Virus record (IMG/VR): IMGVR_UViG_3300040801_004389
Span: 1-34,155 of that record
Strand: one strand, 5' to 3'
From: a virus
DNA: 34,155 bases
Shown one piece after another: positions 1 through 34,155 of this stretch. Each line of letters begins with the position of its first letter. Position 1 is the stretch's first letter. A program made the position numbers and the translations under genes. The notes beneath the pieces were generated by a model that saw only the letters and a list, made by a program, of their open reading frames with translations, had not been told where the DNA came from and did not search any database.

Positions 1-23
1 GAACCCGCCGTCCCCCGGCGGAT

Positions 24-62
24 TGTGGGAGGAAGGCAATTGCATATCCAATGATAGCAATG
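24..62 (+). repeat. Left phage terminus, putative terminal inverted repeat with transposase site L1
   Basis: Positions 27-60 match the minus strand of 34,048-34,015: GGG.GGAAG..AATTGCA, then CC, ATAG and AAT at identical offsets. Within the outer 18 bases 15 are identical. A 5'-TG occurs at 24-25 and a mirrored TG (plus-strand CA) at 34,051-34,052, the end type expected of Mu-family transposons, but a one-base indel separates it from the repeat on one side, so the exact end is uncertain by a few bases. The ATAG core at 54-57 is taken as the outermost transposase box. Inference from sequence symmetry only; no 5-bp target duplication is seen. Confidence 0.6.
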
Positions 63-119
63 TGGTTTGGCCGGAAAATTATGCAAGCTTTTGTTGTGGC
101 TGGGAATTTTGTTTTTTTG

Positions 120-132
120 GCGTGATAGTAAC
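120..132 (+). promoter_or_regulatory. Putative transposase-binding box L2
   Basis: The 13-mer GCGTGATAGTAAC is preceded by a T-run (112-118), just like the copy at 185-197. It shares the GATAGTAA core with the right-end boxes in opposite orientation. Its spacing from the L1 core (71 bp) and from L3 (65 bp) resembles the loosely spaced L sites of Mu. Role inferred from position and repetition. Confidence 0.45.
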
Positions 133-184
133 GCAATTCTGCAAGGGCCGTGCGGTGGGAATGTAGGAGCGTTTTTTTGCGTTA

Positions 185-197
185 GCGTGATAGTGAC
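185..197 (+). promoter_or_regulatory. Putative transposase-binding box L3
   Basis: GCGTGATAGTGAC differs from the 120-132 copy at one base (12 of 13 identical) and also follows a run of seven Ts (172-178). It lies just left of the terminator at 202. Read as a third left-end transposase site; inferred only. Confidence 0.4.
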
Positions 198-201
198 TTA
201 T

Positions 202-252
202 GGGGCGGCGTTTTCCGTTTAAACGGGTTTAAACGCCGCCCCTTTTTGTTTT
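202..252 (+). terminator. Rightward intrinsic terminator at the phage left end
   Basis: A perfect 12-bp stem (202-213 with 231-242, GGGGCGGCGTTT and its complement) is followed by TTTTTGTTTT. The 17-nt loop itself contains the palindrome CCGTTTAAACGG (215-226). No rightward gene lies upstream within the phage, so it most likely blocks transcription entering from host DNA. It also sits just past the 3' end of the leftward gene ending at 273, but on that strand no T-tract follows the stem. Confidence 0.75.
215..235. repeat. Tandem TTTAAACG palindromes, copy 1
   Basis: CCGTTTAAACGG (215-226) is immediately followed by GTTTAAACG (227-235), a 10-bp period. The same tandem element recurs at 2314-2334 and 18,943-18,969, always at a transcription-unit or gene boundary. 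Each unit is its own reverse complement and carries TAA on both strands. Confidence 0.7.
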
Positions 253-272
253 GTGCCTGTGTGCCTGGTGGT

Positions 273-626
273 CTATTTCCCGGTGATTTCCCATGTCATC
301 TCAAAGGGGTTGTCTTCCCCGTTGCAATCAAAGATTTTGGTTGAAAAATCAACGGTCTGCTCCGGGCCAAAGCTTTCCCGGAAGATGGTGTCCCACAGAA
401 TTTCCCCGCCCCTGCCCTGGGCAAAGATTTTGAAGTAAACGTCCCGGTAGGTGTTGCGGGTTTGGTTGATGATTTGGCCCCGCATGGTGCAATCGCCGCC
501 GGAATTCCGAACGATTTCAAGACGGTTGTACCTGAAATCCCCGTCTATGCGGCCGAAGCGGCGCAGGGCCATGGCCGGGGTGGTCATAATGGCCACGAGC
601 ACCAGCGCGGTTACTATCCTCTTCAT
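273..626 (-). CDS. Secreted FxLYD-like protein, possible lysogenic-conversion gene
   Basis: 117 residues. Residues 1-20 form a signal peptide (basic MKR, hydrophobic core, AMA cleavage site before L21). The mature part looks like a small beta-sandwich of the FxLYD/DUF3426 type: a basal strand, 'GQIINQTRNTYRDV', then alternating strands and a 'FGPEQTVDF' turn. Cys46 and Cys101 could form a disulphide after export. The start is supported by AAAGGAGG five bases upstream of the ATG. It lies 52 bp downstream of the repressor on the same strand, so it is probably transcribed in the lysogen. It has no role in Mu-type lytic growth that I can name. Fold assignment is by eye; export is more certain than the fold. 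Confidence 0.7.
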   Translation of the reverse strand: MKRIVTALVLVAIMTTPAMALRRFGRIDGDFRYNRLEIVRNSGGDCTMRGQIINQTRNTYRDVYFKIFAQGRGGEILWDTIFRESFGPEQTVDFSTKIFDCNGEDNPFEMTWEITGK

Positions 627-678
627 GCAATCCTCCTTTGTCTCTTTGGTTTAAAGCACCGTCAAAACTGAACAAACA

Positions 679-1269
679 CTACGTTCCCCCGGATTGCTTC
701 AATTTCTCCACGGCGTGTTCCGCCTTCTGCCGTTCCCTCCGCAATCTCTCTTCCAACGCTTGGATTCGCTCTTCATGCTGTCGCAAGGCTTCCGTTTGGA
801 CGCCGTTCGCGGTGGCCTGGAGCTGTTCATGTTCGTCCAACAAGCGATCAATGTAGTACAATTCCGAAGATATAGCCATTTTTAACGGCAAGGGACCCGC
901 CTGAATGATTCGGGTCAACACCTCCACCGCCCTTCCCAGTGCCATGGGCCGTTCTGGTCCTCCCTGCCCTTCTGCTCGGTATTCCACAGAGTATGCGCTT
1001 TTAGGGGGCACCTCTTTAACGATGTCGCCTCGCCCCAAAAGCATTTCACCTTCGCCTGATAGCAACCAATCCAAGTTCACGCGGAAAACATCCCGAATTC
1101 GTAACAAATGTTCAGCTTTGGGGAACCGCCCATTCACGTAATTTTGGAAGGTGCTCGGTGGAATCCCCGCTTTTTTAGCGAAAACAGTGTATTTGTTATC
1201 CGCTAATATTTCAACGAGTTCCCCAAGTCTGGAAACAAAATCACCCAAAACCGTTTTTTTTGTTGACAA
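679..1269 (-). CDS. XRE/CI-type lysogeny repressor with C-terminal coiled coil
   Basis: About 196 residues if the TTG at 1269 is used. Residues 17-75 resemble the CI-repressor HTH family: helix-turn-helix around 26-46 ('TVFAKKAGIPPSTFQNYVNG') and the typical 'LDWLLSGEGEM' end. The C-terminus (about 145-196) is a Glu/Arg-rich coiled coil, probably for oligomerisation; no S24 autoprotease is present, so LexA-style self-cleavage is unlikely. The reading frame stays open upstream to 1644, but that part overlaps the divergent HTH gene and is not plausible protein. No ATG or good ribosome site is visible near the HTH, so TTG 1269 or TTG 1251 is a guess. It is divergent from the early genes across paired operators, as expected for the Mu c/ner arrangement. 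Confidence 0.75.
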   Translation of the reverse strand: MSTKKTVLGDFVSRLGELVEILADNKYTVFAKKAGIPPSTFQNYVNGRFPKAEHLLRIRDVFRVNLDWLLSGEGEMLLGRGDIVKEVPPKSAYSVEYRAEGQGGPERPMALGRAVEVLTRIIQAGPLPLKMAISSELYYIDRLLDEHEQLQATANGVQTEALRQHEERIQALEERLRRERQKAEHAVEKLKQSGGT

Positions 1270-1300
1270 TGTACCCAAACCCGTAATAGTTGTACCCAAA
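1263..1300 (+). promoter_or_regulatory. Early promoter with paired operators between repressor and Ner-like gene
   Basis: TTGACA at 1263-1268 is a consensus -35 box, with TAATAG at 1284-1289 or AATAGT at 1285-1290 as -10 (15-16 bp spacing). Two identical 10-mers, TGTACCCAAA, occur at 1270-1279 and 1291-1300, exactly 21 bp apart, so they face the same side of the helix and bracket the -10. They are natural binding sites for the repressor and/or the Ner-like protein. By analogy with Mu the region may also act as the transpositional enhancer; that part is inference. Confidence 0.65.
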
Positions 1301-1323
1301 AACGTAACGAAAGGTTTCTTGTC

Positions 1324-1563
1324 ATGTGCAACGAATACCAGAACCCCCTCAAGAACACAACCCCGCGACGGGTGCGGGGCGGGCTGTTGCTGCATGGTTT
1401 GACCCTCCGGGATTTTGCCGACCGGTTGGGCGTTCCGGCGGTAACGGTTCGGGTGATCCTTCACCGGTATGTCGGGAAGAACGTGGACCCCGCCGGGGAC
1501 GTGGCCCAGCGGGTTTTGGATGAAATGGCGAAGCACGTCAATCATTTTGCAAACGCGGCATGA
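1324..1563 (+). CDS. Ner-like early HTH regulator
   Basis: 79 residues with a helix-turn-helix at about 26-46 ('LTLRDFADRLGVPAVTVRVI'). Size, position as the first rightward gene after the repressor, and a lone HTH fit Ner, which in Mu-type phages shuts down early and repressor transcription. A GAAAGG sequence lies about nine bases before the ATG. Its stop overlaps the beginning of the next gene's leader. Homology to Mu Ner itself is not demonstrable by eye, so the name describes role and context. Confidence 0.65.
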   Translation: MCNEYQNPLKNTTPRRVRGGLLLHGLTLRDFADRLGVPAVTVRVILHRYVGKNVDPAGDVAQRVLDEMAKHVNHFANAA

Positions 1564-1577
1564 AAGGAATGAATTCA

Positions 1578-1922
1578 ATGGATTACAGCAAGGAACGGCG
1601 TCAGTTTCAGCGGGAACGGGCCTACGCTTCCCATGTTCAGACACAGTTCAACGGGTGCGAAGTGGGAACGGTGAACAGCTACGCGACGCCCGCTCAGGAA
1701 TTCGACGCGGCGTCCCGGTCCGAAAGCCGGACGGTTACGGTGCCCATGAAATGCAGTCCTTCCCAGCGGGAGCTTGCCCACCGCATTGCCCGCGAGCAGG
1801 GCGTTACCCCGTCCACCCTGCTTTTGGACGCCCTTGAATTTTACCTCGCGTTCTATCCCCGGAATTATGTGGCGCTGGCCAAGGCCGCGAAAATCAAGGC
1901 CATCTTGGACCTTGTGGACTGA
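1578..1922 (+). CDS. Small early protein, possible ribbon-helix-helix DNA binder
   Basis: 114 residues using ATG 1578, chosen because AAAGGAA (1563-1569) precedes it at good distance; two in-frame ATGs (1560, 1569) lie within or before that ribosome site. The N-terminal half is polar and probably flexible. The C-terminal part (about 55-114) reads as a beta-strand ('SRTVTVPMKCS') followed by two helices ('PSQRELAHRIAREQG', 'TPSTLLLDALEFYLA'), the order seen in ribbon-helix-helix proteins. It lies in the early operon between the Ner-like gene and the transposase. The family call is tentative. Confidence 0.5.
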   Translation: MDYSKERRQFQRERAYASHVQTQFNGCEVGTVNSYATPAQEFDAASRSESRTVTVPMKCSPSQRELAHRIAREQGVTPSTLLLDALEFYLAFYPRNYVALAKAAKIKAILDLVD

Positions 1923-1948
1923 TTTTACAAGGAAACGGAGGTGAACCG

Positions 1949-2320
1949 GTGAACACGTTCGAGCGAAGCGAAATCAGCGAGGTCCACATTTACAACGCGG
2001 TTCACGAGCGAACCGGCCCGGAACGGCCCAAGCGCACCATGGACAATGTTCGGCCCGTGAACGAGCGAAAACCGGACGGAACGCAGACGTTTGGCCCCGC
2101 CGGACTGTGGAAAACACTTTTCAAGGCGTGGAACGACCGTGAGGGATGGTTCAAAACGACAAAGGCAATGGAACTGCCGGGTTACGGGGTTTTGATCCAG
2201 ACGACGAACAATGAAAACGGCCAAATCTGCGACGATTCCGAGAAGGTCCCGGGCCTGAAACTGGAACCCAACGGCGACGGCTCTTACCGGCTGGTTCCCG
2301 GAATCCCCGATGCCGTTTAA
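1949..2320 (+). CDS. Hypothetical early protein
   Basis: 123 residues starting at GTG 1949, preceded by GGAGGTG. Charged and soluble with no signal peptide or membrane segment; aromatic residues cluster at 'LWKTLFKAWNDREGWF' in the middle. No family recognised. It lies in the early operon just before the transposase. Its TAA stop (2318-2320) is formed by the first copy of the CGTTTAAACG palindrome, so the repeat and the gene end are the same bases. Confidence 0.55.
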   Translation: MNTFERSEISEVHIYNAVHERTGPERPKRTMDNVRPVNERKPDGTQTFGPAGLWKTLFKAWNDREGWFKTTKAMELPGYGVLIQTTNNENGQICDDSEKVPGLKLEPNGDGSYRLVPGIPDAV

Positions 2321-2334
2321 ACGCCGTTTAAACG
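2314..2334. repeat. Tandem TTTAAACG palindromes, copy 2
   Basis: CGTTTAAACG occurs twice, at 2314-2323 and 2325-2334, an 11-bp period. The first provides the stop codon of the preceding gene. The second is followed by a GC-rich stretch but no T-tract, so this copy is not an intrinsic terminator. See the copies at 215-235 and 18,943-18,969. Confidence 0.7.
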
Positions 2335-2381
2335 CCCGCCCCTCCGGAGCGGGAAAACCGGGGTGTACCTCGGTGATTTTG

Positions 2382-2514
2382 GTTCCGCACCCCCCCGGTA
2401 GGTGCGGAACTTTGGAGCGACGAAAAAACAGGGTGCGGAACTTGGCATTTTACACAGTGGAAACGGCGGGTTGGCTCCATGAGCGTTTGGTTGAGCGTTG
2501 AAGAGGTGCGGAAC
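2382..2514. repeat. GGTGCGGAAC repeat cluster in the transposase leader
   Basis: GGTGCGGAAC occurs in direct orientation at 2401-2410, 2432-2441 and 2505-2514 (the last inside the transposase gene) and inverted at 2382-2391. The inverted copy and the first direct copy form a perfect 10-bp stem with a nine-base loop. The first two direct copies are 31 bp apart. The cluster fills the 158-bp gap before the transposase; it could be an operator, an attenuator hairpin, or an internal transposase or enhancer site. Confidence 0.6.
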
Positions 2515-4413
2515 CTGGAAAACCTCGGTGAACGTGCCGTTCGGAAGCGCATTTCGGAAGGCAAGTACACCTCGGTTCGCCAAGTGGAAAGCGAACGCGG
2601 CGGGGGAAAACAGGGGAAGGTTTGGCAGGTTCACATAAGCTGTCTGACCCCCGAAGCCCAAACGGCCTACTGGCGGGAAATGTCGGGCGGGGACCGGGAT
2701 CCGGTTCGGACGCTGGAAGAGTGGGTGAAGAAAAATCGCCTTCGGCTGACGCCCAAGGAATTGGCCGATCCGGGGGTTCAGGCCCGGCTTTCCGTTTACA
2801 AGGCGCTTCACGCCATCCCCAAATATAAAGGACGGTCCAAGGTGGCCCAGGAACTTGCGGCGCAACACAACGTATCCGTCCCGACGATTTGGCGATGGTT
2901 GCGGGACGCCCGGAAATGGCGGGTGGAACACAGGACGCCCACGGTGGAAGTGTGCGGGACGCCCGTCAACCTTCCCCGCCTGAACAAGTTCGACGAACCG
3001 GCCGTTCGGTACGGACTTTCCGTCTACTTTTCCAACCGCCATGCCGGGATTAAGGCCGCATACAAGGCGTTGGAGCGGGAGGCGCGGGAAAAGGGCTGGA
3101 AAATCGGCCACTACTCCAACTTTACCCGGCTGATCAAACGAATCCCGGAACAAATCGAATGTTTGGCCACGAAAGGTGACGTGGGCTTTGAACTGGAATA
3201 CGGCCCCAAAATCCGCCGGGACTGGCTGTCCATCCCCCCGTTCTCCGTACTCTGCGGGGACCAAAAGGTTTGCGATTACATCGTTTTCGACGAAGCGACC
3301 GGGGAAACCTACGCCATGAACTACTACCTGTGGATGGACTGTTCAACCCGGTATTGGGCGGGGCTTTGGCCCAGCTTCGGCCCCTACAACAAGTACACGG
3401 TGAACATGGCCCTTCGGGAAGCCTGCCGGGTGGCCATGCCGGAAGAGATTTACACCGACTGGGGCAAGCCGGAACTCTCCAAGTATTCCCGCGAACTGGA
3501 AAAGAAGTTGGGCGGCTGTTCCGTGCGCCTGGGGGACTGGGGGCAATTTCGGAATCATTACGAATCCCTTACCCGCCATCAAGCCCAGGCAGGAAAGCCC
3601 TGGCACAAGCCCATCGAAAACCACATGAACATGTTCGAGCGATACCTGAAAGACATGTTTTTGGAGGGCTATCGCCACCGGGACGGGGACGCCTGGGTCA
3701 ATAAACAGCGGAACATGGATTTGAAGCGGGCGCGGGAGGCGGGGACGCTTCTATCCGTTCAGGAATTCATGGAAATTTGCTTGGCCATCCTGCGGGAACA
3801 CAACGGCAACCGGATGAACGTGCAGGAGCGGGAAGGCGGGATCATTCCGGCGGAAGCGCTACGGCTGGGGCTGGAGGACGCGGGCCGGGTGCCCTACCAC
3901 GAAGACACGTTGGATTTCCTGTTTCTCCCGTCGTTCCAACGGAAAATCCGGCAAAGCTCCGTTGCGGTGAAGATGGGCGCCAACGACAAGCGCCATTTCT
4001 ACATCCCGCCCCAGGAATCCGCCAACCTCGGCGGCGATCCCGTCCAGGTGCTGGTGGACCCGTTCGACCCGGACCGGGAAGCCATCATCCTGACCGTTTC
4101 CGGCGAATTCGTCTGTCATGCCGAGCGGGATCAAATGGTTACGCCCGGCGACATGACCGCAGTTCAGGAGCGGCTGAAACGGCAACGGGAGTACATGAAG
4201 TTCTGGAAGGACGCTTTCCGGGACTTGGTGGATACCCAGGTGGGACGAAGCGCCCGGAAAGTATCCGCCATCGGACCGGCGTCCCGGGCGGCGCGGACGG
4301 CCCAGGCCCAAGAGCAACAGCGGAAAGCGGAGGTGGTTCCGTTGCGCGGAAGCAAGAGTAAAGCGGACGATTTTTTGGACAGGTATTACGAACAAAACCT
4401 TGTGAACGAATGA
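2479..4413 (+). CDS. A: MuA-type DDE transposase
   Basis: 644 residues, close to MuA (663). It cuts phage ends and joins them to target DNA, for integration and replication by transposition. The N-terminus (1-55) is a Mu-type winged helix for site-specific DNA binding ('VRKRISEGKYTSVRQVE'); a second HTH lies at about 118-145 ('VAQELAAQHNVSVPTIWRWL'). The catalytic triad is D261 ('CGDQKVCDY'), D327 ('IYTDWGKPE') and E380 ('KPIENHMNMFERYLK'); spacings of 66 and 53 residues are close to MuA's. A beta-barrel-like region and a basic C-terminal tail, where MuA contacts MuB, follow. The ATPase gene comes next. It is intact with no missing catalytic residue. Confidence 0.95.
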   Translation: MSVWLSVEEVRNLENLGERAVRKRISEGKYTSVRQVESERGGGKQGKVWQVHISCLTPEAQTAYWREMSGGDRDPVRTLEEWVKKNRLRLTPKELADPGVQARLSVYKALHAIPKYKGRSKVAQELAAQHNVSVPTIWRWLRDARKWRVEHRTPTVEVCGTPVNLPRLNKFDEPAVRYGLSVYFSNRHAGIKAAYKALEREAREKGWKIGHYSNFTRLIKRIPEQIECLATKGDVGFELEYGPKIRRDWLSIPPFSVLCGDQKVCDYIVFDEATGETYAMNYYLWMDCSTRYWAGLWPSFGPYNKYTVNMALREACRVAMPEEIYTDWGKPELSKYSRELEKKLGGCSVRLGDWGQFRNHYESLTRHQAQAGKPWHKPIENHMNMFERYLKDMFLEGYRHRDGDAWVNKQRNMDLKRAREAGTLLSVQEFMEICLAILREHNGNRMNVQEREGGIIPAEALRLGLEDAGRVPYHEDTLDFLFLPSFQRKIRQSSVAVKMGANDKRHFYIPPQESANLGGDPVQVLVDPFDPDREAIILTVSGEFVCHAERDQMVTPGDMTAVQERLKRQREYMKFWKDAFRDLVDTQVGRSARKVSAIGPASRAARTAQAQEQQRKAEVVPLRGSKSKADDFLDRYYEQNLVNE

Positions 4414-4417
4414 AAAA

Positions 4418-4450
4418 CGCCCCTCCGGCCGTGCAGGGCCGAACGGGGCG
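4418..4450 (+). promoter_or_regulatory. GC-rich hairpin between transposase and ATPase genes
   Basis: CGCCCC (4418-4423) pairs with GGGGCG (4445-4450), and CGGCC (4426-4430) with GGCCG (4437-4441), around a six-base loop. No T-tract follows, so it is not a standard terminator; it may damp transcription or stabilise mRNA ends between A and B. Confidence 0.45.
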
Positions 4451-4484
4451 CGTTTCCAAAACAAGCTGAAAGGAGCGTAGCAAA

Positions 4485-5354
4485 ATGACCCAGAACATTC
4501 AAGCGGATTTCAAGCGGAGCGGGCTGTCATTGGCGGAAGTCGTGGACCACTGCGCGGTTTCCAAGTCTACCGCGTCTCAAGTGATTTCCGGGAAATACGG
4601 CGGGAGCGCGGAAACGGTGGAACGGGTGCATGACTTTATCCGGGCGAACCTGCCGGCGGCACCGGCCCCGGATTCCTTCCAGCCGACACCGGGACAGCGG
4701 CGGGCAATGTCGCTGCTGGATTTGCTTCGGAAAAAACGGAAGTTCGGCCTGGTGGTGGGCGCTTCGGGGATCGGGAAAACCCGGATGCTTTCCGAGTATC
4801 GGCGGAAATGGCCGGAAGTGGAGGTCTACCGGGTGCGGCAGGGGCAATCCATGGGCGGTTTGCTGTCCGGACTGTGCCGGTTGTGGGGCCTTCCCCATAC
4901 CGGTTCGAACGACACGAAGCTGGACCGGCTGATCGAGGCCGCCCCGGGCCGGTTCCTGGCCGTGGACGAAGCGGACAACATTTCCCGCGCCCGCCATGGC
5001 CACCAAGTTCTCCGGATGATCGAGGTTTTCCGGTATTTGTATGACGCGGGGGCCGGGGTGGTGCTGGTGGGGTTGCCGTCCATCTATACGGACATTTGCC
5101 AAGCGGGAGAAACCTATGTGTTTTCCCGGATTCGGTACTTGAACACGCTAACCCCGCCGGATCGGGCGCTGTTGACGGCGTACTGGGAATCCCTTTTCGG
5201 CAACGCCAACGGGGCCACAGAGGGAATCATCGGGAACGCGGTTCGGGCCGGGTATTTCCGATACCTGAACGAGTTGGCGGACGCGGCCCGGGAATTTGGC
5301 GACCTGGAAGCGGCGCAGGCGATGGCGTTTAACCCTAATTTGAAGGTGGCGTAG
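4485..5354 (+). CDS. B: MuB-type transposition target-capture ATPase
   Basis: 289 residues (MuB is 312). MuB-type proteins coat target DNA as ATP-bound filaments, recruit the transposome and provide target immunity. An N-terminal XRE-like HTH spans about 10-40 ('LAEVVDHCAVSKSTASQVI'), as in MuB. The AAA core has Walker A at 92-99 (GASGIGKT) and Walker B at 157-162 (FLAVDE). A helical C-terminal part follows. GAAAGGAG precedes the ATG. Directly downstream of the transposase, as in other transposable phages. Confidence 0.92.
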   Translation: MTQNIQADFKRSGLSLAEVVDHCAVSKSTASQVISGKYGGSAETVERVHDFIRANLPAAPAPDSFQPTPGQRRAMSLLDLLRKKRKFGLVVGASGIGKTRMLSEYRRKWPEVEVYRVRQGQSMGGLLSGLCRLWGLPHTGSNDTKLDRLIEAAPGRFLAVDEADNISRARHGHQVLRMIEVFRYLYDAGAGVVLVGLPSIYTDICQAGETYVFSRIRYLNTLTPPDRALLTAYWESLFGNANGATEGIIGNAVRAGYFRYLNELADAAREFGDLEAAQAMAFNPNLKVA

Positions 5355-5356
5355 CC

Positions 5357-5572
5357 ATGAGAATAAAAGAAATCACCAGTCAACATCGGCGGGATTTTTG
5401 GGCGATTTTTGAGTGCGAGCATTGTGCACATGAAGAAAAGAAGAGCGGTTATGACGACCGCTACTTTCACGAAAAAGTTGTCCCAAGGATCAAATGCCCG
5501 AAATGCGGGAAAACCGCTGGGGAATCATTCCGACCGATGGCCACCAAGTATCCGGAAGGCTTTCAGGTTTAG
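5357..5572 (+). CDS. Small zinc-ribbon protein
   Basis: 71 residues starting two bases after the ATPase stop, so probably translationally coupled. Two pairs of cysteines, 'CEHC' and 'CPKC', about 28 residues apart make a four-Cys zinc ribbon; the region between is rich in Lys, Tyr and Asp. No catalytic signature. The function is unknown; such ribbons usually bind nucleic acid or protein partners. Confidence 0.6.
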   Translation: MRIKEITSQHRRDFWAIFECEHCAHEEKKSGYDDRYFHEKVVPRIKCPKCGKTAGESFRPMATKYPEGFQV

Positions 5573-5576
5573 TCGC

Positions 5577-5756
5577 ATGAAAAACGGTCTGAAATGGACG
5601 GACGCCGACTGGGAAGAATGGCGGGAGCGGGCGGCGATTATGGAGATGGAGGCGGGGGTGCCTCGCTTCCTGGCGGAAAAATTGGCCCGGGTGGACGTGA
5701 ACCGACGGAAGGCGGAACGGGCGGAGAAACAGCGCAAACTATTTATGGGAGAATGA
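5577..5756 (+). CDS. Small charged early protein
   Basis: 59 residues from ATG 5577, four bases after the previous stop. Almost entirely Glu/Arg/Lys-rich helix, including 'MEAGVPRFLAEKLARVDVNRR' minus ends that resemble short helical adaptor segments. The ribosome site is weak; translation is probably coupled to the upstream gene. An upstream in-frame extension to 5409 overlaps the zinc-ribbon gene and is rejected. No family recognised. Confidence 0.5.
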   Translation: MKNGLKWTDADWEEWRERAAIMEMEAGVPRFLAEKLARVDVNRRKAERAEKQRKLFMGE

Positions 5757-5767
5757 AAGGAGAAAAC

Positions 5768-6166
5768 ATGGAAACGACGGCGACGGAAACTAAGGGCAAA
5801 GTCTGCATGGGATGCGGCGAAAACTACCGGGACGTTCACGGCCACTTTGAGCGGGACGGCCGGACGGCGGACGGCTACAAGGTCCGGTGTAAAACGTGCG
5901 ATGCCATCGCCCGGCGGGACACGGCGAACCGGCGGCGCGGACCGGCGGCGCTTCGGGAGGCGCAAACGCGGGACGGCGTTCATTCGGCGCTGATTCCGGA
6001 TGAAATGGACGGCGGAATGGTTCTCACGCTCGACTTGACGGACTATCCCCACATTTCCCAGGCCATCCAGGACGAAGCCGAGGCCGAATTCCGGACCCCG
6101 GAAATGCAGATTCTTTATTGGCTTGTGAAGAACGTTCGGGCCGCAAACGTGGAAAAGGGGGCGTGA
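5768..6166 (+). CDS. Zinc-finger early protein
   Basis: 132 residues from ATG 5768, with GAAAGGAG just upstream; longer in-frame starts overlap the preceding gene. The N-terminal part holds 'CMGCG' and 'CKTC' separated by about 24 residues with an intervening 'HGHFERDG', a treble-clef/HNH-like zinc cradle seen in many phage proteins ('DGYKVRCKTC'). The C-terminal half is acidic ('IQDEAEAEF') and ends in a hydrophobic helix ('MQILYWLVKNVRAANV'). No nuclease active site is visible. Its stop overlaps the next start. Confidence 0.6.
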   Translation: METTATETKGKVCMGCGENYRDVHGHFERDGRTADGYKVRCKTCDAIARRDTANRRRGPAALREAQTRDGVHSALIPDEMDGGMVLTLDLTDYPHISQAIQDEAEAEFRTPEMQILYWLVKNVRAANVEKGA

Positions 6167-6654
6167 TGGCCAGCAAGCGCCAATTGCGGAAAAAGGCGTG
6201 TACCCGAAAACGCTATCACGCCACGAGAGAATCCGCCGAACGCTCCGCCCGCCGGACGAACAACCGGGACGGCCGTTTGGTCGCGTACAAATGCAATTTT
6301 TGCGACGGCTGGCACGTTGGGCACAGCCGGGCGCACAAGGCCCCGCAACGGCGGAAAGGCTGGTACCTTGCGGCGGTTCACGGGCTGGCGGCCCTGGCCA
6401 TCCTGGCGGGAACGTTTGCCGGATCGGCCGGCGCGTCCGGAACGGCCTCGGTTTGGCTTCCTTCCATTCCCGGCGTTGCGCTCTGGTACACGGTGGACGG
6501 CGGGCGGCCGGTGAACGTTTCCCAGGGCGGCCCGGTCTACCTTTATGAGGGGGAAGCCTTGGTGTTGCATGGCGTGGTGGACGTGGACGGCGACCGGCGG
6601 ACCGGTCTTCCCGAAGCGGCGTGGGCGTTGCAAGTCGTGACGGGCAATCGATAA
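6166..6654 (+). CDS. Zinc-binding domain fused to a membrane segment and extracytoplasmic domain
   Basis: 162 residues from ATG 6166, overlapping the preceding stop by one base, with AAAAGGGGG upstream. Residues 10-55 form the small phage Cys/His domain seen elsewhere as a free protein ('CTRKRYHATRESAER', then 'YKCNFCDGWHVGHS'). A hydrophobic segment at about 66-88 ('LAAVHGLAALAILAGTFAGS') follows, then an approximately 70-residue beta-rich domain ('VALWYTVDGGRPVNVS', 'GPVYLYEGEALVLHGV'). The expected topology is cytoplasmic zinc domain, one membrane helix, periplasmic C-terminus. This domain combination is unfamiliar to me. It may act at the membrane, for example in superinfection control, but nothing in the sequence proves that. 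Confidence 0.6.
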   Translation: MASKRQLRKKACTRKRYHATRESAERSARRTNNRDGRLVAYKCNFCDGWHVGHSRAHKAPQRRKGWYLAAVHGLAALAILAGTFAGSAGASGTASVWLPSIPGVALWYTVDGGRPVNVSQGGPVYLYEGEALVLHGVVDVDGDRRTGLPEAAWALQVVTGNR

Positions 6655-6724
6655 GCGGCCGTTTTTTTTGGCCGATAGGTACACCAACGGGAACCTGTGT
6701 TCCCACCAAGAGAAAGGGCGAATC

Positions 6725-7186
6725 ATGGCCACAAAGGCAAAGAAGGTGAAGGCGCTTCCGGCGACGAAGTTGAAGATGGGGAAGGAAGAATGGGACGGCC
6801 CCCCGGCGCTGGGGAAGTTGGCGCGGGACGGCTACGATTTGAAGCAGGAAATGGACCGGGTGAAAACCAAGTTGGATGAAATCAACGCCAAGATTTTCGA
6901 CGGCGTATCCGATCAGCTTGGGGACGCCGGAACGATCCACGTTCTTTCCGAGGGCGTTTGCGCATCCGTCGCGCTTCGGGAAAAGGTGGACATTTCGGAC
7001 CCGGAAGCGCTGGAAGCGGCGTTGGGCGAACGGTTCCCCGATTTGGTTAAGGTGAAGGTTTCCTACGCGCCGGAAAAAAAGCTGGTGGAAATCGCCTTGG
7101 ACCCGTCGGACCCGCTGGCGGAATCGGTGCGCGGGGCGCTGACCGTGAAGACGGCCAAGCCGAGCGTCACGTATTCGATGAAGTAA
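6725..7186 (+). CDS. Coiled-coil early protein, possibly a diverged Gam-like protein
   Basis: 153 residues; ATG 6725 with AAAGGG upstream. A basic N-terminus is followed by a coiled coil (about 35-62, 'DLKQEMDRVKTKLDEINAK') and an alpha/beta domain ('VCASVALREKVDI', 'PEALEAALGERFPDLVKV', 'KKLVEIALDPSDP'). This order (coiled coil, strand hairpin, helix with an acidic 'EALEAAL', charged strand, final strand) is similar to Mu Gam, which binds double-stranded DNA ends and blocks RecBCD, and the gene sits downstream of B in the early region as gam does. Sequence identity to Gam is not evident by eye, so this is a hypothesis. Confidence 0.5.
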   Translation: MATKAKKVKALPATKLKMGKEEWDGPPALGKLARDGYDLKQEMDRVKTKLDEINAKIFDGVSDQLGDAGTIHVLSEGVCASVALREKVDISDPEALEAALGERFPDLVKVKVSYAPEKKLVEIALDPSDPLAESVRGALTVKTAKPSVTYSMK

Positions 7187-7195
7187 ACTGGAACC

Positions 7196-7224
7196 GGCCG
7201 CCCGGAGCGATCCGGGCGGCCTTT
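7196..7224 (+). promoter_or_regulatory. Perfect hairpin with GCGA tetraloop, weak terminator
   Basis: An 11-bp perfect stem (7196-7206 with 7211-7221, GGCCGCCCGGA and complement) closed by a GNRA-type GCGA loop and followed by only three Ts. The next gene's ribosome site (GGAGGAAG) starts right after it. It may be a weak terminator or an mRNA stabiliser separating the two parts of the early transcript. Confidence 0.55.
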
Positions 7225-7233
7225 GGAGGAAGC

Positions 7234-7431
7234 ATGGCAACTGTAGCGCCGGAGGACATTTTTGACGAGAAAGAGCTTGCGGAATGGGCACTGGACAACG
7301 GCTTTATCCGTGAAGACGACGCCCCGGAATACGTGAAAGATCATCACCACGTAGGGGATGTTTACGACTATCTCGAAATTCAGGCGTGGGCGTTGGACGA
7401 AGGCTTTACCCGCGCGAGCGAGGAGGACTAA
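7234..7431 (+). CDS. Small acidic early protein
   Basis: 65 residues with GGAGGAAG seven bases or less before the ATG. Strongly acidic and helical; two similar segments, 'LAEWALDNGFIREDD' and 'IQAWALDEGFTRASEED', suggest an internal duplication of a 'W-A-L-D-x-G-F' motif. The stop overlaps the next start (TAATG). No family recognised. Confidence 0.6.
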   Translation: MATVAPEDIFDEKELAEWALDNGFIREDDAPEYVKDHHHVGDVYDYLEIQAWALDEGFTRASEED

Positions 7432-7817
7432 TGGCCCGCGTAACGCTGGAACTTGATTATGACCTTGGGGACGATTTTGAAGACGACGTTTCGGACAAGC
7501 CCGCCGACTGGGAGGAATACTTGGCGGGGGAACCCATCGATAAAGAATTTATCCGGATTCGGGCCGTGAAAGTGGATTCGCCCTTGGTTCCGCTGGAAGG
7601 GCGGATATTGCTCAAGCAAACGGAATCCGGCGGGCTGTGGATCGGCGTGAATTACAGCCGCCCGCCCCACGAATCCGAAATGAACGGCCCCGTTTGCAAG
7701 GTGCTTGAGCCCCTAATAAAAATGCTTTCCAGGTCGGCGGACGAACTCCAGGCGGACGAACACGCCGCCGATTTGGCCGTGGAACTTCAAGACGGCCGGC
7801 GGGAAGGCGCGGCGTGA
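7431..7817 (+). CDS. Hypothetical early protein
   Basis: 128 residues from ATG 7431, preceded by GGAGGAC within the end of the upstream gene. Acidic N-terminus ('DLGDDFEDDVSDK'), a predicted beta-rich middle ('FIRIRAVKV', 'GRILLKQTESGGLWIGVNY') and a helical C-terminus. No recognised family. It overlaps both neighbours by one to four bases, the pattern of a tightly coupled polycistronic message. Confidence 0.55.
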   Translation: MARVTLELDYDLGDDFEDDVSDKPADWEEYLAGEPIDKEFIRIRAVKVDSPLVPLEGRILLKQTESGGLWIGVNYSRPPHESEMNGPVCKVLEPLIKMLSRSADELQADEHAADLAVELQDGRREGAA

Positions 7818-8065
7818 AAAACGGATACGAAATCCGGCCGTTGGGCTTCGACTGGGTCCGGGGCGGCTTTGCGGTTTGGGGCGCGGCCACCGAAACGGCC
7901 CCGGATTACATGGCGGCCGTTCAACAGGCCATCGCCGCCAACGGCAAGCGGCCGTCCCATCCCCTGATTGTGATGGACAAAGCGAAAGGGGAACCCTTGG
8001 CCATCGTTTGGGGACAACGGCTTTTTGAATCCTACGGCGACAGCTACGAAAGCGAGGGCGCATGA
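7814..8065 (+). CDS. Hypothetical early protein
   Basis: 83 residues from GTG 7814; the GTGA overlap with the preceding stop favours this start. Mixed alpha/beta: 'GYEIRPLGFDWVRGGFAVWG', a helix 'YMAAVQQAIAANG', then 'HPLIVMDKAKGEPLAIVWG'. It looks like a compact single domain. No function assigned. Confidence 0.55.
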   Translation: MKNGYEIRPLGFDWVRGGFAVWGAATETAPDYMAAVQQAIAANGKRPSHPLIVMDKAKGEPLAIVWGQRLFESYGDSYESEGA

Positions 8066-8367
8066 TTTTGGTGAAGAACGAAGACGGCATGTTTCGGAAC
8101 ATCGCAAACATGGACGTGTTTGAAGACAGCATGATTGGCGGGAAACATGTTTTCGCCCGCCGGTATCACCCCCGGGCCATTGAAACGATTACGCTTTTCG
8201 ATGTCGATATGTTGAGCCTTTCCCGGCAAATCCGGCAGATCAACCGGGGCGAGTCCGAACCGGTGATTTTTTGCGACTGGGACGAAAACTGGACGGAAAT
8301 CGGCCGGCCGGTTTCGAGGGCCATGGATGCCGCTCCGGAGTGCGCGGAAGTGGAACCGGCGGCGTGA
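8062..8367 (+). CDS. Hypothetical early protein
   Basis: 101 residues from ATG 8062, overlapping the previous stop by four bases (ATGA). The middle contains a helix 'LSLSRQIRQINRGESEPV' and a Trp/Asp-rich segment 'CDWDENWTEIGRPVS'. No membrane or signal segment. It may be a partner of the adjacent small genes; unknown family. Confidence 0.55.
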   Translation: MILVKNEDGMFRNIANMDVFEDSMIGGKHVFARRYHPRAIETITLFDVDMLSLSRQIRQINRGESEPVIFCDWDENWTEIGRPVSRAMDAAPECAEVEPAA

Positions 8368-8900
8368 TCCTCCAGTGCCCCAGTTGCCGGGCGGTGGCGT
8401 CCATCCGGGCGTGGTCCAACGAGCCGGAAATCACGGCCTTTTTGAAAATTTCCATCGAACTCCCGGAACCGGCCATCATTGCCCCGCTGGTGTGGGAATA
8501 CCTGGGGCTGTTTCGGCCCACGAAATCCGGGAAGCTGGGGTGGGGCCGGGCGGCGCGGCTGATTGGGCAAGTGTCCGGGCTGATCCGGGCCGGGCATATC
8601 CAAATTGATCAGCGGCCCGCCCGCCCCGCCTCCCCGGACGTGTGGCGGGAAGCCTTGGAGCGGATGACCGATTGTCCGCCCAAGGACTTGCCCCTGACAA
8701 ATCACAACTATTTTAAAAAAGTGGCCTTCGGCATTGCCGACACGGCGGACCGGGCCGCCGAATGCCGGATGAACCGGGCCGAACGGCGGGGCAACCCCCG
8801 GCGGGAACCCGGCCCCAACTGTGAACAACCGGAACGGATCAGCATGGAAGAGTTGAAGGCGATCCGGGAAAAGAACCTGGGGCGGAAGGCCGCCCAATAA
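8364..8900 (+). CDS. Conserved-type early protein with N-terminal Cys pair
   Basis: 178 residues using GTG 8364, which overlaps the preceding stop (GTGA); an in-frame ATG at 8271 lies inside the upstream gene. The N-terminus begins 'ILQCPSCRAVASIRAW', half of a zinc ribbon. Helical segments follow ('IIAPLVWEYLGLFR', 'WGRAARLIGQVSGLIRAG'), then 'LPLTNHNYFKKVAFGIAD' and a basic tail. Mu-like phages often encode a protein of this general layout just ahead of gp16/GemA, but I cannot name its function. It could be a replication or DNA-contacting accessory. Confidence 0.6.
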   Translation: MILQCPSCRAVASIRAWSNEPEITAFLKISIELPEPAIIAPLVWEYLGLFRPTKSGKLGWGRAARLIGQVSGLIRAGHIQIDQRPARPASPDVWREALERMTDCPPKDLPLTNHNYFKKVAFGIADTADRAAECRMNRAERRGNPRREPGPNCEQPERISMEELKAIREKNLGRKAAQ

Positions 8901-8906
8901 GCGAAA

Positions 8907-8954
8907 CCCGCCGCGCTCCGGCGCGTCGGGTCGGCCGGGGGTTGCGCCCCGGCC
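8907..8954 (+). promoter_or_regulatory. Two tandem GC-rich hairpins before the GemA-like gene
   Basis: Hairpin 1 pairs 8907-8916 with 8921-8930 (one mismatch) around TCCG, a UNCG-type tetraloop closed by C-G. Hairpin 2 is GGCCGGGG (8933-8940) with CCCCGGCC (8947-8954) and a six-base loop. No T-tract follows either. Likely roles are mRNA processing or protection, or Rho-independent pausing between the early block and gemA. Confidence 0.5.
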
Positions 8955-8984
8955 CTGACGAGCAGCTAAACGAAAGGAAGACGG

Positions 8985-9437
8985 ATGGCAGGCAAACCCA
9001 AAAGCTACCGGGCCGATATGATCAAGCGGATTCATACCGGCTGGAAATGGAAAGAAATCTACAAGGATGACCGGGCCTTGTACGAAGAATTTTTGCTGGG
9101 GCGGTACGGGAAGGAAAGCTTTCCCGGCGGGAAGGTATCTTCCACCGCCCTGAACAACGCCCAACTGCGGGATTTGGCCGATTTTATGCGGGGCGTGGAA
9201 CGAAAGGCCCCGCCGGGCCCCAACGCGGCGACGGCCCGGAAACCCCAAAAAATCTCGGATGGCCAGTGGCGCCACATTCGGTGGCTGCAACGGCAATTGT
9301 GTTGGGATGATAGTAACCTACGGTCATACGTTCAAAAGGTGGCCAAGGTGGATCACGAACGGTTTCTTACCGTTCGCCTGGCCAAGGACGTGATTACCGG
9401 GATGCGGTCCACGTTGAATTATCGGAGCTACCGGTAA
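8985..9437 (+). CDS. gemA: GemA/gp16-like regulatory protein
   Basis: 150 residues; GAAAGGAAG precedes ATG 8985. The C-terminal half carries the gp16/DUF1018 signature: 'ISDGQWRHIRWLQRQLCWDD', 'LRSYVQKVAKV', and a final helix with 'LAKDVITGMR'. In Mu, GemA (gp16) affects host gene expression and DNA topology; its molecular activity is poorly known. The N-terminal part ('WKEIYKDDRALYEEFLLGRYG') extends the usual family. It sits at the early/late boundary as in Mu and overlaps the terminase start by one base. Confidence 0.75.
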   Translation: MAGKPKSYRADMIKRIHTGWKWKEIYKDDRALYEEFLLGRYGKESFPGGKVSSTALNNAQLRDLADFMRGVERKAPPGPNAATARKPQKISDGQWRHIRWLQRQLCWDDSNLRSYVQKVAKVDHERFLTVRLAKDVITGMRSTLNYRSYR

Positions 9438-11029
9438 TGGGGAAACCGTATCCGCCGGAGGTCCGCAAACAGGCCCGGAAGCGGTTTGTGGTGGACGGCC
9501 TTTCCTGCCGGGAGATCGCCAAAGAAATGGGCATTTCCCCGCCCACAATTTGGAAATGGTACCGGGAAGGCAGTTGGGCGGAAGAACGGGATTTCCAGGG
9601 CGATTCCCGCGCCCAAATCAACCGGCAGTTGGAACGCCTGGCCGCCGGGAACATCACCGAGAGCAAGGCCCGGAAAATCGCTATGCTTTCAAAGGCCCTG
9701 GCGCGGATCGACCGGGCGGAAAACGCCAAGGCCAAGCGGGACGCGGCCAAGCCCAAGAGCGTGGCCAAGGTGCTGGGCGACATCGCCGACCGGTTGGCCA
9801 AATACGAATCGGAACATTTTCGGCCCTACCAGCGTGAATTCACGAAAGACGATTCCCGGTTCCGGTGCATTTTGAAAGCCCGCCAAGTGGGGATGTCCTG
9901 GTTGATGGCCTACGAAATGTTGAAAGGCGCGTTGACCCGGGACGTGGATCAAAACTTGGTTTCCACAAGCCTCTACCAGACGGAAAATACCATCCGTTAC
10001 GCCCGCGAACACATGGCCGCCCTCGGGATTGCGGAACAGGGCAAGGGCGGGAAACAGGAAATCGCCCTGCCCAACGGCCGGATTCTGCGGACCCTTCCGG
10101 CCAATCAGGCGACCTCGCAGGGGTGGCCCGGGGATGTCGTGTTTGACGAAATGGCTTGGTACCGCCGGGGAAAGGACGTGTGGGAAGCCATCGCCCCCAG
10201 CGTCACGGCGGTGCAAGGGCGCATCACCGTGCTTTCCACTCCCTACGAAGCGGGGCCCCACAATTGGTTTTGGACGATCCAGACCAACGACGGCGGACAA
10301 TTCCCGCTTTTCTCCCGGCATACCATCGACATCGACCGGGCGCTACGGGAGGGGCTGGAAATCGACGTGGAGGAGCTTCGCGGGCTTTTCGACGCCGACA
10401 CCTGGGACCGGCTGTACCGGTGCCGGTATTTCACGGATGAAGACAGCTTTTTTACGTTGGCCGAACTCAACGCCTGCCGGGGGGAATGCCTGGAAAAGTG
10501 GATGGGTACCGACCGGCGGGCCGGCTGGGACATGGCCAAAACGCGGGACGCCTCCGAATTGGTGGGCGTGGAAGTGTTGCACGATCAGGTTTTTACGCGG
10601 GGCGTGGAAACGTGGCGGCGGGTCAACTATCGGGACCAGCGGGACCGGGTGGTGGGGGCGCTGAAACGATGGCGGGCGCACTCCATCCATGTGGACGCCA
10701 CCGGCGTTGGCGTGGCCGTTCGGGATTTTGTTTCCCCGGAAATCCCCGCCCACATTGGCCAGCACTGGCACACGTTTGACCAAGCGTTCAAGGCCAACAT
10801 TGCCCAAAACCTGAAAAAGCTGGTGGAAGAGGCGCGGATTGTGATCCCCCACGACGACCGGGTCTTGATCAGCCAGTTTTTGAACATCAAGCGGCAGGCC
10901 AAGGACAAGGGAATATCCTACGACATTGGCCGGAACGCCAGCGGCCACGGGGACCGGTTTTGGGCGTTGGCGCTGGCCTGCCATGGGATTGAATTCGGGA
11001 ATGGAGTGATCGACGTGGAGGTCTGGTAA
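9437..11029 (+). CDS. Terminase: small-subunit-like HTH fused to large ATPase/nuclease subunit
   Basis: 530 residues. Residues 1-50 are an HTH of the small-terminase/DUF1804 kind ('YPPEVRKQARKRFVVDG', 'SCREIAKEMGISPPTIWKWY'), followed by a charged linker (60-125). The large subunit then has a deviant Walker A at about 147-154 (KARQVGMS), Walker B at 234-238 (VVFDE), and the 'VLSTPY' coupling motif at 265-270. An RNase H-type nuclease has acidic residues near D365 ('AGWDMAKTRDASEL'), D419 ('HVDATGVGVAVRDF') and D506 ('GHGDRFWALALA'). It packages DNA by headful, so host DNA beyond the phage end is expected in particles. No separate small subunit gene is seen next to it. The start overlaps the gemA stop, and the HTH is in frame without a gap, so the fusion is a single open frame. 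Confidence 0.88.
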   Translation: MGKPYPPEVRKQARKRFVVDGLSCREIAKEMGISPPTIWKWYREGSWAEERDFQGDSRAQINRQLERLAAGNITESKARKIAMLSKALARIDRAENAKAKRDAAKPKSVAKVLGDIADRLAKYESEHFRPYQREFTKDDSRFRCILKARQVGMSWLMAYEMLKGALTRDVDQNLVSTSLYQTENTIRYAREHMAALGIAEQGKGGKQEIALPNGRILRTLPANQATSQGWPGDVVFDEMAWYRRGKDVWEAIAPSVTAVQGRITVLSTPYEAGPHNWFWTIQTNDGGQFPLFSRHTIDIDRALREGLEIDVEELRGLFDADTWDRLYRCRYFTDEDSFFTLAELNACRGECLEKWMGTDRRAGWDMAKTRDASELVGVEVLHDQVFTRGVETWRRVNYRDQRDRVVGALKRWRAHSIHVDATGVGVAVRDFVSPEIPAHIGQHWHTFDQAFKANIAQNLKKLVEEARIVIPHDDRVLISQFLNIKRQAKDKGISYDIGRNASGHGDRFWALALACHGIEFGNGVIDVEVW

Positions 11030-11259
11030 TGCTTTGCCCCGGATGCGGAAAAGCGCCGTTGGCCGTAAAAAATACACAACGGTATGAACAGGCAATCCGA
11101 AGGACGCGATTTTGCACCCAATGTGGCCGCCACTGGGAAACGATTGAGGAAGTGACGGCGGAAATCATCACGAGGACACACTATGACTTCGGAAATCGCA
11201 TTGGCGCTCCGGAAAAGGGCGCTCAGAAAATCCTTGCTTCAAAAAAGCGATGCGGCTGA
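11029..11259 (+). CDS. NrdR-like zinc-ribbon protein
   Basis: 76 residues; ATG 11029 overlaps the terminase stop (TAATG). Two pairs, 'CPGC' and 'CTQC', about 24 residues apart with basic residues between ('YEQAIRRTRFC') and a following aromatic 'RHWETIEEV' look like the zinc ribbon at the front of NrdR, without its ATP-cone. It could be a transcription or translation adaptor. The last 26 codons overlap the next gene in another frame for 77 bases, an unusually long overlap here, so its true end or expression deserves checking. Confidence 0.6.
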   Translation: MLCPGCGKAPLAVKNTQRYEQAIRRTRFCTQCGRHWETIEEVTAEIITRTHYDFGNRIGAPEKGAQKILASKKRCG

Positions 11260-12094
11260 CGAATTGTTTCTGAAACTCCAAAACGCCTACACGCGGGCCT
11301 GGGACCGGCAGGCGAAAGAGGCCATCGCGGCGGCGCTGGACCGGCTTCGGACCCTCGGGTCCGGGACGTTCATGGCGAAAGACGCGGACATGATCGAGCG
11401 CGTGTTGGAAGATCGGATTGGGCCGGAGGCGATGAAGGCGGCCCTGACCGGCCCGGTGATGGCCATCACGGAACCGCTGTGGATGTTGGGCGCGATGGAA
11501 GGGGCCGGGATGGACGTGCAATTCGGCCTGGCCGATCTGGATTCCTTGGCGGTGCTGGAACGGGGGAATTTGTTCTGGACGGGCCAGCACTGGAACAGCT
11601 TCACCCACGAAAAATTCCAGACGATTTTGAAGGAATACTTCGAAAGCGGGCTGACCCGGGAAGCTCTGGCCGCCCGCATGGCGGAAGATTTCGGGCATTT
11701 GCGGAAACGTGGCGCCCACTACTGGAATTTGCTGGCGGATCATACCGCCACGAAAACTCGAGAAATTGGGAGAGTGACCGGCTACGAGCGGGCGCGAATC
11801 GAGGAAGTGGTGGTCCGGGCGCGGCTGGACGCCCGGACAACGAGGATTTGCCGGTCGCTCCATGGGAAGGTGATTTCCGTGCGGGTGTTGCGGGAGCAGA
11901 CGGACCGGTACCTCAAGGCCGTGGCGGAAATGAACCCCGGGGAGGCAAAGAAGGTTTGGCCCATGATGGGCGACAAGGAAGCGGAAAAAATCGAGTCGGG
12001 CGCGGTCCCGTCCAACATCGGAAGCCCGCCCTACCATTTCCGGTGCCGGACAATCACCGTGACCCGGTTTCGGGATACGGAGGTGGCGGAATGA
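11183..12094 (+). CDS. Mu F-like minor head (morphogenesis) protein
   Basis: 303 residues; GAGGA lies just before ATG 11183. The C-terminal half has the Mu F signature: 'LDARTTRICRSLHGKVI' (D216, C223) and the ending 'PPYHFRCRT' with H285 and C288, the typical YHxxCRT close. The N-terminal 200 residues are helical. Mu F proteins sit with the portal in the procapsid and some are ejected. It follows the terminase and would normally adjoin the portal, but here the portal is about 4 kb away on the other strand. Confidence 0.85.
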   Translation: MTSEIALALRKRALRKSLLQKSDAADELFLKLQNAYTRAWDRQAKEAIAAALDRLRTLGSGTFMAKDADMIERVLEDRIGPEAMKAALTGPVMAITEPLWMLGAMEGAGMDVQFGLADLDSLAVLERGNLFWTGQHWNSFTHEKFQTILKEYFESGLTREALAARMAEDFGHLRKRGAHYWNLLADHTATKTREIGRVTGYERARIEEVVVRARLDARTTRICRSLHGKVISVRVLREQTDRYLKAVAEMNPGEAKKVWPMMGDKEAEKIESGAVPSNIGSPPYHFRCRTITVTRFRDTEVAE

Positions 12095-13140
12095 CCGTGA
12101 TGCCCAAGACGGCCCCCCACGGCGGGAAGCACTACCGGAAGCCCAAGGCGAAAAAGCGGACCTACACCCACGACCAACTCAAATCTATGTGGGCGTGGCC
12201 GCTGGAGAAGAAGGAGGCGTGGTCCCGTGCCGTGATCCGGAAGGCGCTGGCGACAATCGAAAACCCAAGCGTGGCTTTTTCCGCCGGGAAAGACAGTACC
12301 GTGACTCTCCATCTTGTTCGGGAGATGAAGCCGGATGTTAACGTGATTTACGGGAACACAAGGATCGAGTTTCCCGAATGCGTGAAGTTTGCCCACCGGC
12401 TTCGGGACGAATGGGCCTTGAACTTCCACGAAGCGCTCCCCGAGGTGTCGTTCTGGTGGGTGGTCAAGAATTACGGATGGCCTTTGCTGGGGAAGAATCA
12501 GGGCGTTGGCGGGGTGGCCCACAAATCCAGCCGGGAAAAGTTTTTCAAGCGGCTGATTGAGGAAAACGGAGAGTTGCCCAAAAAATACCGGCTTCAAGCG
12601 GCGGTGCCGATTTCTTCCGCCTGTTGCACGTTTTTGAAAGAGCGGCCTTCCATCAAGATTCAAAAGCGCTTGGGCGTGGATGGGGTTTTTCTGGGGATCA
12701 TGGCCAGCGAAAGCCGCCGGCGGATGTTCAACTTTCTGGAACATGGGGAATTCTACTACCCCAAAACGCAGAAGGTTTGGAAGGTTCACCCACTGGCCAT
12801 CTGGACCGATGACGACGTGTGGGCCTATCATCGGAAACACAATGTGCCCTACGCCGCGTTATACGATATGGGCTATACCAACGAATACGGCCGGTTTGTG
12901 TCGCACAAGCGCAACGGCTGTATGTGGTGCGGGATGGACATCAAGTACCCGGACAACCATCTGTCCATCATGCGCCATACTCATCCGAAAGCATGGCGAA
13001 CGGCCATGATTAAGATGGGTTTGGGTGAAGTGTTCTTGGAAATCCATCGGGCCTTGGACCGCCAGCACGATTTGTTCGCGTCCCAGATTCCCGTGGAGGA
13101 ATATCTTGAACAGTTTCCTTGTGCGTTTGATCGAATTTAA
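12091..13140 (+). CDS. PAPS-reductase-family PP-loop protein
   Basis: 349 residues; ATG 12091 overlaps the Mu F stop by four bases; a much longer upstream frame overlaps that gene and is rejected. The PP-loop 'SAGKDSTVTLHL' (S64-T70) binds ATP and makes the family's adenylyl-transfer chemistry likely. Conserved cysteines C178-C179 and C277/C280 ('NGCMWCGM') could hold an Fe-S cluster. The tail 'MRHTHPKAWRTAMIKMGLGE' matches the phage branch of the family rather than assimilatory CysH. Relatives are DndC-like (sulphur in DNA) and phage proteins of unknown role. Possible functions are nucleic-acid modification or sulphur transfer; no other dnd/ssp genes are present. First gene of an accessory cassette. 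Confidence 0.82.
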   Translation: MTVMPKTAPHGGKHYRKPKAKKRTYTHDQLKSMWAWPLEKKEAWSRAVIRKALATIENPSVAFSAGKDSTVTLHLVREMKPDVNVIYGNTRIEFPECVKFAHRLRDEWALNFHEALPEVSFWWVVKNYGWPLLGKNQGVGGVAHKSSREKFFKRLIEENGELPKKYRLQAAVPISSACCTFLKERPSIKIQKRLGVDGVFLGIMASESRRRMFNFLEHGEFYYPKTQKVWKVHPLAIWTDDDVWAYHRKHNVPYAALYDMGYTNEYGRFVSHKRNGCMWCGMDIKYPDNHLSIMRHTHPKAWRTAMIKMGLGEVFLEIHRALDRQHDLFASQIPVEEYLEQFPCAFDRI

Positions 13141-13151
13141 AGGAGGTGAAC

Positions 13152-13406
13152 GTGAAAGATGTTGAGTTCATAGAGGAAATTATTGGGAAGATCAATGACG
13201 GAGACCGGGACTACGCTTTGGAAATGCTCGGAGATTGGAAACGGGAATTGCAGGAGAAGCCAGACAGGGAAGATATTGATGACGTTCTGCGCTACCTCCG
13301 CGTCACAAACCGGCTTCGCAACGACCGGGACGCCTATCGCCATGCGCTTGTTTGCTACGCCTTGGGCGAAGAGGATAAACCCGACCCGGCGGATTATGGG
13401 CAATGA
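13152..13406 (+). CDS. Small acidic helical protein
   Basis: 84 residues from GTG 13152; AGGAGGTG (13141-13148) is a near-perfect ribosome site for it, while the in-frame GTG at 13146 lies inside that site. All-helical and acidic, with 'YALEMLGDWKRELQ' and 'DVLRYLRVTNRLRNDRDAYR'. No family recognised. In the accessory cassette behind the PAPS-reductase-like gene, its strong ribosome site suggests high expression. Confidence 0.6.
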   Translation: MKDVEFIEEIIGKINDGDRDYALEMLGDWKRELQEKPDREDIDDVLRYLRVTNRLRNDRDAYRHALVCYALGEEDKPDPADYGQ

Positions 13407-13597
13407 TTAAAGCCCCCTACCGCTGCTTGGCCTGCGGAATTGTGGAAGCGTTGCCGCCGGTGATCGGCGGGCGCAAATGCCCGGAACCGGAATGCGGCGG
13501 GCCGATGATTCGGGAAAACACGGATGACGAACAGGAACCGGCTTGGGACGAACCGTGGTTCGGGCCGGAGATCGCGCCGAAGGAGTGGAAACGATGA
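13403..13597 (+). CDS. Small zinc-ribbon protein
   Basis: 64 residues; ATG 13403 overlaps the previous stop by four bases. 'CLAC' and 'CPEPEC' about 17 residues apart form a short zinc ribbon. The rest is acidic with 'EPAWDEPWFGPEI'. It is probably a small nucleic-acid- or protein-binding adaptor. Function unknown. Confidence 0.6.
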   Translation: MIKAPYRCLACGIVEALPPVIGGRKCPEPECGGPMIRENTDDEQEPAWDEPWFGPEIAPKEWKR

Positions 13598-14145
13598 GCG
13601 TACCCGAATACCTGCTGGAACGGGCGGAGAGAGAGCGCGTTTGCCTGGACGCCTGCCCGCTTCCGGACGATTGCGACCCCACCGATCCCCGATGCCCGAT
13701 CCGGGACAACACGACAGCCAAGCAGGCGACGGGGAAATTGGGGAAACCTCGGGATTGGGATGGAATGCGGCGGGCGTGGAACGAGGAACACGGGACGGAT
13801 TACGCCGGGCCGAAGGAATTTTTGGCGGGCGTGTACGCTCAAATGTCCATGCGGGACATGGCGCAAGCCTTGGGCGTTGCCAACGGCTCTTTACACTATC
13901 AGTTCCGCCGTTTGGGCATTCCAACGCGCCCCAGGGGCCGCAAAATCACGCCTCCGGAACCGACGGCCAAGCAACGACGATGGCAAGCCCTGCGCCGATC
14001 CGACATCCGCCGGATGACCCGGACCGAGATTGAGCTGGCGACCGGGTATGCCAAAACGTCCATATGTGCCCTTTGCCGGGAAAGCGGTTTGCGGTATCGG
14101 GGGTATCGGTCGAAAAACAAAAACAGAAAGGCAATGAGCGAATGA
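13594..14145 (+). CDS. HTH protein with N-terminal Cys cluster
   Basis: 183 residues; ATG 13594 overlaps the previous stop by four bases and has GGAG upstream. N-terminal cysteines ('ACPLPDDCDPTDPRCPI') could bind a metal. Two HTH segments follow: 'MSMRDMAQALGVANGSLHYQ' with 'RLGIPTRPRG', and 'MTRTEIELATGYAKTSICAL' near the end. The tail is Arg/Lys-rich. It may be a DNA-binding regulator of the late genes or of the cassette, but no Mor/C signature is visible. Confidence 0.65.
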   Translation: MSVPEYLLERAERERVCLDACPLPDDCDPTDPRCPIRDNTTAKQATGKLGKPRDWDGMRRAWNEEHGTDYAGPKEFLAGVYAQMSMRDMAQALGVANGSLHYQFRRLGIPTRPRGRKITPPEPTAKQRRWQALRRSDIRRMTRTEIELATGYAKTSICALCRESGLRYRGYRSKNKNRKAMSE

Positions 14146-14468
14146 GCACAAGAACAGAAACGGATTTTGGCCCCCTGAACGGCATGGCCGCCGAAATCCA
14201 CGGATGCGCGGTGGCCCATGGCTGGTGGGACGGCAAGGGGAAACGGAACGTGCCGGAAATGCTTTGTTTGGTCCACAGCGAAGTTTCCGAGGCGCTGGAG
14301 GCGTACCGGAACTGGAACGATGAAAATTTCCGGGAGGAGTTGGCCGATATCATCATCCGCGTTTTGGATATGGCCGCCGGGTATCAAATCGACATTGCCA
14401 AAGAGGTGGCCCGAAAGCACGATGTCAACATTTGCAGGCCGCACCGGCATGGGGGGAAGCGATGTTGA
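14142..14468 (+). CDS. MazG-like nucleotide pyrophosphohydrolase
   Basis: 108 residues; ATG 14142 overlaps the previous stop by four bases. The MazG EXXE-EXXD metal-binding pattern is complete: E47-x-x-E50 ('HSEVSEALEAY') and E66-x-x-D69 ('REELADIIIRVLDM'). Such enzymes hydrolyse nucleoside triphosphates to monophosphate and pyrophosphate; phage versions may act on dNTPs or on (p)ppGpp-type signals. It is the single-domain size. It lies with the PAPS-reductase-like gene, so a joint role in nucleotide pools or modification is possible but unproven. Confidence 0.82.
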   Translation: MSTRTETDFGPLNGMAAEIHGCAVAHGWWDGKGKRNVPEMLCLVHSEVSEALEAYRNWNDENFREELADIIIRVLDMAAGYQIDIAKEVARKHDVNICRPHRHGGKRC

Positions 14469-14617
14469 AAGACATTTGGCTTGTAGTGGCGCTTCTGGTC
14501 TTTATGGCGTTTTTCATGGCAATCATGGGAGCGCGGCCCATGGAACCCGGAAGCGCCGGCGGCGGAAACGATTATGAGGCCGTTCAATTCGCGGACGAAT
14601 GGGCGGACGCCCCGTAG
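14462..14617 (+). CDS. Small single-pass membrane protein
   Basis: 51 residues from ATG 14462, overlapping the MazG-like gene by seven bases with GGGGGGAAG before it. Residues 5-25 ('IWLVVALLVFMAFFMAIMGA') are one membrane helix, followed by an acidic 25-residue tail. Size and form could fit a holin-like, spanin-like or superinfection-exclusion protein, but one helix and no endolysin neighbour leave this open. Last rightward gene before the strong hairpin. Confidence 0.6.
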   Translation: MLKDIWLVVALLVFMAFFMAIMGARPMEPGSAGGGNDYEAVQFADEWADAP

Positions 14618-14627
14618 CAAAAAAAAC

Positions 14628-14659
14628 AACCGGCCGCCGGGGAAACCCGGCGGCCGGTT
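14628..14659. terminator. Terminator between convergent gene blocks
   Basis: A perfect 14-bp stem (14,628-14,641 with 14,646-14,659) with a GAAA tetraloop. On the minus strand it is followed by GTTTTTTTTGC (A-run at 14,619-14,626), a strong intrinsic terminator for the leftward portal block. On the plus strand only TTTGGTTT-like bases follow, giving a weaker terminator for the accessory cassette. Confidence 0.85.
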
Positions 14660-14675
14660 TGGTTTGAACGGGAGC

Positions 14676-15104
14676 TTAGGCCGCTTCGGGATACTCCTCC
14701 TCCGGCTCTTCCGGTTCCGCTTCGCAACAATCCGCTTCATCTTCCTCGCAAAAGCACTCTTCCGAAGGCGTGATCAACTGCCACGTCACCGCCTCCCCCT
14801 CAAAATTCTGCATGGGAATGTATCGGTGCCGTCCCATTCGCCGATCCGGATACCGCAAAACAATTCGCTTCCAGTTGGCCGAACTGATCAGCGCCCGGGC
14901 CGATCCCACCGGCGTGGGATGGAAAATCCACATTCCTTCGTCAAACGGCGACGTTTTGAACACCCGATACCCCAGCATTGCCCGAACGGTGTTCCAGAAC
15001 ACGGTGGCCAGCGCGAACGCAAGGGCCATGGTCAGCAGCTGGACCATGGCGAAGACGGTCAGCCCCTCCGCCATGATCCCCTGAAAAACTTCCATTCCCT
15101 GCAT
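14676..15104 (-). CDS. Membrane protein with Cys/Glu-rich tail
   Basis: 142 residues. A hydrophobic helix at about 12-40 ('AEGLTVFAMVQLLTMALAFA') is followed by a soluble domain with strands ('YRVFKTSPFDEGMWIFHPTP', 'SANWKRIVLRYPDRRMGR') and an acidic tail with several cysteines ('EECFCEEDEADCCE'). GAAAGGG precedes the ATG on this strand; a second Met four residues later is an alternative start. Third gene of the leftward block. The function is unknown; the membrane helix makes a head role unlikely and a lysis or exclusion role possible. Confidence 0.6.
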   Translation of the reverse strand: MQGMEVFQGIMAEGLTVFAMVQLLTMALAFALATVFWNTVRAMLGYRVFKTSPFDEGMWIFHPTPVGSARALISSANWKRIVLRYPDRRMGRHRYIPMQNFEGEAVTWQLITPSEECFCEEDEADCCEAEPEEPEEEYPEAA

Positions 15105-15168
15105 ACGATTTTCCCTTTCTGTTTATGGCCCGAAGGCCGGTTCCAGTTGTAAAGGATTACCTTACAAC

Positions 15169-15615
15169 TCACTTCCGCAAGCTTCGCCGAATCCCTTTCA
15201 GCACGTCTTCTATTTGCTCTTCCAGCATTTCCCGCCGTAGCTCTTCCCGAAGCCATGGGTAGCCGTCCCGTTGCATTTCCTTGATAGCATTCGCGAGGAA
15301 CGGCTTACCCTTTCGGGCCGGTTGGCGCACTTCCTTGGCGTAGACCGTTTTCCCGCCGATGGAGAATTTCAGCCTGGCCTTTTTGGCGTCCCGTGGGTTT
15401 TTGGAAAGATTGGGCCGGATGACGATGGCCGGCCGCCCGTCGTGGACGGCGCGGGCATACGGCAGGTTGGACCCGACGGCCGCCTTCCCGTTGCCCATGA
15501 AATGGACCACCACGGATTTTCGCAAGTCGCCGGTCAAAAACGGAATGTTTTCCTGCCGGGTGGCGATTTCCCGGACCCGTTCGGCCAAGAGTAAAACCAG
15601 TCGGTCCACGTCCAT
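15169..15615 (-). CDS. HK97 gp10-like neck/tail-completion protein
   Basis: 148 residues starting at ATG 15615; the frame is open to 15675 but that part is the hairpin, and GAAAGGA lies upstream of the chosen start. It carries the family pattern 'LPYARAVHDGRPAIVI', 'KARLKFSIGGKTVYAKEV' and 'PARKGKPFLANAIKEM', as in HK97 gp10-like proteins that join head and tail. The C-terminus is a charged helix. It lies downstream of the portal gene in the same leftward unit. Confidence 0.75.
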   Translation of the reverse strand: MDVDRLVLLLAERVREIATRQENIPFLTGDLRKSVVVHFMGNGKAAVGSNLPYARAVHDGRPAIVIRPNLSKNPRDAKKARLKFSIGGKTVYAKEVRQPARKGKPFLANAIKEMQRDGYPWLREELRREMLEEQIEDVLKGIRRSLRK

Positions 15616-15645
15616 CTTAACGAAAATCCTTTCGTCAACATCCTG

Positions 15646-15677
15646 GGTTGGTCGGGAAGCAAACTTCCCGACCAACC
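15646..15677. promoter_or_regulatory. Perfect 14-bp hairpin between portal and neck genes
   Basis: GGTTGGTCGGGAAG (15,646-15,659) pairs perfectly with 15,664-15,677 around CAAA. Neither strand has a T-tract after the stem, although AAAAA (plus 15,679-15,683) precedes it on the leftward transcript as TTTTT. It could be an mRNA-processing or stability element, or a symmetrical protein-binding site. Confidence 0.6.
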
Positions 15678-15693
15678 GAAAAACCGTTGGAAA

Positions 15694-16881
15694 TTAAGCG
15701 TCTTTCCACAACATCGCCACAAGATCGGCCGTCTTCATCACGTCCTCGCCATCCCCTTCCGCCTCCGGTTCTTTCGGCTTTTCCGGAACGGCGGGCGCGA
15801 TGGGTTCCGCCGGGGGCGGCGCTGGGGCTTCCGGCTTTTCCGGCTCCAAATCCAGCGGGGCGAATTCCAGCGTTTCCAGGCCCATTTCTCCGGTCGTGAT
15901 TTCCCATTGTTCCGCCATCCGGCGGCGTTTGGGGCGGAGCGATGTCACTTCGAAAACTTTCAGTTGTTCCGCCACTTCGCCCCCGCCCCCCAACTGCCCC
16001 GCCGTCATGATCCCCAGCATACGCGGCGGGACGCCGTGGGCCGTGATGATTCGTTCCCGGGCGGCGTCCAACAGCTTCAAAAAATCCGCTTCCTTCCGAT
16101 CTTCCGTCAACTTTTTGAATTCCACTTCGGAACCGGCCCCGGCGGGAATGTACAGCGCCCGATGCGCGTTTTCCGCTCCGGCGAATTCGCCCCGGAAAAA
16201 GTCCTGAACTTTGGCCTTGGCCGCCTCGCTCAACATCCCCTGCTTTGTGATGATGGCATAATCCGGGATGGCCCGGTTTCGGAAAAAGGCGGCGTTGTAG
16301 GCCGTGGCGGCGGCCGTCAACTCGATCATGCCCTGGCCGCCGATCCATTGGGGAAGCGCATAGTGGAAGCCGCCGGAACAGGGGACGCGCAAATGGAGGA
16401 TTTCATCGGGCCGAAAAAAAATCTCTTTCAGGTGGCCGTCCACTTCGTAAATCCATTGGACGAACCCGGCCTTGTCCTTCAACACCATCATCGTTCTGGC
16501 GGGAAGCGCCTTCAAACCGACAACCCGCTTCCCCGCCCGGACAATCTCCGCGAACGCGTTTCCGTAGATCTCCAGGTCCAGGCCCAGGCGGACAAAGAAC
16601 GACGCCGGGCCGGTGCCGTCGGGAAGGAACGATTTCAATTCATCCGCCGGGGAAACGCCGTTGCCGAAGGCGCATTCCGCCTTGATTTGGCAACAGCGCT
16701 GGTGGTCGCCGCTGGCGGTGTACAGCAGATAAAGCGCGTTCGGGTCCACGGGCCATCCGATGGCCCGCCCGTCCAATGTGGATTCGATTGGCGGCATTGG
16801 GGCGATGTCGCCCGCTCCCAGGCTTTTGCAGATGGGCGCCGCCCCCTTGGCCGAAACGGTGATGATGTCGAAATTTTCCAT
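15694..16881 (-). CDS. Portal protein, PBSX/P2 type, on the strand opposite the other structural genes
   Basis: 395 residues from ATG 16881; GGGGGAA lies upstream, while the longer frame to 17,877 runs antisense to the protease and is rejected. Portal hallmarks are 'ASFFVRLGLDLEIYGNAFAE' (about 93-112), 'FRPDEILHLRVPCSGGFHYA' (about 156-175) and 'DRKEADFLKLLDAARERI' leading into 'HGVPPRMLGI' (about 261-291), which is typical of the PBSX/P2 gpQ family. The C-terminus is a Pro/Glu/Ala-rich tail ending in a short helix. The portal is the DNA channel at the capsid vertex and is essential, so its reversed orientation is remarkable. Terminase, Mu F-like, protease and capsid genes are all rightward. 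Confidence 0.85.
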   Translation of the reverse strand: MENFDIITVSAKGAAPICKSLGAGDIAPMPPIESTLDGRAIGWPVDPNALYLLYTASGDHQRCCQIKAECAFGNGVSPADELKSFLPDGTGPASFFVRLGLDLEIYGNAFAEIVRAGKRVVGLKALPARTMMVLKDKAGFVQWIYEVDGHLKEIFFRPDEILHLRVPCSGGFHYALPQWIGGQGMIELTAAATAYNAAFFRNRAIPDYAIITKQGMLSEAAKAKVQDFFRGEFAGAENAHRALYIPAGAGSEVEFKKLTEDRKEADFLKLLDAARERIITAHGVPPRMLGIMTAGQLGGGGEVAEQLKVFEVTSLRPKRRRMAEQWEITTGEMGLETLEFAPLDLEPEKPEAPAPPPAEPIAPAVPEKPKEPEAEGDGEDVMKTADLVAMLWKDA

Positions 16882-17025
16882 GGGGATAGAATTCCCCCTT
16901 TTTTCCGCTTTCGGAAACAGAAAAATGGTTAGCTTCGTACATACTGATCTTATTGACTTTTTTTGCCTTGCAACGGGAAGCGTTCCGGCGGAACGTAGGG
17001 GAAAAAAACAGCGGAGCGGGGAGCG
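16882..17025. promoter_or_regulatory. Divergent intergenic region with a 15-bp palindrome
   Basis: This 144-bp gap lies between the leftward portal and the rightward protease and must contain signals for both. A perfect palindrome with a one-base centre, CGTTCCG-g-CGGAACG, is at 16,981-16,995, an operator-like site upstream of the protease. TTGACT (16,953-16,958) resembles a rightward -35 box, but no good -10 follows at normal spacing, as in activator-dependent Mu late promoters. TTTCCG/CGGAAA (16,902-16,917) forms a small hairpin in the portal leader. Confidence 0.5.
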
Positions 17026-17871
17026 ATGGCCTACCAACTGAAAGAATTGAGCGTGGAATTTATCAGCCTTGTGAAGTCGCCGGCCAACCGGAAGGGGCTG
17101 GTGTTGAAGGGGCGGGACGCCCGGACGTTCGAAATCAAGAAAACGGACGCCAAGCTGAAACGGGCCTATGGCGTTGTGTATGCCCCGGACGAAGAGGACG
17201 CCCAAGGCGACAGCGCGGACGCCGAAACGATCCGGAAGGCCGCCGATGAATTCATGAAGGACGGCCGGCTGAAAAACGTGGATTCCGACCATGACTTTGT
17301 TCCCAAGGGGGCCTTCGTGGCGGAATCTTGGATTGTGCGCAAAGGCGATCCCACGTTTTCCGGCGAATCCGAAGGGGCCTGGGCCGTGGGAATCCAAATC
17401 ACGGATGACGCCCTGTGGAAGGGGCTGGAGTCCGGGGAATACACGGGGATTTCCCTGGCCGGCAACGGCCGCCGGGTGAAGAAAGAAGACGACGAGCCGC
17501 CGGGGTGGTTCCGGCGGTTTTTGGCCAAAGCGGGCCGCAAGGCCGATGACGGCGAAACCGGGGAGGACGTGGAAAAGATGGAGGATGAAATGAAGGAACA
17601 GTTCGACGAGATCAAGGCCGCCATCGCGGAATTGAAGGCCGCCTTGGCGAAACGGCCGGAAGGCGAGGAAGAGCCCGAAGAAGAGGGCGTCCAAAAGTCC
17701 GGCGAAACCGTGGCGGCCCTGGCCAAGCAGGTGGAAGAACTCAAGGCCGAAGTTTCCAAGGCCCGAACCGACGCCGCCGACGAAATGAAAAAGCTGTTGG
17801 CGGAAGCGCTGGCCAAGGGGCGGGGCGAAACCGCCGGGCCGGGACAGTCCGTCGAAAGCGAAATGGTCTAA
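17026..17871 (+). CDS. XkdF-type capsid maturation protease fused to a scaffold-like tail
   Basis: 281 residues. Residues 1-150 match the XkdF/S78_2 pattern: 'RAYGVVYAPDEEDAQGDSAD', a conserved 'DSDHDF' (H89), 'VAESWIVRKGDPTF', 'GAWAVGIQITDDALWKGL' and 'YTGISLAG' (S143). H89 and S143 are the likely catalytic pair. The rest (about 180-265) is acidic coiled coil, as expected of a scaffold that directs capsid assembly and is then removed. It precedes the major capsid gene. A GGGGAGCG ribosome site precedes the ATG. Confidence 0.82.
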   Translation: MAYQLKELSVEFISLVKSPANRKGLVLKGRDARTFEIKKTDAKLKRAYGVVYAPDEEDAQGDSADAETIRKAADEFMKDGRLKNVDSDHDFVPKGAFVAESWIVRKGDPTFSGESEGAWAVGIQITDDALWKGLESGEYTGISLAGNGRRVKKEDDEPPGWFRRFLAKAGRKADDGETGEDVEKMEDEMKEQFDEIKAAIAELKAALAKRPEGEEEPEEEGVQKSGETVAALAKQVEELKAEVSKARTDAADEMKKLLAEALAKGRGETAGPGQSVESEMV

Positions 17872-17902
17872 AACCAAGGGACCGGAAAGGAGAATCGGAA
17901 AA

Positions 17903-18874
17903 ATGAGTTTCTGGGCTCACTTGGCCATGGCCATCCAGAAAGGCGACGCGGCGGCGCTGGAAGCGCTGGGGAAGATGGACGATCTTTCCAAGGCCGTTAC
18001 CGCAACGGGAATCGGAATCGGCGGGGCGGTGACCCCGGCGGCGGCCCGGCAGTACTTTACCACCGTCACCGACGCTTCCAGTTTTCTGGGGCGCGTTTCC
18101 TCCACCCAGGTGGACGCCCTGGAACAGGACGTGGACCTGTTCCACATTGCGCCCCGTTCCATCACCCGGGTTGCGGAAGGCACCGAACCGGGAACCACCG
18201 TGGGCGCGTCCAACCTCGGGAAGCGGTGGGCGTTGAAAGACGTTCAGCTTTTCCCCACCGTCAACTTTTCCGCCATCGTCAACCGGCAGAAGCAGGGGAA
18301 CATCGAAACCTATCTGGCGAATCTTTTCGCCACCGTGTTCCGCAACGACTTGCTGTTGCTGGGGCTGGAGGGCGATGAAGCGCTGACCGGCGACGATTTC
18401 AAGAAGCTGAACGATGGATGGGTGGCGCTGGCCCAGGACGCCGTGGCCACCACCGACCGGGACATGGACAACGTCCTGGATACCACGGTGCTCGATCATA
18501 TGGCCACGATGGACGCCATGATTCAGGAAATGGATGACAAGTACCTGATCGAAGGCCAAACCTGCTTCTTGATGTCCCGGAAGAACGCCATTTCGTGGGG
18601 CAAGGAAATGGGGGACCACCAGGGGCTGAATCCCTATCTGATCACGGGGCAGGTTCCGCAGTACCAGGGTTTTGAAGTGATCGGGATTCCCGGAATGCCC
18701 GCCGATACGTTCATGCTGACCAATCCGGCGAATCTTGCCTTTGGCATGGGCCATCAAATCCAGCGTTTCCGCGAGGTTCGCCCCCGGAAACGGTGCGTGG
18801 AATATACCTGGACGCTGTACGCGGATTATCTCATCGTGAACGACGAAGCTGTGGTCTATTCCGATCCGGCCTAA
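17903..18874 (+). CDS. Major capsid protein
   Basis: 323 residues, GAAAGGAGA upstream. It carries the pattern 'AVTPAAARQYFTTVTDASSF' then 'LGRVSSTQVDALEQDVDLFH', similar to the start of P2/PBSX capsid proteins (HK97 fold), a central 'MIQEMDDKYLIEGQTCFLM' helix-strand part and a C-terminal 'EYTWTLYADYLIVNDEAVVY' strand. The N-terminal 30-35 residues may be a cleaved or scaffold-contacting arm. Direct position after the protease/scaffold supports the call. The strong ribosome site fits high expression. Confidence 0.82.
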   Translation: MSFWAHLAMAIQKGDAAALEALGKMDDLSKAVTATGIGIGGAVTPAAARQYFTTVTDASSFLGRVSSTQVDALEQDVDLFHIAPRSITRVAEGTEPGTTVGASNLGKRWALKDVQLFPTVNFSAIVNRQKQGNIETYLANLFATVFRNDLLLLGLEGDEALTGDDFKKLNDGWVALAQDAVATTDRDMDNVLDTTVLDHMATMDAMIQEMDDKYLIEGQTCFLMSRKNAISWGKEMGDHQGLNPYLITGQVPQYQGFEVIGIPGMPADTFMLTNPANLAFGMGHQIQRFREVRPRKRCVEYTWTLYADYLIVNDEAVVYSDPA

Positions 18875-18888
18875 TTGACGCCCTGAAC

Positions 18889-18938
18889 GGTCCGTAGGCG
18901 CGAGAGCGCCCCGATAGCCGCCTCCGCGCCTTCGGACC
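18889..18938 (+). promoter_or_regulatory. Long hairpin after the capsid gene
   Basis: GGTCCG (18,889-18,894) pairs with CGGACC (18,933-18,938), and AGGCGCG (18,896-18,902) with CGCGCCT (18,925-18,931), with a single T-T mismatch between them. That is a 14-step stem with a 22-nt, partly pairable loop. No T-tract follows. It probably caps or stabilises the capsid mRNA or partly terminates it, setting capsid above the downstream genes. Confidence 0.6.
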
Positions 18939-18942
18939 CGAA

Positions 18943-18969
18943 TTAAACGAATTTAAACGGGTTTAAACG
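18943..18969. repeat. Tandem TTTAAACG repeats, copy 3 (three units)
   Basis: ATTAAACGA, ATTTAAACGG and GTTTAAACG run head to tail with a 10-bp period (AAACG at 18,945, 18,955 and 18,965). The TAA triplets start at 18,944, 18,954 and 18,964, one in each forward frame, and the complement also carries TTA/TAA. The element ends nine bases before the next start codon, where no clear ribosome site is seen. Confidence 0.7.
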
Positions 18970-18977
18970 CATATTCC

Positions 18978-19370
18978 ATGGCAACGCTCGCCTACCCAAT
19001 TGACGTTCGGAACCTCGGCCGTCTTCCGGAACGGATCGCGGACGCCGAAATTCGGCCGCACCTGGAATCCGCCGGCCGGATGTTGTTCGGCTGGATCGGC
19101 GACTATTCCCAGGCGGCCGGGGACAACCGGGACGCGGCCAAAGAGGCGGAATGCTCCATTGCCATGGCGTTGATGATTCCCGTTCTCCACACGTTCTTCA
19201 CCGAGGGCGCCCCCAAGTACACAAAGGAAATCGGCGAGGTCGAATTCATGTTCCACAATCCGTCCCAGTCCGAACAGGTGGCCCGGCGCTGGATGGATCG
19301 GGCGCGGGACGCAATCCGACGATACCGCGCCAACGCGGCCGAAACCGATATGGATTTTTTTGCGATATGA
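18978..19370 (+). CDS. Probable head-tail connector protein
   Basis: 130 residues, mainly helical: 'AEIRPHLESAGRMLFGWIGD', 'AAKEAECSIAMALMIPVLHT', 'SEQVARRWMDRARDAIRRYR'. Size, helical make-up and position immediately after the major capsid gene fit the head-completion/adaptor proteins of long-tailed phages. The family is not recognised by motif. No obvious ribosome site lies before ATG 18978; the TTTAAACG repeats occupy that position. Its stop overlaps the next start. Confidence 0.55.
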   Translation: MATLAYPIDVRNLGRLPERIADAEIRPHLESAGRMLFGWIGDYSQAAGDNRDAAKEAECSIAMALMIPVLHTFFTEGAPKYTKEIGEVEFMFHNPSQSEQVARRWMDRARDAIRRYRANAAETDMDFFAI

Positions 19371-19771
19371 GCAACGGCGGCATATTTGAAGACGGGGGCT
19401 TTTGGGGGGCCATCATCGCCGGGGGGGTGGCCCTAATCGGATGGGTGCAATCCGCCGTTCGCATGGGCGCGGAGCAAAAGACCCAGCGGGAAAGGCTGGA
19501 CAAATTGGAAGCCTGCGTGATGCCCCGGGAAGAAATTTTCCGGGAAACGGCCGACATCCGAGAGGATTTGACCCGCCTCCGCGAAGATATCCGGAGCGAC
19601 TTTCGAGGGTACCAAAAAATGTTTTGCACCCAAATCGCCGAAATCAAAGTGTTGATTGAGAAGGGGGAAGGGCGGCGGGAAAGCGCCCGGGACGAAATCG
19701 CGGCGCACCGCGAAGCGGTGGCCCGGGAGTTGGGCGAAATCCGAAATTATATGCGCGGGGGGCAACAGTGA
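19367..19771 (+). CDS. Membrane-anchored coiled-coil protein
   Basis: 134 residues from ATG 19367 (ATGA overlap). An N-terminal hydrophobic helix (about 11-32, 'GFWGAIIAGGVALIGWVQSA') is followed by about 100 residues of charged coiled coil ('EQKTQRERLDKLEACVMPRE', 'REDLTRLREDIRSDFRGYQK', 'RDEIAAHREAVARELGEIRN'). An inner-membrane-anchored periplasmic coiled coil is the form of an i-spanin, but a head-neck location is unusual for one and no o-spanin gene is seen. Function unassigned. Confidence 0.55.
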   Translation: MSNGGIFEDGGFWGAIIAGGVALIGWVQSAVRMGAEQKTQRERLDKLEACVMPREEIFRETADIREDLTRLREDIRSDFRGYQKMFCTQIAEIKVLIEKGEGRRESARDEIAAHREAVARELGEIRNYMRGGQQ

Positions 19772-20136
19772 CCCAACAGATTGAGGAAAAGATCGCGGCC
19801 CATTTGATCGCCCAGGCGATGGCGGCCTATCCGCACTTGACGGCGGACAACGTCATTGTCCGGGCTTCAACCGGCGAATTTGAGTACACGCGGAACAAGG
19901 GCCGTTCCGTCATCGGGTCCGAACGGCTGACGGTGGAATGTTTGGTGGACGCCTCCGAGCCCATCGACCGGCGGGCCTTTGTGCGACAGGTGGGCCGCCG
20001 GGAAATTGATTTTGGCGACGGCTACCGGGCGTTCCAGGAGTACAAGCGGCATATCAACTACAATTACGTGGAAGTCGCGGAGCTAAAGCGCGTGGCCTTC
20101 TACATTCAGTACACCTACGATATCGAGGAGGCATAA
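19768..20136 (+). CDS. Probable neck/tail-terminator-type protein
   Basis: 122 residues from GTG 19768 (GTGA overlap). Alpha/beta, with an N-terminal helix 'IEEKIAAHLIAQAMAAYPHL', strands around 'NVIVRASTGEFEYTRNKG' and 'ERLTVECLVDASEP', and an ending 'YVEVAELKRVAFYIQYTYDI'. This layout and its place just before the tail tube gene fit tail-terminator or tail-completion proteins (lambda gpU-like fold). The assignment rests on position and secondary structure only. Confidence 0.5.
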   Translation: MTQQIEEKIAAHLIAQAMAAYPHLTADNVIVRASTGEFEYTRNKGRSVIGSERLTVECLVDASEPIDRRAFVRQVGRREIDFGDGYRAFQEYKRHINYNYVEVAELKRVAFYIQYTYDIEEA

Positions 20137-20139
20137 CCC

Positions 20140-20865
20140 ATGGGCGAAAACATCGGGTTTCTGGGGTCCGGCGACGTGTACATGCGCGTCAAAAACGACG
20201 ATGGAAGCTGGGGCGGCTGGGTCAACTCCGGCGGCGCGGACAAGTTCGAACTCCAGGCGGAAAGCGAAATCAAATCCCAGGTGTCCAAGGGGCGGGGCAT
20301 GTATGGGCAGGCCACCGACGCCGTGACCCTTCCCAAAGAGCCGACAATCGGGATTACGTTCAACCGGCCCAATAGAAAGGTCATTGCCGCCCATATGCTG
20401 GGAAGCGTGGCGGAAAACAACGTGACCGGCGCTCCCGTTACCGGGGAAAACGTGACCGTCCCGGCGGTGGGGGAGGGCGTCTTTTTGGCGCACCGAGATG
20501 TTTCCGCCGTTACGATCACTGGTCTGACCGAGGGCGAGGATTTCAAAGTGGACTACAAATCCGGGTTCGTGACCAACCTTGCGGACACGCCCGGCGGCAC
20601 CTGGGTCGTGGATTATACGTATGCCAGCCGCGACGGCTTTCAAATTAAGGGCGTAACGAAAGCGAAAGTTCTGTGCCAGTTTCGTTTCGACGGCAAAAAC
20701 ATGGTGGATGAGAAGGACGCCATCGTGGACGTTTTTGAGGCCCAAGTGGCACCCTCCGGCGGATGGGACATGCTGTCCAACGACCATACCCCCGTGGAAC
20801 TGACGGGCACCTGCAATACGCCCACGGGCATGGACGCGCCCTGGTATATCGACATTGCCACGTAA
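20140..20865 (+). CDS. Major tail tube protein
   Basis: 241 residues; GAGGAGG precedes the ATG. Beta-rich with a first half typical of siphophage tube proteins ('GWVNSGGADKFELQAESEIK', 'PTIGITFNRPNRKVIAAHML') and an appended domain ('EGEDFKVDYKSGFVTNLADT'). Followed by a strong terminator, then the tail chaperone and tape measure: the standard tail gene order of long non-contractile tails. No sheath gene is present. Confidence 0.72.
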   Translation: MGENIGFLGSGDVYMRVKNDDGSWGGWVNSGGADKFELQAESEIKSQVSKGRGMYGQATDAVTLPKEPTIGITFNRPNRKVIAAHMLGSVAENNVTGAPVTGENVTVPAVGEGVFLAHRDVSAVTITGLTEGEDFKVDYKSGFVTNLADTPGGTWVVDYTYASRDGFQIKGVTKAKVLCQFRFDGKNMVDEKDAIVDVFEAQVAPSGGWDMLSNDHTPVELTGTCNTPTGMDAPWYIDIAT

Positions 20866-20890
20866 AGCCCGCCTGAAACGGGTTTGACGC

Positions 20891-20927
20891 GGGGCCGCCT
20901 GCCGGAAGGCGGCGGCCCCATTTTTTT
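20891..20927 (+). terminator. Intrinsic terminator after the tail tube gene
   Basis: GGGGCCGCC (20,891-20,899) pairs with GGCGGCCCC (20,911-20,919), and GCC/GGC close a GGAA loop, with a single bulged T. One A and seven Ts (20,921-20,927) follow. It should lower transcription into the chaperone and tape-measure genes relative to the tube gene. The next ribosome site (GGGAGGTG) lies just after it. Confidence 0.85.
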
Positions 20928-20938
20928 CGGGAGGTGAA

Positions 20939-21439
20939 ATGTCGGACGATTTTAAACGGCTGGACGATGACGACTGGGGCGAACTTTTCCCGTCCCGTTC
21001 CGTGCCCATCGGGAAGCGGAATCACGAAATGCGGCCCCTTTCCCTGGAAGAAATCGGGAAGCTGACCGGGACGTTGAAGGGGCCGGCCATCCGAAAGCGG
21101 ATGGAAATGGCGGGCGTGACGCGGGAAAACGCCGGGCGCAAAATTCCGCAGTTGGCCCAAATCCTGATCGACTCCGCGCCGGAAGCCCTGGAAATCGCGT
21201 TCCAGTTGCACCGGGACGATATTAAACGCCTGCCGATGTCCGCGTTTCTGAAGCTGGCGGACGCGGCCGTTGAGATCAACGTGGAATCCCAGGGGGGGTT
21301 GGAAAAAAACTTGTGGGCGCTCGGGGGGGCCATCGTTCCGGTGCTCGTTGGGGCCTTGGAGACGTTGTCCAGTTCCTCTGCGAGCGCGGACACGGATTCG
21401 GAGAAATCCGGGGGTGGACCCTCGGACAGCTTGGCGTGA
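20939..21439 (+). CDS. Tail assembly chaperone, G-like, with -1 slippery site
   Basis: 166 residues; GGGAGGTG lies just upstream. Position between tube and tape measure and size fit the lambda gpG class that holds the tape measure during assembly. An exact A AAA AAC heptamer occurs in the correct phase at 21,304-21,310 (zero-frame codons GAA AAA AAC). A -1 slip there would join the first 124 codons to the frame ending at 21,549, giving about 203 residues, equivalent to gpGT. A run of seven Gs (21,323-21,329) follows the site. The unslipped product ends in a Ser/Gly/Asp-rich tail. Confidence 0.75.
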   Translation: MSDDFKRLDDDDWGELFPSRSVPIGKRNHEMRPLSLEEIGKLTGTLKGPAIRKRMEMAGVTRENAGRKIPQLAQILIDSAPEALEIAFQLHRDDIKRLPMSAFLKLADAAVEINVESQGGLEKNLWALGGAIVPVLVGALETLSSSSASADTDSEKSGGGPSDSLA

Positions 21440-21549
21440 TGTTGCGGGCGGCCATCCGGGCGGACCGGGACCGGCAACGGCGGGATTTGTGGGTGGCCTG
21501 GATGGGGGCGAACGCGGACGCCAAGGGGATACAGAAGTTGCTGAAATGA
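21439..21549 (+). CDS. T-like second part of the tail assembly chaperone
   Basis: Read in the -1 frame of the G-like gene. As a separate gene it would start at ATG 21439 inside the GTGATG overlap and give 36 residues, mostly charged helix ('AAIRADRDRQRRDLWVAWMG', then 'ADAKGIQKLLK'). The frame is open back to 21,310, so it can also be reached by slippage at A AAA AAC. The preceding residues 'GWTLGQLGVMLRAA' in that frame look like protein rather than noise, favouring the fusion. Both modes remain possible. Confidence 0.55.
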   Translation: MLRAAIRADRDRQRRDLWVAWMGANADAKGIQKLLK

Positions 21550-21559
21550 AAAACGCCCC

Positions 21560-21591
21560 GGATCATTTTCCCGGCGTTGGGAAAATGGTCC
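21560..21591 (+). promoter_or_regulatory. Hairpin before the tape-measure gene
   Basis: GGATCATTTTCCC (21,560-21,572) pairs with 21,579-21,591 around GGCGTT, 13 steps with one G-U pair. It lies in the 70 bp between the chaperone stop and the tape-measure start, inside a 32-codon frame (ATG 21546 to 21644) that overlaps the preceding stop by ATGA. The hairpin could tune tape-measure translation; translation of the short frame is possible but unproven. Confidence 0.55.
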
Positions 21592-21618
21592 AGGGCGGCG
21601 AAATGGACGGACTGACCA

Positions 21619-24600
21619 TTGGGCGCATTTTCCGACGCACTTGAAATTGTTCTGAAGATCACGGATCAGGCTTCCCCGATTTCCGAGGACGTGAAAACAT
21701 CCTTGGAACAACTGGGGAAAGAAGCCCGAACCGCACAGGACAGCCTTTCCAAAATCAAGGCGTTCCGGACGCTGGCCAAGGAATCCGGCGAAGCCAAAAA
21801 AGCATGGAAGGCCGCACAGGACGAAGTGAAGCGGCTTGCAACGGCGATGCGGGACGCCGGGGGCGGCACGGCCAAAATGCGGGCCGAATTCGAGCGGGCC
21901 AAGAAAACGGCCGCCGATCTCAAGCGGGAGTATGACGCCAACCGCGCCGCCCTGAACGACGTGCGCCGGGGCCTCCGCGAAGCGGGCGTGGACACCAACA
22001 AACTGAACGCGGAGCAAGAACGCCTCCGCCGCGCCCTGGCCAATACCCAATCCGAAATGAAGCGGATTTCCGAGTTGTCCCGTGCCCGGGATATGCTTGG
22101 GGTCCGCTCCGCCGCTTCCGCCCGGGCGGAAATCGACAAGCTGAACAAAGCCTACCGGGATTTGAAGAATTCCGGGACAGCATCTTCCGCCGAATTGGCC
22201 CGCGCCCAAGAAAACCTGAAAAAGCGGACCCGTGAAATCGGCAACGAGATGACCGGGTTGGACGCCAAAGTGGGTAAACTTGGCGCGTCCTTTGGCCGGT
22301 TGATGGGCGCCATGGCCGCCCTTGCGGCCATCGCCTTCCCCATTGCAGAGGCCGCGAAGTTCGAGCGGGCGATGGCCGAGGTCAAGGCCATTTCCGGCGC
22401 GTTGCCGGAAGAATTCGCCCGCCTGGAAGCGGTGGCCCAAGAGATGGGCCGGACAACCGAGTATTCCAGCCAACAGGCCGCCGAAGGTTTGAAATATCTG
22501 GCCATGGCCGGATTGACGGCGGAACAGTCCATCACCGCCCTCCCCTCCGTTCTCCAGTTGGCCCAGGCCGGGGCCATGGATCTAGGCCAAGCGGCGGACA
22601 TCGCCACAAACATCATGACCGGGTTCGGTTTCGCCGCCGACGATTTGACCCGCGTCAACGATGTTCTTGTTCAAACATTCACTTCCACGAATTCCACCCT
22701 GGAAGAACTGGGCTACGCCTTTTCCTACGTTGGCCCCATCGCCGCCGGGTTGGGCGTACAGTTCGAAGATTTGGCCGCAACCCTGGGGGCGCTTCACAAC
22801 GCCGGGCTCAAAGGTTCCATGGCCGGAACGAGCCTTCGGGGCGTGTTGGATACGCTGTTCAACCCCACGAAGCAAGAAGCCGAAATGATGGGCGTGTTGG
22901 AATCCCGCTTGGGCGGCGTTTCCCTGCAACTGCGGGACACCTCCGGGGATTTCGTGGGGTTCGAAAGTCTGATCCGGCAACTCCAAGGGGCCAATCTTTC
23001 CGCCTCCGAAGCATTGAAACTTTTCGGCCAGCGGGCCGGGCCGGGCATGGCCGCCCTGTTGGGGATCGGCGCGGACGCCATCGCCGATTACATCCGGCTG
23101 AACGAGGCCGCCGAAGGCCGTTCCGCGAAGATTGCCGCCACGATGAAAGAAAACACCGTGGGGGCCTTCAAGGAACTGCAATCCGCCGCGTCCGGTCTGG
23201 CCATCGAAATTGGGAATCACCTGCTTCCCATCATCACCAAGGCCCTGCGGTGGCTGTCCGATGTCACAAACGCCGTAACCCAGTGGGCGCAGGACAACCC
23301 CAAGTTGACCCGAACCGTCACGGTTTTGGCCGGCGGGATTGCCGGGCTGACCGCCGCCCTGTTGGCGGCGCAGACGGCGGCGGCGGCGATGACCGTTGCC
23401 CAAACCGCCATGGCCGCCAGCGCCGCCACCATGGGCGGGACTGTGGCCGGTGCCGGCGCGGCGGTGGGGGCGCTGGCTTCCACCGTCCTTTCCGCCCTGG
23501 CGGTTGTCGCCGCCGGGTTCGCGGGCTGGAAAATTGGGGAATGGGTGGGGACGCTGGAAATGCCGTTCCAGGGCGGGCTCTACAAAATCAACGAGTTTGT
23601 TCAGGTGGGCTATGCCAAAATGGGCGGCTTTTGGAATTGGCTGACCGGGGAAAGCAACGCGGCCAACGATTCCGTTATTGAAGACATCGACCGAACGGCC
23701 CGCGCCCGCGCCGCCAAAACCGCCGTTGCGGAGGTGGAAGCCCGCCGGGAAATCGAGTTGCAACGGGGCATTGCGGCGGCAACGGAAGAAATCAGTGGCA
23801 AGATTGAGGAAGTGCGGACGGCTTGGGAACGGCAATCCCAGAAGCTGGAGCAGGTGCAGGGCGAGTATGACCGGCTGTCCCAATCCGCGGCGGCGGCGCT
23901 GGATCAATTGGGCCAATCCGTTGACGCCTCCATCAATCAAATTTGGGACAATTTGGGCAGCGGGGAGGCCGTCACCGCCCTGCAAGCCCAACTGTTGGAG
24001 ATTGAACGGGCCTACGGTGAAAGCGAGCAACGCCGCCGGGACGCCGCCATCGAGGCGGAAAACGAACTGGGGCAGGCCCGCGTTGACGCGACCCAAGCGG
24101 CCCTTTCCCAAACGCTGGAACTGCTGGAAGGCCAGAATCAACGCCGGATTGCTCTTTCGGAAACGCAACTGGAAACCCAAAAGGCCATCATCGAACGGGA
24201 GGCAAACAGCCGGGAGGAAGCCGCCGGCCGGATAAAGGTTGCCGAAGATCGGGCCGCCGAAGAAATCCGGGCCGTCAATCTGGCAACGCTGGAAAAGAAG
24301 AAACAGTTTTTCGAGCAAGCCACAGCGAAACTTGAATCCGAGCTACAGAAAAGCCTGAGCCGGGAACAGTCTATCGCGGACGAAATCAAGGGAATCCACC
24401 AGTCCGTTGCCGAAGCCCGGATGTCCGCCGAAGAGCGTATCCGCGCCCTGAAACAGAAGGGCATGACGGAAGAACAGCGCTACGGCGACCAGGTGAAGGC
24501 CGTCCAAGAAAAAATCGCCGCAGCGCAAAAGATCGCGGCCACCGACACCCAGGCCGCCATCGCCCTGTTTAAGGACGCCCAGGCGGAGGCGTCCAGCCTT

Positions 24601-26883
24601 GGGAGCGAAGTCAAGAGCGGGGAACAAGTGGTCGTTTCCCAGTCCGAGGCCATCCGGACGGCCATCGGGTTGGTGGAACAGGCGCAGAGCGGAATGGAAT
24701 CCGCCGCGTCTAGCCGAACGGCCGCCTTGGATTCCGCCCTTTCCGCCACGAAATCCAATACCGAGGCCATCCAAAACAGCATTGCCACGGCGGAAGGCGA
24801 GTTGTCCCGGCTGACCGAAGAGATCGGCCAAAGCATTGAAATCGCCATCACAATGGACGAAGGCGATTTTTCCGCCACGTTGGACGAACTGACCGCCCAA
24901 CGCGAGGTGCTGGTGGAGGTCAAAGGCGAGTTTTCCGATTTGACGAATCAGCTTGGGACGCTGAACGAGCAAAAGCTTGAGCTGGCCAAGGAAGCGGAAA
25001 TTCGAATCAACGCGGATTTTGACGAGCAAATCCGGGAACTCCAACAGCTTTATGACGACGTGGATGCCCTGACCGGGACCGAACACGCCCTTACCGTGGA
25101 GGCGGTGGACAACGCCTCCCCCGTCGTGGAGGGCGTACAGCAAGCGGCGGACGCCCTGGAAGATCACACCATGGACGTGGACGCCGACGCCGATCAGGCG
25201 TTGAAAACGCTGGACAAGGTGAAGGACAAGTTGGAAGCGCTGGATGGGAAAACCTACACCAGCTATCACAAAGTGAAGTCCGAAATGGAGGCGTCCAGCG
25301 CCAAGCCGACAACCGAAAAAATCCGGGAGTTGGAAGCGCTTTTCGATCAGTTCGGCCGGAACATCGAAACGCCCCGAACCCAACGAATCCGCATGACCGG
25401 CGACACCGGGAGCGGCCCCGCCCCGTTGACGCTGGCGTTGAATCAGATTTCCGGCGCGTACGACCAAGTAAAGAACAAGTTCGAGCGGCAAAAGATCAAA
25501 GGGGAGGTTTCTTTCGAATCCCAACAGGGGACGCTGAAACAGCAGGTGGACTTGGTCACCGGGGCCTATGACCAACTTTTCCAGAAGCTGACCACAGGGA
25601 GCCGGGGAAGCGGCGAACAGTTTCAGCAGGTGATGGGGCAAAACGCCGAAGCGGCCCGGAAGATGGCGGAACAGACCATCGCCCATGGCGAGGCGATGAT
25701 CTCTCAACTCTCCGGCCAACTGCAAAGCCTTGCGGCGGAAATCGCCAGCGTCGAAGATGAAATGGCTTCCATCGGCACGAGCACTGCCGAAAAAATTCGC
25801 CAACTGCAACAGAACACAATGACCGACCATGAAAAATGGTTGGACGATAAAGCCGAAGCCGAGCGGCTTTATTCCCAGGCGAAAATGGAAATGGAGGCCG
25901 GGAACTACGAGAAAAGCAAAGAATTGATGTTGGCCAGTCAGGACCTTGCGGAATCCCTCGCCCGGGAAGTGACGGACGCCAACGGGGAAGTCGTGGTTTC
26001 CCTTGGAGAGTCCACGGAGCTTGCTATCGGAATGGTGCAAAAAGCGGGGGACGGGGCCACGAGCGCATTGAAGGAACAGAAAAGCGCCCTGGAAGCCCAA
26101 CAGGCCAGCACCCAAGCGGAGTTGAAGAAAACGGAAAAGATTGTGGACGGCATGAAGGGGATGATGGAAAGCTTTGAAAAGTCCCTGCAATCCATGATGG
26201 AAAAGCTTGGGCTGGAAATTAAGGAAGGGATGGCGGAGGTCAAGAAAACGGTGGAAGAGCCGATGACGCCGGAGGTGAATATTTCTCCGGCCAAGCGGGC
26301 GTTTGCGATGTTGGCGGACGAAGCTTCCAAAAATGCGGCGAACGCCATGGCGGCATTCCAAAAAGTTACCCAGGTTGGGCGGCAAATTGGTTACAAAGAC
26401 ATCACCCGGCAACTGCAAAAAATCCACATGAAAGAGTACAGAAAGCAAGAAAAAATGTGGCGGAAATTTAGCTCCAAGGCCAATATCGATTTTACCGGCA
26501 CCGGGTCAACCAAGAAACCTCTTACCGAAAAAATCCAAGAAATCATTGGCCTTCATGGCAAAATGACCGGCGAAATGCAGAAGAACCAAGCCCAGTTCGC
26601 CTTCGAGGATGACGCCGGAAATCCGATTACCCAGGCCATGGCCAAAACCCGGGAAGGCTTTGGGAAGCTGGTGGACACCATGAAAGGCGGCCTGAATTTC
26701 CCCATGCCCGCCGACATCCGCGTTGACCCGCGGGCCAGCGGAAGCCCGCAGACGAACCCCAAGGATTTGGGCAAGCTGACAATCGGGAATCAGGTGAAAA
26801 AAGGCGAGGTCTACGGTTCGCCCGACACGCTGAAACAGTTGAAGGACGCCATCGCCAAAGAACTGCGGATGGGGGTTGCATGA
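21619..26883 (+). CDS. Tail tape-measure protein
   Basis: 1754 residues; at about 1.5 angstrom per residue this predicts a tail near 260 nm. The start is TTG 21619, the first usable codon in the frame; no ATG is near. Residues 1-210 are coiled coil. About 250-440 is the TP901-type tape-measure core ('AQEMGRTTEYSSQQAAEGLK', 'LGYAFSYVGPIAAGLGVQFE', 'GSMAGTSLRGVLDTLF'). About 565-645 is a long Ala/Gly-rich hydrophobic stretch, able to insert in the host membrane during ejection. The rest is coiled coil with an internal duplication: about 935-1035 and 1388-1490 share the order 'MT..(Y/W)..', 'A...ML/F.(A)(S/A)Q', 'G(E)..VVS', 'AI(G)(L/M)V'. No peptidoglycan-degrading domain is visible. Confidence 0.9.
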   Translation: MGAFSDALEIVLKITDQASPISEDVKTSLEQLGKEARTAQDSLSKIKAFRTLAKESGEAKKAWKAAQDEVKRLATAMRDAGGGTAKMRAEFERAKKTAADLKREYDANRAALNDVRRGLREAGVDTNKLNAEQERLRRALANTQSEMKRISELSRARDMLGVRSAASARAEIDKLNKAYRDLKNSGTASSAELARAQENLKKRTREIGNEMTGLDAKVGKLGASFGRLMGAMAALAAIAFPIAEAAKFERAMAEVKAISGALPEEFARLEAVAQEMGRTTEYSSQQAAEGLKYLAMAGLTAEQSITALPSVLQLAQAGAMDLGQAADIATNIMTGFGFAADDLTRVNDVLVQTFTSTNSTLEELGYAFSYVGPIAAGLGVQFEDLAATLGALHNAGLKGSMAGTSLRGVLDTLFNPTKQEAEMMGVLESRLGGVSLQLRDTSGDFVGFESLIRQLQGANLSASEALKLFGQRAGPGMAALLGIGADAIADYIRLNEAAEGRSAKIAATMKENTVGAFKELQSAASGLAIEIGNHLLPIITKALRWLSDVTNAVTQWAQDNPKLTRTVTVLAGGIAGLTAALLAAQTAAAAMTVAQTAMAASAATMGGTVAGAGAAVGALASTVLSALAVVAAGFAGWKIGEWVGTLEMPFQGGLYKINEFVQVGYAKMGGFWNWLTGESNAANDSVIEDIDRTARARAAKTAVAEVEARREIELQRGIAAATEEISGKIEEVRTAWERQSQKLEQVQGEYDRLSQSAAAALDQLGQSVDASINQIWDNLGSGEAVTALQAQLLEIERAYGESEQRRRDAAIEAENELGQARVDATQAALSQTLELLEGQNQRRIALSETQLETQKAIIEREANSREEAAGRIKVAEDRAAEEIRAVNLATLEKKKQFFEQATAKLESELQKSLSREQSIADEIKGIHQSVAEARMSAEERIRALKQKGMTEEQRYGDQVKAVQEKIAAAQKIAATDTQAAIALFKDAQAEASSLGSEVKSGEQVVVSQSEAIRTAIGLVEQAQSGMESAASSRTAALDSALSATKSNTEAIQNSIATAEGELSRLTEEIGQSIEIAITMDEGDFSATLDELTAQREVLVEVKGEFSDLTNQLGTLNEQKLELAKEAEIRINADFDEQIRELQQLYDDVDALTGTEHALTVEAVDNASPVVEGVQQAADALEDHTMDVDADADQALKTLDKVKDKLEALDGKTYTSYHKVKSEMEASSAKPTTEKIRELEALFDQFGRNIETPRTQRIRMTGDTGSGPAPLTLALNQISGAYDQVKNKFERQKIKGEVSFESQQGTLKQQVDLVTGAYDQLFQKLTTGSRGSGEQFQQVMGQNAEAARKMAEQTIAHGEAMISQLSGQLQSLAAEIASVEDEMASIGTSTAEKIRQLQQNTMTDHEKWLDDKAEAERLYSQAKMEMEAGNYEKSKELMLASQDLAESLAREVTDANGEVVVSLGESTELAIGMVQKAGDGATSALKEQKSALEAQQASTQAELKKTEKIVDGMKGMMESFEKSLQSMMEKLGLEIKEGMAEVKKTVEEPMTPEVNISPAKRAFAMLADEASKNAANAMAAFQKVTQVGRQIGYKDITRQLQKIHMKEYRKQEKMWRKFSSKANIDFTGTGSTKKPLTEKIQEIIGLHGKMTGEMQKNQAQFAFEDDAGNPITQAMAKTREGFGKLVDTMKGGLNFPMPADIRVDPRASGSPQTNPKDLGKLTIGNQVKKGEVYGSPDTLKQLKDAIAKELRMGVA

Positions 26884-27287
26884 CGATCACGTTTGACACT
26901 CTTGGGACGCCCATCGTCCTTCATCCCGACATTCGGACGGAACCGCCCATCGCTTCCGCCCCGTGGATTGCGGCGGAAACGGCGTGGACATTGGGCGGGA
27001 AGCTGATTCGATGGGAGCGGCAACGGAAGGCCGTGGATATTGACTTGATTTCCGGGGATGACTTCGGATGGATCGACCGGGCCACACTGGACGCCCTGGC
27101 GGCTACCATTGCCGTGGGCGCGTCATTTACGTTGGATTATCACGGTACAATCATGAACGTGGAATGGCGGACGAACGATCAGCCCTGCCTCGAATTCGAG
27201 GAGGCACAACCGATCCGGGGGAGCGATGCGGACCCAACGGATAAAATCGCCGAATTGCGGATGAAATTGATATGGCGCTCGGAATAA
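26880..27287 (+). CDS. Tail-tip protein, possibly distal-tail-like
   Basis: 135 residues; ATG 26880 overlaps the tape-measure stop (ATGA). Beta-rich ('ITFDTLGTPIVLHPDIRTEP', 'RQRKAVDIDLISGDDFGWID', 'ASFTLDYHGTIMNVEWRTND'). The first gene after the tape measure in long-tailed phages is normally the distal tail protein, here in a short form. The function is inferred from position. Confidence 0.5.
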   Translation: MTITFDTLGTPIVLHPDIRTEPPIASAPWIAAETAWTLGGKLIRWERQRKAVDIDLISGDDFGWIDRATLDALAATIAVGASFTLDYHGTIMNVEWRTNDQPCLEFEEAQPIRGSDADPTDKIAELRMKLIWRSE

Positions 27288-28657
27288 CATTGGACGGCGT
27301 GGACGTGCGGGATTCGGTGGAATCGGCAACCGTCGTTTTCGATTGGAACGCCCCCCATGCCGAACTCGAAATCAACAGCCGGGACGCCGCCCTGTGGGAC
27401 GCCGCCGACCCCGCCACCGGCCGGGGCACGGCCCGGCTGATCGCCGATTGGGGCGGAGGCGTGACGGTTTCCTTCCTTTTGGAACACCGGGAAGGAGAGA
27501 AGGAAAACTTTTCCCTGCGAGGGCGAACTCTTTCGGCTTTGATGGGGGCGGACTATGCGGACCCGGCCGTTGTAATTATGCGCGACCTGCTGGACGCTCT
27601 GACCGAGGGCGAAACCGCCGTGGCCATGGCCGATTTTGTGGCGGCCCATGCGCCGGGGTTTTCCGTGGATTGGCAGCTGGGCGATTTCACATTTCCCGCC
27701 GTCTATGTGTGGGGCGGATACCCGGCCAAGGGCGTCCGGACGCTAGCCGAAATGTTCGGGGCGGTCGTCCGGCCCCTGCCGGCGGGCGGCGTTTCCGTGG
27801 AATCGGCGTTTCCGGTGCGGCCTTCCCAGTTGGCCACGGCCACGGCGGACCACTCGCTCACCGACGCCGATCATATTTTTGAAATCGACGCGGCGGTGGA
27901 ACCGGGGGGCAACTACGATTCCGTCGTTATCCGGGCCGATTTCAGCGACGACGAGCCCACGATCGAGGCGGGCGAAGGCGAGGCCGTGGCGGGCGTTTCC
28001 CCGGCCGTCCTCTACGTTTACTGGCCCGATGGGGATCAAGACCCGGCACCGGAGATATTCACCACGGGGAATTCCGCGACGTTCATTCAAAACGAGGATC
28101 ATATCGAGACGGAAACAATCGTTTTCCAAGACGGAACAGCTTCCGTCCGGTATCCCATCCGGGCCATTATCAGCCAGTCGTGGCAGGGCACCGACGGCGG
28201 GACAATGGAATTTGCCGAAGGCTCTAAAAACCTCCGAATCCTTGATCGGGAACCGAGGGTAGGCGATGTCGAATACCGAACCCGGAGAGCTGTCTATGAA
28301 GTAACGGCCAGCACGGAGACGGCCGTGTTCGCACTGGCCCGACCAGGCGTGGATTCCGGCCATCGCCTGCACGTTTCCGGCGCCGATTTTTCCAGCCCGG
28401 CGGATGAAATTGTCGAGCGGTGGCTGTCCGATCTGGACGGGAAAAAAGCCCGCGCCCAAGCCGTTCTTTTCGCCAGTTGGGACGCCGAAACCGTTTCCCT
28501 GACCGTCCCAGATTCCGCCGGTTTTTTTCAGCCGGGAGAGATCGCGAATATCGACAGCGAGGACGTGGCCGGGAACATCATCATCCGGAAATGCACGTAC
28601 CGGGCAGGAACAATCCGGGAGGATTGGGCGTTGGAGGGCTTTAAATGGCTCGCGTAA
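27272..28657 (+). CDS. Tail hub/tail-associated protein
   Basis: 461 residues; overlaps the previous gene by 16 bases. The sequence is beta-rich from the start ('LGITLDGVDVRDSVESATVV') with a helical insert ('DLLDALTEGETAVAMADFVA', 'VRTLAEMFGAVVRPLPAGGV'), then the sort of repeated barrel elements seen in phage hub proteins, ending in 'FFQPGEIANIDSEDVAGNII'. That ending with a helix-then-strand 'GGYPAKGVRTLAEMFG' resembles the gp44/Tal-type baseplate hub. No lytic domain recognised. Position after tape measure and distal-tail-like gene supports a tail-tip role. Confidence 0.55.
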   Translation: MALGITLDGVDVRDSVESATVVFDWNAPHAELEINSRDAALWDAADPATGRGTARLIADWGGGVTVSFLLEHREGEKENFSLRGRTLSALMGADYADPAVVIMRDLLDALTEGETAVAMADFVAAHAPGFSVDWQLGDFTFPAVYVWGGYPAKGVRTLAEMFGAVVRPLPAGGVSVESAFPVRPSQLATATADHSLTDADHIFEIDAAVEPGGNYDSVVIRADFSDDEPTIEAGEGEAVAGVSPAVLYVYWPDGDQDPAPEIFTTGNSATFIQNEDHIETETIVFQDGTASVRYPIRAIISQSWQGTDGGTMEFAEGSKNLRILDREPRVGDVEYRTRRAVYEVTASTETAVFALARPGVDSGHRLHVSGADFSSPADEIVERWLSDLDGKKARAQAVLFASWDAETVSLTVPDSAGFFQPGEIANIDSEDVAGNIIIRKCTYRAGTIREDWALEGFKWLA

Positions 28658-28920
28658 TGACCGGCTATCGAACGGCGCCCTTGTCCCAGTTGCTCAAGCC
28701 GGAACAAAAACCGACGCTGGCCATCGTCCGGGAAGAGCTGGCGGAACGCTGGTACCTAATCGAAGTTCGGAAAGGGCGGTATGCGGCTCGGTGGGAAGGC
28801 GAGGAAACGCTTCCCGTGGGCCAAGTCGTGGGCGTCCGCTGGGATGGAGATACGCCCGCCATCGTGGAGCCGACACGAAGTGACGCCATGGACCCGGTTG
28901 ATGTGGAGATTCTGTCATGA
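28645..28920 (+). CDS. Small beta-rich tail protein
   Basis: 91 residues; overlaps the hub gene by 13 bases. It has strands 'WYLIEVRKGRYAARWEGE' and 'LPVGQVVGVRWDGDTPAIVE', like a small SH3/OB-type barrel. Probably a tail-tip accessory, by position. Its stop overlaps the next start (ATGA). Confidence 0.5.
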   Translation: MARVMTGYRTAPLSQLLKPEQKPTLAIVREELAERWYLIEVRKGRYAARWEGEETLPVGQVVGVRWDGDTPAIVEPTRSDAMDPVDVEILS

Positions 28921-30209
28921 GTCGCTGGCACTCCACCACAGTAAATTTTCAGACGCCGTCCACGGAATATCAGCTCGAAATCATCCGCCATCCGGATGAG
29001 GAGGGGCAGGATTGTATTGCGGGGAAAGCCGCCAGGGTCCGCGTTTACCGATACGCCCCAACCGGAATTCTGCAATCCGAAGTAGACGCGGGGAGTCGAT
29101 CTCACAGCCACGGAATGCTCGAAGAGCGGAACGAGGTCGTCGAGTTTAAATACGGTTGGGCGGGCATTGAAAAATGGAATCAATGGGGGCGGAAAAGGGT
29201 ATATTCCGGGGCGCTTTTGCGCCGGGAAAGCTACACCAAAAACCATCAGTATAAAGTCCCATTCCAAGACATCACCATCCGCCGTGACACGCCCGGGGAC
29301 GTAAAGCTCCGCGCCTGGTTTGGATTGTCCGCCGATCCGGAAATCGAGGCCGAAATCACGCTGAATTTTTTGGACCCGGCCACGGCAGACCCAGTGTCAG
29401 GTGAAACGCCGCTGATCCAGGCCGCAAGGACGGATTCCGGGCCGATTCATCCAGGCGTAAGCCACACAGTCCGCGTTTATCACTGGCACCCGGACGACGT
29501 TTCGCCCAGCAAATGGACGATGGCCGGCGCAACCGCTACGGCAGGGGCGAGCGGCACGGAATTGATTACGGAAGCGGTGGAATTCCGGAGCGGGGTAGGT
29601 TCCATTTCGGTTTTCGATTCCAACGGAATCCGGGAAAGGATCCGGGATGATCTGGCAGACCAACGGATCGCCTACGCCGAGGTCACTTATTCCGCGCCCT
29701 ACAAGGATTATTCCGTTTCGGGCGCTTCGGCGGATACGCCCTACGCCGTGTTTTGGTATTGGGATTCGGGAGAGGAAGCGGCCTATCAATTCCAAGCCAC
29801 GGAACCCCAGCCGGGAGATTTTCCGGATCAGTCGTCGTGCGAAGCGGCTGGATTTTATTGGTACAACGGGGCTTGCAACCTCGACCCGGAACCGGCCGAC
29901 CCCGGCGGATATGATAACGAGGCAGACTGCGTGGCCGCCGGAAATTATTGGTATGCCGGGGCCTGTCATCTTGTTCCGCCAACGCCAGTAGACCGGACGC
30001 TAACAATCTACGACGCCTTCACCGACGCCCCGAAATCCGGCGTCTCCGTTTACGTGGACGAAATCCTAATCGGAACGACAAACGCCATGGGGCAGGTCAC
30101 CGCCACGGGGCTGAACCAGGGGCAGACATATAGCGTCCGCGCAACCAAGGCGGGCGAAATCATCGCCACCGACGCGGATGAAATCGCCAACGACGAGTTT
30201 GTGGCATGA
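28917..30209 (+). CDS. Tail-tip/fibre protein with paired Cys motifs and a C-terminal beta-sandwich
   Basis: 430 residues. The N-terminal 250 residues are beta-rich and unrecognised. Two copies of a Cys motif follow, 'CEAAGFYWYNGAC' (C308, C320) and 'CVAAGNYWYAGAC' (C338, C350), 30 residues apart; each could hold a disulphide. The last 80 residues ('RTLTIYDAFTDAPKSGVSVY', 'ILIGTTNAMGQVTATGLNQG') look like a carboxypeptidase-regulatory/PEGA-type sandwich, common in surface proteins. Probably exposed on the tail and host-contacting. Confidence 0.6.
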   Translation: MSRWHSTTVNFQTPSTEYQLEIIRHPDEEGQDCIAGKAARVRVYRYAPTGILQSEVDAGSRSHSHGMLEERNEVVEFKYGWAGIEKWNQWGRKRVYSGALLRRESYTKNHQYKVPFQDITIRRDTPGDVKLRAWFGLSADPEIEAEITLNFLDPATADPVSGETPLIQAARTDSGPIHPGVSHTVRVYHWHPDDVSPSKWTMAGATATAGASGTELITEAVEFRSGVGSISVFDSNGIRERIRDDLADQRIAYAEVTYSAPYKDYSVSGASADTPYAVFWYWDSGEEAAYQFQATEPQPGDFPDQSSCEAAGFYWYNGACNLDPEPADPGGYDNEADCVAAGNYWYAGACHLVPPTPVDRTLTIYDAFTDAPKSGVSVYVDEILIGTTNAMGQVTATGLNQGQTYSVRATKAGEIIATDADEIANDEFVA

Positions 30210-31258
30210 GCGGCGAAATCCGGATACCGGTTCAACCGGCCCGCTCCGACGATCCGGCCCGGGCAAAATACGACGGCGTAGATTATCCTTCCCTTTCCAT
30301 GGGCGACGTTGACGGGACGGTCGGCGTCCCCGTCCTGCCGGTTGGAACGGGGTTACCGATTCGCGTTATGGTGGCGCCGCTTCCCGTAGCCGATTGGTCG
30401 AACCCGTTTGGGGATTATGCGGCGGCGGGTGTCGAAATCGCTTTCGGAAACAATTCGCAGTGGGCGCATACCTACGAGTGGGATTTCGGGGGCGGCGACA
30501 CTTCGACGGAAGAAACGCCCACCCGAATTTTCACGGCCGGAATTCGTGGAATTACGCTCACGGCCATCAGCGACTACGGGGCGGAAGCGGAGCATTTCGC
30601 CTACCTCCACGTTGTCGATATTGTTGCCTCCTTCTCCTACGCCCCCGCCGATCCCGATCCCGGCGAAGAAATTACGTTCACCGACACATCGCCTTACGCG
30701 GAAACATGGGCATGGGATTTCGGCGATGGGAACACGGCCACAGAACGCCACCCGGCGCATACGTTCCCGACTGCGGGAACATATACCGTAACGCTTACAA
30801 TTACCGGATATGGAGGAACGGCGACGATTTCGCAGACCGTGGAAGTGGCGAGCGCGGCGACGTGGCAGGAAATAACGGATAACACATACTGGACGCCGGA
30901 GGACGCCTACCCATGGCCGTGGGGCGATCATGGCTACTGCTTCGCGGGAGACGCATGGTGCCTATACGCATATGTCGGCGAAAACCCGGCCGTATTACTC
31001 CCAGCGGGAGGATGGGCGGCAGGTTGGCGACCGAGCGAAATCGTCATCTATGGTTGCGATTTCGATTATGACCCATTCCGATTTCGACTACTCGACACGG
31101 CCGGAAACGTCATCGCCTCCGGCGGATTGGGCGGAGCGGGGAATACGATCACGTTCCAGGGGCAGGACATCGCCCGCCTGGAATACTGGCAGCAGGACAC
31201 AGGGTCAATTTACGGCTGCGTAACCGGAATACACTTTTTCGGCCCGCCGCTGGCGTAG
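30206..31258 (+). CDS. Tail fibre-type protein with two PKD domains
   Basis: 350 residues; ATGA overlap with the previous gene. The first PKD-like domain has 'WDFGGGD' at W92; the second is canonical with 'WDFGDGNTATERHPAHTF' at W170, then 'AGTYTVTLTI'. The C-terminal 120 residues are Trp/Tyr/Gly-rich ('YPWPWGDHGYCFAGDAWCLY') with cysteines and may be a carbohydrate- or receptor-binding module. PKD domains are adhesive Ig-like spacers; here they suggest a surface-binding fibre or decoration. Confidence 0.72.
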   Translation: MSGEIRIPVQPARSDDPARAKYDGVDYPSLSMGDVDGTVGVPVLPVGTGLPIRVMVAPLPVADWSNPFGDYAAAGVEIAFGNNSQWAHTYEWDFGGGDTSTEETPTRIFTAGIRGITLTAISDYGAEAEHFAYLHVVDIVASFSYAPADPDPGEEITFTDTSPYAETWAWDFGDGNTATERHPAHTFPTAGTYTVTLTITGYGGTATISQTVEVASAATWQEITDNTYWTPEDAYPWPWGDHGYCFAGDAWCLYAYVGENPAVLLPAGGWAAGWRPSEIVIYGCDFDYDPFRFRLLDTAGNVIASGGLGGAGNTITFQGQDIARLEYWQQDTGSIYGCVTGIHFFGPPLA

Positions 31259-31266
31259 GGGGATAA

Positions 31267-32091
31267 ATGGCGAGATACCGATTTGGCGGAACAGGTGTAA
31301 GCGTGATCGGGCTTGTGCCCGATTATAGCCCAAGGGAGACGGATGGACGGTTGGTCGTTGCCTTCAGTCCCGACGCCTGCTTTTCCGGCTGGACGGCGAT
31401 CACAGCGACCCATGCGGGCACGGCGATGGACGGGAGCAATGGCAACCCCAATTGGGATGACGGCGACAGGGGCTTCGGGCTCTGGTTTTACGAGCCGGCC
31501 ACGTTTTACGGCCGCACGGCCGACGGCCGGACAATCGGCAACGAGGCCGGAAATCGCTACACGATCACCGTTCGCGCCGACGGCCCCAGCGGATGGGCCG
31601 AGTGCGATCTGGAGATCGCCATCCCGGATGTCGGAGAGATAACGCCGTATTTTTCCGATGACGCCGACATCGATTTGGGTGCGATTTCCGCCGCGCCCGG
31701 CGATACGCTGGTAGACATTGCCTCTTATTTGACCGGCGGGACGGTGGCGGAATGGTGGGTTTATTCCGGCGACCCGACTCAGCTATCGGGGACGCCGACT
31801 TTCCGGATGGATGGCGGCCTGCTGAAACTCCACTGGCCGAGCACATCCTATTCCGGAGAGGCGTTTTCGCTCGTCATCGGCGGGCGCTCTGCGGACGGGA
31901 TTTGGGCCGCATGGCCCCGGACGATCACGTTTTCCCTCACGGCTACGGCGGCTGCCGATCCGGGGATTCCGGCGGGCTGGACGCTGCCGCCCGATCCGGA
32001 ACCGTTCATTCCGCCGGCCGGGACTGCCCGCCCGATGATCGACGGACGGGCCAGGAATCCGTTTATCGATTCGCGGCTTTTAATCCGATAA
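31267..32091 (+). CDS. Putative tail fibre protein
   Basis: 274 residues; AGGGGGAT lies upstream of the ATG. Beta-rich throughout: 'YRFGGTGVSVIGLVPDYSPR', 'GRLVVAFSPDACFSGWTAIT', then a sandwich-like domain ending in a Pro-rich linker ('LPPDPEPFIPPAGTARP'). It lies between PKD and repeat-bearing fibre genes. No named family recognised. Confidence 0.55.
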   Translation: MARYRFGGTGVSVIGLVPDYSPRETDGRLVVAFSPDACFSGWTAITATHAGTAMDGSNGNPNWDDGDRGFGLWFYEPATFYGRTADGRTIGNEAGNRYTITVRADGPSGWAECDLEIAIPDVGEITPYFSDDADIDLGAISAAPGDTLVDIASYLTGGTVAEWWVYSGDPTQLSGTPTFRMDGGLLKLHWPSTSYSGEAFSLVIGGRSADGIWAAWPRTITFSLTATAAADPGIPAGWTLPPDPEPFIPPAGTARPMIDGRARNPFIDSRLLIR

Positions 32092-32104
32092 AAAAGGAGA
32101 TGGG

Positions 32105-32389
32105 ATGAGAATCGTAAATCGCACCACCCAGTGGGCCGAAAAAATGGCCGAGATGTTGGAAGAAGCCCAGTCCATAAAAGCGGAATTGGCGTCCCTCGGC
32201 GGCGCGAACCACGAAGATGTAACCGGCTATTTCTTGGACGAAAACGGCGACCCACGAACGGACACTGTCGTTACCCATGCCGAATTCGTAAACGTCCACA
32301 CGACGGCCAACGCGCTGATTTCCAGCATGGCCAGTGGCCACGGCACGAACATCTATTCCGCCCTCCAGCGACGGGGAGTACCCCGATAA
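32105..32389 (+). CDS. Small tail-region protein
   Basis: 94 residues with AAAAAGGAGATGGG before the ATG. An N-terminal amphipathic helix ('WAEKMAEMLEEAQSIKAELA') is followed by 'VTGYFLDENGDPRTDTVVTH' and a helical end. It could be a fibre chaperone or a short adaptor; its stop directly abuts the next start (TAAATG). Unknown family. Confidence 0.5.
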   Translation: MRIVNRTTQWAEKMAEMLEEAQSIKAELASLGGANHEDVTGYFLDENGDPRTDTVVTHAEFVNVHTTANALISSMASGHGTNIYSALQRRGVPR

Positions 32390-34006
32390 ATGGCCGCCCA
32401 TCGGATCATCGTCCGGGACCAGGAAGGCGACTACATTCCGGTATCGTGGCAGTTTTCCGGGGCAGACGGCGCGGCCATGGACCCGTCCGCCGCGTCTCTG
32501 ATCGTCTATGCGGACAATGGCAGCGGCACTTCCTGGCCCACGAGCGGGATTACCGGATCGCCGTTTACGCTCGGTAAAATCGCATCAAAAACAGGCTGGT
32601 ACGGTGCGCGAATCCCGAAGGCCAGTTTGCCGGTCGGGCGATATAATTTCCTCGTTGAAGCGACGGTGGACGGCGTTTCGGCGGCGCTGGCCGAGCGGGT
32701 GGACGTGCTGGAAGCGGCGGATTTTCGGGCCACCGGATTTTCCACATTTGATCCGGCAACCGACCAGGTAGACGTGGGAAAAGTCGCCGGCACATCCGTT
32801 TCGGGCGTGGCGGATTTTCGGGCGACGGGGTTTTCCACCCACGATCCCGCCGCGATCCGCACAGAGCTGACCACAGAGCTGGCCCGGATCGACGCGGCCG
32901 TTTCCAGCCGCCTGGCGGCCACAGAATACACCGCGCCGCCGGATGTCTCCGCCCTGGCCACTTCCGCAGAGATCGCGGCCCTGGAATCCCACGGCGACGC
33001 GGCCTGGACCACGGCCGACGTTTCCGGGCTATCGACGTTCGACCCGGCGATTTCGTCCGTCGATATTGGCTCCGTTGCCGGAGTCGCCGTTTTTGGCGTT
33101 GCCGACTTCCGCGCCACGGGATTCAGCACCCACGACCCGGCGGCGGTGGTGGTCGCCATGCAGGCGTCGGCCGCCGACTTCCATGCGGACGTTTCGTCCC
33201 TGGCCACCACGGCGCGGATAGACGCCCTGGAATCCCATGGCGATACCAACTGGACCTGCGACGGCGGCGGAACGGCGGGGCCAACGGCGGAGGAAATCCG
33301 GATCGAGATGGACGCCAATTCCGCGAAGCTGGCCAACCTGGACGCCGCCGTCTCCTCCCGTCTATCCGCCGCGGATTATGCCGCTCCGCCGGATGTCTCC
33401 GCCCTTGCGACATCCGCAGAGATCGCCGCATTGGAATCCCATGGGGACACCAACTGGTTATCCGTGGACGTATCCGGCCTGTCCACCCATTCCCCCGCTG
33501 ATACCGCTAACGCCGTTCTATCCGGCCTACTTACGCCCCACGATGAGATTGAAGGCAGTACGGCACAAGCCCTTTCCCGGCTGGATACTAATGTAAGCTC
33601 GATCACAGTCGGTGAAGTCGAAGTTTCCGTAGACGCATCGACAATCCATGACGCGCTCGACACATGGAACCCGGCCCAAGCCGAAAACCCGCCGCCGCTC
33701 ATCACCCCGCCGCCCGCCGCCGAGGATTGCCGCGTGTTTTTGTGGTTCGGCGGCGTAGGGGCTAACGATACTCCATCCGTTTTGGACGGGGCAGCTTTGC
33801 GTATAGTAGCGTTGCCTTCTGTACGGCACGGCCGGTTTTTTGGCGGCGACAAAAGCCCGGTGCTTGCGGACGGGCTGGCATATTGGGACGTTGTTCGTGG
33901 AGCTCGCGTCCGCGTATCTGTCCCGTGTTGCGGGGTGGACGATGACGTGGACATCCCACCCGACGCGGCCACCTTGGATTTGGCAGAGTTTTTTACTATC
34001 CCGTAA
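32390..34006 (+). CDS. Repeat-bearing tail fibre protein
   Basis: 538 residues; the last gene before the right end. An N-terminal beta domain (1-105, 'RIIVRDQEGDYIPVSWQFSG') is followed by degenerate repeats: 'ADFRATGFST(F/H)DPA' starts at residues 110, 141 and 238; 'PPDVSALATSAEIAALESHG' and 'LDAAVSSRL' (or 'IDAAVSSRL') each occur twice. Such Asp/Ala/Ser-rich repeats form the shaft of many phage tail proteins. After a Pro-rich hinge ('NPPPLITPPPAAED') comes a C-terminal beta domain (about 445-538) with a Cys pair ('PCCG'), likely the exposed tip. Confidence 0.65.
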   Translation: MAAHRIIVRDQEGDYIPVSWQFSGADGAAMDPSAASLIVYADNGSGTSWPTSGITGSPFTLGKIASKTGWYGARIPKASLPVGRYNFLVEATVDGVSAALAERVDVLEAADFRATGFSTFDPATDQVDVGKVAGTSVSGVADFRATGFSTHDPAAIRTELTTELARIDAAVSSRLAATEYTAPPDVSALATSAEIAALESHGDAAWTTADVSGLSTFDPAISSVDIGSVAGVAVFGVADFRATGFSTHDPAAVVVAMQASAADFHADVSSLATTARIDALESHGDTNWTCDGGGTAGPTAEEIRIEMDANSAKLANLDAAVSSRLSAADYAAPPDVSALATSAEIAALESHGDTNWLSVDVSGLSTHSPADTANAVLSGLLTPHDEIEGSTAQALSRLDTNVSSITVGEVEVSVDASTIHDALDTWNPAQAENPPPLITPPPAAEDCRVFLWFGGVGANDTPSVLDGAALRIVALPSVRHGRFFGGDKSPVLADGLAYWDVVRGARVRVSVPCCGVDDDVDIPPDAATLDLAEFFTIP

Positions 34007-34052
34007 ACGCAAAATTACTATTGCCGGCGGTGCAATTTACTTCCGCCCGGCA
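33992..34052 (-). repeat. Right phage terminus with putative transposase sites R1 and R2
   Basis: Read on the minus strand, ATAGTAAT (R1, core 34,018-34,021) and GATAGTAA (R2, core 33,996-33,999) are 22 bp apart and point the opposite way to the left-end boxes. From 34,048 inwards the sequence matches the left end as described there. The end is probably the CA at 34,051-34,052. R2 lies partly within the stop-codon region of the last fibre gene. Confidence 0.6.
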
Positions 34053-34155
34053 GCTCAACCCCAAGCTGACCATCATCGCCACCAGCCCGTCGGCGATCAT
34101 CTTCGCGGCGCCTGAATTCTGGAAGGCCATGCCCAGGGGGATGAGCCCCGCCAGC
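34053..34155 (-). pseudogene. Host SLC13/anion-permease-type transporter fragment, cut by the phage end
   Basis: Read on the minus strand from 34,154, 34 codons run to 34,053 without a stop: 'LAGLIPLGMAFQNSGAAKMI' and 'ADGLVAMMVSLGLS'. The 'AGLIPLG-A---(S/T)GAA--IA-GL' pattern is characteristic of SLC13/DASS-type permeases. The frame leaves the family pattern at the phage boundary and reaches a stop about 18 codons later. The gene is truncated here by the insertion and by the window edge. The left flank (1-23) does not read as its continuation. Confidence 0.65.

Follow-up and report, generated by a model that had tools for sequence, protein, structure and literature searches.

The portal gene and its neighbours in the stretch of viral DNA analyzed here (34,155 nucleotides, one IMG/VR virus record, hereafter the window) are read against the other head genes. 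This leftward unit is very probably an inherited P2-type vertex operon for portal and neck, lying back to back with the protease/capsid operon of a Mu-type phage with a siphophage-like tail. Judged from its genes, the window is a Mu-type transposable phage of bacteria with a P2-type head; the record carries no host flanks. It is the terminase and not the portal that is out of place, and TerL alone departs from the conserved layout. The apparent anomaly is a family trait: the reversed portal operon persists in highly diverged phages, both transposable and non-transposable, and this persistence suggests selection for keeping the divergent head promoter region. The reversed operon as such was already known from P2-type phages; what the displaced terminase adds is a modest new variant.

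The features of the window are collected in Table 1. The portal protein matched PF04860 with 109 bits (cut-off 39, E 2.8e-31) and the portal family phrog_12 with an E-value of 3.8e-38. The G+C content of its three codon positions (0.64/0.45/0.76) follows the same pattern as in the rightward genes, so the strand call is correct, and the composition by codon position backs a leftward reading for all three genes. The gp10/Neck1-like ORF (15,169–15,675, minus strand) matched phrog_5 (E 5.7e-09), and its product is 49–61% identical to the counterparts in the two closest relatives, the viral contigs L153 and L155. The 142-residue membrane protein has a coding-like composition (0.60/0.43/0.71); it had no relative in the comparison with the phrog and Pfam databases and was not found in any of the related viruses. 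The profile matches and the codon composition thus uphold what an earlier note on this sequence had described, namely a leftward unit of portal, gp10-like gene, and membrane protein between rightward terminase/MuF and rightward protease/capsid genes.

On the capsid side, the protease matched the XkdF-type family PF14550 (E 7.8e-30), and a rightward tail module with a 1754-residue tape measure lies 3′ of the capsid gene. Two points here speak against the P2-type reading: the capsid protein scored 25.1 bits against PF05125, the P2 capsid family, just below the cut-off of 27, and the protease is not of the P2 gpO type, with no match to a gpO protease/scaffold family in Pfam. On the other side, the MuF-like protein scored 21 bits against PF04233, below the cut-off of 29.6, and its identity is backed by phrog_115/241 and by its relatives. 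The window TerL was matched to P2-like TerL by tblastn across 96% of its length and carries Terminase_6N/6C domains; by these matches, the portal and the terminase are members of the P2 gpQ and gpP families. The rightward genes before the leftward unit also include a MazG-like gene and, between MuF and that unit, a PAPS-reductase-like gene (12,091–13,140). A PAPS reductase is likewise annotated in Microcystis phage Mae-JY29, whose portal is of the P2 type.

Table 1 Features of the window, in order of position.
Feature	Position	Strand	Remarks
MuA transposase	2479–4413	+	phrog_310, E 1.2e-59
MuB transposition protein	4485–5354	+	phrog_296, E 5.8e-31
GemA	8985–9437	+	PF06252, 33.2 bits (cut-off 27)
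P2 gpP-type large terminase (TerL)	9437–11,029	+	N-terminal HTH; between GemA and MuF
MuF-like minor head protein	11,183–12,094	+	phrog_115/241, relatives
Intrinsic terminator closing the leftward unit	14,628–14,659	−	14-bp perfect stem, 4-nt loop, then GTTTTTTTTG
142-aa one-helix membrane protein	14,676–15,104	−	Last gene of the leftward unit; hydrophobic stretch, acidic C-tail
HK97 gp10/Neck1 (tail completion)-like connector	15,169–15,615	−	ORF opens at 15,675, ATG likely at 15,615
Hairpin at the portal/gp10 junction	15,646–15,677	−	Perfect 14-bp stem without T-run; z −5.1
P2 gpQ-type portal protein	15,694–16,881	−	PF04860, phrog_12
Divergent intergenic region	16,882–17,025		144 bp, between portal and protease
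XkdF-type (S78_2) protease	17,026–17,871	+	C-terminal part scaffold-like
P2-like major capsid protein (MCP)	17,903–18,874	+	phrog_1623, strong match

The leftward unit ends in a strong terminator of its own, as had been claimed: the closing hairpin came top of the terminator scan (z −6.0), with its T-run on the minus strand, and perfect stems in simulated sequence never exceeded 10 bp, against 14 bp here. An 18-bp hairpin occupies the equivalent place in L153 (5505–5545). The second hairpin, at the portal/gp10 junction, may have a processing or stabilising role for the leftward transcript. In some relatives, terL occupies this junction, which raised the idea that the hairpin marks where terL was lost; neither L153 nor L155 has the hairpin, so it is not a clade-wide scar.

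A separate leftward promoter in the 16,882–17,025 gap, which the earlier note had called for, follows by necessity from the divergent layout, and the gap very likely contains the rightward head promoter as well. The gap is A+T-rich (G+C 0.49 vs 0.60, among the lowest 4% of windows). The promoter scan of this region returned no sigma-70-like site, and a Pfam scan of ten small ORFs gave no homologue of Ogr, Mor, or C; both results count against the P2-type reading as far as late co-activation is concerned. Mor and C are also missing in Leptospira transposable prophages (PMC8705779). A search for a shared regulatory dyad gave TCCA-N4-TGGA, picked post hoc, which is seen in the portal/protease gaps of L138, L140, L142, and L145 and partly in that of L155 but not in the window gap. 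The shorter CCA-N4-TGG, likewise chosen post hoc, occurs in 7 of the 42 divergent gaps vs 4% in controls, and dyads of this type are possible candidates for a late-regulator site. L155 also carries, between portal and protease (15,210–15,253), a palindrome with 20-bp arms and A-/T-run flanks, which resembles a bidirectional terminator or an insulator between putative divergent promoters.

From P2 and from the anatomy of the region, we infer that both head operons would fire late from this common gap. The leftward unit would yield the portal, in 12 copies, and the neck protein, in low copy number, and stop at the 14,628–14,659 hairpin, and the rightward unit would yield protease/scaffold, capsid, and tail. 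The P2-type terminase gene ordinarily belongs to the leftward operon; in the small clade of the window, it is found in the rightward stretch before MuF. It is unlikely that the unit is separate so that portal and capsid can be dosed independently. Such dosing would suit a dodecamer at one vertex, as formed by the P2 gpQ portal (PMC7552001), beside a capsid protein present in hundreds of copies, and a divergent operon would permit promoters of differing strength. However, the sequence shows no regulatory difference. Furthermore, the P2 late promoters respond to one activator, Ogr, so divergence in P2 would mean coordination, not independence.

Single-protein searches with the portal, capsid, terminase, and transposase against viral contigs, and with the portal against genome contigs, found no close relatives. 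Relatives were gathered by alignment-guided searches: an alignment of the window terminase with that of a Campylobacter fetus phage-plasmid led to 61 viral contigs, on which iterated profile searches were run, with the window subtracted from the counts, and a second terminase alignment led to L153 and L155. Terminase similarity was the criterion for this collection, and many of the relatives are redundant (near-identical contigs are included, and the non-redundant divergent gaps number 42), so the following counts are not independent. Portal and protease lie on opposite strands in all 51 relatives that have both genes, as do portal and MCP in 45 of 45, and outside the window clade, 56 of 56 relatives have terL next to the portal and read in the same direction. 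The direction of the portal relative to protease and MCP is uniform in all the relatives, down to about 30% identity. Most of them have MuF and many have MuA, MuB, and GemA, which makes the reversed-portal layout that of one widespread family, Mu-type transposable with a P2-type head.

The C. fetus phage-plasmid NZ_CP014569 illustrates this layout, as do viral contigs such as L098, L101, L104, and L106. As in the window, portal and gp10 oppose an XkdF protease, an MCP of the P2 family (so annotated for the C. fetus capsid homologue), and a long tape measure, and MuF lies past the leftward unit on the capsid strand. Unlike in the window, the leftward unit also includes terL, placed between portal and gp10, and portal identity is about 31%. 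In L094, L120, L135, and L150, the portal is read as DUF935-like, and terminase, portal, and MuF-like gene are divergent from the protease/capsid side. The MuA-MuB-GemA(-MuF) block goes with the portal/terminase strand, against the capsid genes, in L095, L151, and L145 and the opposite way in other relatives; among L091–L152, the gp10-like gene is on the portal strand in about half and on the opposite strand in the remainder.

L153 and L155 come from two metagenomes and share 61% and 59% portal identity, respectively, with the window. Their gene order (terL> MuF> gp10< portal< protease> MCP>) is the same as in the window across both borders. As the window is a lone virus record, the arrangement could in principle be the product of misassembly of a single contig; these two independent contigs, sharing order and strands over both borders, practically rule this out. 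They exclude a recent inversion as well. The earlier note had seen a weak inverted similarity between the borders and thought a past inversion possible, and a segment from portal to membrane protein that had recently inverted, or could invert, would account for the strands. Yet 10.7% of simulated border pairs match that similarity over the whole border regions (p about 0.11), which is chance level, no long inverted repeat joins the two borders, and no recombinase gene was seen adjoining the leftward unit. L153 and L155 contradict an inversion, as does the element from C. fetus, and every relative, to about 30% identity, has the portal in the window direction. An inverted or invertible segment is thus extremely improbable. 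In L155, the MuF-like ORF (11,622–13,580) encodes 652 residues, about twice the 303 of the window, suggesting a C-terminal fusion.

The terminase shows a different picture. In the window, L153, and L155, terL is rightward and before MuF, and the adjacency of terminase and portal in one operon is absent from the window. We give an even chance to the view that this small clade lost TerL from the reversed portal operon and now uses a strongly diverged TerL encoded before MuF. If true, the genes for motor and portal, whose products must dock, lie on opposite strands and probably belong to different transcription units. The displaced terminase offers a natural experiment for asking whether co-transcription of portal and motor is obligatory or the two can be exchanged between lineages.

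The portal tree groups the window with L153 and L155 (98/96), as sister to L128, L132, L136, L140, L142, and L145, whereas the terminase trees place the window clade as a separate deep lineage. Between this clade and its portal sisters, the terL distance is about twice that predicted from the portal distance, which favours replacement by a foreign terminase: we lean towards a rightward terL acquired from an unsampled lineage in place of the original leftward one (xenologous displacement). The ratio of terL to portal distance has a median of 1.63 (1.50–3.01) for the window clade vs its sister clade, against medians of 0.77–0.98 in comparisons without the window clade. The portals of L132 and L134 are 52–53% identical to that of the window and their terLs only 33–34%, and a terL tree in which the window clade joins L128/L132/L149 alone was rejected (p 7e-9). 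On the other hand, the tests did not reject a sister placement to the whole portal-sister clade (p 0.24 and 0.31), which is where the portal tree puts the window; for comparisons with the remote part of the family, the ratio is ordinary (1.05); and no donor lineage was found. As that sister placement was not rejected, the phage's own terL may instead have left the leftward operon and afterwards changed more quickly, a tenable account but a somewhat less than probable one. The P2-type N-terminal HTH architecture retained in the window TerL is in its favour; against it, the surplus divergence falls on the stem, and terL evolves no faster than the portal within the window clade (ratio 1.08, three pairs). 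Descent from the collinear Mu-order group was rejected, as those terLs form their own clade, although the place of the window terL, after GemA and before MuF, is the Mu order.

The earlier note took it that tailed phages nearly always have these genes in a single direction, which leaves out the large P2-type group with its divergent portal operon. In Microcystis phage Mae-JY29, as in the Peduoviridae records, the terminase and portal genes (P, Q) are divergent from the adjoining capsid-side genes (O/N). A portal operon that diverges from the protease/capsid operon is the P2-type standard, an old inherited layout with nothing abnormal about it. The window shares with P2 and the Peduoviridae the portal and terminase families, a portal operon opposed to protease/scaffold and capsid, and additional variable genes after the portal in the leftward operon. 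It differs in its XkdF-type protease, its MuA/MuB, and its siphophage-like tail, and P (terL) opens the leftward operon in P2, while the window terL is rightward and distant. In the P2-family Pseudoalteromonas phages ACA1/ACA2, large terminase and portal form the sole multigene leftward operon, followed by two other genes as in P2 (PMC10612066). There the two genes after the portal are holins, and the window unit likewise ends in a small membrane protein; a difference is that terL is still inside the operon in those phages. With phage Mu and the Mu-order transposable phages (e.g., L159, L164, L190), the window has in common MuA, MuB, and GemA and a terL between GemA and MuF. In those phages, however, a DUF935-type portal adjoins terL and all the genes are collinear, and the terL-portal-MuF-protease-MCP order of Mu is absent from the window, where the portal is leftward and P2-type.
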